A stretch of 64,000 nt of DNA from Chloroflexota bacterium. GTDB taxonomy: Bacteria; Chloroflexota; Chloroflexia; Chloroflexales; Herpetosiphonaceae. Where the stretch lies: assembly GCA_020161265.1 (NCBI GenBank), contig JAIUOC010000006.1, positions 372,001 to 436,000 on the forward strand, read 5' to 3'. The notes beneath the pieces are model-generated. The model was given only the letters and a program-made list of their open reading frames with translations, searched no databases and had not been told where the DNA came from. The translations under genes and the position numbers were made by a program. Within the stretch, counting starts at the first letter, position 1. The number at the start of each line of letters is the position of its first letter. This document shows, one piece after another, positions 1-64,000 of this stretch.

Positions 1-870
1 GTAAGTTTCAGCATCAAAAAGGGTGAAACGCTCGGCTTGGTCGGCGAATCAGGCTGTGGCAAAACCACCACTGGCCGCACGGTCTTGCGCTTGATTCCGC
101 CATCGGCAGGCGAGGTGGTATTTGATGGCCAAGATGTGCTCAAGGCAAGTTCTGGCCGCATGCGAACCTTGCGCCGCGATATGCAGATTGTGTTTCAAGA
201 CCCCTATGCCTCACTCAACCCACGGATTCCAGTGGGCCAAAGTATTGCCGAAGGCTTGAAGATTCACAATATTGGCACGCCCAAAGAGCGGCTTGACCAA
301 GTTGCCCAAGTGTTGGAGCGGGTTGGTCTGAATTCAGGCCACATGCGCCGCTTCCCGCACGAGTTTTCAGGTGGTCAACGCCAACGGATCGGGATCGCCC
401 GGGCTTTGGTGATGCAACCTAAATTGATCGTTTGTGATGAGCCTGTTTCAGCGTTGGACGTGTCGATCCAAGCGCAGGTGCTCAACTTGTTGAACGATTT
501 GCAAAAAGATTTGGGCCTAACCTATCTGTTTATTGCCCACAACTTGAGCGTCGTTGAACACATCAGCGATCGGGTGGGTGTGATGTATTTGGGGCGGATG
601 GTCGAGCTTTCAACCCGCGATCAACTCTTCCGCAAACCAATGCACCCCTATACCAAAGCCTTGATGTCGGCGATTCCCTTGCCCGACCCAACCATCAAGC
701 GCGACCGGATTATCTTGGAAGGCGATGTGCCTAGCCCAGTTAATCCACCAAGTGGCTGCCGCTTCCACCCACGCTGCTGGCTGGCTCAAGATATTTGTAA
801 ACACGATGACCCAGCCTTTGAGGAAAAAGAGCCAGGCCACTTTGTCGCTTGTCACTTTGCTCAAGGTTAA
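1..870 (+). CDS. Oligopeptide/dipeptide ABC transporter ATP-binding protein (5' partial)
   Basis: This is the nucleotide-binding subunit of a DppF/OppF-type peptide importer, which hydrolyses ATP at the inner face of the membrane. The reading frame is open from base 1, so the start lies upstream of the window; the TTG at 37 is internal. Visible motifs are Walker [10 protein letters not shown], the Q-loop QDPYASLNP, the signature FSGGQRQR, Walker [13 protein letters not shown] and the H-loop FIAHNLSVV. The C-terminal oligo_HPY extension (around [10 protein letters not shown]) is specific to the peptide/nickel subfamily. A family 5 solute-binding protein follows 255 bp downstream, but a terminator hairpin lies between them. 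The family assignment is firm; the substrate is inferred. Confidence 0.93.
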
Positions 871-884
871 GCGCATTGTTGGGC

Positions 885-930
885 AACAACACCAGAACCG
901 AGGCGGCTTTGCTACCTCGGTTCGTTGTTT
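885..930 (+). terminator. Probable intrinsic terminator after the peptide ABC ATPase
   Basis: A 9-bp perfect stem (GAACCGAGG at 895-903 with CCTCGGTTC at 915-923) has an 11-nt loop. It is extended by AACAAC/GTTGTT outside a short internal bulge and ends in a T-rich GTTGTTT. Confidence 0.65.
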
Positions 931-1125
931 AACTAGCTAAAGATCTGATGAGAAACCTCCATAATCCCTGAAATATGGCCTACAAATATTCGACAAAAGT
1001 GGCGGGCTGCGCTACACTGCCTGTTGCTTAAAAGTGATCGAACGTTGCGGTTTGAATAAATTAGAGCGTCAACCATCAGCAAGTTGTTCATTGCTTGCTC
1101 GATGCTTGGCCTTGGATTGATGCTC

Positions 1126-2874
1126 ATGAAATTGCGTTTTAGCCTTGCGCTGTTGCTCTGTTTTAGCTTGATTAGTTGTAGTATTGAGGGTGGTGCCCCA
1201 GTTGGTCAGCCAACTGTCCAAGTGCAAACTCCCTTGCCAACTACCAACCCTGCCACTTCCAATCTTTGGACGTTGGGCTTAACTGAGGAGCCGATTGATC
1301 TGTATCCTTACAGTTATGCCTTTCGTGGCGCGGCTCCCTTGATTGAATTGCTTTACCCTGCGCCTTTGACGGTGGTTGCTGAAGCTTATACCACAACTGG
1401 CGTTTTGGAGCGCGTGCCATCATTCGAAAATGGTGATGTGCAATATATTACAACCACGGTTAATCTTGATGCGAATGGCGTAATTACCACTACGCAAACT
1501 GAAACTATTACCAGTGTGCGGCAGTTAACTGTTACCTATCGCTGGAATAAAAATCTGCAATGGGAAGATGGACAGCCATTAACCGCAGCCGATTCAGTTT
1601 TTGCCTATAATTTGTTGCGTGGCAGCGCCTCAACTGCCCAATTGGCAACTCAAAGCGACTTAACCGCCGATTATGTGGCGCTTGATCAATATACGACCCG
1701 CGCCTATTTGCCGCCCGAACGTGACGACCCAAATTATTTGATCACGGTTTGGACTCCACTGCCAGCACATTTGTTTGAAGGCCAGCCAAGTGCCAAAGAA
1801 GTTAGCGATCGTTTGGCCCAGTCGCCAGTTGGCTATGGCCCGTATACGCTCAAAGCCTGGACGGCAGGCACGCAGTTGGAATTTGTGCGGCGCGAAGGTC
1901 AAGCGCAACAATTGCCTAGCACGATTATTGCCCGTTTGTATCCTGATATTGCCATGATGCGCGACGATGTGCTGAGCGGGCGGGTCGATGTGGCTTGGAC
2001 AGAAGGCTCGTTGGAACAATTAGCGCTTGATCTGAAAACTGATGTGCAATCCAAAACCTTGCAATTGCTCCAAGCACCTAACCCAATTTGGGAACATATC
2101 GACATGAATTTGGCGGTTGTAGCTTTACAAGATATTCGGATGCGCCAAGCGATTGCCCATGGCTTCGACCGTGAGGCGATTAGCACAACCTTGTATGGCA
2201 CGCCCAACGCAGTTTTGCATAGTTGGTTGGCGGCTGAATCATGGGCTTTTGATCCAATAACGGTGGTCAGTTATACTTTTGATCCTGCACTTTCACGCCA
2301 ATTGCTTGATGAAATGAATTATCGTGATACCAATGATGATGGTTTGCGCGAACGCCCTGATGGCACGCCCTTCCAATTGACATTAACCACTTCGGCCCAA
2401 ACCCCGATTCGCCAACGCCTTAGTGAGCAATTTGTCAGCGATATGCAGGCAATCGGAATTGATATCAAGGTTGAAGCCTTATCAACCACCGATTTGTATA
2501 GCCAGCAAGGGCCATTATTTGGCCGACGCTTTGAGCTGGCCTTGTTTGGCTGGCTGCGCAGCGTTGATCCCGACGGCGCGGTGTTGTGGAGTTGCGCCGC
2601 GATTCCTAACCAAATTAACGGCTACTCCGGCGATAATTTTACTGGTTGGTGTATGGATACTGCTGATCGGGCGATTCGTACCGCCACCAGTTCGCTTGAT
2701 CCAGCGGTGCGTAAAGCTGCCTATAGCGAACAACAGCAAATTTTTACCCGCGAATTACCAGTCTTGCCCGTGATTACCCGCCAAACGACGGTGTTGCTTG
2801 CGCCGAATGTGCGAGGTGTGCAACCGCAACCATTGGCTCCAATTACTTGGAACGTGGGTGCTTGGCAACGCTAG
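1126..2874 (+). CDS. ABC transporter solute-binding lipoprotein, family 5 (peptide/nickel type)
   Basis: This is the extracytoplasmic receptor for a peptide-type ABC importer, anchored as a lipoprotein (582 aa). I chose the ATG at 1126 rather than the upstream TTG at 1084 because it begins a compact lipoprotein signal, MKLRF plus a hydrophobic run ending at lipobox LISC (Cys18). Family features are the segment NLQWEDGQPLTAADSVFA early in the protein, the RMRQAIAHGFDREAI region and the C-terminal RQQIFTRELP-like helix (here EQQQIFTRELPVLPV). It sits beside a DppF-type ATPase, which suggests they work together, although no permease lies between them in the window. The ligand cannot be told from sequence. 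Confidence 0.92.
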   Translation: MKLRFSLALLLCFSLISCSIEGGAPVGQPTVQVQTPLPTTNPATSNLWTLGLTEEPIDLYPYSYAFRGAAPLIELLYPAPLTVVAEAYTTTGVLERVPSFENGDVQYITTTVNLDANGVITTTQTETITSVRQLTVTYRWNKNLQWEDGQPLTAADSVFAYNLLRGSASTAQLATQSDLTADYVALDQYTTRAYLPPERDDPNYLITVWTPLPAHLFEGQPSAKEVSDRLAQSPVGYGPYTLKAWTAGTQLEFVRREGQAQQLPSTIIARLYPDIAMMRDDVLSGRVDVAWTEGSLEQLALDLKTDVQSKTLQLLQAPNPIWEHIDMNLAVVALQDIRMRQAIAHGFDREAISTTLYGTPNAVLHSWLAAESWAFDPITVVSYTFDPALSRQLLDEMNYRDTNDDGLRERPDGTPFQLTLTTSAQTPIRQRLSEQFVSDMQAIGIDIKVEALSTTDLYSQQGPLFGRRFELALFGWLRSVDPDGAVLWSCAAIPNQINGYSGDNFTGWCMDTADRAIRTATSSLDPAVRKAAYSEQQQIFTRELPVLPVITRQTTVLLAPNVRGVQPQPLAPITWNVGAWQR

Positions 2875-2920
2875 CGGCGCAGATTTTGCTTAATCGCGCT
2901 GATGATTACTGACGATCAAC

Positions 2921-3880
2921 GTGGATCAAACTGAAATTATGCGCTTACTACTTGGAATCTTATTGCTAAACTTAGTGTGGTGTAGCTACCGCCCCCAAGA
3001 ACGCCAAATTCTCTGGGGGTGGTTTTTGCGTATCTGGCCACGGGTTCGACCAATATTGGGCTGGTTTTTGATTTTTATCGGCATCTTGGGTGTGATTCTG
3101 CCAATTCTTCAAGGGATTATTTTCTTGGTGATTGGCTCGGCCTTGATTGGCCCACGCCATCGGCTGATTCGCCGAACGCGGGTAGCTTATAAACAGTTTT
3201 TGCATCGTTTGGCTGGTTCGTCCAATCGATTTTTGGCCTGGCTGGGGCGCTTTGGTATCAGCTCGTTGCGCACCATGAATCAGCAAATTCGGCGTTTTGT
3301 TGAATATCGCACGCGCTATCAGCGCAAGCATCGGCCAATTCGCTTGGCAATTGTGCCACCGCCCGAGGTAGTGACAATGCTTGATCACTATCGCCAGCGC
3401 TATGATCCGAGTTATCGCCATGGCTTGCCGCCGCATATTGTGCTTGTGCCAAGCAGCCATCCCAGCGATCGTGATGATTTTGAGCGAGAGGTGGCAACCA
3501 TTCTAAGCCAATGGTCGAGTTTCGATCTGACCCTTGAGCACTTGCAAATCGCCCCAAACCAGCATCGTTTGGTGCTGCTCCCCAGCCAAGGCAAAAACTT
3601 GCTCGAACAACTCCAAGCGAGCTTGCCGCAAACGCGCCCAATCAAACGCCAGCCATGGCCAGCCCTAACGATTGGCAAATTATTGCAATATAGCAGTTTG
3701 GCGAGCGCTCAAACCTGGGTCGCCGAAACATGGCAACCACAACGCTGGCATGTGGCTGAATTGGTCTTGTTTGAAGAACGTTTTGGCCGGATGTGGCACG
3801 AAGTACGGCGTTTTCGTTTATGCGCTAGCACGAACCATGCGGAGTGTGTTAAGATACATGCACTTAACGATTATGCCTAA
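2921..3880 (+). CDS. Membrane protein (PGPGW-like) fused to a 2H-phosphoesterase-like domain
   Basis: The N-terminal ~80 residues have two hydrophobic segments and the short loop GVILPILQG typical of small PGPGW/DUF-type membrane proteins, followed by a basic stretch. From about residue 140 there is a 2'-5' RNA ligase/LigT-like (2H) fold. The first motif, PPHIVLV, keeps the His; the second, expected as PHLTIG, reads PALTIG, so the second catalytic His is replaced by Ala. The start is GTG at 2921, or ATG at 2939 (MRLLLGILLL), with no clear ribosome-binding site for either. Function is unknown; the loss of one His argues for binding rather than catalysis. The 2H assignment is from motif and length only. 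Confidence 0.75.
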   Translation: MDQTEIMRLLLGILLLNLVWCSYRPQERQILWGWFLRIWPRVRPILGWFLIFIGILGVILPILQGIIFLVIGSALIGPRHRLIRRTRVAYKQFLHRLAGSSNRFLAWLGRFGISSLRTMNQQIRRFVEYRTRYQRKHRPIRLAIVPPPEVVTMLDHYRQRYDPSYRHGLPPHIVLVPSSHPSDRDDFEREVATILSQWSSFDLTLEHLQIAPNQHRLVLLPSQGKNLLEQLQASLPQTRPIKRQPWPALTIGKLLQYSSLASAQTWVAETWQPQRWHVAELVLFEERFGRMWHEVRRFRLCASTNHAECVKIHALNDYA

Positions 3881-3919
3881 AGCAGCGTTGCTTTACACTC
3901 ACTGCCGAGGAGTTTTACG

Positions 3920-5170
3920 ATGATTGAAACCACAATGGCAACCGCCCAGCGCCAATTTGATATTGCCGCTGAATTGCTGGCCTTAGAACCGGAAGTTCGC
4001 GATATGCTCCGCGAGCCACGGCGTGAGTTGATTGTGCATTTTCCGGTCAAGCTGGATAATGGGCGGGTGCGAACTTTAACTGGCTATCGTGTCCATCATA
4101 ATATTACCCGTGGCCCGGCCCTAGGAGGCTTGCGCTTACAATCGTCGGCTACGCTCGATGAAATGCAAGCCTTGGCGATGTGGATGACCTGGAGTTGTGC
4201 GATTGTGCAAATTCCCTATGGTGGAGCCAAGGGCGCAATCGTTTGCGATCATCGCGAATTGACCAGCGGCGAACTTGAGCGGATTATTCGGCGTTATGTG
4301 ACCGAAATTACCCCATTGATCGGCGCTGAACGCGATGTAATCATGCCCGACCTTAACACCAACGAGCAAACCATGGCCTGGATTATGGATACCTATTCGA
4401 TGCATCATGGCTACACGATGCCATCGGTCGCAACTGGTAAACCAGTTCAAGTTGGCGGTTCACAGGGCCATGGCCAAGGAACTGCCCGTGGTTTGTGCTA
4501 TACCGTGCGCCAAGCAGCCAGCAAAATTGGCCTCGATTTGGCGGGAGCACGGGTGGTGATGCAAGGTTCCGGTTCAACTGGGCGTTTGGTGTTGCAATTC
4601 TTGGCTGAAATGGGCTGTCGGATTATTGCTGCCAGCGATGATAACACCGGCATTGTGGCCGAAACCGAGGCTGGGATTGATGTTGCTGCTTTGATTGAAC
4701 ATCGGGTTCAGACTGATGGCGTAGCCAATTTGGCTGGGACAAGGCCGATTAGCCATAACGAATTGCTCGAATTGCCATGCGATATTTTGGTGCTGGCAGC
4801 AGGCCAAAACGATATTAGCGGAGCCAATGCTGGCCGAATTCAAGCTAAAATTGTGGTCGAATTAGCCAATGGCCCAATCACGCCAACGGGCGATTCGATT
4901 CTCGCCAATAAGCAAATTATGGTTGTGCCCGATATCTTGGCCAATGCAGGCGGGATTGTGGTTTCCTACTTCGAATGGGTGCAGGGCTTGCAAGAGTTCT
5001 TCTGGACTGAACGCGAAGTTCATGGCGAATTAGCCACGACCATGGAACGAGCCTTTAACGAGGTCTTTACCGTCGCCCAAGAACGCTTTGTGCCATTGCG
5101 CACAGCCGCCTATCTGCTAGCCGTTGATCGCGTCGTCCGCGCGATGGCAATGCGTGGGATTTATCCGTAG
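3920..5170 (+). CDS. gdhA: Glu/Leu/Phe/Val dehydrogenase (glutamate dehydrogenase)
   Basis: This 416-aa enzyme catalyses NAD(P)-linked oxidative deamination of an amino acid, most likely glutamate to 2-oxoglutarate and ammonia, in the cytoplasm. The N-terminal catalytic domain carries GPALGGLR and the signature PYGGAKGAIVCD with the catalytic Lys. The Rossmann domain has VVMQGSGSTG, a slightly degenerate GxGxxG. The C-terminal part includes LANAGGIVVSYFEWVQ, typical of the hexameric GDH-I/II class. The start at 3920 has GAGGAG about 8 nt upstream. The gene appears monocistronic. Leu/Val specificity cannot be fully excluded, but length and ANAGG..SYFEWVQ favour glutamate. Confidence 0.93.
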   Translation: MIETTMATAQRQFDIAAELLALEPEVRDMLREPRRELIVHFPVKLDNGRVRTLTGYRVHHNITRGPALGGLRLQSSATLDEMQALAMWMTWSCAIVQIPYGGAKGAIVCDHRELTSGELERIIRRYVTEITPLIGAERDVIMPDLNTNEQTMAWIMDTYSMHHGYTMPSVATGKPVQVGGSQGHGQGTARGLCYTVRQAASKIGLDLAGARVVMQGSGSTGRLVLQFLAEMGCRIIAASDDNTGIVAETEAGIDVAALIEHRVQTDGVANLAGTRPISHNELLELPCDILVLAAGQNDISGANAGRIQAKIVVELANGPITPTGDSILANKQIMVVPDILANAGGIVVSYFEWVQGLQEFFWTEREVHGELATTMERAFNEVFTVAQERFVPLRTAAYLLAVDRVVRAMAMRGIYP

Positions 5171-5175
5171 TTGTT

Positions 5176-5302
5176 AGGGGTCAGGGTTCAGGGGTCAGTT
5201 TGGAACTGTGAAGATTTATGTTGGTCCACAGATTGATATATCTGTCGGTAGTTATCTGCTGATGTCAATTGCCTGACCCCTAGCCCCTGAATCCTGACCC
5301 CT
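5176..5302. repeat. Inverted pair of heptad-period arrays (GGGGTCA family)
   Basis: The left arm at 5176-5198 repeats AGGGGTC/AGGGTTC units. The right arm at 5272-5302 carries the complementary CCTGACC/CCTAGCC units. The arms face each other across about 73 nt. Related arrays occur at 38837, 49081 and elsewhere in the window. Confidence 0.8.
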
Positions 5303-5340
5303 CTTGTCTATGCTCTCTGTTTTATAATGGGCGATACGTG

Positions 5341-5373
5341 ATGACTTCATCCCTCATCCTTCATCCCTCATCG
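5341..5373. repeat. Heptad array (CATCCCT/CATCCTT family) directly upstream of scpA
   Basis: Four imperfect 7-nt units of the TCATCCY word end 8 nt before the scpA ATG. The array occupies the position where a ribosome-binding site would be expected, and none is visible there. Confidence 0.75.
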
Positions 5374-5381
5374 ATACGACT

Positions 5382-6137
5382 ATGCCCTTAGCAACTCATC
5401 ACCCCTATAATCTGCAATTGCCCGAATTTGCTGGCCCTTTGGATTTGCTGTTGCGCCTGATTGAGCGTGAAGAATTGGCGATCACGGCAATTTCGTTGGC
5501 AGCAGTTGCCGATCAATATTTGGCTCATGTGCGAGCCATGCCCGACCCCGACCCGCTGACCGTGGCCGATTTTCTAGCCTTGGCGGCGCAATTATTGTTG
5601 ATTAAGTCGCGGGCATTGCTACCTCGACGTGAGCCACCACCCGCCCCTCCTGAAGAAGATGTGGCTGAGCAATTGGCCCAACGTCTGCGCGAATATCAAC
5701 AATTTAAACAAGCTGCGACCCAATTGCGCGAATGGGAAAGCGCTGGTTTGCGCGTGTGGGAGCGGGTTGCCCTACCGCCCCAGCCTGATTTACCTGCGCC
5801 CCAAATCGCCGCCCATAAATTAAGTGCCTTGGTTAATGCCCTCTCGCGGCGTTTGAGCCTGATCGAGCGTGAAACTCCACCGATAGCCATCCCCAAGGCC
5901 AAAGTTATTACGATTGCCGAAATGGCCGAGTTGATTGGTGAACGTTTGCAGCGCCAACGCTTTGTCGCCTTTGACGACCTGCTGAGCCTCGCGACGACCC
6001 GTAGCGAAGTGATTGTAGCTCTTTGGACGGTTTTAGAGCTCGCCAAACGTGAAATTATTAATGTTGAACAGGATGATTTGTTTGAGTTGATCAATCTCTC
6101 GCGTGGAGCACGCTTTGGGGAAAAGCTGACTGAATAG
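5382..6137 (+). CDS. scpA: Segregation and condensation protein A
   Basis: ScpA is the kleisin that bridges SMC heads with ScpB in the bacterial condensin complex. The 251-aa product starts with the family hallmark FAGPLDLLLRLIEREEL, followed by ISLAAVADQYLAHV and the LAAQLLLIKSRALLP helix. The C-terminal winged-helix part ends with IVALWTVLELAKREIINVEQ, which contacts the SMC head. Length is normal for the family. No ScpB gene lies next to it, which is unusual because scpA and scpB are often paired. The ATG at 5382 has no clear Shine-Dalgarno sequence; a short tandem repeat abuts it. Confidence 0.95.
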   Translation: MPLATHHPYNLQLPEFAGPLDLLLRLIEREELAITAISLAAVADQYLAHVRAMPDPDPLTVADFLALAAQLLLIKSRALLPRREPPPAPPEEDVAEQLAQRLREYQQFKQAATQLREWESAGLRVWERVALPPQPDLPAPQIAAHKLSALVNALSRRLSLIERETPPIAIPKAKVITIAEMAELIGERLQRQRFVAFDDLLSLATTRSEVIVALWTVLELAKREIINVEQDDLFELINLSRGARFGEKLTE

Positions 6138-6138
6138 T

Positions 6139-6320
6139 AAGAGCATAGAGCATAGAGCATAGAGCATAGGCCTTATCCGGTATTGGATGTTGGGATCAAT
6201 TTTAACGCAGAAGTGCAGAGAAAGACGAGGGATCTGATGTCAGGGATTTGGCATAAACAGCCTTCGTGGTTTCGGCCCTTCGTGGTTTCGGCCCTTCGTG
6301 CGCTTCGTGCCCTTCGTGGA
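6139..6320. repeat. Composite short tandem arrays between scpA and the ABC exporter
   Basis: A 7-nt array of AGAGCAT units runs over 6141-6167. It is followed at about 6258-6321 by a CTTCGTG array whose later units have a 9-nt spacing. The same two words recur in other intergenic gaps of this window. Confidence 0.8.
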
Positions 6321-6332
6321 TCGAAATTAAGC

Positions 6333-6360
6333 GGCGCTGAGAACCGAAATTCCCAGCGCC
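6333..6360. terminator. Hairpin between convergent scpA and ABC exporter genes
   Basis: GGCGCTG at 6333-6339 pairs with CAGCGCC at 6354-6360 over a 14-nt loop. It could end transcription from either side. There is no strong T-run, so confidence is moderate. Confidence 0.45.
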
Positions 6361-6377
6361 CCCTATGCTCTATGTTC

Positions 6378-8231
6378 TTACTCCCCAATCGTGCCGTTGC
6401 CTTTGCTCCATTGCATGGTGTAAAGGTTGTAGTAGCGGCCTCGACGGGCCAACAACTCGGCATGCGTGCCCATTTCGCTAATTTGGCCGCGATCAAGCAC
6501 CACAATTTTGCTAGCATTGGTGATTGTGCTCAGACGGTGGGCAATCACAAAGCTGGTTCGGCCCCGCATCAGCGTATCTAAGGCGGCCTGAATTTGGCGT
6601 TCGGTCGTGGTATCGACGCTGCTGGTCGCTTCATCCAAAATCAGCAAGCGCGGATCGGCCAACAAGGCTCGAGCAAATGAGAGAATTTGGCGTTGGCCCA
6701 CACTTAAATTGACCCCATTTTCGCCAACATCGGTGGCGTAGCCTTCGGGCATGCGCTCGATAAACTCGTGTGCCCCAACCGCTTTGGCTGCGGCAATCAC
6801 AGCGTCCTCGCTCGCATCCAAACGACCATAACGAATATTTTCGGTGATACTACCGCCAAATAAGAAGGTATCTTGCAACACAATCCCTAATTGTTGACGT
6901 AAGCTAGCTTGGGTTACCTCGCGAATATCATGACCATCGACCAAGACTGCGCCATCGGTTACATCGAAGAAGCGCCCAAGCAGCCGAATAATCGTGCTTT
7001 TGCCAGCGCCTGTTTCGCCCACCAAGGCAATCGTTTCACCTGGCTGGGCTTCGAGGGTCACATCGCGCAGCACTGGCTCGCCATCGGCATAGCCAAACGA
7101 CACATGATCAAACATCACATGGCCACGCACGGCAGGCAAGGCTTGGGCATTCGGCGCGTCGAGCATATCTGGCTCGGTGTCAAGCAAGGCGAACATGCGC
7201 TCCGATGAAGCCATGGTCGATTGAAAGGTGTTGTAGCGTTGCGCCAACTCCAAAATTGGGTCGAAGAAACGGCTGACATACAACACAAACGCCACCAAAA
7301 CCCCCGGCGTAAGATTATCGCCGAGCACCAGCCAACCGCCCACGCCCACAACCAAGGCCGTTGCCAACGAACCCATAAAATCGACAGCGGGAAAGAAGGT
7401 GGCGGCCAAACGCGCAGCGCTGGTGTTGGCGTTAAAATATGAGCGATTCAGATCATCGAAATGCTCGCCGTTGGCTGCTTCGCGCACAAAGCTTTTGGTT
7501 ACCCGAATGCCTGAGATCGATTCGTTCAAATAGCCGTTGATCAAGGCAATCCGTTCACGGGTTGAGCGATATGCTTGGCGCACGCGTACCCGCCAGTAGT
7601 TGGTCACAATCACCATAATTGGCAGCACAGCAAAGGTTACCAGCGCCAATTTCCAATTCAGCAAGAGCATGGCGATTGTAATGCCAACCAGCGAGAAGGT
7701 TGCCCGCGTTAGCCCGGTAATCGACCAGGTAACAAAATCTTGCAAGACATCAACATCAGAAATGAGGCGGCTCATCAAGCGGCCAACACTGTAGCGATTG
7801 TAGAAATTAAGCGATAAACGCTGCAAATGGCGAAACAGCGCCGAACGCACATCGGCAACCACGCCCGTCCCCACAACTGCCAGCAAGTGAATCCGTGAGC
7901 GGTTGGAGAGCCATTCGCCCAATGAAACGACCGCAAAAATGATCGTCCAGGTGTAGAGCGAATCAAGCGATTGAGCTTTGATCCCCACGTCAATTGCTTG
8001 GCCAATCACCCATGGCGAGACGACCGATAGCACTGTGCCAATAATCATCAGCACAATTGCGGCGGTCATGGTGCGTTTGTATGGCCCGATAAAGGCCAAT
8101 AGTCGCCGCATCAACCGTGGATCATAGGCCTTGCCCAAGCTATTTTCATCATCCTTGGGCAATAAATCGGCGACCTTTTTTTCTATTTCATCATCGCGCT
8201 TACGCGACGGCGCTAAAGCTTTAGTTGTCAT
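6378..8231 (-). CDS. ABC exporter half-transporter, canonical-Walker B subunit
   Basis: This 617-aa protein joins a six-helix exporter-type membrane domain (about residues 40-340) to an ATPase domain. Walker A is GETGAGKST, Walker B LLILDEATSS with the catalytic Glu, and the H-loop is VIAHRLST. The signature motif is the unusual LSVGQRQ, with Val for Gly. The gene lies 131 bp downstream of a second half-transporter with complementary defects, so the two probably form one heterodimer with a single hydrolysing site. The start at 8231 has GAGGG 6-7 nt upstream. Its stop codon lies in a short repeat array (CTATGCTCTATGTTCTTA). The substrate, lipid or drug-like, is unknown. Confidence 0.93.
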   Translation of the reverse strand: MTTKALAPSRKRDDEIEKKVADLLPKDDENSLGKAYDPRLMRRLLAFIGPYKRTMTAAIVLMIIGTVLSVVSPWVIGQAIDVGIKAQSLDSLYTWTIIFAVVSLGEWLSNRSRIHLLAVVGTGVVADVRSALFRHLQRLSLNFYNRYSVGRLMSRLISDVDVLQDFVTWSITGLTRATFSLVGITIAMLLLNWKLALVTFAVLPIMVIVTNYWRVRVRQAYRSTRERIALINGYLNESISGIRVTKSFVREAANGEHFDDLNRSYFNANTSAARLAATFFPAVDFMGSLATALVVGVGGWLVLGDNLTPGVLVAFVLYVSRFFDPILELAQRYNTFQSTMASSERMFALLDTEPDMLDAPNAQALPAVRGHVMFDHVSFGYADGEPVLRDVTLEAQPGETIALVGETGAGKSTIIRLLGRFFDVTDGAVLVDGHDIREVTQASLRQQLGIVLQDTFLFGGSITENIRYGRLDASEDAVIAAAKAVGAHEFIERMPEGYATDVGENGVNLSVGQRQILSFARALLADPRLLILDEATSSVDTTTERQIQAALDTLMRGRTSFVIAHRLSTITNASKIVVLDRGQISEMGTHAELLARRGRYYNLYTMQWSKGNGTIGE

Positions 8232-8249
8232 AACACCCTCTTGTTAAGT

Positions 8250-8275
8250 ATGAAGGATGAGGGATGAAGGATGAA
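8250..8275. repeat. Heptad array (ATGAAGG/ATGAGGG)
   Basis: Three to four 7-nt units of ATGARGG lie between the two exporter genes. A reverse-orientation set at 8337-8367 runs into the stop codon of the upstream exporter gene. Confidence 0.75.
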
Positions 8276-8362
8276 CATATTCATCCAACGACACATCCAA
8301 ATATTTATTCGGCAAGGAAACCTCAAATTACTCGGCTTATTTCATCATTCATAATTCATCCT

Positions 8363-10120
8363 TCATACTTCCAAAACGCTTTCCTCTTGATCTTTGAGTT
8401 GTAGATCGTAGATGGTGCGATACAAGCCTGGTTGGGCCAGTAGCTCGGTGTGGGTGCCATGCTGCACAACTTTGCCAGCATCAAGCACCAGAATTTGGTC
8501 GGCATTTTTGAGCGTCAGCAAACGTTGGGCAATCACAAAGGTCGTGCGGCCTTGCATCAGTTGTTCGAGTGCTTGTTGAATTAAGTGCTCAGTTTCCGTG
8601 TCCACGCTCGATGTTGAGTCGTCCAAAATCAAAATGCGTGGGTTGAGCAACAAGGCACGAGCGATCGCGATGCGCTGACGTTGACCACCAGAGAGGGTCA
8701 CGCCCCGCTCGCCAACTTTGGTTTGGTAGCCTTCGCTAAAATGCAAAATAAAATCATGAGCACGCGCTGCTTTGGCCGCCGCAATCACTTCATCATCACT
8801 GGCTTCAGGCCGCCCATAGCGAATGTTATCGGCGATGCTTGAGCTAAATAAAAATGAATCTTGCAGTACAATCCCAATTTGTTGGCGCAAACTTTGAATT
8901 GCCAAATCGCGCACGTCGTGGCCATCGACCAACACCCGCCCTTCGATTGGGTCGTAAAAGCGTGGGATGAGATTGGTGATGGTGCTTTTGCCTGAGCCAG
9001 TTGGCCCCATCAAGGCCACAACTTGGCCAGGCTTGGCCTCGAACGAAATATCGTGCAACGTTGGGCGACCACCTTCGCGATAGGCAAACGAAACATGCTC
9101 AAATTTAACGTTGCCCTGCACATGATCCAACGAATGAGCATCAGCTTTATCGGCTAATTCATCAAACGTATCAATAATTTCAAACACGCGGGCTGAACTT
9201 GCTACCGCTGTAGCCGCCAAGTTGACGGTAAAGCCCAAGCGTTGCACTGGGTTATTCAGCAACAGCACATAGCTGATCATCGCGAATAACGAGCCAACCG
9301 TAATTGTGCCGTTCATCGCCTGTGGACCGCCAATCCAGAGCAAAATAATCACGCTGATGGCGACCAAAAAGTTGAAAAAGGGCCAGCTATTGCCCCAAAT
9401 GCGAATTACCGCAAAACGGCGGTTATACCACTCACCATTATCGCGATCGAATTTTTCGAGTTCATATGGTTCGCGGGCAAAAGCTTTGACCACGCGAATG
9501 CCAGTCAGGCTTTCTTGCATCATGGTTGAGAGCTTGCCCATTTGCTCTTGAATTTTGGTAAACAGCGGCTCGACCGTGTTGCCAAAGCGAATTGTGGCGT
9601 AGAGCAGTACGGGCAAGGGCAAGAGTGCCAAGCCAGTCAAGGTTAAATCTTCAAGCACCATGGCCACGATAATGCCGAAAAGCAAGAGCATGGTTGAGCT
9701 AAGTTCAAGTAGCCCAACCCCGACAAAACGCTCGGTTTCGGTAATATCGCTGGTGGCGCGGCTCATCAGGTCGCCAGTTTGTGAGCGATCATGGAACGAA
9801 AAAGGCAGCCGTTGAATCGCATCGTAAAAACGATTGCGTAAATCGTAGGCCACCCGAAAGCTCAGCCATTCGCCATAATAGCGTTGAGCAAAGCCAAAAA
9901 TCACCCGTACCACCGCCACGCCCAAAATAATGAGCGCTGTAATCAGCAACGCGCGACTTGAACCACTGGCGATGCCTTGATCAATCGCTTGTTTGAGCAA
10001 TTGTGGAATCGCAATGTTTAAGCCGACCGCCAACAAGGTTGAGCCATAGGCATAGAACACTTGCCTAGGGTAAGGCCGTAGGTGCGCCAGTAGCCGTCGA
10101 TACTGATCTAGATGCTTCAC
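8363..10120 (-). CDS. ABC exporter half-transporter, degenerate-site subunit
   Basis: This 585-aa exporter-type ABC protein has an N-terminal membrane domain and a C-terminal ATPase. Walker A GPTGSGKST and signature LSGGQRQR are canonical. Walker B ends LILDDSTSS, so the catalytic Glu is Asp, and the H-loop reads VIAQRLLT, so the switch His is Gln. This Asp/Gln pair is known from heterodimeric exporters such as TM287/288 and BmrCD. The partner at 6378-8231 supplies the matching non-canonical signature. The two are co-directional, this gene first. A start at ATG 10120 has GGAGG (GGAGGCATGCGTG) nearby. The substrate is not evident. Confidence 0.93.
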   Translation of the reverse strand: MKHLDQYRRLLAHLRPYPRQVFYAYGSTLLAVGLNIAIPQLLKQAIDQGIASGSSRALLITALIILGVAVVRVIFGFAQRYYGEWLSFRVAYDLRNRFYDAIQRLPFSFHDRSQTGDLMSRATSDITETERFVGVGLLELSSTMLLLFGIIVAMVLEDLTLTGLALLPLPVLLYATIRFGNTVEPLFTKIQEQMGKLSTMMQESLTGIRVVKAFAREPYELEKFDRDNGEWYNRRFAVIRIWGNSWPFFNFLVAISVIILLWIGGPQAMNGTITVGSLFAMISYVLLLNNPVQRLGFTVNLAATAVASSARVFEIIDTFDELADKADAHSLDHVQGNVKFEHVSFAYREGGRPTLHDISFEAKPGQVVALMGPTGSGKSTITNLIPRFYDPIEGRVLVDGHDVRDLAIQSLRQQIGIVLQDSFLFSSSIADNIRYGRPEASDDEVIAAAKAARAHDFILHFSEGYQTKVGERGVTLSGGQRQRIAIARALLLNPRILILDDSTSSVDTETEHLIQQALEQLMQGRTTFVIAQRLLTLKNADQILVLDAGKVVQHGTHTELLAQPGLYRTIYDLQLKDQEESVLEV

Positions 10121-10231
10121 GCATGCCTCCTTTTTGATGGTTATCCCGAACCAGCAGACTATATAGTATATGCTAAAATGTGCATAACAATATCAGTCTT
10201 TGGTCGCATGATCATTTTCCAAACGGTTAGA

Positions 10232-10258
10232 TCATGGGTGAAACCCAAACACCCATGA
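10232..10258. other. Inverted repeat in the divergent promoter region
   Basis: TCATGGGTG at 10232-10240 pairs with CACCCATGA at 10250-10258 around a 9-nt loop. It lies between the exporter operon and the riboswitch gene, where an operator would be plausible. No regulator can be assigned. Confidence 0.4.
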
Positions 10259-10351
10259 CAATTAAGCTGTTGGATTTTGAGATTGGCAAGCTTGATTTCA
10301 GTGCTTACTTACTGGCTAGATTGTTCAAGCTGCTGTTGTTAAGGATAGTTT

Positions 10352-10380
10352 TTGCTGATTCAAATTTTTTGTGCTATTGT
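10352..10380 (+). promoter_or_regulatory. Sigma-70-like promoter for the TPP riboswitch transcript
   Basis: TTGCTG at 10352-10357 and TATTGT at 10375-10380 are separated by 17 nt. Transcription would start near 10387, just before the riboswitch aptamer. Confidence 0.55.
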
Positions 10381-10400
10381 GTGAGCAATTACAGATAACA

Positions 10401-10490
10401 ACCGCTAGGGGAGCCATGTGGCTGAGATTTCGCAACGGCGAAAGACCCTCTGAACCTGATCTCGTTAGTCCGAGCGAAGGAAAGCGGCGT
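10401..10490 (+). promoter_or_regulatory. TPP (THI-element) riboswitch
   Basis: The aptamer shows the conserved THI-box segments in order: GGGGAGC, CTGAGA, GACCC, CTGAACCTGAT, GTTAG and GAAGGAAAG. The closing P1 stem is CCGCT (10402-10406) with AGCGG (10483-10487). A Rho-independent terminator follows within 10 nt, so the likely mechanism is transcription termination when thiamine pyrophosphate is bound. It precedes a thiamine-type binding protein gene, which fits. Confidence 0.95.
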
Positions 10491-10496
10491 GGTTTA

Positions 10497-10519
10497 ATCC
10501 CGCCGTGCGCGGGATTTTT
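10497..10519 (+). terminator. Riboswitch-controlled intrinsic terminator
   Basis: ATCCCGC (10497-10503) pairs with GCGGGAT (10509-10515) over a 5-nt loop, followed by five T residues. Its position directly after the TPP aptamer makes it the expression platform. Confidence 0.9.
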
Positions 10520-10558
10520 GCATGCTGGCCCCTAGCCAATGTTCAAGGAGTTTATTTC

Positions 10559-11719
10559 GTGAAACGTTGGTTACTGAGTTTTTTAACAATTGGTTCATTG
10601 GTTTTGGCTGGCTGTGGTGCGGCGGCTACGCCAACCGCTGAAACCGCGATTCAGCCTACTCCGGCCACCACGGCTGCCGCTGATGTTACGCCTGCGGCAA
10701 CCCAAGCCACCCAAGCGCCGACTGATAGCGGCCAGTTTGCCGGCCAAACCTTGGTGGTGGTTTCGCACGATAGCTTTGCAATTAGTAGCGAAGTTATCTC
10801 AGGCTTTGAGCAAATGACTGGCGCAACCGTGCAGATTCTGGAATCGGGTGATGCTGGCGAAGCACTCAATAAGAGCATTTTGGCCAAAGGCGCACCCTTG
10901 GGCGATGTGTTGTATGGGGTTGATAATACCTTTTTGAGTCGGGCGCTTGATGCTGATATTTTCGAGGCCTATGCTGCCAAGAATATCGAACAAATTCCTG
11001 CTGAATTGAAACTCGATAGCCAAAATCGGGTTTCGCCAGTTGATGTTGGCTATGTCACGATCAATTACGATAAAGCTGCCTTGGCCGAGGCTGGCCTGAG
11101 CTTGCCAACCGATTTACGCGATTTAACCAAACCTGAATGGAAAGGCAAGTTGGTGGTTGAAAATCCAGCAACTTCATCGCCTGGATTATCATTTATGTTG
11201 GCGACGATTGCCCACTTTGGTGAGAGCGGTGATTATACGTGGCGCAACTTCTGGAGCGACCTGCGAGCCAATGAAATCAAAGTGGCTAGCGGCTGGGAAG
11301 AAGCCTACTATGGCGATTTTAGCGGAGCCAGCGATGGTCAATATCCGTTGGTCGTCAGTTATGCGACTAGCCCTGCCGCCGAAGTTATCTTTGCTACAAC
11401 GCCATTGACCGATGCACCGACTGGCAATTTGTTGTTGCCTGGTGGCGCATTCCAGCAAATTGAATTTGTGGGCTTGCTGAAAGATGCCAAAAACCCTGAA
11501 TTGGGCAAAGCTTGGATTGACTATATGCTGGGCGATACCTTCCAAAGCGATATTGGCGGGCAGATGTTTGTGTACCCAGCCCTGCCTAGCGCTAAAGTGC
11601 CAGCTGAATTTACTCAATATGCCCAAGTGCCCAGCGCTGTGGCGACGCTTGCGCCAGCTGAGATTGCTGCCAACCGCGAGCGCTGGCTCAACGAATGGCA
11701 AGAAACCGTCCTACGCTAA
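10559..11719 (+). CDS. thiB: Thiamine ABC transporter solute-binding lipoprotein (ThiB-like)
   Basis: This 386-aa lipoprotein is predicted to capture thiamine or a phosphate ester outside the membrane. The GTG at 10559 has AAGGAG 8 nt upstream. The leader ends with lipobox LAGC (KRWLLSFLTIGSLVLAGC), followed by an Ala/Thr/Pro linker. The mature domain begins LVVVSHDSFAIS and includes GDVLYGVDNTFLSRAL and VVSYATSPAAEV, all characteristic of the ThiB/TbpA family. A TPP riboswitch upstream supports the substrate. No permease or ATPase gene lies next to it, so it must use components encoded elsewhere. An upstream in-frame GTG at 10505 falls in the terminator and is rejected. Confidence 0.93.
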   Translation: MKRWLLSFLTIGSLVLAGCGAAATPTAETAIQPTPATTAAADVTPAATQATQAPTDSGQFAGQTLVVVSHDSFAISSEVISGFEQMTGATVQILESGDAGEALNKSILAKGAPLGDVLYGVDNTFLSRALDADIFEAYAAKNIEQIPAELKLDSQNRVSPVDVGYVTINYDKAALAEAGLSLPTDLRDLTKPEWKGKLVVENPATSSPGLSFMLATIAHFGESGDYTWRNFWSDLRANEIKVASGWEEAYYGDFSGASDGQYPLVVSYATSPAAEVIFATTPLTDAPTGNLLLPGGAFQQIEFVGLLKDAKNPELGKAWIDYMLGDTFQSDIGGQMFVYPALPSAKVPAEFTQYAQVPSAVATLAPAEIAANRERWLNEWQETVLR

Positions 11720-11725
11720 AACGCA

Positions 11726-11761
11726 ACATCCCCTGCAAACTTCAAGTGTTGCAGGGGATGT
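11726..11761 (+). terminator. Strong hairpin after thiB
   Basis: A 13-bp perfect stem, ACATCCCCTGCAA (11726-11738) with TTGCAGGGGATGT (11749-11761), has a 10-nt loop. It lies 6 nt after the stop codon and 20 bp from the convergent gene, so it probably serves both. Confidence 0.75.
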
Positions 11762-11780
11762 CTGTTAGCAAAAATGCAGT

Positions 11781-12356
11781 TTAGTCGCCAGTGGTTTTGA
11801 CTGCTGGCCAATCGCCAACCATCAACCCGCCAACAACCCCGATTAATGCGCCGAAGCCACCACCGAGCAAATATTCGCCTGTGACCGTGGCCAAACCCAA
11901 GCCGATCAACACACAGAAGGCAACCCCCACAATAATTCGCTTGAGCCGACCAAGCATAGTCAGCGAAATAATCGAATTTGCGGTGATCAAATCGTTGCCA
12001 TTGCTGGCGGGAGCAGCTGGTTTTGGGGCAACAGGTGCAGCCGGAGCAGCAGCAGGCGTGGCGGCAACCACAGGTGCAGCGGCAGGAGCTGGGGTCGCAG
12101 CAACCGCGACTGGCGCAGCAGGTGCATCGCTAGCAGCAGCTTTTTTAGCAGCCCGAATTGCTTCCAACCGAGCCTTTTTATCATCCGACATATTAGCGCC
12201 AACCGCAGCGCTTGGAGCCTCGGTTGTTGCCGCTACGACCGGCGCAGCAGGTGCAGGTGCAGCCGCAGGCTCTTCGCCCGCAGCAGCCTTTTTGGCGGCA
12301 TTGGCTGCGCGAATCGCATCGAGCCGCGCCTTTTTTTCATCGCTTGTATCAGCCAT
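11781..12356 (-). CDS. Ala/Pro-rich protein with duplicated charged motif and C-terminal membrane anchor
   Basis: I do not recognise a named family. The 191-aa product has two copies of a helix with the core KKARL-AIRAA (near residues 8-25 and 60-75), each followed by Ala-rich low-complexity sequence with Ala/Pro/Val repeats. The last ~60 residues hold two hydrophobic segments rich in Gly (GEYLLGGGFGALIGVVGG). This suggests a membrane-anchored protein with a flexible cytoplasmic arm. The ATG at 12356 has GAGGGA upstream. A long open frame on the opposite strand is a by-product of GC-rich alanine codons. KKARLEAIRAA-like arms also occur in some Chloroflexota respiratory subunits, but this is only a resemblance. 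Confidence 0.7.
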   Translation of the reverse strand: MADTSDEKKARLDAIRAANAAKKAAAGEEPAAAPAPAAPVVAATTEAPSAAVGANMSDDKKARLEAIRAAKKAAASDAPAAPVAVAATPAPAAAPVVAATPAAAPAAPVAPKPAAPASNGNDLITANSIISLTMLGRLKRIIVGVAFCVLIGLGLATVTGEYLLGGGFGALIGVVGGLMVGDWPAVKTTGD

Positions 12357-12738
12357 GTGCGTCCCTCAGATAGCAAAGATTAAATTGATCGACATCATTC
12401 CGATAGCACGGTATTCCCAATCGCAAACAAGCCAGTAATCCCCAACTCGATGAGTTAAGGCTTCCAACTCGCGCTGTATTGTATCATGCTTGGTTGGTCT
12501 TGGTGCAGCAATTTGGCGAGGAAAATGAGTTCCGTTGAGCCAGCCGTGCCGTTCCACCCAAGAGCACGGCTGACCTTTTCGGATTGAGAGGAAACGCACC
12601 TGTAGTATGCCGCCAACAGATGAGTATCAGGTGAGGATGATGTCAATAAGCGATTAACGTTAATCGCCAATTGTTTAACCAAATTCTCACCATCTGATCT
12701 ATACTTGGGCCGTTGTGGTTCGTCAAAGGAGACATTCA
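12357..12738. other. Intergenic region with an operator-like palindrome
   Basis: No convincing gene is present in this 382-bp gap between divergent genes. The notable element is an 18-bp perfect palindrome at 12650-12667. A TATACT at 12700-12705 could be a -10 for ftcD, but no -35 is well spaced. Confidence 0.5.
12650..12667. promoter_or_regulatory. 18-bp perfect palindrome upstream of ftcD
   Basis: GCGATTAACGTTAATCGC is fully self-complementary. It lies about 70 nt before the ftcD start, a usual place for a dimeric repressor site. The cognate regulator is unknown. Confidence 0.5.
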
Positions 12739-14226
12739 ATGGGCTTGGTCGAAAGTATTATGAATTTCAGCGAAGGCCGTCGCACTGAGGTTGTGCACGC
12801 CATTCGTGATGCGATTACGGCTGTTGCTGGGGTGCAATTGCTCGATGTTCAATCCGACGCTGATCATAATCGCACGGTGATTAGTTTTGCGGGCGAGGCT
12901 GAAGCAGTTGGCGAAGCTGCCTTCCAAGCAACCCGCACTGCCCAAGGCTTAATTAATTTGAATACCCATCGCGGCGAACACCCACGCATCGGCGCGACCG
13001 ATGTCTTGCCTTTTGTGCCACTTGGCCAAACCACCATGAAGCAATGTGTTGCCTTGGCTCGCAAAGTTGGCAAGCGAATTGGCGATGAACTGGGGATTGC
13101 GGTTTATTTGTATGAAGAGGCTGCGACCCGCCCCGAACGCCAAAATTTGGCCGATGTACGCAAGGGCGAATATGAGGCTTGGCGCAAAGCCATCGGGGTT
13201 GATCCGGCGCGGGAGCCAGATTTTGGCCCAGCCGTGGCGACACCCGCAGGCGCAACCGTGGTTGGGGCACGCCAGCCATTGATTGCCTATAACATCTATT
13301 TAAATACCACCGATGTAGAAATTGCCAAAAAAATCGCTAAATCAATTCGGTATCTTGGCGGTGGCTTACGCTATGTCAAAGCTTTGGGCTTGTTGGTCGA
13401 TGGCCGTGCCCAAATCTCGATGAACTTGGTTAATTTCCGTGGCACGCCAATTCATCGAGTGCAGGAGTTGGTACGCGCCGAGGCCATGCGCTATGGCGTA
13501 ACGATCACTGAGGGCGAAGTTATCGGGCTTGTGCCGCAAGATGCGCTGGTTGATGCCGCCGAGCATTATCTGCAACTCAATCGTTTTCGTCGCGACCAAG
13601 TGCTTGAATCGAAGTTGGCCGCGCCAAGTGCTGGCGCTGACTGGCTGCCAACCAACACGTTCCAAGCCTTTGCGGCTGGTACACCAACGCCTGGTGGTGG
13701 TTCGGCGGCGGCCTTGGCTGGGGCTTTGGCTGGCGCGTTGGGCCAAATGGTGGCGAATTTAACGGTTAGCCGCAAAAAATATGCAGCGGTCAAGCCCAGC
13801 ATGCAAGCAGCCTTGGAGCGTTTGAGCGAAGCAACCACCAGCTTAGGCAAATTGGCTTTGGCCGATAGTGCCGCCTTTAATGCTATCAGTGTTGCCCGTA
13901 AATTGCCTGAAGAGCAAGCTGACCGAGCGCAACAATTGGCGGCAGCAATTGTCCATGCCTGTGAAGTTCCCTTGCAAGTGGCCCAACAAGCTGCCAGTTT
14001 GTTTGATGATTTATATCTCTTGGCGACCCAAGGCAACGTCAATGCCCGCACCGATGCCCAAGTTGGTGGCTATTTGGCCTATGCCGCAGTCAATGGGGCT
14101 GGCTTAAATGTGTTGGTCAATCTTGGTGATTTAAGCGATGCTCAATTGCGTGAACAATTCAGCGCGGCGGTTGCCAAGCTGCGCCAACAAGCTGATCAAG
14201 GCTTGCAAAAACTAACGACACTCTAG
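12739..14226 (+). CDS. ftcD: Bifunctional glutamate formimidoyltransferase / formimido-THF cyclodeaminase
   Basis: The 495-aa cytoplasmic enzyme moves the formimino group of N-formimidoyl-glutamate to tetrahydrofolate and then releases ammonia, a late step of histidine breakdown that feeds one-carbon metabolism. Residues ~1-290 form the transferase (ESIMNFSEGRR at the start; LNTHRGEHPRIGATDVLPFVP). Residues ~305-495 form the cyclodeaminase (AAGTPTPGGGSAAALAGALAGALGQMVANLT). The fusion order matches the vertebrate-type FTCD, which in bacteria is often split. The start at 12739 has AAAGGAG 7 nt upstream; an in-frame GTG at 12715 is unlikely. No other hut genes are adjacent. Confidence 0.95.
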   Translation: MGLVESIMNFSEGRRTEVVHAIRDAITAVAGVQLLDVQSDADHNRTVISFAGEAEAVGEAAFQATRTAQGLINLNTHRGEHPRIGATDVLPFVPLGQTTMKQCVALARKVGKRIGDELGIAVYLYEEAATRPERQNLADVRKGEYEAWRKAIGVDPAREPDFGPAVATPAGATVVGARQPLIAYNIYLNTTDVEIAKKIAKSIRYLGGGLRYVKALGLLVDGRAQISMNLVNFRGTPIHRVQELVRAEAMRYGVTITEGEVIGLVPQDALVDAAEHYLQLNRFRRDQVLESKLAAPSAGADWLPTNTFQAFAAGTPTPGGGSAAALAGALAGALGQMVANLTVSRKKYAAVKPSMQAALERLSEATTSLGKLALADSAAFNAISVARKLPEEQADRAQQLAAAIVHACEVPLQVAQQAASLFDDLYLLATQGNVNARTDAQVGGYLAYAAVNGAGLNVLVNLGDLSDAQLREQFSAAVAKLRQQADQGLQKLTTL

Positions 14227-14235
14227 GCAGGGTTA

Positions 14236-14244
14236 TGCTACAAT
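14236..14244 (+). promoter_or_regulatory. Extended -10 promoter element
   Basis: TGCTACAAT at 14236-14244 fits a TG-n-TAnnnT extended -10. It lies about 44 nt before a 52-codon gene. The -35 region is poor, so this is tentative. Confidence 0.35.
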
Positions 14245-14287
14245 GAGCACATAGATCAACTTCTGCGTATCGCGAGGAGATTTTTCA

Positions 14288-14446
14288 ATGGCTCGTTGGC
14301 TTCTGATTGTCGTTGGCTTGGCTGCTTTGGTGCGCGTCATCGACTTACAACGTAAACTTGATGCCGCCCGCTCACGTGGCGATATGTACCGCGACATCTC
14401 AGCCCGCCTTGATCGTCAATTGGCGGATTTGCAAAAGCAAGCCTAA
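14288..14446 (+). CDS. Small membrane-anchored coiled-coil protein (52 aa)
   Basis: The short gene begins MARWLLIVVGLAALVRVIDL, a single transmembrane segment, followed by a charged helix with heptad-like Leu/Ile spacing (QRKLDAARS through LDRQLADLQKQA). The ATG at 14288 has a strong GAGGAG 8 nt upstream, and a 16-bp terminator hairpin follows 25 nt after the stop. That combination makes it a convincing real gene despite its size. I do not recognise a family; a small scaffold or sensor of the inner membrane is possible. Confidence 0.75.
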   Translation: MARWLLIVVGLAALVRVIDLQRKLDAARSRGDMYRDISARLDRQLADLQKQA

Positions 14447-14470
14447 GCATCCCTAATAGCTGCTTAAACT

Positions 14471-14508
14471 AGCCGCTCAATAATCCTTGTTTGGATTGTT
14501 GAGCGGCT
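14471..14508 (+). terminator. Hairpin after the 52-aa gene
   Basis: AGCCGCTCAATAATCC (14471-14486) pairs with GGATTGTTGAGCGGCT (14493-14508), 16 bp with one wobble, over a 6-nt loop. The following sequence is GGTGGTTTAA. Confidence 0.7.
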
Positions 14509-14635
14509 GGTGGTTTAATCGGTCTTGCGGCGGAGCTATCAGTCGGCCATCAGGCGCTCGTCAGATCGGCATACTGGCGTAGCATGGAGTTATTAAGTAC
14601 GCTGCCTCTGGAAACACAAGCCCATGGAGGTCGCC

Positions 14636-14773
14636 ATGCTGACGACACTATTTTTTGTTGCGCTCCTGCTTGTGGCATTAGCCGCATTGCCGTATGTCTC
14701 ACGCTCAACGCCAGTGGTCGAGGATGATTCCGACGAGCCACAATTACGCATGAAGCCGACGCGCCAACGCTAA
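14636..14773 (+). CDS. Small membrane protein (45 aa)
   Basis: This open frame encodes an N-terminal hydrophobic helix (LTTLFFVALLLVALAALP) followed by an acidic then basic tail (VVEDDSDEPQLRMKPTRQR). GGAGG lies 6 nt before the ATG at 14636. The 3' end overlaps the convergent CCA-adding enzyme gene by 30 bp. I see no recognisable family. Good start signals and a plausible topology support a real gene, but conservation is untested. Confidence 0.55.
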   Translation: MLTTLFFVALLLVALAALPYVSRSTPVVEDDSDEPQLRMKPTRQR

Positions 14774-16297
14774 GGCGCTCTCACGGTCGGTCACTTCGCC
14801 AGCCGCTTGGGCTTCACGAATTGCCTCAAGCAACAGCCCAATCTGTGGGCCGGCTGCTAAACCTAGCTCTTGCATCAGCGTGTGTCCATCTAATAAGGGC
14901 ACACGTTTTTGTTCGGCCTCAGCATCCCAATAAAACCCCAACATTGCATCAGTCCAAGCGGCTTGGTAGGCCCAATGATGTTCTTGCAGCAACGGCCCGC
15001 GCGTCGCCATATGGTCGGCCAAGGCGTGCAGTAAGGTATCGACGGCGCTTTCTTTTAAATCGCGAAAGAAGCGATAGGCCGCTTTGGCCGTGGTTTCAGG
15101 CTGCGAGTAAAGCTGACCAGGCCGCATATGCCCCGCAATTACCTTGCACATATACTCAATTTCTTGGTTGCTAAATCGCAGCCGCTGGTACACTCCGCGG
15201 GCAATGTCAGCGCCAATCGTTTGATGCTCATGAAACGAGACGCTGCCATCGGGTTTATCAACTCGTGTCGCTGGCTTGGCACAATCGTGCAGCAGAATCG
15301 CCATTTTCCAGAGGGCGCGATGGCTGGTAGTCTGGCCAATTGGCTGTTGAATTTGGGCAACCACTTGCTCGGCCCATTGCAGTTGCAGCGTCAAGTTGGG
15401 TAGCATGCGCAAGGTCGCGGGTTGTTGAAAAAAGGCTGGTGGATGCCAATCATCGGCGATAGCTGGCGGTGCTAGTGGCGTTGGCTGTTGATCATGTTCC
15501 AACTGGGCAAGCAGCCATTCGCCAGCCGTAATCGTTTCGAGTGAATGCTCCCACACATCTAAAAAGTGAATATTGGGCTGGGTGTGGTGATACATTGGGC
15601 GAATTTCAGGAATTAAGCTTGGCAAAAGATTAACTCGATCCAAATAACGCAGCCAGCTAGCACTCCAACGGGTGGCTAAAATTGCCAATAATTCAACCCG
15701 CACTCGTTCAACCGCCACCTGGCTAATCAATTCGGCATGGGCCATGATTGCCTGATCGGTCGCTGGATCAAGTTGCCAGCCGAGTTGGGCGGCAATCCGC
15801 ACCGCTCGTAGCATGCGCAATGGATCATTGGCTAAGGCATTGGCTTGCACCATGCGCAGCGTACCAGTCTCAATATCGTTCAATCCAGCATGGGGATCGA
15901 TGATTTGGCCGAGTTGGGCTTGCTCGTAAAGCGGCGCGGCCATGGCATTAATTGTAAAATCGCGGTCGGCCAAATCGCCCACTAAATCAGCAGCCCGCAA
16001 ATGGGCCAGATCAAGATACTTGCCATCGGTCAAGACCACCCGCCCAATATCACGCTCAGCATCGAGCACTACCACACTCGCGTTGAGTTGCTTGGCAAGG
16101 CTTTGGGCTAAGGTAATGGCTGGTTGATTGACCACCAAATCAACATCATGCAACGGGCGGCCAATCACCAGATCGCGCAGGGTACCGCCGACGACCCAGG
16201 CTGGTTGAGAACCTAAAAGGTGTTTAAGCACGCTCAAGGCTTGGCGTAAACTCAGGTAGGCTGAGCTTTGGGGCAACTGAATATGGCTAATCTTCAT
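14744..16297 (-). CDS. cca: CCA tRNA nucleotidyltransferase with HD domain
   Basis: This class II nucleotidyltransferase adds or repairs the 3' CCA end of tRNAs (it may alternatively act as a poly(A) polymerase). The head domain carries WVVGGTLRDLVIGRPLHDVDLVV, with the G-G and metal-binding DVD motifs, then RDFTINAMA and the DPLRMLRAVRIAAQLGW neck region. From about residue 330 there is an HD phosphohydrolase domain (ILLHDCAKP, IAGHMRPGQL). The total of 517 aa is usual for HD-containing members. The ATG at 16297 has GTGAG upstream. It is divergent from rfbC. The tRNA-Pro in this window already encodes CCA, so a repair role is likely for such tRNAs. Confidence 0.93.
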   Translation of the reverse strand: MKISHIQLPQSSAYLSLRQALSVLKHLLGSQPAWVVGGTLRDLVIGRPLHDVDLVVNQPAITLAQSLAKQLNASVVVLDAERDIGRVVLTDGKYLDLAHLRAADLVGDLADRDFTINAMAAPLYEQAQLGQIIDPHAGLNDIETGTLRMVQANALANDPLRMLRAVRIAAQLGWQLDPATDQAIMAHAELISQVAVERVRVELLAILATRWSASWLRYLDRVNLLPSLIPEIRPMYHHTQPNIHFLDVWEHSLETITAGEWLLAQLEHDQQPTPLAPPAIADDWHPPAFFQQPATLRMLPNLTLQLQWAEQVVAQIQQPIGQTTSHRALWKMAILLHDCAKPATRVDKPDGSVSFHEHQTIGADIARGVYQRLRFSNQEIEYMCKVIAGHMRPGQLYSQPETTAKAAYRFFRDLKESAVDTLLHALADHMATRGPLLQEHHWAYQAAWTDAMLGFYWDAEAEQKRVPLLDGHTLMQELGLAAGPQIGLLLEAIREAQAAGEVTDRESALALARRLHA

Positions 16298-16375
16298 ACA
16301 AAACTCACTTTGGGCAGCTATGCTCTATAATTGTGGGATAATTGAACCCACCGAATGGCGAAAGGACGAAAGGCA

Positions 16376-16942
16376 ATGAGTTTGACCGTAACGCAAACCG
16401 CGCTTGATGGCGTTGTCATTATTAAACCAAGCGTGTTTGCCGATGAACGCGGCTTCTTCCTTGAAACATACCATCAGACCAAGTTTGCTGACCTCGGTCT
16501 GCCTACCGATTTTGTGCAAGATAATCACTCACGTTCCAAGCAAGGGGTACTACGCGGGCTACATTATCAAGATGAGCGGCAACCGATGGCAAAACTTGTG
16601 CGTTGTAGCGTTGGCAGCATTTTCGATGTTGCTGTCGATTTGCGCGTTGGCTCGCCGACCTTTGGCAAATGGGTTGGGGCTGAGCTAAGCGCCGATAACT
16701 TTTTACAATTTCTGATTCCTTCGGGTTTTGGTCATGGCTTTGTGGTGCTTTCGGAGTTTGCTGAGGTGCAGTATCGCTGTACAGGGTTGTATGCGCCAGA
16801 GACTGAAGGTGCGGTGCGCTGGAATGACCCACAAATTGGGATTGAATGGCCGATCAATGAGCCAACGCTCTCAGGCCGTGATCAAGCTGCAATGAGCCTT
16901 GCTGACTACCTTGAGAACCCAGCGTTTCGTTATCGCGGCTAA
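16376..16942 (+). CDS. rfbC: dTDP-4-dehydrorhamnose 3,5-epimerase
   Basis: RfbC inverts C3 and C5 of dTDP-4-keto-6-deoxyglucose in dTDP-L-rhamnose synthesis for cell-surface glycans. The cupin-fold protein shows FADERGFFLETYHQTKF, QDNHSRSKQGVLRGLHYQ (with the catalytic His) and FLIPSGFGHGFVVLSEFAEVQY. Using the ATG at 16376, preceded by AAAGG, it is 188 aa, typical for the family; an in-frame ATG at 16355 would add 7 residues. No rfbA, B or D gene is adjacent, so the pathway is scattered. A terminator hairpin follows at 16968. Confidence 0.95.
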   Translation: MSLTVTQTALDGVVIIKPSVFADERGFFLETYHQTKFADLGLPTDFVQDNHSRSKQGVLRGLHYQDERQPMAKLVRCSVGSIFDVAVDLRVGSPTFGKWVGAELSADNFLQFLIPSGFGHGFVVLSEFAEVQYRCTGLYAPETEGAVRWNDPQIGIEWPINEPTLSGRDQAAMSLADYLENPAFRYRG

Positions 16943-16967
16943 GCTTTGCAAAGGTAGTGATTAAAAA

Positions 16968-17015
16968 CAGCGCCCCGTCTTTCTCCTAATTGTTGCGGAG
17001 AAGGGCGAGGCGCTG
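16968..17015. terminator. Hairpin between rfbC and a convergent small gene
   Basis: CAGCGCC at 16968-16974 pairs with GGCGCTG at 17009-17015. An inner imperfect stem joins TTTCTCC with GGAGAAG. Probably bidirectional. Confidence 0.55.
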
Positions 17016-17056
17016 CGATGGTTAATGCTTATGCGTTGGTAGGCAACCCTAGCGAA

Positions 17057-17356
17057 TTACCACGAAACCCCATCTTTTTTGGCATCGAAGGTTTCCAAAT
17101 CAAGCTCCATTGGCGGGCGCACCGCAAAATCGGTATATTCTTGTTGCTTGAGGGGAGCCAAGACCGATGCAATAATGGTGACTGCCAAGCCCAGCATAAT
17201 TGCCAAGAAGGCCAAAGCCCCAGCTGGCGAATCATCGGCAAACAACATCATTGGCACAACAATAAACGAAAGCACTGCTAATAAAAGTACAAACAGCGTG
17301 CCAATAATCGAATAGCTACGCTTGTTGGTCAAAGGTTTGTTTGACTCACTGGACAT
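17057..17356 (-). CDS. Two-helix membrane protein of unknown function (99 aa)
   Basis: The protein has a short polar N-terminus, a first hydrophobic helix (SIIGTLFVLLLAVLSFIVV), a short loop with ADDSPAG, a second helix (ALAFLAIMLGLAVTIIASVL) and an acidic C-terminal tail. AAGGAG lies about 10 nt before the ATG at 17356. It is monocistronic, between hairpins on both sides. I recognise no family. Confidence 0.75.
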   Translation of the reverse strand: MSSESNKPLTNKRSYSIIGTLFVLLLAVLSFIVVPMMLFADDSPAGALAFLAIMLGLAVTIIASVLAPLKQQEYTDFAVRPPMELDLETFDAKKDGVSW

Positions 17357-17429
17357 TGATCGCTCACTCCTTAAACATGGTTGGTGGTTGCTAGCTCTAT
17401 TTTAGCGTAACGCAGGGCGCTTGTAAAAC

Positions 17430-17465
17430 GCCACACCCGCCAACATTGCTGTTGACGGGTGTGGC
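17430..17465. terminator. Strong hairpin after the subtilase gene
   Basis: GCCACACCCG (17430-17439) pairs with CGGGTGTGGC (17456-17465); inside, CAACA pairs with TGTTG over a TTGC loop, with one mismatch. It lies 40 nt beyond the subtilase stop. Confidence 0.7.
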
Positions 17466-17504
17466 TGACGTTGTTCGATTGCAAACTACGGAAGAACGAG
17501 CAGC

Positions 17505-19256
17505 TTATTGAAGGCTTACATCGTCAACAAAGAATGATGTAATCAATGAGCTATCTGTTGTGGTTTCAAAGCGGATGCGTACCGTTTGACCAGCATAGGC
17601 GGCCAAGCTCAAGCTTTCAGCCACCCAAGCATTCTTGGTGTTGACATTCGAGCGAGTAGCCAAGGTTCCTAACAAGGTTCCACTGGTATTATAAACCCGA
17701 ACGCGTAGGTAGTCGTAAGCCGTTGTGCTACCTTCGGTCGTGGTTTGATACCAGTAGAAGCTCAACGACTTGCCTGCTGGCACGGTCAAGGTTTGGTAGA
17801 TTCCTTCGCTAGCATTGTTGTAGCCACCCATGTAAACGCTGTAGCTACCAGTGCGTGGGCGAGTGGTGTCGATCAAACCATAACCACCGCTTGAGGCTTG
17901 GGTCCAACCAGTTGTGCCACTTTCGAAGCCACCATTGACAATGCTACCGCCGCCTGGAGGTGGGGTTGCGGTTGGTGGAACCACGGTTGGGGTGGTTGGA
18001 TTTGGCGTGCTGGTTGGAGGCGTTGGCGTTGGCGTTGAGCCACCGTTGTTGACTGCATTGTAGACATTGATTCGACCACAAGTCCAGGTGCTGCCTGTGC
18101 CGCTGATGCGATCTGAGGTCGAACAAATGCGGTCGCGAATTTGGCTATTGGTCAAGCCTTGTGAGGCCAACAAGCCAGCCAAACCAGCAACGTGTGGGGT
18201 AGCCATTGAAGTACCATTGATGGTGTTGTAGCCACTGTTGATCCAGGTTGAGTAGATGCTCGAACCTGGGGCTGCCACTTCAACCCACGAACCGTAGTTC
18301 GAGAACGATGAACGAGCATCGCTTGAGGTGGTTGAGGCGATGGCAAAACAGTTCGTGTAGGCGGCTGGGTACGAGCTGGTGGTGCTTGAGGTGTTGCTAT
18401 TACCAGCAGCACAAGCTAAGAACACCCCACGACCCCAAGCGTAGTCAACAGCATTTTGTAATGCGGTCGAACCACCACCACCAAGACTCAAGTTGATGAC
18501 TTTTGCGCCATTGTCGGCAGCGTAGGTGATCCCATTGGCTACACCAGCCAATGTCCCACTTCCGTCGTTGCCCAATACCCGCACTGGCATCACCTTACAA
18601 TTTGGACATGTACCAGCACCACCAGTGCTGTTATTCGTTTCAGCGGCGCTTGTACCTGCAACGTGGGTACCGTGGCCATTGCCGTCGGTTGGCGTTGAGT
18701 CGTTGTCGATGTAGTCGTAGCCAGCCACCATCTTGGCATCAAGATCAGGGTGGGTGCCTTGAACCCCAGTATCAACAACTGCAATCACCACGCTGCTGCT
18801 GCCTTGGGTGATATCCCAACCGGTATATGCACGGATGACACCCCATGCCCATTGTGAGCTTTGGCTTGGGTCATTGGGCGTAAAATTCACATTATAAATA
18901 AAATTGGGTTCGGCATATTCGACATTGGGATTTTGCTTCAAGCCAGCTAAGACAGCTTCGCGACCTGCGAGGGTATCGTTGCTCTTGAGGCTCGCAACTT
19001 CGATCACTTCTGCATCAAGCGCTGCAATGCGATCGATTTGTACTGCGCCGAGGGCTTTGAGGGCCGAGCTACGGTTGGCTTTGCTGGTCGTGGCTTTGAA
19101 CTTGACCACAAATTGGCCTGCAACTGCTGGAGCAGCAAAATCAACGCGATCAACTGGTTTCGCAGGAGTACGGCTTTGACCAAATGATGGGTTGGGAGCA
19201 CTGAAGATGATGACAAGACTGCAGATCAAGACGAATGAAACAAACAGACGCTTCAA
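17505..19256 (-). CDS. Secreted subtilisin-like serine protease with C-terminal jelly-roll domain
   Basis: This 583-aa exoenzyme has a signal peptide (MKRLFVSFVLICSLVIIFSA), an N-terminal propeptide (VVKFKATTSKANRS to VEYAEPNFIYN) and an S8 catalytic domain with the triad Asp (VVDTGVQGTHPDL), His (GNGHGTHVAGT) and Ser (NGTSMATPHVAGL). A Pro/Thr linker near residue 420 joins a ~140-residue beta-rich domain (NGGFESGTTGW onward) of the kind that binds surfaces or aids secretion. Translation starts at TTG 19256, with GAGGAGG about 6 nt upstream. A near-consensus promoter lies at 19463-19491, leaving a ~200-nt leader. A role in predation or nutrient release fits a gliding scavenger but is inference. 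Confidence 0.95.
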   Translation of the reverse strand: MKRLFVSFVLICSLVIIFSAPNPSFGQSRTPAKPVDRVDFAAPAVAGQFVVKFKATTSKANRSSALKALGAVQIDRIAALDAEVIEVASLKSNDTLAGREAVLAGLKQNPNVEYAEPNFIYNVNFTPNDPSQSSQWAWGVIRAYTGWDITQGSSSVVIAVVDTGVQGTHPDLDAKMVAGYDYIDNDSTPTDGNGHGTHVAGTSAAETNNSTGGAGTCPNCKVMPVRVLGNDGSGTLAGVANGITYAADNGAKVINLSLGGGGSTALQNAVDYAWGRGVFLACAAGNSNTSSTTSSYPAAYTNCFAIASTTSSDARSSFSNYGSWVEVAAPGSSIYSTWINSGYNTINGTSMATPHVAGLAGLLASQGLTNSQIRDRICSTSDRISGTGSTWTCGRINVYNAVNNGGSTPTPTPPTSTPNPTTPTVVPPTATPPPGGGSIVNGGFESGTTGWTQASSGGYGLIDTTRPRTGSYSVYMGGYNNASEGIYQTLTVPAGKSLSFYWYQTTTEGSTTAYDYLRVRVYNTSGTLLGTLATRSNVNTKNAWVAESLSLAAYAGQTVRIRFETTTDSSLITSFFVDDVSLQ

Positions 19257-19462
19257 GGGTGCCTCCTCAATATGTGGATTGCAAATTTACCATGGGCAAT
19301 CCCAAAACCGACAGTGGTTGGATTACCGCACGTACACATCATTGTTTCGAAGGAATCGGTGAGGCCGTTGGGTTCTTCCGAAGTCGCATGCCCCTTTCTG
19401 TGGATGAAGTAAGTGGCCAGTCGAACAACGTCGGGATACTCAAGTGGTCGAGTACATGACAT

Positions 19463-19491
19463 ATATTAAATCATTTTAACGAATTTGTCAA
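19463..19491 (-). promoter_or_regulatory. Near-consensus sigma-70 promoter for the subtilase gene
   Basis: On the minus strand TTGACA (19486-19491) and TAATAT (19463-19468) have a 17-nt spacer. The preceding AT-rich sequence ATTAATAATTT resembles an UP element. The 18-nt block around the -35 is repeated exactly at 20118-20135. Confidence 0.8.
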
Positions 19492-19526
19492 AATTATTAA
19501 TATTTATTTGTCGTAGGCTAAAAACA

Positions 19527-19561
19527 CAACCATCACGAAATCGCTGATCTCGTGATGGTTG
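19527..19561 (-). terminator. Intrinsic terminator of the small minus-strand unit
   Basis: CAACCATCACGA (19527-19538) pairs perfectly with TCGTGATGGTTG (19550-19561) over an 11-nt loop. On the minus strand the stem is followed by TGTTTTTAG, a proper U-tract. Confidence 0.8.
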
Positions 19562-19584
19562 CTAGAGTTTATTGAACGGTCAGT

Positions 19585-19614
19585 TTAGAAAATGATAATC
19601 ATGAAATCCTCCCC
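19585..19614 (-). repeat. Copy 1 of SD plus five-codon ORF (MIIIF)
   Basis: On the minus strand GGGGAGG is followed by 5 nt and ATGATTATCATTTTCTAA (19602 down to 19585). Copy 2 at 19831-19860 is identical through the ORF and has the same spacing, while flanks differ. Read on the plus strand the same bases (GAAAATGATAATCATGA) resemble a Fur box. Confidence 0.6.
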
Positions 19615-19830
19615 AAGATAGTGCATATGGCCTCAACACAACCAAAATATAGCTGTGAATTCACAAAACCTCGTTGATCCTGGCGACGAGCGTTGCTCAT
19701 CGGTCGTGTTCCACCCTGCATTGGGAAGATCAGCGCTTAGTATCCGAGGCTTGCACACCCTCAATCTTAGAAGATTATTACCATAAACAGACCCCCAAAC
19801 GTTATGTCAGTTCGATTATGCTGAATTCAT

Positions 19831-19860
19831 TTAGAAAATGATAATCATGGTAGCCTCCCT
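19831..19860 (-). repeat. Copy 2 of SD plus five-codon ORF (MIIIF)
   Basis: On the minus strand AGGGAGG, a 5-nt spacer and ATGATTATCATTTTCTAA (19848 down to 19831) repeat copy 1, 246 bp away. Only the ribosome-binding core and the short ORF are conserved. Confidence 0.6.
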
Positions 19861-20096
19861 CGCTATTTACACGGGGATGTTCCGGTAAACCGAGCAAGAT
19901 CCGGTGGAGTTTATTGGTGTTGGGCGATGATACGTTAGCTGTAGGAATGTTGGATGTGTGGTGAGATTCCTCCTTAACGCCAGAGACCTCTCACGTTGAA
20001 ACCATTGGTGGCTGATCAGGCTGATTCCTAGGCCGAATAGCCGTGATTCACTAAAAAATGGCTTCTACAGGCTATCGTAGGTAGGTTGTTAGGCAT

Positions 20097-20125
20097 ATTG
20101 TAACTGTCCAGCAGTTTTTTGTCAA
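20097..20125 (-). promoter_or_regulatory. Near-consensus sigma-70 promoter of the small minus-strand unit
   Basis: Minus strand TTGACA (20120-20125), a 17-nt spacer and TACAAT (20097-20102). It shares TTTGTCAAAATTATTAAT (plus-strand reading) exactly with the subtilase promoter, so one is probably a duplicate of the other. Confidence 0.75.
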
Positions 20126-20398
20126 AATTATTAATGGTTCTTTGGTACTAAAGGGGGGATAGCTATCCCCCATGAAGTCGCTAAAAGGTTTAACCTCGGC
20201 CTGAAAAGCATGACCTTGGTCCTATAATGCTTCGTAGTACAGTGGTTACTCTAGCCCTAGATTATAAAAAAATACCCCCCAAGGGGGATATTGAATCTAT
20301 ACCATTAATTTTTAGCGTCACTGCTGAGTAAAATGATTAATTATGTTCAAAATGGCTTCAAATTGGGCTAGTTGCTGCAAAAATGTGTCAATAAGCGC
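20126..20398. other. Gene-free stretch with C5/G5 palindromes
   Basis: No ORF is supported. GGGGGATAGCTATCCCCC at 20154-20171 is a perfect 18-bp palindrome, and TACCCCCC-AAGGGGGATA at about 20273-20290 reuses the same GGGGGATA word. Either could end transcription of the ABC-2 permease gene, which is read towards here. Confidence 0.5.
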
Positions 20399-21244
20399 TT
20401 AGCCGTTGCGTTTTAGGCGGCCAGTGCGTTTGGCATATTCCTCGCCCCGCAAGAAAATCCACAAGCCAAAGGGAACAAGTAGCAAACCACTGCCCAATAA
20501 TGGCAACAGGTAGCTGGCCCAGAGGTCAAGCGGCCCCGCATTATTTTGCAAAGCCCGCCGCATGCCTTCCAAAACATAGGTCGCTGGCGAGACCGAGGCC
20601 AGTGGCTGCATCCAGGTTGGCAACACGCTAATTGGATAATACACGCCCGACACCAGCAAAATTGTGGCTTTGACGATGTTCGTCATCTGCGCTCCACGTT
20701 CAGGAAAGAGCAATGGCAAGACCGCCGCGACAATCCCTAAGCCTATAAAGCTGATACTGCCCGTCAGCAAGATGACGGTTGCACCCAAGAAGTTGGCATT
20801 CTCAAGGCTAATTTGAAAAAACACCGCCACAAAGGCCAAAATAATCCCTGTATGAAACAAGCCCCAGAAGATTGCAAAAATCGTTGTGCCCAGCATGTGG
20901 GTCAGCCGTGAAATCGGAGCCATAAAGGTATATTCAATCGTACCTTCCCAACGCTCCCACTGCACCGATTCAGCAATACAATCAAAGACTACCGCTAAAT
21001 AGTGCCAAACCAATGTCCCGACAATCAAATATAAAATTGTGGCATTGATTGTTGCTTGGTCGAATTCTTGGCCGGTAATCGCCCCAACCGCCTTACCAAT
21101 AAAGGTAATCGATAAGGCATTGACAATCGAATAGATTAACCAAACAACTTCCCAACCCCAATAGCGTTTGATTAAGTTGATATTGCGCTCAACAAATGCA
21201 TACGATGCGCGGGTTTCACGCCAAAACGAACGCCCAAATGCCAT
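20399..21244 (-). CDS. ABC-2 type transporter permease
   Basis: This 281-aa integral membrane protein has about six hydrophobic segments and the ABC-2 layout: a cytoplasmic N-terminus, a helix pair around ILYLIVGTLVWHYLAVVF, the conserved EGTIEYTFMAPISRL segment and the periplasmic YYPISVLPTWMQPLASVSPATYVLEGMRRAL loop, typical of drug or polysaccharide exporters. AAGGAG lies about 7 nt before the ATG at 21244. No ATPase subunit is adjacent, so it is an orphan in this window. The substrate is unknown. Confidence 0.88.
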   Translation of the reverse strand: MAFGRSFWRETRASYAFVERNINLIKRYWGWEVVWLIYSIVNALSITFIGKAVGAITGQEFDQATINATILYLIVGTLVWHYLAVVFDCIAESVQWERWEGTIEYTFMAPISRLTHMLGTTIFAIFWGLFHTGIILAFVAVFFQISLENANFLGATVILLTGSISFIGLGIVAAVLPLLFPERGAQMTNIVKATILLVSGVYYPISVLPTWMQPLASVSPATYVLEGMRRALQNNAGPLDLWASYLLPLLGSGLLLVPFGLWIFLRGEEYAKRTGRLKRNG

Positions 21245-21610
21245 AGCTTGCTCCTTGTTTTACGATGATGGGTAGTTGCTATATGCATTGTACTGCGTTC
21301 TGCATCATGCCAAATCCGCCAAAAGGCAGAGCGAATTATGAAGGATGAATTATGAGGGATGAAATTAAGAACATAGAGCAAAGAACATAGGAATTGGGGA
21401 TCGGTTGTTGGGGGTTGGGGATCGGTGTTTGGCGCAGAGTTTCAAAGGATGAAGGATGAATAATAAAAAGCATAGAAATATAATCTCACTAATCTTTAGC
21501 GAAAAAGGATGAATATTGAAGTTAGGGGTATAGAAAGAAGGATAAAAGCAGGATTTTACTAGGCTTATTTATACTATAATGCTAAATAATTATTAAATTA
21601 TATGATACTA
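21245..21610. repeat. Gap filled by mixed heptad arrays
   Basis: No gene is supported. GAAGGATGA-type units occupy about 21338-21362. From about 21370 to 21431 a continuous 7-nt-period array changes word from AACATAG-type to GTTGGGG/ATCGGTT-type units without losing phase. More GAAGGATGA units lie at 21447-21462. The rest becomes AT-rich towards the next gene. Confidence 0.75.
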
Positions 21611-22276
21611 TTATAAATTTTCTATATATTTCTTAAATCCATCAGCCCAAACACTCATAAATAGTAACCATCTTTCAGATTCGCTTGGCATGAAATTTGA
21701 TATCTCTCGGTCTTTAGTTAAATGATTTATCCATTTATCTATATCGTTTGCTTGGCTTAAAACTTCTAATTTATAGAAACTTTCCTCCTTATGAAACCCT
21801 TTTCCATGAGCAACCATATTCCTTATAGGAAAAACTATATCTTTGATATTAAAATTTCCTATGTTTTTTATCATATTTATAAGATTATCTCGTGATAATC
21901 TTCCTTTTTCAATAAATATCTCAGATTTTTTAGACTCAATTCCATTATCTACTAATACTGCCCATAGAAGATTTTGTAATGAACTCTCTATATATGAAGC
22001 GATAATGACTGTTGCCGCCATATTATGTCCATCCTGCAATAGTCTTAATATTCTTTCTGTATTAGGCATTGCGCCACCATACCCTGCCCATTCTAATAAC
22101 CCACCACATAAATGACAATTTTGATTTGTATGAATTGGCGAGTTTGTTAAGAAATTACTAGCAATCGTGTCAAATTTATGAAACGAGTATTCGATTAAAT
22201 AACCATTGCAAGGTGGTTGACAAACAAAAAACCACTCACCTTCATAAACTCTACTGCTAAGATTGTGTTGTCTCAT
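21611..22276 (-). CDS. AT-rich HEPN-like protein of unknown function
   Basis: The 221-aa product stands out by strong A+T bias and codon use unlike its neighbours, which suggests horizontal acquisition. The N-terminal part has Cys residues that could bind zinc (PPCNG, then CHLCGG). The C-terminal half is helical with ASYIESSLQNLLWAVL and the motif FPIRNMVAHGKGF, which fits the R-X4-H active-site pattern of HEPN ribonucleases. HEPN proteins often act in toxin-antitoxin or phage-defence roles, but here no obvious antitoxin is adjacent. The assignment is from motif alone; a non-nuclease HEPN fold is also possible. ATG at 22276. Confidence 0.65.
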   Translation of the reverse strand: MRQHNLSSRVYEGEWFFVCQPPCNGYLIEYSFHKFDTIASNFLTNSPIHTNQNCHLCGGLLEWAGYGGAMPNTERILRLLQDGHNMAATVIIASYIESSLQNLLWAVLVDNGIESKKSEIFIEKGRLSRDNLINMIKNIGNFNIKDIVFPIRNMVAHGKGFHKEESFYKLEVLSQANDIDKWINHLTKDREISNFMPSESERWLLFMSVWADGFKKYIENL

Positions 22277-22303
22277 AAAACCTCACTTGAATTAGTTTAT
22301 TAA

Positions 22304-22352
22304 ATAGTAAAACAAATAGAATGAATTAAAAATCATCTATTTGTTTTACTAT
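22304..22352 (-). terminator. 17-bp AT-rich hairpin after the ferredoxin-NADP reductase gene
   Basis: ATAGTAAAACAAATAGA (22304-22320) is a perfect inverted match to TCTATTTGTTTTACTAT (22336-22352) over a 15-nt loop. It lies 10 nt beyond the reductase stop and before the AT-rich gene, so it may also mark the edge of acquired DNA. Confidence 0.6.
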
Positions 22353-22362
22353 ACCTAGAATT

Positions 22363-23775
22363 TTAGGCAGTTACATTTTTGCCAAGGGCAGCCAACATAT
22401 CTTCGATCCGTGTGAATTTGACCCGTGGCCGACCTGTAGCCGCGCCATTGGCAACCTCAATCTCGTCGAGGCGTTGCCAATCGGCGAAGGTCACATAGTT
22501 GGGTTGGCGTTCTTGCACCAATTTTTCAATGCTCTCACGCTCGGCATGGCTTGGATTGAGCACTTGCCCTGTCGCCAAATCTTCCAACATACATTGGACA
22601 GTTTCAACCGCATCGGGCTTGTTGGTGCCAATCACGCCACTAGGGCCGCGCTTGATCCAGCCAGCAGTATATTCGCCAACTTTGGGCTGTTGGCTGGTTG
22701 GGTCGAGAATTCGGCCTTTTTGATTGAGGAAGGTTCCCCAGCGCTCGTTGAATGGCACATCAACCAGCGGCGCACCACGATAGCCGACCGAACGGAAAAC
22801 CAAGCCAACTGGCAAATCTTCGGTTTCGCCAGTTGCGCGTGAGGCGATGCTGCCCGATTCGCTGGCGTAGAGTTCGTTTTTAGCCAAACGCAAGCCTGCT
22901 ACCCGCCCATCGCTATCGCCTAAAACTTCGGTTGGGCTAACCAAGAAGCGGAAAATCAAGCGGCGTTTTTTGCCTTCGGGCGCACGTTGAGCATAGCCTT
23001 GCAGCAATTCGACCTTTTTCTGAGCGGCTTTATCGCCACCAGCCTCAAGATCGGCGCGGCTCACATCGTCGAGGGCAACTTCGCTGGGAATCGCCACCAC
23101 ATCAGCTTCTTCCAACTCGCCCAATTCTTTAACTTCGGGAGTGGTGAAGGCCGCTTGAGCTGGCCCACGTCGCCCCAGCAAATACACTTCTTTAATATTG
23201 CTTTTGCTGAGCGCTTCCAAAGCATGGTCGGCGATGTCGGTACGCGCCAATTCTTCGTGCGAGAGACACAAGATCCGTGCCACATCGATTGCCACGTTGC
23301 CAACCCCAACCACCGCCACCCGCTCTTGCGAGAGATCAAATTGTAAATGGCGATAATCGGGATGGCCGTTGTACCAAGCCACAAAGGCGGTCGCCGGAAA
23401 ACTATTGGTCAGATCCTCGCCAGGAATCCCCATATGGCGATCACTTTGCGCACCAGTGGCATATAAAATTTGATGATAGTGTTCAACTAGATCGGCGTGG
23501 CTCAGATCTTTGCCATATTCCACATAGCCAAAAAAACGAAAACGAGGATTTTTGGCAACCAAATTAAAGGCCTTGGTGACGGTCTTGATCTTCTGGTGAT
23601 CGGGCGCAACCCCGCCGCGTACCAAACCAAATGGCGTTGGCAAACGGTCGAACATATCAACTTCTACAACCAGATCGCTTTGTTTGAGCAAGTGATCCGC
23701 CGCATAAAATGCCGATGGCCCAGAACCAATGATCGCAACCCGTAATGGCTGCGCTTCAGTTCCCACAGTTGTCAT
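22363..23775 (-). CDS. fprA: Ferredoxin/flavodoxin-NADP+ reductase, adrenodoxin-reductase type
   Basis: This 470-aa FAD enzyme passes electrons between NADPH and a small iron-sulfur or flavin carrier. The N-terminal FAD site is VAIIGSGPSAFYAADHLL, followed by the family hallmark PFGLVRGGVAPDHQKIKTV. The NADPH site is VAVVGVGNVAIDVARIL, and GWIKRGPSGVIGTNKPDA lies near the C-terminus. All match mycobacterial FprA and mitochondrial adrenodoxin reductase. The ATG at 23775 has AAAGGA upstream. It follows a CBS-domain gene by 21 nt, so they are probably co-transcribed. The physiological partner protein is not in the window. Confidence 0.93.
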   Translation of the reverse strand: MTTVGTEAQPLRVAIIGSGPSAFYAADHLLKQSDLVVEVDMFDRLPTPFGLVRGGVAPDHQKIKTVTKAFNLVAKNPRFRFFGYVEYGKDLSHADLVEHYHQILYATGAQSDRHMGIPGEDLTNSFPATAFVAWYNGHPDYRHLQFDLSQERVAVVGVGNVAIDVARILCLSHEELARTDIADHALEALSKSNIKEVYLLGRRGPAQAAFTTPEVKELGELEEADVVAIPSEVALDDVSRADLEAGGDKAAQKKVELLQGYAQRAPEGKKRRLIFRFLVSPTEVLGDSDGRVAGLRLAKNELYASESGSIASRATGETEDLPVGLVFRSVGYRGAPLVDVPFNERWGTFLNQKGRILDPTSQQPKVGEYTAGWIKRGPSGVIGTNKPDAVETVQCMLEDLATGQVLNPSHAERESIEKLVQERQPNYVTFADWQRLDEIEVANGAATGRPRVKFTRIEDMLAALGKNVTA

Positions 23776-23796
23776 GATCGCAATCCTTTTGAGCGT

Positions 23797-24225
23797 CTAG
23801 CCCTCTTCGATAATTTGAGTTTCGAGGGTATCGAGCTTACCTTCATATTCCCCAAGTTGCGCCTTGACCACATCGCCAATCGACACAATCCCAAGTAAGA
23901 TGTCGCCATCAAGAATGGGTAAGTGGCGGAAGCGGCGGTTGGTCATGGTTTGGAGCACGGCTTTAAGATCATCACTGGGGCGACCGGTTATCACATTGGC
24001 CGTCATTACATGCTGCACTTGGCGCTCAAAAATTGCCGGGTCTTGGGCTGCGGCCCGAATAATATCTCGCTCGGAGATAATTCCGGCAATTCGATCAGCT
24101 TCCATTACCACCAACGTGCCAATATTGTGTTCGGATAAAATCGCCACGGCTTGGCTCAGTGGGGCTTGCGGAGTAATCGTATGAATGATGGGACTTTTGG
24201 TTGCGAGCACATGCTTGATCTTCAT
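23797..24225 (-). CDS. Tandem CBS-domain protein
   Basis: The 142-aa protein is made of two CBS motifs (about residues 10-60 and 75-125), which pair into one adenine-nucleotide-binding module. Typical elements are TLVVMEADRIAGIISERDI and RHLPILDGDILLGIVSIGDVV. GGAGG lies 7 nt before the ATG at 24225. It is the first gene of a likely operon with the ferredoxin-NADP reductase, suggesting that energy state or nucleotide level may tune electron transfer. That link is inference from position. Confidence 0.9.
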   Translation of the reverse strand: MKIKHVLATKSPIIHTITPQAPLSQAVAILSEHNIGTLVVMEADRIAGIISERDIIRAAAQDPAIFERQVQHVMTANVITGRPSDDLKAVLQTMTNRRFRHLPILDGDILLGIVSIGDVVKAQLGEYEGKLDTLETQIIEEG

Positions 24226-24392
24226 AGCGTACCTCCAATCTAGCAGCGAATGGGGACGATGTAGGGCAACGATGCCATGCTGATAGTATCATACTTATGT
24301 CGATCCCGATATGCAAGATCAATGCCGTATTAGCTTAATTGATAATTAATTTTGGTCAGAATCGTGCTATTTGAAATTTCTTGTGAGGTTGT

Positions 24393-24917
24393 ATGCTTGA
24401 TCCCCAGGTTTTTTCAACTAAACGTTTGATTGCCAGCGCAATCAGCCTTGAACACGCCGATCTATTGGCGGCAATGCACCAAAATCCTACGGTAATGGCA
24501 ACCCTCGGCGGTTTGCAAGATCGTCAACGCACTTTACAGGGTTTACATAACCAAATTACTGATTGGCAACAAGCTGGTTATGGCTTGTGTATTTTTCATG
24601 ATCGTGCCAGCGGAGCCTTTGTTGGGCGCGGCGGTTTACGTTTATTGCAGCTTGATGAGCAGCCCGAAACTGAAATTGGCTATGCCTTGCTGCCAGAGTG
24701 GTGGGGCCAAGGCTTGGCGACCGAAATTGCTAGCCAAGCGCGAGCTGTCGCCTTCGAGCAATTGCAGTTAGCTTCGATTGTGCTTTTTACCATGACCACC
24801 AATATTGCTTCACAGCGGGTTGCTGAAAAATTAGGTATGCGCTATGAACGCCATTTTGAGCGAGCTAACCTGCCGCATGTGCTCTTTCGTCAAACCAAAT
24901 CGGCTTGGGCTGGGTAA
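24393..24917 (+). CDS. GNAT-family N-acetyltransferase (RimJ/RimL type)
   Basis: This 174-aa acetyltransferase transfers acetyl from acetyl-CoA to an amine. It follows the RimJ/RimL layout: STKRLIASAISLEHADLLAAM at the N-terminus, EIGYALLPEWWGQGLATEIA forming the acetyl-CoA pyrophosphate loop, and NIASQRVAEKLGMRYERHFE near the C-terminus. Monocistronic with a terminator hairpin after it. The substrate, protein N-terminus or small molecule, cannot be told. Confidence 0.88.
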   Translation: MLDPQVFSTKRLIASAISLEHADLLAAMHQNPTVMATLGGLQDRQRTLQGLHNQITDWQQAGYGLCIFHDRASGAFVGRGGLRLLQLDEQPETEIGYALLPEWWGQGLATEIASQARAVAFEQLQLASIVLFTMTTNIASQRVAEKLGMRYERHFERANLPHVLFRQTKSAWAG

Positions 24918-24982
24918 TGATTGATCCTAGATTGAAGCCGCGATTGATCTAAATTATTAGTAAAATAACGCCCTAAAATCTT

Positions 24983-25022
24983 CAAGCAGCTGCTGGATAG
25001 CCATTTATCTAGCAGCTGCTTG
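24983..25022 (+). terminator. Hairpin after the GNAT gene
   Basis: CAAGCAGCTGCT (24983-24994) pairs with AGCAGCTGCTTG (25011-25022) over a 16-nt loop. The following GCTTTAAATT is only weakly T-rich. Confidence 0.6.
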
Positions 25023-25216
25023 GCTTTAAATTCTAAAGAAATACTTAAGATTTTAATTGACTCTTTAAAAATTTATACTATTATCGCTGGTGGGAATGTT
25101 CCTATATTTGCTCTGGACTCTTGGACATTCGCACGCGTAGCCATCGCATTCTCGCCTCGTTCTTGCCACGATCAATACCCAATGCTGAGTGTCCTCAATC
25201 AAAGGAGATTGTCGCC

Positions 25217-27301
25217 ATGTGGTCGAACCTGAGCCGTTCGCGGTCGTTGTTGACCATTGCGCTCCTTGGGGTCTTGCTTGGTTCACTGAGTTTGTTACCA
25301 ACGCACACCACCAAGGCCGCGATTACCGCCTATCAAGCCGCCGATCCAAATCTCGCCCCGTATGCCCAAAATGTGCTCGATCGTTTTGTCCAATACAAAG
25401 GTCAGTATTGGCTAGGTGGTCAGCAAGAAGTCCACTGGGATAATTCGCGCAAAGACGAAATGTCGAATGCGGTTTTTGCCCGCACTAATCCACAACGTTA
25501 CCCCGCATTGCGTGGCTGGGATTTTCCGATCGGCGGCGCACTGCCTAACGATGGTCAATGGATGATCGATGCGATCATCAGCGATTGGACCAATGCCAAA
25601 GTTATTCCAACCATCAGCCAACACTGGACCCCACTTGCCAGCCAAGGCACTAACCATCAAGATATGTTCACGGTGGTTGATATTGACAATATGTTTGTCA
25701 ATGGCACGACTGAACGCAATAATTATCTGATTTGGCTCGATAATATTGCCGATGATTTGCAACAGCTCGAAGATGCCAGCGTGCCAGTGCTATGGCGACC
25801 CTACCACGAGGCTGGTGGTGGTTGGTTTTGGTGGGATAAAGATAATGGAGCCACCAATTATCGCCGCCTTTGGGATGATATGTTCAGCTATTTGGTAACC
25901 ACCCGTGGCCTGCACAACCTGATCTGGGTTTGGACACCTGGGGTCAAAGGGGTCAGCACGGCTTGGTATCCCGCTGGCCAAGCCGATATTTTGGGCAGCG
26001 ATGTATATAACGAAACTTCGGGCAACTATGTGAGTTGGTATGAAGATCTTGGGCGTTTCTCGCAAACCAAGATTAAAGCCCTCAGCGAAACCGACTACAT
26101 GATGGACCCAGCTCTGTTGAGCAGCGCGCCATTTGCCTACTTTATGATTTGGCACACCGATATGTTTTATCGCAATACCGATAGCCGCATTCAAAGCACC
26201 TATGCCCATTGGGCAACCTTGAATCGTACCAATGTTGGCCAGCTTTGGAATGGTACGCTTGGGATCGCTCCCACAGCAACGCCGGGCACACCAACGCCTA
26301 CGCCAATTCCTGGGATCGTGGTCAGCGATTTTGAAGATGGCACGCTGCAAGGCTGGACTGGCTCGAATTTGCTTTCGGGGCCAGTTGTCAACACCGAATG
26401 GGCTGCCAATGGCCAACGTTCAATCAAAGCTCAAGTTAATTTAGCTGCTACTCCCGCTGCGATTCAGCTCCCGATCCAGCTCGATTTAACTGGTCAATCA
26501 CGCATCCAAATTCGCCTGAGTGCCCAAAATGTTGGGAGCGGTCTCAGTGCTAAGCTTTACATCAAGACTGGAAGCGCTTGGAATTGGAAAGATAGTGGGA
26601 CTGTGCTGATCGATTCGGGCACTAGTTTGCTGACAATTGAATTGGCAGGTGTGCCTGATATCAACCAAGTGCGCGAATTGGGGGTTGAATTCAATGCACT
26701 TACGGGTAATAGTGGCACAGCGACGATCTACGCCGACTATCTGACCGTGGGTGTGCTCAATAGCAACCAACCAACCCCAACCACTGGGCCAACGGCGACC
26801 GCAACGCGCACGCCAACCCAAGCGCCAACGGCTACGCCAACCAATATTCCAACCGCAACGCGCACACCAACCCAAGGCCCAACTTCTACCCCAACTACCA
26901 TTCCAACCGTCACGCCAACGAATATTCCAACCGCAACGCGCACGCCAACCCAAGTGCCAACGGCTACGCCAACCAGCACTGGCGGCGCTTGCAAAGTTGA
27001 TTTCAAGGTGACGAGCCAATGGGGCGTAGGCTTTATCGCCGATGTTACCGTAACCAACTTGCAGCCAAGCGCTTTAAATGGCTGGAATGTGAAATTCAAC
27101 TTCCCCGGTGGCCAAACCATCAGCAACCTGTGGAATGGTACGCTCAGCCAAACTGGTAGCGCAGTTACCGTCACGAATGCTGGCTGGAATGGCTATCTTG
27201 CAGGTAATGGTGGCACAGCCAACTTTGGTTTCCAAGGTGTTGGGAGTGTTCCAAGTTTGCCAAGCAACGCCTTCCAACTCAATGGCGTAACCTGCCAATA
27301 A
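25217..27301 (+). CDS. Secreted GH26 endo-beta-mannanase with carbohydrate-binding modules
   Basis: The 694-aa exoenzyme should cut beta-1,4-mannan in plant biomass. The ATG at 25217 has AAAGGAG about 9 nt upstream and begins a signal peptide ending near TTKAA; the upstream in-frame ATG at 25121 would bury it. The GH26 barrel (about 50-345) carries the acid/base Glu in [14 protein letters not shown] (near 198) and the nucleophile in KALSETDY (near 291). A ~150-residue beta-sandwich starting [13 protein letters not shown] follows, probably a mannan-binding module. Then comes a Thr/Pro linker and a C-terminal CBM2 ([18 protein letters not shown] to QLNGVTCQ, with Cys at both ends) that binds cellulose. 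Confidence 0.93.
26779..26980 (+). repeat. Tandem repeats encoding the Thr/Pro linker of the mannanase
   Basis: Three near-identical copies of ACCGCAACGCGCACRCCAAC encode ATRTPTQ units, interspersed with TPTNIPT units. This is the inter-domain linker and a likely site of length variation. Confidence 0.8.
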
Positions 27302-27319
27302 ACTCAATCGCAACGGCAT

Positions 27320-27349
27320 AACGACGATCTCAGCAATGGGATCGTCGTT
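27320..27349 (+). terminator. Terminator after the mannanase gene
   Basis: AACGACGATC (27320-27329) pairs perfectly with GATCGTCGTT (27340-27349) over a 10-nt loop, 18 nt after the stop codon. Confidence 0.7.
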
Positions 27350-27417
27350 GGCGTTTAAGCACCTAGGTGCTAGCTTGAAGCTGGTATGATGAAACAACTG
27401 GCTTATAGGTAGTACTC

Positions 27418-29553
27418 ATGATTTTTATTCTGCAATCGATCGCGCTGGCAATTTCAATTTTCAATGCCATTATCTGTTTGTGGTTAGGCATGACGGTGGC
27501 GCTCGATGGCGGGCGTGAACGTGGCCCGCGTTTAGCAGCGACTGGTTTATTGATGGCTGGCGTGTTCTTTTTGATTCATGCAGCGATTATTGGACGCGGC
27601 CCACCAGTGGTTGATGTGGGCTTGCCCTTTTGGTGGCGGGTGATCAGCGTGGTTTCGTTGCTTGCGCCCTATGCCTGGTATGCCACGATGATTTGGTATA
27701 CCGGAGTGAGCGGTAAGAGCCTGCGGATTCATAAATTGCTGCTATTTACTATGGGTATTTTTATTGGAATTTTGGGCTTGGTGCTGACCGCAATTTATCC
27801 TTTGCCTCAAGAAGCGCGAATTTTAGCCCTGAAAATTGTGCCAGCTTGGTTGGTTGCTAATTTGCCGTTTATTGTGGCAGGCTATCTTTTGGCCTTGATT
27901 ATGTGTTTTAGCTTGCCGATTCATGCCTTATTGACTGGCCCAGGGCGGCGCAACAACTTGCCACATCAGGCATGGCTGCGGGTGCGCTCGTGGCTGTTTC
28001 GCACTTCGTTGTTGGGGTTGCTGGCCGGAATTGTGGCATTAATCGGTGCAGTGATCGTTTTTTCGCAAGGTTCATCGGGGCGTACCCCAGAGGTCGCTTG
28101 GCTGGCTGATCGCGCAATCGAACTATTTTTTCAGCTTGATGTGATGGTGTTGATTGTGGTGGCAGCGGCGTTGGGGGCTGCTGGTCAGGCCATGGGAGCC
28201 TACGCCGCCTTTACCGATCGCCCCTTGCCCCAATGGAACCGTATCGATCAATGGCGTTGGTTGGTGGCGATTGCTGGCGGCTTTGCCTTGATGGTTGGGG
28301 TCAGCTCAGCGCTGCAAGTGGCCTCGATCTACATTGTATTGTTTGCTACAACCTTGGCTTCGCTGGCCTATGGCCTGTTGAGCTGGCGTTATCGGGTTGA
28401 GCACGAGGCTTTTATGGAGCGTTTGCGCCCGTTCGTCGGCAGTTTGCACTTTCAAGATCGTTTGTTGGATGGTGGGGCTAGCCTTTCGGCTTCGGTCGAA
28501 GGCTTGGTTGAGGCGGTCAGTCGTGATGTGCTGCGGGCGGAACGCGCTTGTTTATTGTTGCGCGATGCAGTGCCAGGCCTGCCCAACGTGATTAGCTATC
28601 ACTGGGGTCAAACTCCAATTCCATTGCTTGAACAATTGCCAATCTCCAACGAGCGCCGAAATTCGGGCATTCGGCTTGAGGCGCAAAGTGGCGCGGAGTG
28701 GGCCGTGCCCTTGTGGGATGGACGTGGTTTGGCCGGAGCCTTGGTGCTTGGTTCGCCCCAAGCCGGCGCGGTGTATAGCGAAGAATTGATGGAAGTTGCG
28801 GCGGCCTGTTGTGCGCGTTTGACCGATGCGCTGGCTGGCGAACGAGCAGCGCGAATGCTCGGCGATGTGTTGCGCCAACGCATTGCTGAGGTCAAAGTCT
28901 TGGGTAGCCAAGGGCGACGCACCTTGCACGATGATGTATTGCCGCAAATTCATGCCGCCTTGATTCATCTCAGTGCAGTTTCGGCCAACGATCCCATGGC
29001 TCAACAAACAATTCAGGCGTTATCCGAGGCTCATACCAAACTCTCGGCACTGATTCGCTCGTTGCCGCCAGCTACACCGCATCGTTTGGCCCAAGGTGGT
29101 TTAGCCCAAACCTTACACGATATGGTTTTAGTTGATTTTGGCAATGCCTTTGATCAGGTCAGTTATACCGTTGCGCCTGCGGCAGAAGCGCGTTTGGCTG
29201 ATACGCCGCAATTTATCGGCGAAGTGATTAGCTATGCCTTGCAAGAAACACTGCGTAATGCTGCCCGCCATGCCCGTGGCAACGATCCACGCCGATCCTT
29301 GCAGATGCGAGTGCAAATCGATTGGCAACATGGTTTAATCGTCGATATTTGTGATGATGGTGTGGGCATACAAACCCATCAAGCAAGTTCATCGGGCAGT
29401 GGTAGTGGCTTACGCCTGCATCGCGGTTTGTTAATGGTGATTGGTGGCAGCCTGAATATTGCTACGCCAGAGCAGGGTGGCACCCATATTCATATTCAAG
29501 TGCCTGAAGAATTATGGAATTTGCCAGTGCTGGAGCCAGAAGAAATCGCCTAA
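27418..29553 (+). CDS. Membrane-bound NarL-type sensor histidine kinase
   Basis: The 711-aa kinase starts with a multi-helix membrane domain of about 320 residues (roughly eight hydrophobic segments), then a cytoplasmic GAF-like region near 340-480, then a HisKA_3-type dimerisation helix with the phospho-acceptor in RRTLHDDVLPQIHAAL. The C-terminal HATPase domain shows ETLRNAARHARG and the ATP lid DICDDGVGI with SGSGLRLHRG. This class normally pairs with a LuxR-type response regulator; none is adjacent, so it is an orphan kinase, although a LuxR-like regulator lies at 62593. It ends in the first copy of a repeated terminator-like element. The signal sensed is unknown. Confidence 0.9.
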   Translation: MIFILQSIALAISIFNAIICLWLGMTVALDGGRERGPRLAATGLLMAGVFFLIHAAIIGRGPPVVDVGLPFWWRVISVVSLLAPYAWYATMIWYTGVSGKSLRIHKLLLFTMGIFIGILGLVLTAIYPLPQEARILALKIVPAWLVANLPFIVAGYLLALIMCFSLPIHALLTGPGRRNNLPHQAWLRVRSWLFRTSLLGLLAGIVALIGAVIVFSQGSSGRTPEVAWLADRAIELFFQLDVMVLIVVAAALGAAGQAMGAYAAFTDRPLPQWNRIDQWRWLVAIAGGFALMVGVSSALQVASIYIVLFATTLASLAYGLLSWRYRVEHEAFMERLRPFVGSLHFQDRLLDGGASLSASVEGLVEAVSRDVLRAERACLLLRDAVPGLPNVISYHWGQTPIPLLEQLPISNERRNSGIRLEAQSGAEWAVPLWDGRGLAGALVLGSPQAGAVYSEELMEVAAACCARLTDALAGERAARMLGDVLRQRIAEVKVLGSQGRRTLHDDVLPQIHAALIHLSAVSANDPMAQQTIQALSEAHTKLSALIRSLPPATPHRLAQGGLAQTLHDMVLVDFGNAFDQVSYTVAPAAEARLADTPQFIGEVISYALQETLRNAARHARGNDPRRSLQMRVQIDWQHGLIVDICDDGVGIQTHQASSSGSGSGLRLHRGLLMVIGGSLNIATPEQGGTHIHIQVPEELWNLPVLEPEEIA

Positions 29554-29589
29554 AACCACAAATGGCTCAGATACATGAGCCGTTTGCGA
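29538..29589. repeat. Terminator-like repeat, copy 1
   Basis: The element begins within the last codons of the kinase gene (GAAATCGCCTAAAACCACAA) and continues as a hairpin with GGCTCA and TGAGCC arms, then TTTGCGA. Copies 2 and 3 are at 30999 and 33169. Confidence 0.75.
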
Positions 29590-29620
29590 TCATATTAATC
29601 GTGGGTTTTGGCGTGCCAAA

Positions 29621-30874
29621 TTAACGTCGAGCTATCCGAAGAATCAGATCGATCGCCTGTGCTGTGCCATATTCTTGCTGAATTTGGTTGCCAAGCTGGG
29701 CTGCTCGTTCACGAATTGCAGCTTGGGTTGTTACTTGATTAATCGCCGTCACCAGCCGATCGACTGTAATCTGCGAACGTGGGATGGGTGCGGAACCCAC
29801 GCCTAGCTCAGCCACCCGTCGCCCCCAGAAAGTCTGATCGAAGGCAAAGGGCACAACGATTGACGGTCGGCCACTGCGTAGGGCTGCGCCAGTTGTGCCA
29901 GCACCGCCATGATGCACAATTGCCGCCATTTGAGGGAATAGCCACTGATGTGGCACGCTGTCAACAAAAAATAATTGATCGGTTGGCTCTGCGGTTTCAG
30001 CTAATGCTCCCCAACCGCCAGCGAGAATTCCACGTTGGCCAGAGCGAGCTAAGGCTTCCTTCACAGTGCTAGTTAATTGTCGTGGATCACCACCCATCAT
30101 ACTGCCAAAGCCAATATACATTGGAGCTGGCCCAGCAGCCAGAAAGGCGCAAAGCTCAGCCGGTGGCGACCAATCGGCTGGTGCTGGCAGAAACCAAAAG
30201 CCTGTGACGTGATGCTGTGCAGACCAATCGGTTGGGCGTGACATAACGTAAGCACTGTAGGCGTGCAGCCGCAACGGAACCTGCTCGCGGATTTTACCAA
30301 ACGGGCTGGTAAAGCCATAGGATGGTAAGCCCAGCACATGGCTGCGAACTCGATTGACTGTGGGCCGAAAGATCTGCCAAAAAATCTGCTCAAAACCAAG
30401 ATGCGTGAGATAGTTGGCGAATCCGCCAAGTTGGAGCCAAGCTGGGGCAATTGGCGAGGGATAGGCGCGGGTGGGAGTTAGCGGTTGCAGCACTGCTTCG
30501 ATAAATGGAACCCCAAGTCGTTCAGCAAAACTAGCGGTCTGAGGGCCAGTCCCAAGGATGAGATCAGTTCCTTGACAGGCTTGCAATGTTTCTTGGGCAA
30601 TTCCTTCAATCAATTCGTTTAGTTCGTTACGCAGGCTTTTGAGCAACTCTATTACATTGCGCGAACCGGATAAGCTAGCGATGCGTTCGCGCAAATAGGC
30701 TTGAATATCAACCCCGACCGAAACGAACGGAACACCTGCATCGTGGTTTAGCGCAGCAAAATTGGCTGGGCCAACCAGTTGAACTTGATGCCCTACATGG
30801 CGTAATGCTCGTGCAATCGCTACAAATGGTTGAACATCGCCGCGCGAACCATAACTGATGATGCTAATATCCAT
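29621..30874 (-). CDS. GT1-family glycosyltransferase (UDP-glucosyl/sterol-macrolide type)
   Basis: The 417-aa enzyme moves a sugar from a nucleotide donor to a small hydrophobic acceptor. The N-terminus MDISIISYGSRGDVQPFVAIARAL is diagnostic for the sterol/vancomycin-type GT1 group. The C-terminal donor-binding motif is HHGGAGTTGAALRSGRPSIVVP with FAFDQTFWG. I chose the ATG at 30874 because this conserved beta strand begins there; an in-frame start at 30901 adds nine unconserved residues. The gene is bracketed by two copies of a terminator-like direct repeat, hinting that it moved as a cassette. The acceptor is unknown. Confidence 0.9.
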   Translation of the reverse strand: MDISIISYGSRGDVQPFVAIARALRHVGHQVQLVGPANFAALNHDAGVPFVSVGVDIQAYLRERIASLSGSRNVIELLKSLRNELNELIEGIAQETLQACQGTDLILGTGPQTASFAERLGVPFIEAVLQPLTPTRAYPSPIAPAWLQLGGFANYLTHLGFEQIFWQIFRPTVNRVRSHVLGLPSYGFTSPFGKIREQVPLRLHAYSAYVMSRPTDWSAQHHVTGFWFLPAPADWSPPAELCAFLAAGPAPMYIGFGSMMGGDPRQLTSTVKEALARSGQRGILAGGWGALAETAEPTDQLFFVDSVPHQWLFPQMAAIVHHGGAGTTGAALRSGRPSIVVPFAFDQTFWGRRVAELGVGSAPIPRSQITVDRLVTAINQVTTQAAIRERAAQLGNQIQQEYGTAQAIDLILRIARR

Positions 30875-30998
30875 GAACACCCCCGCATACGCCAGCCCCA
30901 AACGAAGAGTTTTCGCTTAGCAACTATGTTATAAATATCACAATCTGTAGCTAGCGTCAAGGAACATGCATTGAATTACTGTTTGGCTCGTTGATTTG

Positions 30999-31050
30999 AG
31001 GAAAATCGCCTAAAACCACAAACGGCTCACATAATTGAGCCGCTTGTAGA
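30999..31050. repeat. Terminator-like repeat, copy 2
   Basis: It repeats the kinase 3'-end codons and stop (AAATCGCCTAAAACCACAA) outside any gene, then CGGCTC and GAGCCG arms and CTTGT. The presence of the kinase tail shows it was copied from, or recombined with, copy 1. Confidence 0.75.
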
Positions 31051-31118
31051 CGAGCAGATCGAATATTCTGGTGCAGTTGCCACCAACTGCTGTGAGGGTG
31101 TTGGATATGATTAGTATT

Positions 31119-31991
<873 letters not shown>

Positions 31992-32178
31992 TTAGCTATT
32001 GAAAAAGCACGAATCGCGCCTACTTGTCCGATTCTCTAGAGCGCTGGATCAGCCTGCTTCGTGCCATAACTAAGTATAGGCGTATACAAGCTGCATATGG
32101 TATGATGATTGTCGTCAATTATTGGATAATTCTCCAGACTATACCTAAAAGATAGAAGCCACACAGCGAGGCGTAATT

Positions 32179-33120
32179 ATGCCGATGACTCAAGAACACC
32201 AAACTGCTTGGGAGCGCCAGCATAGTGCTGCCAACTATGCTGAGATCAGCACACGGATCGCCCACATTCTTCCATCCGATGGCATGATTGAACCGCTGCC
32301 TGGAGTACATGTCTACCGTGTTTCTGGCCCAACGGAGCCAATTCATGGGGTAACTGTTCCTGCCTTTTGCGTGATTATTCAAGGGCGGAAGATGGTGCTA
32401 TTAGCTGCCAACCAGTATCACTATGATCCAGCCCACTACTTGCTCACCACGGCGGCGCTGCCCGTCGTTGGTCAAATTATGGAGGCCACGCCAGAAGCAC
32501 CATATCTGAGTCTTCGGTTTGCACTGTCTCCAGCTCTTATTAGCTCGGTTATGGCCGAGGTGGGAGTAACGCCGGTAGCAAGTCAAGCATCGGTGCGAGC
32601 ACTTGCAGTGAGTTCGCTGGATGGAGAATTTATGGATGTGGTGGTACGGCTTGTCCGGTTATTCAATAGCCCTCGCGACGCGCAGATTTTGGGGCCGCTG
32701 ATTATGCGGGAACTGGTTTATCGGCTCTTGATGAGCGAACAAGGCATGCGGCTGCGTCAGATTGCAATCATTGGAGGAGCAGAACATCGGATCATGGGTG
32801 CGCTTGCCCAAATTCAGCGTGATTTTCATCAGCCACTTAGGATTCCTGATCTAGCACAGGCAGTAGGAATGAGTGTCTCTGGGTTCCACAGCCACTTTAA
32901 GGCAGTGACCGCGATGAGTCCAGGTCAGTATCAGCAGCAGTTGCGTCTACAAGAGGCTCGGCGCTTATTATTGAGCGAAGATCTTGATGCAGCAAGTGTA
33001 GGTGCTCGGGTAGGCTATGATGATGCCGCATACTTTACCCGTGCCTACAAACGCCTTTTTGGAGCGCCGCCAATACGCGATGCGACGCGGATGCGGGTGG
33101 TTGTTATGGCTGGTGGTTAG
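32179..33120 (+). CDS. AraC-family transcriptional regulator
   Basis: The 313-aa protein joins an AraC_N/cupin-type N-terminal domain (VYRVSGPTEPIHGVTVPAFCVIIQGRKMV) to a C-terminal double helix-turn-helix (IPDLAQAVGMSVSGFHSHFKAVTAMSP and DAASVGARVGYDDAAYFTRAYKRLFG). The AraC_N_6 type is common next to aldo/keto reductases, as here, where the reductase is divergent 199 bp away. It is likely an activator of that gene responding to a small molecule. Its end is followed by copy 3 of the terminator-like repeat. Confidence 0.92.
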   Translation: MPMTQEHQTAWERQHSAANYAEISTRIAHILPSDGMIEPLPGVHVYRVSGPTEPIHGVTVPAFCVIIQGRKMVLLAANQYHYDPAHYLLTTAALPVVGQIMEATPEAPYLSLRFALSPALISSVMAEVGVTPVASQASVRALAVSSLDGEFMDVVVRLVRLFNSPRDAQILGPLIMRELVYRLLMSEQGMRLRQIAIIGGAEHRIMGALAQIQRDFHQPLRIPDLAQAVGMSVSGFHSHFKAVTAMSPGQYQQQLRLQEARRLLLSEDLDAASVGARVGYDDAAYFTRAYKRLFGAPPIRDATRMRVVVMAGG

Positions 33121-33168
33121 TAATAAGATTTTGTTCTTGCTGAAAATCAGCTATGGAGGGTTATGGTT

Positions 33169-33215
33169 CTAAAACCACAAACGGCTCGCATAATGGAGCC
33201 GCTTGTGGGAGAGAA
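33169..33215. repeat. Terminator-like repeat, copy 3
   Basis: CTAAAACCACAA, CGGCTC and GAGCCG arms and CTTGTGGGAGA match copies 1 and 2, but the kinase-derived AAATCGC part is missing. It follows the AraC gene by about 50 nt. Confidence 0.75.
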
Positions 33216-33287
33216 GAGAGAGGAGAAGGTTTGATTTCATTATAGCTATCTCGGCGAGATTGTCAAATTAGAGAAGTGTTAACAAGC

Positions 33288-34868
33288 TTAATCTGGCAAA
33301 CTATAATGCTGCTCAATTAATTGTTGATAATGCTGCCACCCGGTTTGCCAGCGTTGTGCATCCCAGCCCAACTCCTCAGTACAAATTGCTTGAATTTGGG
33401 CCTGATATTCAGCTGCGCCATGGGGCAACAATAGGCCTAAACGGCTGCGCCGCAACAGCAAATCGCCTACATTGGTCACGGCTTCATAGCGTGCTGCCCA
33501 ACGGATTTCGGCCCACAAACTTGGTAAATCGGCGATTGAACGAAACTCATGGCTAGGCAATTCTTGCAGCATCAAGGGTGCTTCGGCGGCATAACGCCCC
33601 AACAAGCGTTGTTTGATGTTTGGGGCTAGTGATCCCGCCAAGCTACTTGGTGCAGGATTCAATCGTGGGGCATTCGGCCAAAGTTTGATCTGGGGCAAGT
33701 ATTGACGTAAAAGTTTCAAGGCTTCGAGCGCAAGCAAGCGAAAGGTGGTTAATTTACCACCTGTGACCGTCAATAACCCTTGCTCTTGCCATAGCACATA
33801 ATCCCGCGATTCTTTGGATGGATCGCTGGCTCCCGTATCGACCACTGGCCGCACGCCGCTCCAGGTCGAAATCACATCGCTCAAGCCCAACGCCAAACTT
33901 GGAAAAGCGGCTTGGGCTGCTTCAAGCAAATAGGCAACTTCAGCAGGGCTGATACTTGGCTCTTGCCATAAATCCTGCTCATGATCAAGATCAGTTGTGC
34001 CGACAATGCTCACGCCTTCCCATGGCACAAAAAACACTGGCCGCCGATCCCTGGGATGCTCCAAATTGATCGCTTGGGCGAGTGGTAATTGGGTTTGGCT
34101 AAATACCAAATGGCTGCCACGCAACGGGCGCATTTTGGCTGGAGCATGAATCTGCTGGCGCAGTTGATCGACCCAAGCACCCGTAGCATTGACAATCGCC
34201 GTAGCTTTGAGAGTTTGCTGACGTTGGCTGAGCTGATCACGCACAACCACCCCAACCACTTGCTCGTTTGCTCGAACTAACTGCTCAACCGCTGCATAAT
34301 TTAGTACTGTAGCTCCAGCGGCAGCCGCTTCGCGCAAAATTCGCAAGACCAAACGGGCATCATCGGTTTGGGCATCGCTGTAGCGTAGGCCAGCCGCTAA
34401 GTTAGCATCAGCAAGGTAGGGCGCTTGTAACCGCAAATTGGCAATGCTTAGATAATGCTGTTCGCGGCGACGAGCAAGCGCATCGTAGGCCAATAATCCA
34501 GCCTGATAGACCCAGCGCTTGAGTGGTTTGGCCTGTGGTAGGCCAATTAAAAAGCCCAATGGCGCAACTAAACCAGGCGCTTCGTTTAAAAGCTGTTCGC
34601 GCTCAACTACCGAATCATAGGTGACCCGCACTTGGCCCTGAGCCAAATAGCGCAAACCGCCATGCACTAATTTCGATGAACGGCTTGAGGTTCCCCAAGC
34701 AAAATCTCGCGCTTCGAGCAACAACGCTTTGAGTCCTGAGCGCGTGGCTTCGCGCACTAAGCCAGCGCCCGTAATTCCACCGCCAATGATAATGACATCC
34801 CACGCTTGATCGAGCGCTTGCCAAGTGGTTTCGCGCCAAGTAGCGTTCCATTGCAACTGCGGATTCAT
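33288..34868 (-). CDS. glpD: FAD-dependent glycerol-3-phosphate dehydrogenase
   Basis: This 526-aa membrane-associated flavoprotein oxidises sn-glycerol 3-phosphate to dihydroxyacetone phosphate and feeds electrons to quinones. The N-terminal FAD-binding motif is VIIIGGGITGAGLVREA, followed by GTSSRSSKLVHGGLRYL, a GlpD/GlpA hallmark. VNATGAWVDQLR, LRGSHLVFS and the C-terminal DAO_C region (ELPSHEFRSIADLP, RWAARYEAVTNVGDLLLRRSRLG) complete it. The ATG overlaps the stop of the upstream oxidase gene (ATGA), so translation is coupled. It is the last gene of a GntR-controlled operon. Confidence 0.94.
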   Translation of the reverse strand: MNPQLQWNATWRETTWQALDQAWDVIIIGGGITGAGLVREATRSGLKALLLEARDFAWGTSSRSSKLVHGGLRYLAQGQVRVTYDSVVEREQLLNEAPGLVAPLGFLIGLPQAKPLKRWVYQAGLLAYDALARRREQHYLSIANLRLQAPYLADANLAAGLRYSDAQTDDARLVLRILREAAAAGATVLNYAAVEQLVRANEQVVGVVVRDQLSQRQQTLKATAIVNATGAWVDQLRQQIHAPAKMRPLRGSHLVFSQTQLPLAQAINLEHPRDRRPVFFVPWEGVSIVGTTDLDHEQDLWQEPSISPAEVAYLLEAAQAAFPSLALGLSDVISTWSGVRPVVDTGASDPSKESRDYVLWQEQGLLTVTGGKLTTFRLLALEALKLLRQYLPQIKLWPNAPRLNPAPSSLAGSLAPNIKQRLLGRYAAEAPLMLQELPSHEFRSIADLPSLWAEIRWAARYEAVTNVGDLLLRRSRLGLLLPHGAAEYQAQIQAICTEELGWDAQRWQTGWQHYQQLIEQHYSLPD

Positions 34869-36466
34869 TGGCCATCCTCGTATAATTTGGCGGGATTGAG
34901 CAAGCCCTGCGGGTCGAAATGCTGGCCAAGTTGTTGCAATGCGCCAATTCCCAAGCGACCTTTTTCGGCTTCGAGGTAGGGGCGATGATCAAGCCCTACG
35001 CCATGTTGATGGCTAATCGTGCCGCCTGCAGCCACAATTGCTTGGCTCGCAGCGGTTTTTAAGGCGTGCCAACGAGCTAAAGTTGCCTGCGCAGCGTTGC
35101 CAAGCCGAAAAGCATAGGTTGTGTAGATGCTTGAACCAGTTGGGTAAAAATGCGAAAGATGGGTGAACACATGGACTTGTTCGTGCTCAGCTGCCAATCC
35201 ATGGCGTAAGCTATGTTCCAAGCCATGCAACAAGGGTGTAACATTTTCCCATGTCGTGGCGGTTTCGACCGTATCCACGCCATAGCCCAACTCCCACAGC
35301 CGATTGCGTAGATAAGGCGCACGAAAGCGCCCAGCCTGCCAAGCTTTGCCAAAGCTTTGGCCGATGTGAATGCCGCCATGTTGACGAACCAAGCTCAACA
35401 CTGCTTGACGACTGAGATTAACTTGGGCTTTGCTACCAATAAAGCCAACTAACAGCAGACATTTTTCGCTGTCAACCCCGCGCAATTTCAAAAAGCCTTC
35501 GAGCAAACCAATCGCCCGCTCATGACCAGCCAAGGCGAGGTTGGTCATGGTTTCGGTCGGCGTGCTGAGCCGCAACATGCCTAATGGTAGGTTGGCTTGG
35601 GCGATTGTTCGCGCGGCAGTTTGGGCTTGCTCCCAGTTTGCAAAAAAGATTGCATGCACTACATCAAGCTCAGGAATTGGGCGAATTCGCACAGTAGCTT
35701 CGGTGATAATGCCATAACGACCTTCTGAGCCAAGCAGCATTTCACGCAGGTCAGGGCCAGCCGCCGAAGCTGGAAAGGGCGCTAATTCTAACGATCCTTG
35801 GGGTGTTTCAACCCGCCCGCCTGCCCAAAGTTGTTCAATTCGCCCAAAACCAAGCGATTGTTGACCACTAGAGCGGGTTGCAATCCAGCCGCCCAGGGTC
35901 GAAAGCTCAAACGATTGGGGAAAATGGCCAAGCGTAAAACCCAAAGCCCGTAATTGGGCTTCAAGATCTGGGCCTTTGATTCCAGCGCCAAAGCGTGCCA
36001 GCCGCGCAGTTGGGTTAATTTCCATCAGTCGATTAAGTTTGGCAAGACTGACAGTTAAAATTGGTCGTTCGCCAGCAACTGGATTAATATGTCCAGCTAC
36101 GCTGGTTCCACCGCCATAGGGAATCAGGCTAACATTGTTGACACTAGCCCAATCGATCAATTCGCGAACTGCTTGGCTGGATTGGGGAAACGCCACGCCA
36201 TCGGGAATTTGGCCCAGCTCGCCGCTGCGGGTAGCCACCAAATCGGCGAAACTCTGGCCACGAGCATGGCGAATCCGCAACTCAGGATCGGTGCTGATCA
36301 ATTCGTGGTGTGGCAAGCGTGATGCTGGAACTTGGGCAACAAGCTCGGCCAAACGAACATCGCTAGGAGCCGTGCCAGCCCCAATTAATTGCTTGAGCAA
36401 GCCCAAAATACCAGCTTTAACCGGATACTCTTTGCTCTCATCGCCCCACCCATTCCAACGGCGCAT
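34865..36466 (-). CDS. FAD-binding oxidase, alkyl-dihydroxyacetonephosphate synthase-like
   Basis: The 533-aa flavoprotein belongs to the vanillyl-alcohol-oxidase superfamily. It begins MRRWNGWGDE, the signature start of bacterial AGPS-like proteins. The FAD_binding_4 domain shows SLIPYGGGTSVAGHINP and the FAD-binding FPQSFELSTLGGWIATRSSGQQS; the C-terminal cap includes GGTISHQHGVGLDHRPYL, which holds the catalytic-region His residues of AGPS. AGPS makes the ether bond of ether lipids from acyl-DHAP and a fatty alcohol. Linkage to glpD, which makes DHAP, fits, but a different alpha-hydroxyacid or glycerolipid oxidase role is possible. It begins 1 nt after the regulator gene. Confidence 0.88.
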   Translation of the reverse strand: MRRWNGWGDESKEYPVKAGILGLLKQLIGAGTAPSDVRLAELVAQVPASRLPHHELISTDPELRIRHARGQSFADLVATRSGELGQIPDGVAFPQSSQAVRELIDWASVNNVSLIPYGGGTSVAGHINPVAGERPILTVSLAKLNRLMEINPTARLARFGAGIKGPDLEAQLRALGFTLGHFPQSFELSTLGGWIATRSSGQQSLGFGRIEQLWAGGRVETPQGSLELAPFPASAAGPDLREMLLGSEGRYGIITEATVRIRPIPELDVVHAIFFANWEQAQTAARTIAQANLPLGMLRLSTPTETMTNLALAGHERAIGLLEGFLKLRGVDSEKCLLLVGFIGSKAQVNLSRQAVLSLVRQHGGIHIGQSFGKAWQAGRFRAPYLRNRLWELGYGVDTVETATTWENVTPLLHGLEHSLRHGLAAEHEQVHVFTHLSHFYPTGSSIYTTYAFRLGNAAQATLARWHALKTAASQAIVAAGGTISHQHGVGLDHRPYLEAEKGRLGIGALQQLGQHFDPQGLLNPAKLYEDGQ

Positions 36467-36467
36467 A

Positions 36468-37175
36468 TTATCCCCTTTGTGTATTATTGATATTCGCGGC
36501 TAACAATTGCCAAACGTTGATGCTCTGCTGCATGGCGGCTTGGCTGGCTTGGCGAGCTAAATCGGCATCGCGAGTTTGGGCAGCTTGTAACAGGGTGTGA
36601 TAAAAGGCCGCCGAATGTTCGCGGGCCTGCGCTAGCTCAAAATAATCCAAAGCCATCATTTGGTAAAAGCCACGAAAGCCATTTAAAATTAAGGTATAAA
36701 TTGGATTAGTCGAAGCGATCGTGAGTCGATGGTGCAATTGCCAATCGAATTGAGCGTAGGCTGCCGCGTTATCAGCCAATGGTAGGGCGGTTTGCAATAA
36801 AGCTGTAATCGCTTCGGCGTGATGTTCGATCGCCATGGCGGTGTAACTTGGCGCTAAATCCAAGCGCACTGCTAGCAATTGCGGCACAATTTGGGCTGGC
36901 AGCCCAGTGCTATGTTGCACCAAACTGCGCAATACGCCCAAACCGCCATCATGCCAAATATTGCAAACCATTGTCGGCTTGCCTTGTTGCACGACGAGCC
37001 AGCCATCACGAGCTAGGCGTTGAATCGCTTCACGCAGGGTTGGCCGTGTGACCCCCAATTGCACCGCAAGCTCACGTTCGCTGGGCAGGCTGCTGCCTGC
37101 GGCATAACTGCCGCCAATAATTCGTTTGATCAAGTGTTGTTCGCAATACGATGCAGGTCGTTGTAATTCGCTCAT
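36468..37175 (-). CDS. GntR-family (FadR/FCD subgroup) transcriptional regulator
   Basis: The 235-aa regulator has an N-terminal winged helix (SSLPSERELAVQLGVTRPTLREAIQRLARDGWL), nearly the FadR consensus, followed by VVQQGKPTMV in the wing. The all-helical C-terminal FCD-type domain should bind an acyl-CoA or organic-acid effector. The start is set at ATG 37175; in-frame GTG and TTG codons lie just upstream (to 37184). A FadR-like operator at 37183-37199 overlaps this region, indicating autoregulation of the operon regulator-AGPS-glpD. Acyl-CoA as effector is inferred from the operator and operon content. Confidence 0.92.
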   Translation of the reverse strand: MSELQRPASYCEQHLIKRIIGGSYAAGSSLPSERELAVQLGVTRPTLREAIQRLARDGWLVVQQGKPTMVCNIWHDGGLGVLRSLVQHSTGLPAQIVPQLLAVRLDLAPSYTAMAIEHHAEAITALLQTALPLADNAAAYAQFDWQLHHRLTIASTNPIYTLILNGFRGFYQMMALDYFELAQAREHSAAFYHTLLQAAQTRDADLARQASQAAMQQSINVWQLLAANINNTQRG

Positions 37176-37182
37176 ATTCACC

Positions 37183-37199
37183 AACTGGTCAGACCACTT
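37183..37199. promoter_or_regulatory. FadR-type operator in front of the GntR-AGPS-glpD operon
   Basis: AACTGGTCAGACCACTT closely matches the FadR-site pattern with the core TGGTC-N-GACCA. It sits immediately upstream of the GntR-family gene start, an ideal place for autorepression. Confidence 0.75.
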
Positions 37200-37348
37200 A
37201 CCAGTTAAGTATAGGGAAATCTTGAGGCTCTGTCAAGCGGCTTAGCGCTGAACACTAAGGAACTTCTCAGGCCTCGCCAACGTTATGGCTTTAAGCAAAC
37301 CTTTACTATGCAACCAATTAAGCTAGTTTTATCCGAATGGAGTGTGTC

Positions 37349-38083
37349 ATGCGTTGGATTTTTGGTTTTTTCGCCGCCTGTTTAGCCCTCTGGCAAATCT
37401 CGCCAGCCGCCGCCTGTAAAATGATGGAACCCACCCTCGATAGCGTAACCCAACAATCTGAACTGGTGGTTATCGCCACAGTGACCAAGATTGAAGGCAG
37501 TCAAGCAACATTTAGCGTCGAGGCTCCGATCAAAGGGAATTTGCCGCAAAATGATCTTGATGTGCTCAACCATCAAATTAACAATGGAGCCGATTGCCAA
37601 CCAACCTTGGGCGATGGCGAGCGCTTTGCTGAAGGCAGTCGCTGGGTATTGTTCCTTGTGCCAACCACGCTCGACCCAGATATCACTTGGCAAACTGCCA
37701 GCTTTGGCGATTATGGGGCACTCAAAGTTGAACAAGATCAAGTCAGCTATACCGAACAAGGCACGCCGCAGCAAATTTCATTACCTGATATGGTTGAAAC
37801 CTTGAGCAATTATGCCAGCCTCACCCCCAACGAGTTGGTTGATCCACTACCTGGCGGAGCAGCAGCACCTGCAGTTGAGCCACAAATTTTGCCGGCCCCA
37901 GCCCCTGAATTAATCGATACCGATCCGAATGCCAATCCAGTTGCCCAAGTTGATGTTGCACCAACTATTGCACCAACTTCTGCTGCTCCAAGCTGGCTGC
38001 CGTGGGTTTTGGTTGGCGTAGGTGTGGTTGCTGCAATCGGCGCATTGATTGGCTGGCAACGCAGCCGTAGTGCTAAACAGTAA
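37349..38083 (+). CDS. Secreted or surface-anchored protein with N-terminal Cys domain, paralogue 1
   Basis: The 244-aa product has a signal peptide (MRWIFGFFAACLALWQ, ending PAAA before Cys), a ~130-residue beta-rich domain beginning CKMMEPTLDSVTQQSELVVIATV, a Pro/Ala-rich stalk and a C-terminal transmembrane helix with a basic tail (GWQRSRSAKQ). The mature N-terminal Cys and the VVIATV...F.V..IKG pattern resemble the NTR/TIMP-like fold seen in bacterial CbiM-like or TIMP-like lipoproteins; this is only a resemblance. ATG 37349 has GGAG 6 nt upstream. A tandem paralogue follows 39 bp downstream. Confidence 0.75.
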   Translation: MRWIFGFFAACLALWQISPAAACKMMEPTLDSVTQQSELVVIATVTKIEGSQATFSVEAPIKGNLPQNDLDVLNHQINNGADCQPTLGDGERFAEGSRWVLFLVPTTLDPDITWQTASFGDYGALKVEQDQVSYTEQGTPQQISLPDMVETLSNYASLTPNELVDPLPGGAAAPAVEPQILPAPAPELIDTDPNANPVAQVDVAPTIAPTSAAPSWLPWVLVGVGVVAAIGALIGWQRSRSAKQ

Positions 38084-38122
38084 TCAGTATATCTGTGAGA
38101 TAGTGATTGTAAGGAGGTTAAC

Positions 38123-38812
38123 ATGCGTTGGATTTGGGGATGTTTGATCATATTAATTGGGCTACTGCCGGCAACTCCTGCCGCTGCCTGCTCGATGATC
38201 GAGCCAACCCTTGATAGCTTGACCCAACAAGCTGATCTAGTAGTCGTTGCCACAGTCAGCAGCATCGAGGGCGATCAGGCATTTTTTACGGTCGATACAG
38301 CGATCAAAGGCTCAGTTGCCAGTGAACCATTGAGCGTGCTCAACCATGAAATTGATACAGATCCGTCATGTAAACCAGAACTTCGAACTGGCAATCGTTT
38401 TGCTGAAGGCAGCAAATGGGTTTTGTTTTTAGGTCCAAATCAATTCGATAGTACAGCTGTCTGGCAAACCATTAGTTTTGGCGATTATGGGGCACTCAAC
38501 GTTGAGCAAGATCAGGTGCGTTATCGTGAGCACAGCCAGGAACAAACTCAAGCATTGGCTGATTTAGTCAGCACATTAACCAATTACAGTATGGCTGGCG
38601 TAGCGACTGCAACCGCCTTGCCAGCAGGCCAAACCGCTGAACCTAATGCGCCCAAACCCATGCCAACGGCAACATTCGATGTTGTACCAATCGCCAACCC
38701 ACCGCAAATAACCGAGCCGCCAGCCAATCAATCGAGCACTATGCCATGGATTTTGGTTGGCATTGGCGTGTTAGCCGGAGTTGGCACATTGATCGGCTGG
38801 CGACGAAGCTAA
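38123..38812 (+). CDS. Secreted or surface-anchored protein with N-terminal Cys domain, paralogue 2
   Basis: This 229-aa protein is a tandem duplicate of the preceding gene: signal peptide starting MRWIWGCLIILIGLLP and ending PAAA-Cys, then CSMIEPTLDSLTQQADLVVVATV, a shared FAEGSKWVLFLGP segment with SFGDYGALNVEQDQV, a Pro-rich stalk and a C-terminal helix ending GWRRS. AAGGAGG lies 6-7 nt before the ATG. The two are likely co-transcribed. Both anchor a small beta-domain outside the membrane; function is unknown. Confidence 0.78.
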   Translation: MRWIWGCLIILIGLLPATPAAACSMIEPTLDSLTQQADLVVVATVSSIEGDQAFFTVDTAIKGSVASEPLSVLNHEIDTDPSCKPELRTGNRFAEGSKWVLFLGPNQFDSTAVWQTISFGDYGALNVEQDQVRYREHSQEQTQALADLVSTLTNYSMAGVATATALPAGQTAEPNAPKPMPTATFDVVPIANPPQITEPPANQSSTMPWILVGIGVLAGVGTLIGWRRS

Positions 38813-38836
38813 TAAAACTCAAAAGGCAGAAGTCAA

Positions 38837-38999
38837 ACGAGGGATCAGGGGCTAGATGTTAGGGGCCAGGGTTTAACACAGAGGCGCAGAGCGTTAAGGC
38901 TTTTGGCTATTGGCTATCGGAGATTGATTTGAAATATCAACAATGATTTCGATAGCCAATAGTCTCATCCTTCGTGCTCTTCGTGTTCTTCGTGGTTAA
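38837..38999. repeat. Heptad array, hairpin and CTTCGTG array
   Basis: GGGATCA/GGGGCTA-type 7-nt units run over 38838-38872. A 13-bp perfect stem, CTATTGGCTATCG (38907-38919) with CGATAGCCAATAG (38950-38962), may terminate the convergent genes. TTCGTGCTC-type 9-nt units lie at 38971-38997. Confidence 0.75.
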
Positions 39000-39013
39000 A
39001 AAATTCCTGATCG

Positions 39014-39793
39014 CTAGCCCTTAATCATAAATGTGCCGTACATATCGCTTTGCTCATCGCCAGCTTGGCGATCGCCTTCAATCACCCATGTGCCATCAAT
39101 CTCGTTCCATTCAGAGAGTCGCTGAAACCCAGGTTCGAGCAACGTCCATGGCTCGATAAATTGCTTGATTTGCTCGACAGTCCGTGCATAAATTGGGCTA
39201 CCCATGGCTCTATACCGTGCGAGCAATTCTTGCAGTTTGGGGTTGGGATTTTCAGGCAGGGCAATCCACGAGATGGCAATTTGCGAGCCTGGCGCACACC
39301 ATTCGTACAACCGTTGCAGAGTGTGGCTCAATACCTGATCATCGAGAAAATAGGAAACCCCAATCATACAAATGGCCAATTTACGTTCGCCAGCAAAATG
39401 TTGCTCGGCTTGGGCCAAAATGCTCTCAAGCTCAGCAATATTAGCTTGGTGATAAATGACGCGGGGATTGTTGCCGATAATTTCGCGGGCATAGGCCACA
39501 GTTGCCTGATCATAATCGTTGTACAGCACCAAGGCATCAGGGCGAATTTCGTGAATATAGCCTTGGGTCGGCAGGCCACTAGCCAAATCCAGATAGCGAT
39601 TAAAGCCCAAATCGGCTAAACGGTTGACGGCAATATCTAGAAACCAACGATTCAGGCGGGCCCCATTTTCAATCGTCGGAATCATTTGTACCAAACGTTC
39701 AGCCGCCATGCGATCAACGGCAAAATTGTGGCTACCACCCAACAAATAATCGTAAATCCGCCCAGCATTGGGCTGCGATGGATCAAATTCCAC
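39014..39793 (-). CDS. SAM-dependent methyltransferase, DUF574 / Methyltransf_19 type
   Basis: The 259-aa protein matches the DUF574 pattern: DPSQPNAGRIYDYLLGGSHNFAVDR near the N-terminus, NRWFLDIAVNRLADLGFNRYLDLASGLPT as the SAM-binding first motif, then VLYNDYDQATVAYAREII. The family is abundant in actinomycetes and rare elsewhere. Of two in-frame GTG codons, the one at 39793 is chosen because AAGGAG (39802-39807) lies 8 nt before it and would overlap the other. It follows a small helical gene by 12 nt, so the two form an operon. The substrate is unknown. Confidence 0.88.
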   Translation of the reverse strand: MEFDPSQPNAGRIYDYLLGGSHNFAVDRMAAERLVQMIPTIENGARLNRWFLDIAVNRLADLGFNRYLDLASGLPTQGYIHEIRPDALVLYNDYDQATVAYAREIIGNNPRVIYHQANIAELESILAQAEQHFAGERKLAICMIGVSYFLDDQVLSHTLQRLYEWCAPGSQIAISWIALPENPNPKLQELLARYRAMGSPIYARTVEQIKQFIEPWTLLEPGFQRLSEWNEIDGTWVIEGDRQAGDEQSDMYGTFMIKG

Positions 39794-39805
39794 GGCGAGC
39801 ACTCC

Positions 39806-40195
39806 TTAACCTAAAGAGCGTTGTAACAATCCCACAGTTTGGCGAAAGCGATCATGCTCTGAGCGCACATGGGCAATTTGGTGTTCGACAAAGCTTTCGA
39901 TCACCACTTTGAGCAATTCGTAGCTCTCGATTGCTCGTAGTTGTTCGCCATGGCGCAAATAATCGGCCTGAACTGCGCCAACAACCGCTAAAAGGCTCTT
40001 CAAACCAATGCCTTGTTGAAACAGCATGCGGCCCATTAGGGTTGCTGAGGTTGGTTGCTCATCGAGCAAAAATTGGCCAATTTGCATGGCAATGGTGTGG
40101 AGGCGTGGTGGTGGCAATGTGCCTGCATTGTGTAACGAATTGGCGCGGAGTGTCTCACGAACGACACTATAAATATCAGTGCTAGTAGCAGTCAC
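39806..40195 (-). CDS. Small helical protein of unknown function, first gene of a methyltransferase operon
   Basis: The 129-aa product is predicted all-helical (AMQIGQFLLDEQPTSATLMGRMLFQQGIGLKSLLAVV; SYELLKVVIESFVEHQIAHVRSEHDRF). The layout resembles the N-terminal helical domains of RsbR-type sensors, but no motif is decisive. GTG start at 40195 with GGAGGCG about 7 nt upstream. It lies directly upstream of a DUF574 methyltransferase and probably works with it, possibly as sensor or partner. Confidence 0.7.
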   Translation of the reverse strand: MTATSTDIYSVVRETLRANSLHNAGTLPPPRLHTIAMQIGQFLLDEQPTSATLMGRMLFQQGIGLKSLLAVVGAVQADYLRHGEQLRAIESYELLKVVIESFVEHQIAHVRSEHDRFRQTVGLLQRSLG

Positions 40196-40313
40196 GAGAA
40201 ACGCCTCCTAAATCAGGGTGCTTGCCACTTGTAAAGATGATCAGAGGCTGCGTTGCAAGTTCAAGCAAAGTAAGAGCAAAATATTAAAAACCATTAATTA
40301 GAGACTATAGCGC

Positions 40314-40341
40314 AATAGTCCCATTTTTCAATAGGACTATT
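40314..40341 (-). terminator. Hairpin after the O-antigen ligase gene
   Basis: AATAGTCC (40314-40321) pairs with GGACTATT (40334-40341) over a 12-nt loop, 14 nt beyond the minus-strand stop. There is no clear U-tract. Confidence 0.4.
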
Positions 40342-40354
40342 CTGCTATTTTCGG

Positions 40355-41863
40355 TCAATTTTGACCTTTTAGGGTGAAGCTATCGATCATCCCTAGGGTT
40401 AACCATGTAACAATTGCTAAATCGCTGGAGAAATAGCCTTGATCAACGCCGCCATGCAACCAGCCAGCCATCAAGGCCGCCAAAGCTGCCAAAGCCAACC
40501 AGCGTTCAGGCTGCTCGCTATGCCAAATTTGCCAAGTGCGCCGAACGCTCAGCCACGCCAACGCCGCAAAAATAAGCACTCCTGCAATCCCAACCCGCAA
40601 CCACAAATCGAGCAGCAAATTATGCGGATGGGCGGTGTTACGCTCGGCAGGGTCGGCGGCAAGGCTTGGCTCGATATAACCCCGATTGAATTGGGGGTTG
40701 AAATAAAAATAAAATTGATCAAGCCCAATCCCTACAATCGGATGATCAATAATCATCGCTGTGGCTGAGCGCCAAATGCTCAAACGCGCCGAACTCGAAT
40801 CGCCCGTCACATTCAAGCGTTCAGGGCCACTCAACGACGAATAGAGCAACAATCCACCAAGCACAGCGCTTGTGATCAGCGGTAGCCACCAGCGGCGCGG
40901 CAAACAGCTTAGACCAATCAATACTAAGGCCACGGCAAACCGCGCCCCCTTGGAATAAGTCAGCATCAAACTGAGTAGCAACAAGCTGCTAGCCCCCAGA
41001 TAGATCAACGACCATGCCGCATATTGCCAGGTGCGTTTACGCCACCATCGCCAGCAGGCCCACGCTGCCGCGACGACCGCCAACATACTGGCGCGATCCA
41101 TCCACAAGGCTAAATTATTGGGGTGGCAGTAGACCGATGATGTCCGTTTTGTGCCGCCAGAATCAACAATCAAATCGCTAAAGCACATGCCCGTACCATC
41201 AATCGGAGTCCAATCGAGGTCGCGCCACTGCAAAATGCCAATGATTGCCACAATTGCGCTGCCAGCCAGCAAACCCCAAAGCAACCAGCGCCGCACTGGG
41301 TAGCGTGGTTGCCAATACAAAATCAAGCCATACAGCAACAATGGCTCGATAATCATCCAACGCCATTCGCGCCATGCCTCGGCTTGACCTTCGGGCACGG
41401 CCAAAGTTGCCGCAAACGTAGCCACAAACAGCCAAGCCAAGGGCAACAGCAGCATGCGCCAATGTTCACGCCACCACGCTTGCCATGCGGTTTGGCGTTG
41501 AAGTAAGCGCCAACCAGCATCAAGCACCGTAATGCCCAAGACTGCCAACAGCAATAGCTCATGCAACGGAAAATATTTGCCATCAATAAATGGGTAGTTC
41601 CCATCCCAAAAGCCGCGTGAGCGATAATTGAATGGAATCGTTGCAGCCACACCAGCCAAGCCAATTTCGGGGCGCAGCCAAGCGAGCAGAGCAAATAGCG
41701 CCAACAACGCTAGCGCAAACAGCAAATTATGGGCAGCCGCCTCATCAATGCCGATCAATGGCACAAAGCGTTTGGGCCGATAGAGCGCCACAATTGCCAA
41801 GGCCGCCAGCCCACTCAGCCCAAGCGTTGTGAGGGGATGCCAACGCCAACGTGCAAGCATCAT
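40355..41863 (-). CDS. O-antigen ligase/polymerase-type membrane protein (Wzy/WaaL superfamily)
   Basis: The 502-aa integral membrane protein has about eleven hydrophobic segments and the Wzy_C region: LMLTYSKGARFAVALVLIGLS, then a large loop ending IVGIGLDQFYFYFN and NTAHPHNLLLDLWLRVGIAGVLIF, with the conserved H-N-L. Such proteins join or polymerise lipid-linked glycans at the outer face of the membrane. The ATG at 41863 overlaps the stop of the upstream hydrolase gene (ATGA), so the pair is coupled. A longer frame to 41962 would overlap the upstream gene and is rejected. The glycan is unknown. Confidence 0.88.
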   Translation of the reverse strand: MMLARWRWHPLTTLGLSGLAALAIVALYRPKRFVPLIGIDEAAAHNLLFALALLALFALLAWLRPEIGLAGVAATIPFNYRSRGFWDGNYPFIDGKYFPLHELLLLAVLGITVLDAGWRLLQRQTAWQAWWREHWRMLLLPLAWLFVATFAATLAVPEGQAEAWREWRWMIIEPLLLYGLILYWQPRYPVRRWLLWGLLAGSAIVAIIGILQWRDLDWTPIDGTGMCFSDLIVDSGGTKRTSSVYCHPNNLALWMDRASMLAVVAAAWACWRWWRKRTWQYAAWSLIYLGASSLLLLSLMLTYSKGARFAVALVLIGLSCLPRRWWLPLITSAVLGGLLLYSSLSGPERLNVTGDSSSARLSIWRSATAMIIDHPIVGIGLDQFYFYFNPQFNRGYIEPSLAADPAERNTAHPHNLLLDLWLRVGIAGVLIFAALAWLSVRRTWQIWHSEQPERWLALAALAALMAGWLHGGVDQGYFSSDLAIVTWLTLGMIDSFTLKGQN

Positions 41864-43521
41864 ACAGTTCTCTTTCGCACTAGGACGCGATAAAAACGCT
41901 TCAGCGCTAGCAACAAACCCAGCCAAAGCCCAAACGGAATGCTGGCCCACAGCCACCACCAAGTGCGTTGTCGGCTAATTGTCAATGTTTGCCAATCACC
42001 GCGAATTGCTAGTTGATGCTGGCCTAGCTCACCACGAAATTCTGGCTCAGCAAGCACTTGGCCATCAACTACTACTTCAATTGGCCCAGCGCTGTGCACG
42101 ATTAAATGCTCGCCCCACCAATTGGCGCTATATTCGCCTTGCTGCCAGAGCAAATCACTTGGTTGATAGCGACCAATCCCCAATTGCGGCGCTTGGGTTA
42201 GGTAAGCTTTGACAGTAGTATAGGCGGGCAATTCAGTCCAATCATGCTTGAGCAAAGCAAAGTGAATGGTCGGATCTTCGGGCGAGAAGTTGACTCCAGG
42301 CCGTAAAAACCAGATATTCATTGCCCCAAGCCAAGGCCATTGCTGACGCGCTCGTTGCAGATATTCCACCAAATATTGGGCTTTTTGCTCTTCGCTGACT
42401 GGCGGGCCATATTGGGTGGCAACCGCCGCGCTATTCCAGCCAAATTCGCTAATCCAAACCGCCTTATGAGCATCGCCGTAGCGCTCCATCACTTCGCGAA
42501 GCAAAACCACCCGCGTGACATCGGTGCGCGAATCGAGTGGGCGTTGCCAAAGCGTATCGCGACGCAACGAGCCATCGGCATTAAACAATGGCCGCACATA
42601 GCGATTTTCGGTCGCAGGTTGGCCAAGGCCATAACCTTGGGCCGTAAAAATATCAAAATAATCGGCGGCCCCAAGCTGATACAGTTGCTCCAAGAATTGC
42701 AGATCGTTCATGGCTTGCCAATCGAAGCCATCAGCTGGAGTCAAACTCGGGAAAAGAATGATCGCATCGGGGTTGGCAGCTTTGGCGCGGGTATAGCCAA
42801 GTTGCAACAATTTAAAAAACTCAGCAGGATCAGGATCAGCCCAATTCCACTCGTGGCCATAATTTGGCTCGTTCCAAATTTGGAAGAAGCGTATTTTGCC
42901 GCGATAGCGCTCGACGACCGCTGTCACATAATCGCCATAATCTTCATAGTTATCAGGTGGGCCAGTTGAGCCAGGGTCTTGTTGGCGTTTGGCGACCCGA
43001 AAACTGTCCATTGGCAAGTTTTGGCGTGCCCAGCTTGGTGGGCGGTCGAGCCGCACAATCAATTGCAAATTACGGGCTTGAGCAGCGGCGACAATCCCAT
43101 CATATTTTGTCCAAGCTGAGATTGCATCGGTTTGATCGACCATACCATCGTCGTTGTAATCGTGGCGATAATCGCGAAAATCGTTTTTGGCGTGAATCTC
43201 AATATCTTCCCACGGAAATTGGACGCGCAGCCAATAAAACCCAGCGGCTTTGGCGGTATCGAGAGTGCGCGAAATAACTTCGGGTGATTCGAGGTGCAGG
43301 CTGGGCAAATTGACCCCGCCCTGTGGCACATTAGCCCAAGCAATTGGCTGATCGATGCTCGTGGCAACGCCGCGCCATTGCTCATTTTCAAGCCACGACC
43401 AAGCGGCGAGGCCGCCTGCGCAAACCCCAGCGATCAAAAGCCAAACCAGTGATTGAAATTGAAAAAATCTGCTTCGTTGCATAGCGCAGGCCATTATCAA
43501 CCAGCGTTGCAGGCTTGTCAA
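41860..43521 (-). CDS. Membrane-anchored clan GH-A glycoside hydrolase-like protein
   Basis: The ~553-aa protein has an N-terminal membrane anchor ([18 protein letters not shown]), a (beta/alpha)8 barrel and a C-terminal helix ([19 protein letters not shown]). The barrel shows the clan GH-A pair: acid/base Glu in [13 protein letters not shown] and nucleophile Glu in VWISEFGWN, closest in style to GH39/GH5 groups. Start could be TTG 43521 or ATG 43482; neither has a strong ribosome-binding site. It is translationally coupled to an O-antigen-ligase-type gene, suggesting that the two build or edit a surface glycan. Activity is unproven. Confidence 0.85.
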
Positions 43522-43537
43522 AAGCCTAAAAACAAAA

Positions 43538-43559
43538 AATCACCGCCAAAACGGTGATT
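43538..43559 (-). terminator. Terminator of the tRNA-Pro gene
   Basis: Read on the minus strand, AATCACCG and CGGTGATT form an 8-bp stem over a 6-nt loop, followed by TTTTTG. It begins 3 nt beyond the tRNA 3' end. Confidence 0.85.
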
Positions 43560-43560
43560 G

Positions 43561-43638
<78 letters not shown>

Positions 43639-43737
43639 ACAACGCTTACGATGATACACCATCGCCTAGCAGTTGTCAAAGTTCAAATCCTAGGTTTGTT
43701 GCAAGATTGTTACGTTTGAGGATCGGGGGCTGGTTTC

Positions 43738-43872
43738 GATCCACGAAGGGCACGAAGGTACACGAAGGGCTGAAACCACGAAGAACGCGAAGATTCGCGA
43801 AGGTTAAGTTTTTAGCTACAATATGTTCTATGTTCTAATTTTCATCCCTCATAATTCATACTTCATCCTTTA
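43738..43872. repeat. CACGAAG nonamer-type array and heptad arrays before uvrC end
   Basis: CCACGAAGG/GCACGAAGG-type units run over about 43740-43801. After a short TATGTTC repeat, CATCCYT-type 7-nt units at 43843-43872 run into the stop codon of uvrC. Confidence 0.75.
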
Positions 43873-45795
43873 CAACAGCCCTTTGATCTCCTCGGCGGCT
43901 TTGCGGGTCATGCCGGGCACGGCGGCTAGCTCCTCGATACTGGCATTGCGAATGCCATCCAGCGAACCAAAGGCGTTGATCAGGGCTTTTTTGCGTTTGG
44001 GGCCGATGCCTGGAATATCTTCCATGGTCGAGCGGAGCATGCCCTTCGTTCGCAATTTGCGGTGATAGCTAATCGCAAAACGATGAGCTTCTTCGTCGAT
44101 GCGCTGAACCAGATGCAAACCTGGATCGTTTTGGGCGAAAGCGATTGGCACACGCTGGCCAGGCTTAACCAAGCCATAGGGCAAGTGGCCTTTGGTATCG
44201 CCCTTGACCAAACCAACCACCGGAATATGCTCAAAGCCAGCCGCTGCTAAGGTTTTGGCGGCAGCATTGACTTGACCAATCCCACCGTCGATCAAAATTA
44301 GATCGGGCAATACGGCCCACGTTTCGTCGTTATTGGTTGGCTCGGCGCTGGCTTGCTCAGTTGGTTCTGGCTCGTCGGTTTGGCCAGTATCATCGGCGCG
44401 GGCAAACCGCCGTTGCAGCACTTCACTGAGCGAGGCTACATCGTTCGCACCTTCAACGGTTTTAATTTTGAAACGGCGATAGTGTTTTTTGGCTGGCTCA
44501 CCCTGCTCAAACACCACCATACTGCCCACCGAATTAGTGCCTTGGGTATTCGAGATGTCGTAGCATTCGATGCGTTGGGGCAATTCGGCTAAATTCAATA
44601 ATTCGCGCAATTGACTCAGCCCTGCTGTGGCCCGTTGTTCGGCGTTGAGCCATTGCAAGCGCAATTGATCGAGGGTTTGGCTGGCATTACGGGCCGCCAA
44701 ATCGACCAAATCTTTTTTATCGCCACGCCGTGGCACTTGCAAACTGACTTTATGACCGCCCTTACTTTCAAGCCATTGCTCGATAATTTGGGTTTCTTCG
44801 GGATAATCGGGCAGCAGAATATTGGGTGGAATATCGGCGGCGGCATCATAAAATTGGGTCAAGAATGAACTCATCAAGGCTTCGGGCTGTTCTTCCTCAG
44901 TACCTTGCAGGGTAAATGGCTCCGAACCAATTAGCTTGCCACCACGAATGTAGAACACCTGCACCACTGCTTTGCCTTCATCGCGGGCAAAAGCAATCAC
45001 ATCTTGATCGCTGGCGGCAGTATTTAGCACTTTTTGGCGCTCCATCACCCGTTCGACGGCCTTGATTTGATCGCGCACATAGGCCGCACGTTCAAATTGT
45101 AAATCTTCGGCAGCTTGGTTCATTTTGGTTTTGAGGTCGCGCAAAATCGCTTCGGGCTTACCACTTAAAAATAAACGTACTTGATTAATTGCGGTGCTAT
45201 ATTCCTCGGTGGTGCAATTGTTGGCGCATGGCCCAAGACAGCGTTTAATATCATAATACATACAAGCCCGATTACGGCGCTCGTGCTTTTTGAACATATC
45301 ATCGTTGCATAAACGAAAGGCAAATAATTTATTCAATAGCTCGATTGTGGCATAGACGCTGCTAGCTTTGGCAAATGGCCCAAAATAAATCCCACCATCT
45401 TCCAGCACTTTGCGCACTCGCAAAACTCGCGGCCATTCTTCTTTAGTAATTTTGATATAGGGATAACTTTTGTCATCCTTGAGCAGCACATTGTAGCGTG
45501 GGCGATGCTTTTTGATCAGATTCATTTCTAAAAGCAGCGCTTCTAGCTCGGTATCGGTGGTGATAAATTCAAAATCGGCGATATTTTGCACCAAGCGTCG
45601 GGTTTTGCTGGTTAGGCCACGCGGCGCACCAAAATACGAACGCACCCGATCACGCAGGCTTTTGGATTTGCCCACATAAATGATCGTATTGGCTTGATCG
45701 CGATAGATATACACGCCTGGCGAGAGTGGCAAGTTGCGCAAGCGTTCTTCAAACAACGCGTGATTGGCAATATTCGTATGAGATAAATCTGGCAT
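43870..45795 (-). CDS. uvrC: Excinuclease ABC subunit C
   Basis: UvrC makes the two incisions of nucleotide excision repair after UvrAB loads it at a lesion. Domains in order: GIY-YIG nuclease (SPGVYIYRDQANTIIYVGKSKSLRDRV), Cys-rich linker (CMYYDIKRCLGPCANNC), UvrB-interaction UVR motif (LKTKMNQAAEDLQFERAAYVRDQ), RNase H-like nuclease (ECYDISNTQGTNSVGSMVVFEQG, LILIDGGIGQVNAA) and tandem helix-hairpin-helix at the C-terminus (IPGIGPKRKKALINAFGSLDGI). There is a ~35-residue acidic Gln/Glu/Thr insertion in the RNase H domain before WAVLPDLIL. The ATG at 45795 has GAGGTG upstream. Total 641 aa is normal for the family. Confidence 0.97.
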   Translation of the reverse strand: MPDLSHTNIANHALFEERLRNLPLSPGVYIYRDQANTIIYVGKSKSLRDRVRSYFGAPRGLTSKTRRLVQNIADFEFITTDTELEALLLEMNLIKKHRPRYNVLLKDDKSYPYIKITKEEWPRVLRVRKVLEDGGIYFGPFAKASSVYATIELLNKLFAFRLCNDDMFKKHERRNRACMYYDIKRCLGPCANNCTTEEYSTAINQVRLFLSGKPEAILRDLKTKMNQAAEDLQFERAAYVRDQIKAVERVMERQKVLNTAASDQDVIAFARDEGKAVVQVFYIRGGKLIGSEPFTLQGTEEEQPEALMSSFLTQFYDAAADIPPNILLPDYPEETQIIEQWLESKGGHKVSLQVPRRGDKKDLVDLAARNASQTLDQLRLQWLNAEQRATAGLSQLRELLNLAELPQRIECYDISNTQGTNSVGSMVVFEQGEPAKKHYRRFKIKTVEGANDVASLSEVLQRRFARADDTGQTDEPEPTEQASAEPTNNDETWAVLPDLILIDGGIGQVNAAAKTLAAAGFEHIPVVGLVKGDTKGHLPYGLVKPGQRVPIAFAQNDPGLHLVQRIDEEAHRFAISYHRKLRTKGMLRSTMEDIPGIGPKRKKALINAFGSLDGIRNASIEELAAVPGMTRKAAEEIKGLL

Positions 45796-45844
45796 TTTCG
45801 CACCTCTGTGCTAATTATACCGCATCTTTTAGCACCATGTTAAA

Positions 45845-45873
45845 AGCCGACCAGCCTGCTCTGCTAGTCGGCT
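45845..45873 (-). terminator. Terminator after the ADC-like gene
   Basis: AGCCGACCAGC (45845-45855) and GCTAGTCGGCT (45863-45873) form an 11-bp stem with one mismatch. On the minus strand it is followed by TTTTAAC. Confidence 0.7.
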
Positions 45874-45888
45874 CAACCCAAAAATAGA

Positions 45889-46566
45889 TTAAACTTTGAT
45901 CAACTCGCCAAAATCGCCACGGCCATGGCCCAAGCCTGAGATCGAATAGCCTGAAACCCCAAATTTGGCCCATGCGCCGCTAGCCGGAAAGAATGGCCGA
46001 ATTTTGCGGGTTATGCCAACCGTGCCAGCAAAGCGAGCCGGAATGCGATACAGTTCTTGTTGATGCACAACCAGTACATCGAAATTCATCCCAGCATTAA
46101 AGCCATTGATCCGTTTGGGAATCCCTTCAAAGCTCAGCAACAAACGCCCATGTTGGTCAGCGCTAATGCGATCGCGATTGGGGTTGGTCCACGAAATACG
46201 GGCTAATTCTTTGGGTAAATGCCAAATATTGCGCCCGCCTGCCACCGATTGATCCAAATCGACGACTAGGCCGTGAATCCAAATTGCCGGGCGTGGCCCG
46301 AGCTTCAAAATTAGCCCACAAGCGGCCTCGCCGTAGTGCAAGGTCGAGCCAGTGCCATATTGACCAACCAACGAAAAAGCCAAAGTACGGCCAGTTGGCA
46401 ACCAAAGTGGTTTTAGCGGCGCAGGTAGTAAATCGGCCACGGCGTTGCGTTTGACTGGATGAACGCACCAAACCCATGTGCCTTGCATAACCCATGGTGC
46501 TGGTGGATAGTTAGTTGTTGCAGCAATGCGGTCGGCTTCGACCGCCGAATCGTAGAGGGCGGACAC
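45889..46566 (-). CDS. Acetoacetate decarboxylase-superfamily protein
   Basis: The 225-aa protein matches the ADC fold: PAPWVMQGTWVWCVHPV at the N-terminus, then AVADLLPAPLKPLW, and the key GGRNIWHLPKELARISW segment, corresponding to the GGRE.WG.PKK region of acetoacetate decarboxylase, where a Lys forms the Schiff base. Here K follows P (LPKEL), so a catalytic Lys is plausible but a pair of adjacent lysines is missing. Starts at GTG 46566, 9 nt after an upstream PD-(D/E)XK-like gene, so both are one operon. The real substrate is probably not acetoacetate. Confidence 0.78.
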   Translation of the reverse strand: MSALYDSAVEADRIAATTNYPPAPWVMQGTWVWCVHPVKRNAVADLLPAPLKPLWLPTGRTLAFSLVGQYGTGSTLHYGEAACGLILKLGPRPAIWIHGLVVDLDQSVAGGRNIWHLPKELARISWTNPNRDRISADQHGRLLLSFEGIPKRINGFNAGMNFDVLVVHQQELYRIPARFAGTVGITRKIRPFFPASGAWAKFGVSGYSISGLGHGRGDFGELIKV

Positions 46567-46575
46567 GCTAGTACC

Positions 46576-47328
46576 TCATATTGCGCCAAGCAGCGCAGCA
46601 AATGGATTATCAGTCTCATCATCGGGATCATCGGCCACAGTTTGGCGATTGATCACCGGCGGCGCAGGCGGCTCTTCATCTTCATCAAGATCCCAATCAA
46701 GATGCAGCGGGCGATCGCCTGCCATATTAATTAATTGTTCAAGGCTAAAACGCCGAATGCTGATCTGATCGGGCCATTGTTGGGCTTCGTCAGGCTGCTC
46801 AATTAAATGGAAACGGCTCTGATCGCCGATGATATCTGCAATAGTTGGTGGTGGAGTGTGAGGTGCATCGGGGCTACGCATCAAGGCACTAACCGTCTCG
46901 GCAGTAGGAATGCCAGTATCGACCAATAAGAGCGTTGTATAAACTCGTGGAATGATCAATTGTAGGGCTACGCGAATGTCGTGGAGTTGGGTCGCGGCTT
47001 TACGAATGGTGTGAGCAGAACGGCTAGCCTTAACCTCAAACACATGGACACTGCGCCCAAGCTCAACCAAGGCATCGATTTCGCGATATTTGCGGATCGT
47101 TTGGCGGCCACTACGCTCATCATATTCGAGAATGCGCCGCTCGGAAAGCACTTGGCCTTGCTCAGCCAGCCATTCGCGCAGCAATTGTTCAGCCTCGCCG
47201 CCGAATAAATCGCGCTGGCGCGGTGGCCGAATCGCCCGTTGATTTTCACGAGCAAGCGTCATTTGTTCAACAAACGCCCGATAATGCGGGTCGTCAAACG
47301 TTGTGAGTCGAGCACGCACAAAACGCAC
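46576..47328 (-). CDS. PD-(D/E)XK nuclease-like protein of unknown function
   Basis: The 250-aa protein carries EIDALVELGRSVHVFEVKAS near residues 80-105, which fits the PD-(D/E)XK core (D...ExK) of restriction and Holliday-type nucleases. A basic helix SAHTIRKAATQL follows. The C-terminal third is acidic and Pro-rich (DLDEDEEPPAPPVIN) and ends with NPFAALLGAI. Start GTG at 47328. It precedes the ADC-like gene by 9 nt. Role unknown; it has no methylase or helicase neighbour that would mark a restriction system. Confidence 0.7.
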   Translation of the reverse strand: MRFVRARLTTFDDPHYRAFVEQMTLARENQRAIRPPRQRDLFGGEAEQLLREWLAEQGQVLSERRILEYDERSGRQTIRKYREIDALVELGRSVHVFEVKASRSAHTIRKAATQLHDIRVALQLIIPRVYTTLLLVDTGIPTAETVSALMRSPDAPHTPPPTIADIIGDQSRFHLIEQPDEAQQWPDQISIRRFSLEQLINMAGDRPLHLDWDLDEDEEPPAPPVINRQTVADDPDDETDNPFAALLGAI

Positions 47329-47479
47329 AGTTCCAATCCCCCACTAAACTAGCTGTATGCTACCACAGAAATAAGCTCAAAAGTCAGAAATCAAAAGGCA
47401 AAAATGGAGATCATAACTATTACATGCGTTACCTTTATCCTTCTCATCAAGAGTCTCGTGGTTAATTCATCAATCTGGA

Positions 47480-47516
47480 ATGCCACCAGCTGTTGCCGCT
47501 CGACAGCTGGTGGCAT
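47480..47516 (-). terminator. Strong hairpin after the MFS gene
   Basis: A 14-bp perfect stem, ATGCCACCAGCTGT (47480-47493) with ACAGCTGGTGGCAT (47503-47516), has a 9-nt loop. It lies 4 nt beyond the minus-strand stop. Confidence 0.75.
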
Positions 47517-47520
47517 CTTT

Positions 47521-48837
47521 CTAGCCCTCGCTGCTGCGTGGCTCAGGTAACCGTCGCGAGAGCAATAATCCAATAAAGGCACTAGCCGCGCTAATCCAGA
47601 ATAAGGGCAAATAGCCAAATTGAGCTAACAACACCCCGCCTAAAACCGGAAAGAAGGTGGCAATGCCCATCAACGTATTGCAAACCCCAACATAGACTGG
47701 GCGTTGTTCGGCAGGTGCTAGCTCCATCACATAGGTCAAACTAGCGGTGTTCGAGCCATCGACGCTCAAGCCAATCAGCAAAAAGATTACCCCAAAGACC
47801 CAACCTAAGGCTTCTGGGCTCAAAACACTGGCGAATGGCATCACCAACAAGGCCCAAGTTGGCACAGTGATAATTAACGCCCCAGTCAAGACAATCAACA
47901 GGCGATTACCACGTTGGTCGCCAATCCGCGACCAAAAGAGATTGGATAGGGCTGCTGAAAACACCCGCACTGCCAAATAAACCCCAATCATCCGTGGCGG
48001 AACATTCAATACCTCACGGGCATACAAAATATAAAATGGATCAGCCAAGCCACCCAAGCGCGTGACCATGCGCGAAAGCACATATTGGCGAAAGTTGCGA
48101 TCGCTCTTGAGCAATACCGGAATCTTGGCAAACATCTGCTTTGCCGAAATTGCTGCTGGGGGATTGGTCGTCGGCGGCTCGGCAAATAGGCTAAACGAAA
48201 TAATCCCAAAGCCAATCAGCACAAACGAGATAAAGAGCAAAACACCGTAATTGTGGGGAAACAGCAACGGGCTGGCGCGGCTCAATAGCCAGCCAACCAA
48301 CGGGCTAACGAGCACAAACGAGAGCAAACCGCCAATCAAGTTACGCGACCCGAAAAACTTGCCACGCTGGCGAGCAGGAATCGTTTTGGCCACAACTTCT
48401 TGAAAAGCGACCGAGCCAGAACCACCAGTAAAGTTGTAGAGGGCATACCCTAGCAAAAACAGCGGCAATAGCACCCAGACTGGCAAACTGGTTGCATTCC
48501 AAACCACCAGCACCATCGCCAACCAAATAAAAAAGCGTACAATCCCCACTTGGCGATAGACTGGCAATTTGTAGGTCATGCCTTGCAAGCGACCAGCACT
48601 CAACAATTGGGGCAATAGCCAGCCGCCCGATTTGAGCGATGGTAACAAACCAACCACCCATGGCGCAGCACCCAATTCACGTACAAATACCGTTAATACC
48701 AAGTTCGCATCGCTAAATGCGTCGGCTAAAATAAATAAAACTCCATTGGCCACTCCTAAGCGCATGTTGCGGCGCAAAGTTTCTTCATTGCTCGCACGCG
48801 GAGCAATTGGCCGATGAAGTGCTAATTTCCATTGCAT
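47521..48837 (-). CDS. Major facilitator superfamily transporter
   Basis: The 438-aa membrane protein has twelve hydrophobic segments in two halves, with the long central loop near FSLFAEPPTTNPPAAISAKQMF. RQRGKFFGSRNLIGGLLSF is the motif-A-like loop between helices of the first half. The ATG at 48837 is preferred (MQWKLALHRP) because AAGGA lies about 9 nt upstream and the longer frame to 48948 has a polar, unlikely extension. It seems monocistronic with a terminator hairpin. The substrate cannot be deduced. Confidence 0.88.
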   Translation of the reverse strand: MQWKLALHRPIAPRASNEETLRRNMRLGVANGVLFILADAFSDANLVLTVFVRELGAAPWVVGLLPSLKSGGWLLPQLLSAGRLQGMTYKLPVYRQVGIVRFFIWLAMVLVVWNATSLPVWVLLPLFLLGYALYNFTGGSGSVAFQEVVAKTIPARQRGKFFGSRNLIGGLLSFVLVSPLVGWLLSRASPLLFPHNYGVLLFISFVLIGFGIISFSLFAEPPTTNPPAAISAKQMFAKIPVLLKSDRNFRQYVLSRMVTRLGGLADPFYILYAREVLNVPPRMIGVYLAVRVFSAALSNLFWSRIGDQRGNRLLIVLTGALIITVPTWALLVMPFASVLSPEALGWVFGVIFLLIGLSVDGSNTASLTYVMELAPAEQRPVYVGVCNTLMGIATFFPVLGGVLLAQFGYLPLFWISAASAFIGLLLSRRLPEPRSSEG

Positions 48838-49209
48838 AGCACGTCTGTCCTTAGCAACAGGCCGTTTCCTGCTGCCTACAAAAAACGTCCAAGAACACAG
48901 CGTTCCCGAACATTTGCTTGATGTACGGAGCTGCCGTACCAGATTCAATTAGCGTTCATTCTACTGCGATGTGCTAGGCTATGCAAGTATGCGAAAATTG
49001 TAATAGTATGTAAGAATATAGGGGTTGGGGATCGGTTATCGGGGGTTGGGGATCGGCTGTTGGGAATTGGGGATCGGTGGCTAGGGGTCAGGGACTAGGA
49101 GCCAGGGATCAGATAATCAAATAAATCTGTGCAATCTGTGGCCAAAACTTAACCTTCGTGCGCTTCGTGTCCTTCGTGGATCAAGCGCCAATTCTGTTTG
49201 TGATGGATT
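48838..49209. repeat. Gap containing a long mixed heptad array and a CTTCGTG array
   Basis: No gene is supported. From about 49020 to 49111 an array keeps a 7-nt period while changing word from GTTGGGG/ATCGGTT to CTAGGGG/TCAGGGA-type units. At 49157-49183 there are three TTCGTGNNN units of 9 nt. Confidence 0.8.
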
Positions 49210-49563
49210 TTAGAGCTGAATTCGTGGTACTAAATCCCAATCGATGCGGCCTTGGCCAGTTCGTAGATCAGCCGGAATCAAGCTGGCGCAGGTTTGAATG
49301 TATTCCCGAATCTGCTGAATATCGAGGTGGTGCTGGTTAGTTTCAAAGGGAGCCAGCATATCGTAGGCACTGGCAAGCAGTTGGCGCGGGCTATCGACAA
49401 TTCCCAAACGCAATTGGTTGAGCGCTACTGACAGCCGAATCAGGCCACGATAGAGATCGTTGCGGGTGGGAAACCATAATTCTTCTAATTGCAACACTCC
49501 ATCAACAAAACGCTCCTCGTTGAAGGCAACGATAAAGCCTTGCCAATGCTCCTGCTCATTCAT
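49210..49563 (-). CDS. DUF309-family protein
   Basis: The 117-aa helical protein follows the DUF309 pattern: EHWQGFIVAFNEERFVDGVLQLEELWFPTRNDLYRGLIRLSVALNQLRLG, which contains the conserved Glu/Trp and the F-RGL-IQ-type helix (here YRGLIRLSVAL). Its biochemical role is unknown. ATG 49563 overlaps the end of the upstream zinc-ribbon gene by 8 nt, so translation is coupled. It ends a three-gene overlapping operon. Confidence 0.82.
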   Translation of the reverse strand: MNEQEHWQGFIVAFNEERFVDGVLQLEELWFPTRNDLYRGLIRLSVALNQLRLGIVDSPRQLLASAYDMLAPFETNQHHLDIQQIREYIQTCASLIPADLRTGQGRIDWDLVPRIQL

Positions 49564-49852
49564 GGGCTGCTACCTCAATCACAATCCCGCCGAAACGCGC
49601 TTCTCGGGCGGTGCAACGCTGTCCGTTGATCCAGCACTGATCAGAAGGATAGACCGATTGATCATCGCGATAGCTGCCAGCGCAGCCAGTGCCTAAAAAG
49701 CCCGTATTGAAAAACTCAACTAGACGGCCATGCTGATCAACCGCCAATGCCCGACAATCGACGCAAACATAGCGCGGATAGCGGGGCATTGGCTGAACGG
49801 GTTGGCTACAAATTGGGCAAATTTGCGAACTAGCGGGCGTAGTGTTGTTCAT
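49556..49852 (-). CDS. Zinc-ribbon protein of unknown function (98 aa)
   Basis: The protein has an N-terminal zinc ribbon (CPICSQP and CVDCRAL, two Cys pairs) followed by a small beta-rich region with additional Cys (GTGCAGSY, SDQCWINGQRCTAREARFGG). The last part, RCTAREARFGGIVIEV, is neatly conserved-looking but I know no family name. It overlaps the upstream gene by 23 nt and the downstream gene by 8 nt, indicating a tightly coupled operon. Confidence 0.75.
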   Translation of the reverse strand: MNNTTPASSQICPICSQPVQPMPRYPRYVCVDCRALAVDQHGRLVEFFNTGFLGTGCAGSYRDDQSVYPSDQCWINGQRCTAREARFGGIVIEVAAHE

Positions 49853-50324
49853 ATTCTGGCTGGCGCAATGGTTGGCTGTTGATGCGGGTATTGGCTGGAG
49901 CTGCGCAGTATGGGCAAACCTGCCAGGTCATATCGATCACCCGATCGCAGTTGCCACAGTTGCGGCGCAAATGGGTTTGGCAATGTGGGCACAAAATAAA
50001 ATCGGCCTGAATGCTGCGTTGGCAATTTGGGCAAACATGCTCATCCTCTATATCGCGGCGCATAAAGGTTTCTTCCAATTCACGCTCATATTTTTGGCTG
50101 AGGGTTTCGCGAGGGCGCACCAACATATATAACAACAACCCAGCAAATGGCAAAAAGAAGGCCATTGAGGTTGAAAGCACTTGCACCAAAATATCGTTGG
50201 AGCGGCTAGCAATATCGCGGTAAGTCCATACCAGCGAGGCAACCCATAAGAGCACCAAATAGCCCCCAACAATCATGCCAACAATTGGCAAAATGCTTTT
50301 AAGTTCTGCAATAATTTCTGTCAT
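49830..50324 (-). CDS. Membrane-anchored double zinc-ribbon protein
   Basis: The 164-aa protein has two N-terminal transmembrane helices (ILPIVGMIVGGYLVLLWV and VQVLSTSMAFFLPFAGLLLYMLV), a charged linker and two C-terminal zinc ribbons (CPNCQRSIQADFILCPHC and CGNCDRVIDMTWQVCPYC). ATG 50324 is chosen over the longer frame because hydrophobic sequence begins soon after it and AGGAA lies just upstream. It is the first gene of an overlapping trio with a second zinc-ribbon protein and a DUF309 protein. The ribbons face the cytoplasm if the N-terminus is cytoplasmic. Confidence 0.82.
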   Translation of the reverse strand: MTEIIAELKSILPIVGMIVGGYLVLLWVASLVWTYRDIASRSNDILVQVLSTSMAFFLPFAGLLLYMLVRPRETLSQKYERELEETFMRRDIEDEHVCPNCQRSIQADFILCPHCQTHLRRNCGNCDRVIDMTWQVCPYCAAPANTRINSQPLRQPEYEQHYAR

Positions 50325-50438
50325 GTTCCTATGCTTTCCTGAAGAAGGCCTCGGCTGTTTGAGGCGATTGCATGGGTTTAGAATACTGGCAATTAATTTG
50401 CCACGATTGGGATATTGTACCATATCAAACCAACGCCT

Positions 50439-50477
50439 AAGCGCATCTCAGCCTGATACTCGACTGAGATGCAGCTT
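50439..50477 (-). terminator. Hairpin after tmk
   Basis: GCATCTCAG (50443-50451) pairs with CTGAGATGC (50464-50472) over 12 nt; AAGC/GCTT extends the stem across a bulge. It lies 13 nt beyond the minus-strand stop. Confidence 0.65.
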
Positions 50478-50489
50478 ATACGGCGGGTT

Positions 50490-51200
50490 TTAGCTCAAGG
50501 TTTTAATCGTCGTGAGATGGGGCTGGACCGCCAAAAGCAGTTGCTCGGTGAGGCTTTCGCGCTCAATTCCTGCATCAAATACCTGCCAACGGTGTGGATC
50601 AGCGGCGATCATCTCAAGGTAGCCACTGCGCACTCGTTCATGGTAGGCAATTTCGCGGGCATCGAGCCGATTCCAATGTTCGTTTTGGCTGGGGCTTGGT
50701 TGGGGCAGGTGGGGCAAGGGCAAGGCTAATTGGCTTGATTCACGAAAATCGTCGCGCTGTTTGCGTTTGCGCTGTAAGCCTTGCTCAACTGGCAAATCCA
50801 AAAAGAAGGTCAGATCGGGCTGTAAGCCGCCAGTTGCAAAGCGGGTGATTTCGCGCAGCTCGGTTAAATTACGGCCTAAGCCATAGCCTTGGTGGGCAAA
50901 GGTCGAATCGGCATAGCGATCGCATAAAACAATGCCGCCCAGTTTCAGATAGGGCAAGATCACCTCGCCAACTAACTGAGCACGAGCGGCAGCAAACAAG
51001 AGCGTTTCGGTTGTCGGCTCCATCGCCGTCCATTGACCATCGAGCACAAGCCGCCGCACAGCATCGCTAATTGGCGTTCCGCCTGGCTCACGAGTTAAGA
51101 TGACTGGATAGCCAGCCTGTTGTAGATAATCCTTGAGGTAGCGGGCTTGGGTGCTCTTCCCGCTACCTTCTGGGCCTTCAAAGGTAATGAACAAGCTCAT
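50490..51200 (-). CDS. tmk: Thymidylate kinase
   Basis: Tmk phosphorylates dTMP to dTDP, needed for dTTP synthesis. The 236-aa protein starts MSLFITFEGPEGSGKSTQA (P-loop), then ILTREPGGTPISDAVR (the DR(X)/TREPGG motif), RAQLVGEVILPYL and VLCDRYADSTFAHQGYG. The lid region PDLTFFLDLPVEQGLQRKRKQRDDF follows. ATG 51200 is chosen because conserved sequence begins there; the longer frame to 51221 adds seven residues. It is the last of three co-directional genes after an R3H/AAA ATPase, 41 nt apart. Confidence 0.95.
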   Translation of the reverse strand: MSLFITFEGPEGSGKSTQARYLKDYLQQAGYPVILTREPGGTPISDAVRRLVLDGQWTAMEPTTETLLFAAARAQLVGEVILPYLKLGGIVLCDRYADSTFAHQGYGLGRNLTELREITRFATGGLQPDLTFFLDLPVEQGLQRKRKQRDDFRESSQLALPLPHLPQPSPSQNEHWNRLDAREIAYHERVRSGYLEMIAADPHRWQVFDAGIERESLTEQLLLAVQPHLTTIKTLS

Positions 51201-51241
51201 GGTTCCCCTACAGTCCAACAACTTGAGGCCACATTGCCGAT

Positions 51242-52939
51242 TTAGCGAAAGATTCGAATGCGGCGACGTGGTTCTTTGCCAGTACTTTCTGATTGTAGAT
51301 TGTACCGCTCAACAATCTGATGTTGCAACCTACGCACATAGGAACTTTGCGGACTCAGTTCGATACTTTCGGTTGAGCCATCCATGACTTGACTGATTGC
51401 TTCTTCAACCTCTTCCATGGCCTCGCTCAGCGGGTCGCTAGGACTGATGCTGATTTCGAAGGCCGAGCCGAGGCATTCTTCCATTTGGGTTTGGGTATTC
51501 GAGCGTAGCACATACACTGGAATTCCACGTTCTTCGGCATCACGCAGCCGAGTTGGGTGCTGACGATAGTAATTTTTCAGGGTAATGACCATCGTCGCTT
51601 GTTCCATTTCGCGCACCAAACTGGCGGTAATGCCCAAGCGATCTAAGGCTTTTTCCAAACGATTCCGGCTAACACCAAAGGCAAAAATCTTGGCAGGCGC
51701 ATTCTTACCAGGCTTTTTAACCAGCACGCTTGGTTCTTCGGTTTTTGGGCTGGTGCTGCCATTCAGCGCCAGCGTATAGCGTTCGCGCTCCTCGCGTTGG
51801 GCTTCGCGCCGTTCGCTTTTACGCCGCCAGTCGCGTTCGCCATGGTCACGATCACGGTCGCGCTCACGGCTGCGATAGCCGCCACGCCGCGTGAGCATGG
51901 TGCTGGCTTCGCTATCAAGCCGTTCTGGGCGGCCTTCGTGCACCACGATTGCGCCTTGCTCGTCCTTGGTGCGTTGTTCGGCAGTTGGTTCGTTGCCCTG
52001 CAAAATTAAATCGACGGCTGAAGCGACTTCTTGATAAATCGTTACATCGTCCCAGCTTTGAATTTCGACCAACACATCGAAAGTTGGCGGCGCTTTGCGT
52101 TCGAGCACGGTTTTTTGGGTTCCCCGCCGCCGCGCTTCTTCATCGCCCAAGGTTACCGCCTGAATCCCGCCGATCAAATCGGAGAGAGTTGGGTTGAGCA
52201 TCAGGTTTTCCAAGGTATTCCCGTGAGCCGTACCAACCAATTGCACCCCGCGTTCGGCGATGGTGCGAGCAGCTTGGGCTTCCAATTCCGTACCAATTTC
52301 ATCGATCACAATGACTTGGGGCATGTGATTTTCGACCGCTTCGATCATCACATTGTGTTGTTCGGCTGGCCGAGCTACTTGCATTCGGCGAGCGCGACCA
52401 ATCCCTGGGTGAGGAATATCGCCATCGCCAGCGATTTCATTCGAGGTATCGACGATCACCACTCGCTTGAGAAAGTCGTCGGCCAAAACGCGGGCGACTT
52501 CGCGCAGCATGGTGGTTTTACCTGTCCCAGGCTTGCCCAGAATCAAGATCGATTTACCAGCCTCGACCAAATCGCGCACGATTTCGATTGTGCCATAAAC
52601 GGCGCGGCCAACCCGACAGGTCAGACCAATTACCAACCCAGAGCGGTTGCGAATGGCTGAAATGCGGTGCAGCGTGCGCTGAATCCCAGCGCGATTATCC
52701 TCACCAAATTGGCCAATTCGCTCGGTCACATAATCGAGATCTTCGCGTGAGACCTCAGTTTCACTGAGGAAACTTGATTGGTCGTGGCGAAAACGCGCCT
52801 CGGGCAAGCGCCCCAAATCCATAACAATTTCTATAACTTGATCTTTCTGTTCATGGGTTGCCAACGGCTCGGCCAAACGTGGCGGCAAGGTTGACAGCAA
52901 CAGATCGATATTATGGGTAATTTCGCGACGATCTAACAT
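51242..52939 (-). CDS. SpoIIIAA-type AAA ATPase with C-terminal R3H domain
   Basis: The 565-aa protein contains an N-terminal ~90-residue region, a SpoIIIAA/secretion-type ATPase (Walker [19 protein letters not shown], Walker [18 protein letters not shown], then [12 protein letters not shown]), a charged low-complexity linker rich in Arg/Glu (residues ~340-400), a globular unit ([19 protein letters not shown]) and a C-terminal R3H motif ([16 protein letters not shown]) that binds single-stranded nucleic acid. It resembles the cyanobacterial/plastid Ycf45 group. ATG 52939 has GAGAGGGA upstream. It sits 34 nt after a GNAT-like gene. The role is unknown; an RNA-linked ATPase is likely. Confidence 0.88.
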
Positions 52940-52973
52940 AGTTGCATCCCTCTCAAACACACGCCGGGGTGTG

Positions 52974-54047
52974 TTAGATACACGGTTCGGATTGAACCGA
53001 CGATGACAGCGACGGATTGACGACGCTTTCTCGCGTTCCTTCGATCACAGGCCGCAACAATGGATTGCGTAATGGCACTGTGAGTTCCTTGACCGTCAGG
53101 CGTTGATCTCCAATATGTTCAAAGCCGATTTCCTCCAAGTTGTGATGCAACTCGCCATGATATTCTGGCAAAAGGAGATAGACGACACCTTGATGGGCAT
53201 TAGCCAATTGGCTCATTCCAAATCGAATAACCGACGAGGCTAAGCGTTGCTCAGCAGGATCGATCAGAAGGCTCATAACTGCGGCGTGTGGGCCAATCCA
53301 CACATGCAAGGCCGCCCGTAAAATATCATCTCGGCCATCACGCCCAAGCACCCATGAGCGCTGACGAACCCCATGACGGGCAACGACCGGCAATTGCCAC
53401 GATCGTGACGTTCGTCCTTCATATCGTACAACAGTTGCAGGGGTGATCGCCTCATACAATCGTTGGATTGCATGGGGGTCGCGACGCTGTTGTGGGCGTA
53501 ACACAATAATTGAGCTACCTTCGGCAACATCGGGAGTTAAAGTCCGCCAAACCTGCCGCGTAGCATAACTTTGAAAGCCAAGTTGGCGAAAAACTTCCAG
53601 ATGGGGTGAGTTCGAGGCCAATGGTGCGAAGATACGCTCGATATTGCGCGAACCCATCCGCACCACAAATGCTTCTAATAAACGATACCAAACATCGGGG
53701 TCGGTTGGTTGGCGCATGCCACGCCGAAACGGTTGCGATGCCAGATACACCAAATCGGCATCAGCACTATTTAAACGATACCAGCCTTGGACATAGCCAC
53801 GCAGCCCACGCTCATGATAAACCAAAGTATGGCGATCTTGAGCAAAAGGCATTAAACAGCGTAGCGCAAAGCCCAACGGTCGATGGTTGCCCGCCAGCAC
53901 ATGCTCGCTGCCCAACAACATATAGGTGTACGGCGTGCGCCGCAACTCAAGACTATCTACCAAGCGAACAGGTCGAATCAAGCCAGATTCTCCATTGCAT
54001 GAGCTGTATGCCCGATTCCGCTGTGCCACATTGCACGCTAGTATCAT
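52974..54047 (-). CDS. GNAT-like acyltransferase-fold protein
   Basis: The 357-aa protein appears to hold one or two GNAT-like halves. An N-terminal half ends with [33 protein letters not shown], and a C-terminal half contains [26 protein letters not shown] and [34 protein letters not shown]. The E-x-GF endings are typical of acetyltransferase C-termini; the canonical acetyl-CoA loop is weak. It heads a cluster with the R3H ATPase and tmk. Whether it is enzymatic is uncertain. Confidence 0.7.
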
Positions 54048-54386
54048 CGCACAAATTGGGCCAGAAAAAAACTAGCAGAGTATTAATAAGTATGAAGGAT
54101 TCACGAATATAGGGCATAGATGTAATGTTTCATTTCATTAATAATCATGTCTCCCGTTCCCTCACCCCCAGTCCTTCTCCCACTGCGGTGTTTAAGGGCG
54201 ACAGGTTGATAGTTGGGTATTACGCTTCGTTAGGCAATGTTCACCCTAGCCGTCCACCACGAGTTACCGTCGTTGCCCAGCCCGCGTGACCAGCAGAATC
54301 TATTTGGATGAGTGGTCGCAAGCGTTGCGGCATGTGGTATCATTGATACTAGATAAATCGCGCAGCACTACTTTTGGAGGCAACCC
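54048..54386. other. Intergenic region upstream of dnaD
   Basis: No gene is supported. It holds traces of the ATGAAGG and AGGGCATAG repeat words (54092-54123), a CCCTCACCCCCAGTCC repeat common to many genomes, and a palindrome GTATCATTGATAC at 54337-54349, about 40 nt before dnaD, which may be an operator or overlap the promoter. Confidence 0.5.
54337..54349. promoter_or_regulatory. Palindrome GTATCATTGATAC upstream of dnaD
   Basis: A 6-1-6 perfect dyad placed 38 nt before the dnaD start codon. It could be a regulator site; no cognate protein is known. Confidence 0.35.
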
Positions 54387-55112
54387 GTGGCGGCGTTTCA
54401 TGGCTTCTCAACTGAGAATCTCGTGCCGCTACCGGCAGAATTCTTTAGCGATGTTCTCCCTTCAATCAGCAATTTGGCTGAGCTTAAAGTAACCCTGCAT
54501 GTCTTTTGGTTGGTTAGCCAGCAACGTGGCCGCGCCAAACGCGTTTCGTGGGATGCGCTGAGCAGCGATAGTGCCCTGGCTCAATCGTTGCGGGCGGTCT
54601 CGCAATTGCGCCCAACCAGCGACGTTTTAGAAGAAGCCTTGGGTTTAGCGGTTGAGCGGGGCACATTACTGCACTTAATCAGCCCTGAACCTGGCCGCGT
54701 GGTTAGTTGGTATTTGGTCAATACCCAAGCCAATCGGCATTGGGTCGAGCGCCAAGCAGGCCAGCGCGTGCTTGCACTCGAAGCTAGCCCGACGGCGCAG
54801 CCAACCATTTTTGGGCTTTACGAACAAAATATTGGCCTGCTCACGCCGCTGCTGATCGAGCAATTGCACGAGGCTAGTGCCAAATATCCCGCTGTATGGC
54901 TCGAAGAAGCCATCGCCAAAGCGGTTGAAGCCAATGTGCGCAATTGGCGCTACATTCGGCGCATTCTAGAACGGTGGGAAACCGATGGAAAAGAATCTAC
55001 GTCGCATCGATCCGAGCAGCTTTTCGATCTCAGCAAATATACCACGGGCAAATATGCCGCCTTCTTCGGAAGAAGCGGCGATTCCGATGGAGGAGATTTG
55101 TCCGATTTGTAA
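54387..55112 (+). CDS. dnaD: DnaD-domain primosome protein
   Basis: The 241-aa protein ends in a DnaD/DnaB_2 domain (about 140-205): FGLYEQNIGLLTPLLIEQLHEAS, then YPAVWLEEAIAKAVEANVRNWRYIRRILERWETDGK, the hallmark YxxxIxxxxxxW pattern. A short tail KYTTGKYAAFF resembles the YISGKYADF motif at the end of other Chloroflexota DnaD proteins. It should help load the replicative helicase at origins or stalled forks. GTG start at 54387 with GGAGG 6 nt upstream. It overlaps the next gene, a DnaC-like loader, by 128 nt if that gene starts at 54985. Confidence 0.9.
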   Translation: MAAFHGFSTENLVPLPAEFFSDVLPSISNLAELKVTLHVFWLVSQQRGRAKRVSWDALSSDSALAQSLRAVSQLRPTSDVLEEALGLAVERGTLLHLISPEPGRVVSWYLVNTQANRHWVERQAGQRVLALEASPTAQPTIFGLYEQNIGLLTPLLIEQLHEASAKYPAVWLEEAIAKAVEANVRNWRYIRRILERWETDGKESTSHRSEQLFDLSKYTTGKYAAFFGRSGDSDGGDLSDL

Positions 55113-55788
55113 GGGTGCTGGCTATTTCTGCATGGATGTGCCGATCAGCGACCCCAACTTTGGCCATTTGATTACCTGCCAATGCAAACTCGCCGAAAAA
55201 GAAGGCCGCCAACGTGATAAACTATGGCAACAAAGTAATTTGCAGGCCTTTGAAACCAAAAACTTTGATACATTTAACTCGCATGTGGTTGGGGTTAGTG
55301 AGGCTTACGCACGAGCCAAGGCGTTTGCTCAAGCACCCAAAGGTTGGCTGTTTCTGTATGGAACCTATGGCTGTGGCAAGACCCATTTAGCAGCCTCAAT
55401 TGCCAACGAAGCTGTGCGCCGCGAGTATCAAACAATTTTTATGGTTGTACCGGATTTGCTGGATTATTTGCGCTCGACCTTTGGACCAAACTCCGAGGTG
55501 GCCTACGATGAGCGCTTTGAGAAAATTCGCAATATTCAATTATTGGTGCTCGATGATTTAGGCACCGAAAGTTCAACCGGCTGGGCCCGCGAAAAGCTGT
55601 TCCAAATTATCAATCACCGTTATAATCATCGTTTACCAACGGTCATTACATCAAATGCCGATTTAGATAAATTCGATCCACGGATTGCATCACGTTTGTC
55701 TGATGCAGATATTTGTAGTCAAGTGCTGATCAAAGCAACTGATTATCGACAAACAACAACACGTAACAATAACATTCGATACAAGTAA
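54985..55788 (+). CDS. dnaC: DnaC/DnaI-type helicase loader ATPase
   Basis: The 267-aa AAA+ protein has an N-terminal zinc-knuckle-like segment (CPICKGAGYFC, then CQC) and an ATPase core: Walker A LYGTYGCGKTHLA, Walker B LLVLDDLGTES, sensor 1 VITSNADL, and an arginine finger region IASRLSDADIC. It should load the replicative helicase with the DnaD protein encoded just upstream. ATG 54985 has GGTGGG 6 nt upstream but lies 128 nt inside dnaD; internal ATGs at 55054 or 55087 would shorten the overlap and still keep the zinc knuckle. The gene pair mirrors Bacillus dnaD/dnaI function. Confidence 0.9.
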   Translation: MEKNLRRIDPSSFSISANIPRANMPPSSEEAAIPMEEICPICKGAGYFCMDVPISDPNFGHLITCQCKLAEKEGRQRDKLWQQSNLQAFETKNFDTFNSHVVGVSEAYARAKAFAQAPKGWLFLYGTYGCGKTHLAASIANEAVRREYQTIFMVVPDLLDYLRSTFGPNSEVAYDERFEKIRNIQLLVLDDLGTESSTGWAREKLFQIINHRYNHRLPTVITSNADLDKFDPRIASRLSDADICSQVLIKATDYRQTTTRNNNIRYK

Positions 55789-55891
55789 GATCGCCAACGG
55801 GCCGAGTGGCATTTCGTCAGTCCAAGTATCTGGCTGTTGATCTGCTACTCATCCAACGAAGTTCTTCATCCTTGTGTCTGTGGGGGTTCGG

Positions 55892-58800
55892 ATGGCAGGG
55901 AACCAAGCAATTTTTGACCGTGCGTTAGAACAATATCAGCTTGCCTCACGGGCTGGCGATTGGAACAAAGCTTTAACCGAAGCTGCTCGGGCCATGACCG
56001 AATTTTCAACTCACGAGCAGGCTCGGATTGCTGTCGCCACCGCGTTGTTTCATACCAATAAGCTGCCACAATCGTTACAATTGTGGCAGGAGTTGCTCAA
56101 GCGTAATCCAGATAATCCGGTTTTTACCGAATATATTGCCAAGATTTATCGCGCTCAAGGTGATACCGATCAAGCCATCGAGCTGTTTATGCAGTTGGCC
56201 GAACGTTTGATCGCCCAAAAATTGCCTTTGAAGGCAGTGCGAGCTTATCGCGATATTTTGGATATTCACCCCAGCCACGAAGAAGCCCGCGTGCGCTTGG
56301 CGATGGTGCTAGCTGAATCTGGCGATAAACCTGGCGCAATCCGTGAATATTTGCATCTGGGTCAGCAATTTTATGATGCTGAACAATACGATGCTGCTGA
56401 TGAAGCCGCCGTCGAAGCCCTCAACGTAGACCCCGCTAGCCTCTCGGCCCAAGAATTCAAGAAGAAAGTTGATTTGGCACGGCAGGCCTTAATTACTGCC
56501 GCCACAGGCGATCAATTGCCCGACCAAGGTCGTTTGCAAACCAAAGAACAAATCGAACGTGCAGTCAACGAGGCGATTGAGTATCAAAATAATGGGTTGC
56601 TGGAGCAAGCCGCCCAAATGTATGAACGGGTGGTTGACGTGCTGCCCGAACGCGCCGACATGCAATATAGCTTGGGCTTGATTTACGATGAGCTTGAGCG
56701 ACATAAAGATGCCTTGCGGGTGCTCGAAATTGCCAGCCATAACGATGAATACGCCCTATCCGCCCACTTTGCGATTGGTACAATCTACCAAAAGCTTGGC
56801 CAAATGGAACGTGCCGCCCAAGAGTTCGAGCAAGCGATTCGCTACGTCGATTTGCAATCGATCGGCAAAGAAGAAGCCAACGATTTGATCGATATGTACG
56901 AAGCAACCTCGGCGATCTATCTTGAACTAGGCGATGTGGCGCGGGCAGCCTCGTTGTATTCAACCTTGGCGGGCTTTTTGCAGGGCAAACGTTGGGGCGC
57001 AGAACAAGCGGCGCAATATAATGCCAAGGCCAAGGAACTGACCGACCGCAGCATGATGTCGAAATTGCGCATGCTTGGCACGGGGATTTTGAACGCGCCG
57101 CCACCTGAAGAGGCTGTGCCTGAACCACAGACCGAAACCTGGGGCAAAATGCCCTCGATCACCGATTTCCTCAGCCCCAAAAGCCGTGTCGAAGCTAGCC
57201 CAGCCGATGATATGGCCAGCCTTGAGGCCTTGATTAGCGGTAATGCTAGCCCAGCGCCCCAAACGATGCTGACCGATATTGACCCGCTTGATGTGCTGGC
57301 CGCCAATTTGCCACCAGCTGGCGAAGTGCATTTTGCGCCGCTCACGCCGATTGATACCGAAGGCCGCAGCGAGCGGATTCAGCGTTTGGTTGAGGCCAGC
57401 GAATCGTTTGCTGAGCAAAATTTCTTGTATGCGGCGCTCGATGCCTGCCATGAAATTATTCGCTACGATCTGGAGTTTTATGCGATTCACCTGCGGATGG
57501 CCGAAATTCTCGAACGTTTGGGGCGCATGGATCAAGCACTCGCTAAGCTCAATTTGTTGATCGAAACCTACAAAGCACGAGGCGAAACCCACAAGGCAAT
57601 TGGGGTTTATCACAAACTGATCGATCTCTCGGCTGATAGCACGATCATTCGGGCTGAATTGGCCGAGGTATTGCGCAAACAAGGCCGTAGCGATGAGGCC
57701 GCTGAGCAGTTGGCCTATGTGGCTAACCAACAATTCCGCCAAGGTCAAACCGTCAAAGCCTTGGAGCAATTTCGCAAGTTGTTGGAATGGGCACCTGATA
57801 GCGTCAATTTACGTGCTCAATATGGTCAAGTATTGCTCAAACTCGAACGTTGGGAAGCAGCCTTGGAAGAATTCCGCCGGGTCATTGTGCAAAAGCCCGA
57901 TGATTTGGTGGTGATGGCCCAAGCCAATATTGCCCTCGCCATGATGGGCGAATTCCCCGATGCGATTTGGGATTCAGTCGCCGCCTTAATTCAAAAACTG
58001 GCTAGCAATCCGCAACAGCTTAACGATGTGCAAGCCGAATATCGCGCCGTCACCTTGATTACTGATCGGGCGATTATTCAGTTTCTCTTGGGATTGATTC
58101 AGCAATCAACCAAGCAACATCCGGCGGCAATGCACTCGTTCAATCAAGCGCTTGAGTTGCTCGAAATTGATGCTGATCCCTTGGTTCCGCCAGTGCTGGT
58201 TTATCAAGCGATTGCCGATAGCTACATTGCCGAGGGTAATGCTGCTGGCTCAATCGAGCAACTACGCAAAATCGAGGCAATTTTGGTGACTGGCACTGTG
58301 CCAGCCATGAGCACCAAGCATGCCTTTGCCCAACCCTTCAACGAGGGCGAGTTGCAACGGCGTTTGGCCGAAGCCTATGCCGCCAACGAGAATTTCGAAG
58401 GGGCAATTCAGGCCTTGCAACGGGTCAAGCAATTGTTGCCCTACGACCGCCAAGCCTACACCAAATTGGCTGATATTTACTTCCGCCAAGGCCGCCTAAA
58501 CGAAGCCTTGACCCAGCTTGATGAGTTGGCAACTTACTACGAAAGCCAAAGTCAGCTTGATCGCGCCTTGGAGATTTTGGCCACGGGCTTGCAATTAGCC
58601 CCCAAGAATATCCCGATCAAGTCACGTCATGCCCAGCTGATGATGCGGCGCGGCTATCTTGATGAGGGCTTGGCTGGCTTGGATGAATTGGCCGAGTTGC
58701 AGCGCAAACAAGGCTTGGTCAAAGATGCAGTGGCCAGTATTCAGCAGGTCGCTGATGTTTATTGGACGTTGGGTAAGGTTGATAAGGCTGCCGAGATGTA

Positions 58801-59164
58801 CAACAAAATTGTACAGATCGCACCTAATGACACCGAAGCCCGCCAACATTTGGTGAGCTTTAGCATTCTTTCGTTGCGCACCAAAGATGCGATTACTCAA
58901 CTGCGTGAAATTGCGCGGCTCTCAATTCAACAACGCAACTACGAAGAAGCGATTGCTTCCTATCACCAAGTGATTGCGCTCGATCAAAAAGATGCCGATG
59001 CCTACGAGCAATTGGCCGATGTGCTGATGCGGGTTCAGGAGTATGGTCAGGCCGTTCGTACCTATAAACAATTGGCGAAATTGTTGCCCGATGATGATCG
59101 GGTGGAAGCTTTGCAAAGCGCCGCCCAACGCATGCTCGATCAGCAACAGGTGGCCAAAGGCTAG
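55892..59164 (+). CDS. Large tetratricopeptide-repeat protein
   Basis: The 1090-aa cytoplasmic protein consists of about 15-20 TPR units, for example ALTEAARAMTEFSTHEQARIAV, PGAIREYLHLGQQFYD, MERAAQEFEQAIRYVD and EQLADVLMRVQEYGQAVRTYKQLA. A Pro-rich linker (~395-480, PPPEEAVPEPQTETWGKMPS) divides it in two halves. No enzymatic motif is visible. It starts at ATG 55892 with GGGGG upstream; a GTG at 55874 would add six residues. It lies 103 nt after dnaC. It probably scaffolds a protein complex of unknown nature. Confidence 0.9.
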   Translation: MAGNQAIFDRALEQYQLASRAGDWNKALTEAARAMTEFSTHEQARIAVATALFHTNKLPQSLQLWQELLKRNPDNPVFTEYIAKIYRAQGDTDQAIELFMQLAERLIAQKLPLKAVRAYRDILDIHPSHEEARVRLAMVLAESGDKPGAIREYLHLGQQFYDAEQYDAADEAAVEALNVDPASLSAQEFKKKVDLARQALITAATGDQLPDQGRLQTKEQIERAVNEAIEYQNNGLLEQAAQMYERVVDVLPERADMQYSLGLIYDELERHKDALRVLEIASHNDEYALSAHFAIGTIYQKLGQMERAAQEFEQAIRYVDLQSIGKEEANDLIDMYEATSAIYLELGDVARAASLYSTLAGFLQGKRWGAEQAAQYNAKAKELTDRSMMSKLRMLGTGILNAPPPEEAVPEPQTETWGKMPSITDFLSPKSRVEASPADDMASLEALISGNASPAPQTMLTDIDPLDVLAANLPPAGEVHFAPLTPIDTEGRSERIQRLVEASESFAEQNFLYAALDACHEIIRYDLEFYAIHLRMAEILERLGRMDQALAKLNLLIETYKARGETHKAIGVYHKLIDLSADSTIIRAELAEVLRKQGRSDEAAEQLAYVANQQFRQGQTVKALEQFRKLLEWAPDSVNLRAQYGQVLLKLERWEAALEEFRRVIVQKPDDLVVMAQANIALAMMGEFPDAIWDSVAALIQKLASNPQQLNDVQAEYRAVTLITDRAIIQFLLGLIQQSTKQHPAAMHSFNQALELLEIDADPLVPPVLVYQAIADSYIAEGNAAGSIEQLRKIEAILVTGTVPAMSTKHAFAQPFNEGELQRRLAEAYAANENFEGAIQALQRVKQLLPYDRQAYTKLADIYFRQGRLNEALTQLDELATYYESQSQLDRALEILATGLQLAPKNIPIKSRHAQLMMRRGYLDEGLAGLDELAELQRKQGLVKDAVASIQQVADVYWTLGKVDKAAEMYNKIVQIAPNDTEARQHLVSFSILSLRTKDAITQLREIARLSIQQRNYEEAIASYHQVIALDQKDADAYEQLADVLMRVQEYGQAVRTYKQLAKLLPDDDRVEALQSAAQRMLDQQQVAKG

Positions 59165-59192
59165 CATTCTACGAAACTTGGCAAATTCAAAG

Positions 59193-59224
59193 CAGCGCTG
59201 AAGCCTTGTGCTCGGCGCTGTTTT
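59193..59224 (+). terminator. Intrinsic terminator after the TPR gene
   Basis: CAGCGCTGA (59193-59201) pairs with TCGGCGCTG (59212-59220), with one wobble, over a 10-nt loop and is followed by TTTT. Confidence 0.85.
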
Positions 59225-59261
59225 GGTTAATGGCTTGAGACAATCAAGGAGCAGGTTGGCT

Positions 59262-60098
59262 ATGCAAGCGCCGCTTAATCGCGAAACCGTGCATTTTTGG
59301 CAGGATCGGGTGTTGAATAATTTGGAGTTGTTGCATGCCCACTATATTACCCAGCGTTTTGCGCCGCATAGCCATGAAGAGTTTGCGATTGGGGTGATTG
59401 AGGCTGGTGGTCAGGCCTTTACTTATCAGCGGCGCTCGGAGTGGCTTATGCCCGCTGGCAGTATTGCGGTGATTAATCCGCAGGTGGTGCATACTGGTCA
59501 TGCTGCTACACCCCAAGGCTGGGTCTATCGCATGTTTTATCCCCCAGTTCAAATCCTACAGCAAGCTGCTAGCCAATTAGCTGGGCGCAATCAAACAATC
59601 CCCTTTTTTCCTCAGCCAGTGATTCATGACCCATTTTTGATGCAGCGCCTGCTCCAACTCCATCAATTGTTGGAAGACCCCAGCACCACCGCGCTCGAAC
59701 GCGAATCGCGCTTGCTCTGGACGATGGCGCAACTGATTATTCGCCATGCCCAAAGCAAACCAGCGCTTAACGCCCAGCAAATGCATCCCAAAGCAGTAAC
59801 GACGATTCGTGAATATTTGGCGGTGCACTATGCCGATTCAATTTCGCTTGAGCAACTGGCCCAATTGGTCAATTTAAGTCCGTTTCATACACTGCGGCTG
59901 TTTCGCCAAGCAACTGGCCTGCCACCCCATGGCTACCTGATTCAACTGCGAATCAATCAGGCAAAACAGCTGTTACATACTCAGTTGCCCTTGGCCGAGG
60001 TAGCCGTTCAAACCGGATTTAGCGACCAAAGTCATTTGAACCGCCATTTCAAGCGCGTATTAGGCGTTACCCCGCTGCAATATCGCCGCCAAGGCTAA
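59262..60098 (+). CDS. AraC-family regulator of the azlCD genes
   Basis: The 278-aa protein has an N-terminal cupin sensing domain (THYITQRFAPHSHEEFAIGVIEAGGQAFTYQRR) and a C-terminal AraC double helix-turn-helix (ISLEQLAQLVNLSPFHTLRLFRQATGLPPHGYLIQLRINQAKQLL; AEVAVQTGFSDQSHLNRHFKRVLGVTPLQYRR). ATG 59262 has AAGGAG about 10 nt upstream; the longer frame to 59208 starts inside the terminator of the preceding gene and is rejected. The gene lies directly upstream of azlCD, a known arrangement, and probably activates it. Confidence 0.92.
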   Translation: MQAPLNRETVHFWQDRVLNNLELLHAHYITQRFAPHSHEEFAIGVIEAGGQAFTYQRRSEWLMPAGSIAVINPQVVHTGHAATPQGWVYRMFYPPVQILQQAASQLAGRNQTIPFFPQPVIHDPFLMQRLLQLHQLLEDPSTTALERESRLLWTMAQLIIRHAQSKPALNAQQMHPKAVTTIREYLAVHYADSISLEQLAQLVNLSPFHTLRLFRQATGLPPHGYLIQLRINQAKQLLHTQLPLAEVAVQTGFSDQSHLNRHFKRVLGVTPLQYRRQG

Positions 60099-60180
60099 AT
60101 TAGCAAGATCATCCAAGCAATTAATCTTCGATCAAGCTATGCTCAATTAAATCGTAGTTTACAAGCTTTGGAGCAGCGCC

Positions 60181-60867
60181 ATGCACTCAATTTCTGCTAG
60201 CTTTCGCGCTGGAATTCGCGCGTTTTTGCCGATTGCCGTGGGGATTATCCCATTTGCCTTGATTTCGGGCATTGCCGCAATGAGTGTTGGCTTATCGATT
60301 CCCCAAGCTATTGCCATGTCGATGATTGTGTTTGCTGGCTCGGCTCAGTTGGTGGCGATGCAGCTCTTGGCTGAGCATACCCCGATGCTCTTGATCATCC
60401 TGACGACCCTGATTATTAATTTGCGCTTTGTGATGTATAGCGCCTCATTGGCCGACCACTTGGCTCAATTGAAGCGGCGCTGGAAGTTGCTTAGTGCCTA
60501 TTTGCTGACTGATCAGGCTTATGCTTTGGCGATTAGCCTCTATCAGCGCAAACCCCACATGCACTACAAACCATGGTTTTACCTTGGCGCGGCAATCAGT
60601 ATGTGGATTACTTGGCAAATTGGGGCGGTAGTTGGGATGTTCGTTGGCCAGCAATTTCCGGCCAGTTGGCAACTCGATTTCACAATTCCACTGACCTTTA
60701 TTGCTTTGGCTATGCCTGCGATCAAAAATCGCCGCTTGGCGGCGGTGGCCCTTTGCGCCGCGATTATGGCAGGAGCCACGGCTATGTTGCCCTATAAATT
60801 GGGCTTGGTGTTGAGTGTTTTGGTGGGGGTTGGGCTTGGTTTATACCTTGAAGGGCGGCAGGCATGA
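60181..60867 (+). CDS. azlC: Branched-chain amino acid exporter, large subunit
   Basis: AzlC with AzlD exports branched-chain amino acids or analogues across the membrane. The 228-aa protein shows FRAGIRAFLPIAVGIIPFALISGIAAMSVGLS, the conserved SMIVFAGSAQLVAMQLL and NLRFVMYSASLADHL, and about six helices. ATG 60181 has GGAG upstream. The last 4 nt overlap azlD (ATGA), so the two subunits are made together. Confidence 0.95.
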   Translation: MHSISASFRAGIRAFLPIAVGIIPFALISGIAAMSVGLSIPQAIAMSMIVFAGSAQLVAMQLLAEHTPMLLIILTTLIINLRFVMYSASLADHLAQLKRRWKLLSAYLLTDQAYALAISLYQRKPHMHYKPWFYLGAAISMWITWQIGAVVGMFVGQQFPASWQLDFTIPLTFIALAMPAIKNRRLAAVALCAAIMAGATAMLPYKLGLVLSVLVGVGLGLYLEGRQA

Positions 60868-61175
60868 TGATTTTACTGCTGATTATTGGCATGGGCTGTG
60901 TGACATTTTTGCTGCGGCTCTCGTTTATTAGCGTTGCAGGCAAAACCAGCATGCCTCAATGGTTGCAACGCTGTTTGCAATTTGTGCCAATTGCCGTGCT
61001 GATGGCAATTATTGTGCCCGATTTAATCTATCAACAGCATCGTTATCAATTGCTCAACAATAATGAGCGCTTGATTGCTGGCTTGGTCGCGGCCTTGGTT
61101 GCTTGGAAAACCAATAATGTGCTGCTGACGATTGGGACGGGCATGGGTTTGTTGTGGCTGTTGCAGAGCCTGTAG
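60864..61175 (+). CDS. azlD: Branched-chain amino acid exporter, small subunit
   Basis: The 103-aa AzlD partner has four hydrophobic segments; the start MILLLIIGMGCVTFLLRLSFI and WLQRCLQFVPIAVLMAIIVPDLIY are typical, followed by RLIAGLVAALVAWKTNNVLLTIGTGMGLLWLL. It completes the exporter with AzlC, whose stop overlaps its start. A hairpin-forming repeat follows. Confidence 0.94.
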   Translation: MMILLLIIGMGCVTFLLRLSFISVAGKTSMPQWLQRCLQFVPIAVLMAIIVPDLIYQQHRYQLLNNNERLIAGLVAALVAWKTNNVLLTIGTGMGLLWLLQSL

Positions 61176-61180
61176 AATTT

Positions 61181-61287
61181 CCCTCGCTCCCTTCTCACAC
61201 GATGGCGGGAGAAGGAAGTGAGGGGCTAATCAATCAGTAATTAAACATCTAAACTTCGCGCTCTTCGCGTCCTTCGTGGTTTCGCTG
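61181..61287. repeat. Imperfect hairpin and TTCGCG/TTCGTG nonamer array after azlD
   Basis: CCCTCGCTCCCTTCTC (61181-61196) faces GAGAAGGAAGTGAGGG (61209-61224) in a near-complementary stem. At 61256-61284 there are three 9-nt units of the TTCGYGNNN word. Confidence 0.65.
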
Positions 61288-61323
61288 ACTGAATCCTGCC
61301 ACCTTATTTGCTAGTTTTCAGGC

Positions 61324-62352
61324 TCAGCGATCGGTTGGTGGTGGCAATTGGTCGCTTGTGCCCTGCATCGCGCTGACTTGCACCCAGCCAACAATATTGG
61401 AGCTACCGCGCACAAAACCCTCATACCAGCCATCACGCTGGCGAAATGGCATAAAACGTTGATCTTCTTCCAGCGTATGCAACACCCGCGCTTCGGTATC
61501 AGGCGCTGAATGCACGGTCACGTCGGCAGTTTTGGGGCGCTGAATCGCATATTCAATCACTCGCAACGCTTCTAAATCATTGGGATCGTGCAGTTCGAGG
61601 TAGCGCAGCAAGCCATTGGCGATGCTCTGAGCAATTACATCTGATTGATTGAGCATAAACGCTCGATCCGTGGGATTGGTCAAAAAGCCCATTTCAACGA
61701 TCACGGCTGGGGTGGTTGGGGCGATCGCGTTGCGATGTCGTCGCCAACTAAAGGCATAGTAGCCGCGCATATTGGCGGTAATCGCCGAATCTTGAGGCAT
61801 ATCAGTGCCAGCGGCATATTCGCTAACTAAACTATCGAGCAATAATAAACTGGCTTCAGAGGCTCGCCAAGGAGTGGCCATTTTGAAGCCGCGACTGCTG
61901 GTGCTGGTCGAACCATCGGCATGAATCGAGATAAAAGCATCGGCTTTGTAGGCAACTGGCACGGTCGCAGGCAACAGATCGACCGTAATCCCCTCGGCCT
62001 CAAGCAAGGCTTTAACTTGCTCGGCAACTGGCAAGTTCACATCCGATTCGGTAATGCCATTGACGAATGCGCCAGTTGAGGTGCGAAATTTAGCCAAATC
62101 ATCGGGTAAATCTTCGGTTTGCCAATGGCCAACTTGAATTCCGACCCGTGGTGGTTGGGGCACGGGTGTTTCAGTTGGCGGGGCTGGGGTCGCACTTGGT
62201 GCTGGAGTCGCTGTCGGCACAACCCTGGTCGGGGCGCTGGTGGCGATCGCGATTTGCTGCACTGCAGCAGGTTTGGGAGCTTCAACAAGTATAGCAGCAT
62301 CGCTACAGCCTACAACGAACAAAGTGCCAACAATCAATGACCAGCGTTTCAT
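61324..62352 (-). CDS. N-acetylmuramoyl-L-alanine amidase lipoprotein with SH3-like domain
   Basis: The 342-aa lipoprotein (lipobox VVGC near residue 16, then Thr/Pro-rich linker) carries an Amidase_3 domain that cuts the amide bond between muramic acid and the stem peptide. Zinc-ligand regions are VGIQVGHW, AFISIHADGS and VIVEMGFLTNPTD with the catalytic Glu. A ~60-residue SH3-like region near the C-terminus (VTVHSAPDTEARVLHTLEEDQRFMPFRQRDGWYEG) could hold peptidoglycan. ATG 62352. Active outside the membrane, in cell-wall turnover. Confidence 0.92.
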   Translation of the reverse strand: MKRWSLIVGTLFVVGCSDAAILVEAPKPAAVQQIAIATSAPTRVVPTATPAPSATPAPPTETPVPQPPRVGIQVGHWQTEDLPDDLAKFRTSTGAFVNGITESDVNLPVAEQVKALLEAEGITVDLLPATVPVAYKADAFISIHADGSTSTSSRGFKMATPWRASEASLLLLDSLVSEYAAGTDMPQDSAITANMRGYYAFSWRRHRNAIAPTTPAVIVEMGFLTNPTDRAFMLNQSDVIAQSIANGLLRYLELHDPNDLEALRVIEYAIQRPKTADVTVHSAPDTEARVLHTLEEDQRFMPFRQRDGWYEGFVRGSSNIVGWVQVSAMQGTSDQLPPPTDR

Positions 62353-62375
62353 CGGGTGGTTCCTTGTATGGATGG

Positions 62376-62505
62376 GGGTTGGTTGTTGGGGGTCGGGGAT
62401 TGGTTATCTGTATATTGCATGAGCCATGTTTTTAACCATCATCTGCCTTAACATCTATAAAACCTTCCGAATTCCGAACCCTGATTCCCGATCCCCAATA
62501 ATTAA
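62376..62505. repeat. Heptad arrays upstream of the response regulator
   Basis: GGGGTTG/GTTGTTG-type units of 7 nt occupy 62376-62410. A second, complementary-sense set (TTCCGAA, CCCTGAT, TCCCGAT, CCCCAAT words) lies at 62464-62500. Confidence 0.75.
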
Positions 62506-62592
62506 AAGATTAACATGGCTTTGCACTTAATTGCTTGACACAAAGATTAAGGTTGAGCATATATTTGATGATAATTGGCTAAGGATTCTCCC

Positions 62593-63339
62593 ATGCAGAC
62601 AATCCAAACATTGGTGGTTGAAGATCATCCGGCATTGCGGGCGGCGATGGTTGCTGGGTTGCAGGCTACCAAAGAGATAACCGTGATCGGCGAGGCTGGT
62701 AGCGGCGAGGATGCAATTGAATGGTGTGCTCAACATACGCCGCAAGCTATTTTGATGGATGTGGCCTTGGCCAGTCAACTCAATGGCATTCAAGCAGCAG
62801 TGATTATTCGCCGTGAGCATCCGCGGATTCCGGTGGTGTTTTATTCGATCCAAGATGATGATGCCTATTATCGCGATTTCCAGCGTTCGGGCATTCTAAG
62901 CCACTATGCGTATGTGCGCAAAAGCAACTACTTACTACCAGCGATGGTTGCCCCGCTGCTGCGCGATGCCTTTCAAGGCCGAGCCTTTATCGATCCCGAT
63001 ATTGCTAGCCGAGTGCAAGAAGTTCGCCACCGCGATGAGCAATCGGCGCTTGATTTGCTTGAGCCAGCCGAGCGCGAAGTGATGACCTTGGTGGCCCATG
63101 GCTTTACCAATGATCAAATTGCCCAGCGCTTGGGTTTTCGTGATGCCCGCGCAGTTAGCCGCATCAATGGCCAAATTTATACAGCCTGGGGCTTGAATGA
63201 AAATACGACTGATGAAAAAGTGGCGCGTACTCGGGCAACGATTATTTTTTACGAGCGTCAACTGATTGTCTGGGATGAAGAAGGACGCGGGCGGGCCTAT
63301 ATGCCCGATGGTCAGTGGCAAGCACGCTGGAACGATTAA
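62593..63339 (+). CDS. Response regulator with LuxR-like output domain
   Basis: The 248-aa regulator has an N-terminal receiver (TLVVEDHPALRAAM acidic pair; phospho-Asp in ILMDVALASQ; Lys in YVRKSNY) and an output helix-turn-helix (LEPAEREVMTLVAHGFTNDQIAQRLGFRDARAVSRINGQIY). The latter is LuxR/GerE-like but has a longer C-terminal extension (ENTTDEKVARTRATIIFYERQLIVW). ATG 62593 has AAGGA 8 nt upstream; the TTG at 62575 is less likely. No kinase is adjacent; the orphan NarL-type kinase at 27418 is a possible but unproven partner. Confidence 0.9.
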   Translation: MQTIQTLVVEDHPALRAAMVAGLQATKEITVIGEAGSGEDAIEWCAQHTPQAILMDVALASQLNGIQAAVIIRREHPRIPVVFYSIQDDDAYYRDFQRSGILSHYAYVRKSNYLLPAMVAPLLRDAFQGRAFIDPDIASRVQEVRHRDEQSALDLLEPAEREVMTLVAHGFTNDQIAQRLGFRDARAVSRINGQIYTAWGLNENTTDEKVARTRATIIFYERQLIVWDEEGRGRAYMPDGQWQARWND

Positions 63340-63407
63340 GCAAATTGCCAATTTGTTGCATATAATGTGCTATACATACGAGTTTACCCATTTGATGGGA
63401 GATTAAG

Positions 63408-64000
63408 ATGCTTGATCAATCTGTTGTTGAAGAGCAGCCCAGCGTCGGGCAGCTTGACCGGCTGCGGGCGTATTGGGTGCGTCGCGATACGATTGTTTGG
63501 AATATTCATGCGCTCCCCAATGCTCGCTATGAGTTGCATTATTCGCTTGATGGTTCGTTGGAGCTAACGCCGCAGGGAATTCAGCATGGCATGGTTTTGC
63601 CGCTCGAACGTGATCCCTTGGGCTTAGATTCGGCGTTGGTAGCGGCTTTTCCCCATTTGCAAGGCTTGCCAGTGTTGCGCCTTGCCCCTGAACACCACGA
63701 CTTGGTTGCGACAATATTGCGTGGTCAAGTGGCGGTGCAGGCCTATCACGCTGATGATCAGAGTTTGATCGATGCGACGGCGTTGCAAATTCCAGGGGTG
63801 CTTGATGATTTGTATCACTACACTGGCGAGCTTGGGGTGAGTTTCGATGAGCAGAAACGCCCGATTTTGCGCTTGTGGGCACCAACCGCTCGTTCGGTTA
63901 GCCTGTTGCTCTACGCCGATTCGGCCAAGGGAACTCGCGCAATTCGCAGTGGAATGACGTTTGACCCTCAGACTGGAGTTTGGAGCATCGTTGGCAAGCC
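63408..64000 (+). CDS. Pullulanase-type alpha-1,6-glucosidase (3' partial)
   Basis: Only the first ~197 residues lie in the window. The start is ATG 63408 with GGGAGA upstream. The N-terminus RAYWVRRDTIVWNIHA and the PDD-like region GIQHGMVLPLERDPLG, then QIPGVLDDLYHYTGELGVSFDEQKRPILRLWAPTARSVSLLLY are typical of pullulanase-type debranching enzymes. LRLWAPTARSVSLLLY is the start of the CBM48 module that precedes the GH13 barrel. It should break alpha-1,6 branches in glycogen or pullulan. Confidence 0.88.
   Translation, partial: MLDQSVVEEQPSVGQLDRLRAYWVRRDTIVWNIHALPNARYELHYSLDGSLELTPQGIQHGMVLPLERDPLGLDSALVAAFPHLQGLPVLRLAPEHHDLVATILRGQVAVQAYHADDQSLIDATALQIPGVLDDLYHYTGELGVSFDEQKRPILRLWAPTARSVSLLLYADSAKGTRAIRSGMTFDPQTGVWSIVGK

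Follow-up and report, generated by a model that had tools for sequence, protein, structure and literature searches.

Can a gene be as short as five codons, and what would such a gene do in the cell? The question is raised by a unit of ~570 nt on the minus strand of a Herpetosiphon genome, located in the window (by which we mean the whole 64 000-nt stretch of DNA that was analysed), in which a promoter of its own is followed by three micro-ORFs and an intrinsic terminator. Genes of five codons are too short for any annotation threshold and, as a rule, are put down to chance. The comparison of six Herpetosiphon genomes suggests that this locus probably combines a regulatory RNA with a micro-peptide locus.

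Layout and distribution of the unit

The units of the six genomes form two clades, with 98% identity within the window's own clade and about 75% identity to the other. Transcription is likely to start near 20094-20090, downstream of a sigma-70-type promoter (TTGACA-17-TACAAT; 20125-20097, minus strand) that matches the consensus at 11 of 12 positions. Both hexamers and their 17-nt spacing are invariant in all six genomes, including those of H. llansteffanensis and H. geysericola; between the clades, identity over the whole promoter segment is 71%, the spacer drifting while the hexamers stay fixed. The RNA begins with a near-invariant block, CAACCYACCTACGATAGCCTGTAGAAGCCATTT (20056-20094, minus strand), which is partly paired with the Shine-Dalgarno sequence of micro-ORF 1 in the predicted fold. 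Over these first ~39 nt, inter-clade identity reaches 95.7%, compared with 65.6% over the next 198 alignment columns. At the other end, an intrinsic terminator with a 17-bp stem and a T-run (19520-19562, minus strand) starts 22 nt past the stop codon of micro-ORF 3. The terminator region is 46% identical between the clades and forms a strong hairpin with a T-run in each of them, that of the other clade being built on a different stem of 15 bp. The distance from the last stop codon to the terminator stem is 22-24 nt in all six genomes.

The two outer micro-ORFs are identical 18-mers, ATGATTATCATTTTCTAA, lying 246 bp apart on the minus strand. Micro-ORF 1 (19831-19848; ATG ATT ATC ATT TTC TAA, encoding MIIIF) is preceded by the Shine-Dalgarno sequence GGAGG (19854-19858) with the spacer CTACC, and micro-ORF 3 (19585-19602), again encoding MIIIF, by GGGGAGG (19608-19614) with the spacer ATTTC. 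They are the sole exact copies in the 6.04-Mb genome, and no such pair is expected in shuffles of the window; a chance repeat as the origin of the pair is ruled out by these shuffles together with the genome-wide and multi-genome scans. Between them, a repeat search revealed a third, diverged copy (63% identity over 30 nt), micro-ORF 2 (ATGGTAATAATCTTCTAA, 19767-19784, minus strand; ATG GTA ATA ATC TTC TAA, encoding MVIIF), which has four differences from the outer copies, three of them at third positions. Its ribosome-binding-like element is a purine-rich run, GGGGG (19792-19796, minus strand), replaced by GAAGGG or GAAGGA in relatives. Strong GGAGG cores with a spacing of 5-6 nt are present in all six Herpetosiphon genomes, and the distances between the ORFs are held within two bases between the clades (64 and 62 nt from ORF1 to ORF2, 182 and 183 nt from ORF2 to ORF3). 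No further tandem micro-ORFs were found in the window. An orphan AAGGAGG near 19970, also within the unit, is lost in the other clade.

The initial annotation of this DNA had described the near-consensus promoter, the two identical cassettes 246 bp apart and a proper intrinsic terminator, all of which are borne out here. It had recognized two copies only, overlooking micro-ORF 2, and had stated that the unit contains no ORF above a few codons. Taken literally, the latter is inexact, as the minus strand carries ORFs of 40 and 43 codons, but neither of these keeps its start, stop and frame across relatives.

The annotation had also proposed a search for the cassette in relatives. We scanned 400 Chloroflexota genomes for the pattern GGAGG-N3-10-MIIIF-stop, with every synonymous codon allowed, and obtained exactly two matches per genome in the six Herpetosiphon and none in the other 394. 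In a collection of ~85,000 species, H. aurantiacus DSM 785, H. giganteus, H. geysericola and H. llansteffanensis gave two matches each; the only others were two unrelated single matches, which are probably due to chance. A much looser hydrophobic pattern, applied to 60 genomes of the order, again retrieved only the two copies in each Herpetosiphon genome, plus a single stray match from another genus. A plasmid search for a plasmid-borne origin gave no match, and among the matches listed from an exact 16-mer scan of viral contigs, all look like chance. The Rfam covariance models returned no family at gathering score between 19200 and 20400; elsewhere in the window, a TPP riboswitch was recognized at 10397-10499 (plus strand, 77 bits).

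Selection on the encoded peptides

All inter-clade substitutions in the three micro-ORFs are synonymous and fall at third positions. For ORF1, the sequence ATG ATT ATC ATT TTC TAA corresponds to ATG ATC ATT ATC TTC TAG in the other clade, with four third-position synonymous changes, counting the exchange of the stop codons TAA and TAG. ORF3 has one change, ATT to ATC, again synonymous, and ORF2 has GTA to GTG, with an additional TTC to TTT in one species. The sole indel within the ORFs is a whole codon (3 nt) inserted after the ATG of ORF2 in relatives, which yields MGVIIF or MSVIIF. For substitution evidence that in effect amounts to two lineages and one extra change inside the second, a Monte Carlo simulation with an equal number of randomly placed changes kept all three peptides with a probability of 1-3e-5. 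Among 776 six-codon segments taken from both strands of the unit, ORF1 alone holds its translation through at least four changes. Moreover, three sites distinguish ORF1 from ORF3 in the second clade and both still encode MIIIF, so that conservation does not concern the nucleotide identity observed in the window. Five short ORFs keep their start, stop and frame in all six genomes. Three of these are led by a Shine-Dalgarno sequence and are the micro-ORFs; the other two (V/MNHxYSA and MVST/MVCL) have none, and their residues vary.

From this pattern of substitutions, we regard it as highly probable that the micro-ORFs are translated and selected for their peptide. Selection most likely acts on the pentapeptide and not only on initiation, and the micro-ORFs seem to rank with the shortest genes on which selection acts through the encoded product. 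The initial annotation had favoured selection on translation initiation; the species comparison gives good support to its separate transcription unit with translated micro-ORFs, but its wording was too weak, as the peptide is kept through synonymous change. The pure ribosome-decoy transcript that it also envisaged is disfavoured, since the outer ORFs of the second clade differ from each other and from those of the window only synonymously. The case named there as refuting, a five-codon ORF broken in a relative while the rest of the region is conserved, was looked for and not seen, and the reverse holds.

A broader explanation centred on initiation would have the strong ribosome-binding sites serve as a ribosome decoy or as protection against nucleases, the ORFs being incidental. 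The GGAGG cores and their regular spacing in all genomes are what it expects, and a precedent exists in the EHEC LEE4 leader, where, as relayed in PMC8708949, a six-codon mini-ORF protects the mRNA through ribosome binding and the peptide is dispensable. Selection on the peptide, its stop codon and its frame included, is not predicted by such a model, which we consider very unlikely. A sponge RNA for CsrA/RsmA, a kind of RNA marked by repeated GGA motifs, was also considered. This candidate was rejected because the host genome is without CsrA: a search with PF02599 gave no match there, the control genomes being positive.

RNA fold and the neighbouring subtilase

The RNA of the unit folds better than its shuffles, with z = -3.1 and -3.0 in the two clades. 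In the consensus fold, 98.5% of the cells are paired, a percentage that is inflated by the derivation of the fold from the same small alignment, and 11 pairs are changed on both sides. The covariation score was unmatched in 500 shuffles and collapses when the partners are slid. These comparisons support a structured RNA. The consensus fold pairs the invariant 5' end with the ribosome-binding site of ORF1, through pairs that never vary, and the ORF2 region with the ribosome-binding site and the ORF of the third cassette. In single-sequence folds, the Shine-Dalgarno partners differ from one to another, and we put forward the exact partners in the modelled fold as a hypothesis.

Such a fold could suggest that the locus is a non-coding RNA and nothing else. 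The repeats would then be conserved for the RNA stems or DNA palindromes (ATGATNATCAT) that they form, and base-pairing would produce the coding pattern as a side effect. Indeed, ORF2 is part of a long stem predicted to form with the ORF3 cassette, and there are compensatory changes, one of them at synonymous sites (columns 325/508). However, ORF1 is altered at four sites and its palindrome is broken while MIIIF is kept, the ORF1-ORF2 pairing obtained in single-sequence folds is not kept in all species, and pairing alone would not place all changes at third positions. We judge this explanation distinctly improbable. The palindrome AATGATAATCAT, which we take to resemble a Fur box, was likewise discarded as a regulatory site. 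Its copies lie ~250 and ~500 nt past the promoter, and it is lost in the third copy and in ORF1 of the other clade, where the peptide is kept.

Conversely, the unit could be read as an mRNA that encodes a formylated hydrophobic pentapeptide in several copies, the peptide acting in trans as an intracellular effector or as an exported signal, with three copies providing dosage. The peptide is kept while its codons change, three copies encode nearly the same product, and the transcript has its own promoter and terminator and no other gene, all in agreement with this proposal. Yet a 570-nt RNA with a near-invariant 5' block and covarying stems exceeds the needs of a five-codon message, ORF2 accepts an inserted Gly or Ser codon, and no gene for processing, export or reception is constantly found alongside, the subtilase being the only constant neighbour. 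Production of a free peptide as the main role of the unit is the principal rival of the reading that we favour, and is rather unlikely in our estimation.

This neighbour encodes a secreted S8 subtilase with a fervidolysin-type prodomain and a MAM-like domain (17505-19256, minus strand), and the unit sits upstream of it in all six Herpetosiphon genomes; in H. geysericola, the ABC permease gene on the other side was not found next to the unit. The initial annotation had placed the unit just upstream of a protease gene, and this association is constant. Nevertheless, the subtilase gene, located 250 nt downstream of the unit, has its own conserved promoter (19491-19463, minus strand) and a conserved leader of ~210 nt, and the unit is therefore not simply its leader. 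In sister genera, the subtilase orthologues (66-72% identical) have long leaders, and no micro-ORF unit was found within ~1.5 kb upstream of them. These leaders carry orphan strong Shine-Dalgarno sequences (e.g. AAAAGGAGGA) with no start codon at a normal distance, to which the orphan AAGGAGG of the unit is similar.

Attenuation of the subtilase by the unit was considered and is not supported, because no antiterminator shared by the two clades was found and because the last stop codon lies 22-24 nt before the stem, too far, given the footprint of a ribosome, for one halted there to melt it. A complement noted between 19539-19550 and 19727-19738 in the window's clade is absent from the other clade. 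Pairing of the unit RNA with the subtilase leader was no better than that of shuffled sequences in a crude test. An upstream element, TTAATAATTTTGACA, is common to the promoters of the micro-ORF unit (20118-20144) and of the subtilase (19484-19510), with 89% identity over 27 nt. This shared sequence hints at co-regulation of the two.

A sensor of amino-acid starvation has to be weighed against the same data. The Ile-Ile-Ile-Phe and Val-Ile-Ile-Phe codons would sense charged branched-chain and Phe tRNAs, stalling would alter the RNA, and read-through might possibly reach a protease that would supply amino acids. The leader attenuators of ilv and phe operons similarly contain runs of regulatory branched-chain or Phe codons in a short leader ORF. 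The synonymous exchange of Ile codons under strict conservation of Ile, Val and Phe is what a codon sensor predicts, and the protease is constantly downstream. In contrast, the ilv and phe leaders are single and longer, stand in cis to a biosynthetic operon and possess a terminator/antiterminator pair, which was not found in the Herpetosiphon unit; the antiterminator candidate of one clade is lost in the other, both clades have a strong terminator, a conserved promoter serves the protease gene itself, and no Rfam amino-acid leader reached threshold. We find a starvation leader improbable.

The surroundings of the subtilase yielded further observations. Its leader (19257-19485, minus strand) contains a frame-kept ORF starting with MRLR (MRLRKNPTASPIPSKQ / MRLRKLPTTSPIPSQQ), which recalls the R-x-R macrolide-arrest motif of ErmDL and MefAL. 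This is a weak lead: the ribosome-binding site is too close, later codons alter the protein, and the stop is lost in H. geysericola. A paralogous subtilase (G000:C7:23549-24882, and its relatives) shares ~76% DNA identity with that of the window; part of the leader is common to both, and so is a stretch that resembles a promoter, TTGACAAATTCGTTAARATNATTTAA. Only three stretches of this type occur in the genome, the third at G000:C5:195045.

Known micro-ORFs and a possible mode of action

The closest known system is MsrDL (MYLIFM) of the mefA/msrD operon, at whose UAA stop macrolide-bound ribosomes arrest; all its residues except Y2 matter, and synonymous recoding mostly preserves regulation (PMC10314930). 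The two share a very short, hydrophobic ORF led by a Shine-Dalgarno sequence, a UAA stop and an intrinsic terminator thereafter. MIIIF has M1, a branched residue at position 3, I4 and F5 in common with MsrDL, a four-residue resemblance that serves as a working analogy only. However, MIIIF is without residue 6, which occupies the P site in the MsrDL complex. MsrDL has one copy, located in cis to msrD, and the ribosome stalled on it unwinds the terminator, whereas the Herpetosiphon unit has three copies, a terminator 22-24 nt away and no downstream gene on the transcript. Thus, of the features that define the MsrDL type, the unit has the short hydrophobic ORF with its own Shine-Dalgarno sequence, while in none of the six genomes does the terminator come within reach of a ribosome stalled at the stop, and there is no regulated gene in cis.

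Erythromycin-resistance pentapeptides (E-peptides) offer a second comparison, Leu or Ile at position 3 being critical according to earlier work cited in PMC10314930. Pentapeptide length and Ile/Leu at this position are the points of likeness. Unlike the Herpetosiphon unit, E-peptides come from selected libraries or from an rRNA fragment, and we know of no natural multi-copy genes for them. Dual-function RNAs of the RNAIII, SR1 and SgrS type are also free-standing structured RNAs of similar size with a small ORF, but their ORFs have tens of codons and occur in one copy.

Minigenes such as lambda bar, mg2 of axe-txe and the EHEC LEE4 mini-ORF are Shine-Dalgarno-led ORFs of a few codons; in contrast to the Herpetosiphon ORFs, they span two to six codons, are embedded in the leaders of other genes, and the identity of their peptide is mostly unselected. 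By analogy, the unit could be imagined as a minigene or type I-like toxin, whose sequestered ribosome-binding sites guard a growth-inhibiting micro-peptide or peptidyl-tRNA drop-off. A structured RNA with hydrophobic micro-ORFs would suit this role, and a strong Shine-Dalgarno sequence and UAA stops favour minigene toxicity, but such toxicity drops with length and is greatest at two codons (PMC8708949). Five residues are moreover too short to span a membrane, and one unit per genome with genus-wide vertical inheritance also speaks against a toxin, which we hold to be extremely improbable.

We found no description, in Rfam or the searchable literature, of a stand-alone structured RNA with three near-identical, selected five-codon ORFs, and the literature search returned no study of the Herpetosiphon micro-ORF locus. 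Elements such as short leader ORFs, minigenes and dual-function RNAs are familiar; there is a real chance that the triple-ORF RNA of Herpetosiphon is a class of its own. Stated in full, this would be a new gene class consisting of a stand-alone structured RNA, the sole coding content of which is three copies of a selected five-residue peptide. It would function as a serial sensor based on ribosome arrest or, alternatively, as a multi-copy peptide gene shorter than any other known. We advance it as a possibility, and a somewhat doubtful one.

Which mode of action would reconcile these observations? Selection at the level of the peptide counts against both a pure ribosome decoy and a purely non-coding RNA, and the structure of the RNA, together with its partial invariance, suggests that the transcript does not serve as a message alone. 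Both would be accounted for by a regulatory RNA whose gating depends on the ribosomes that make the peptide. We therefore tentatively favour, at a little under even chances, a free-standing structured RNA gene in which the peptide slows or arrests its own ribosome in cis, the whole forming a translation-gated regulator; this reading draws on the conservation pattern and on the analogy with arrest peptides. We give the same cautious preference to one part of this reading, namely an action of the peptide that is exerted on the ribosome and mainly in cis. Ribosomes making MIIIF or M(x)VIIF would be slowed or arrested by the peptide, either on reaching the stop codon or on the Ile/Phe codons; this may happen only when a small molecule occupies the exit tunnel or when Ile or Phe tRNAs are uncharged. 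Ribosome occupancy could then remodel the RNA, by way of the predicted pairing between the first Shine-Dalgarno sequence and the 5' end and of that between the ORF2 region and the ribosome-binding site of ORF3. The three ORFs may act as serial sensors that set the activity or lifetime of the RNA. Against arrest in cis stands the fact that no gene follows in the same transcript.

The combination of triplication, synonymous divergence and a layout fixed in six genomes provides a rare readout, from sequence only, of selection on a pentapeptide. If the peptide acts on its own ribosome, the unit would represent a sensor of the arrest type that is not part of a resistance operon, in a predatory bacterium that shares its habitat with antibiotic producers. 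If the peptide is itself the product, its gene would rank with the shortest peptide genes known. On either reading, the Herpetosiphon unit offers a tractable test of the minimum size of a gene.
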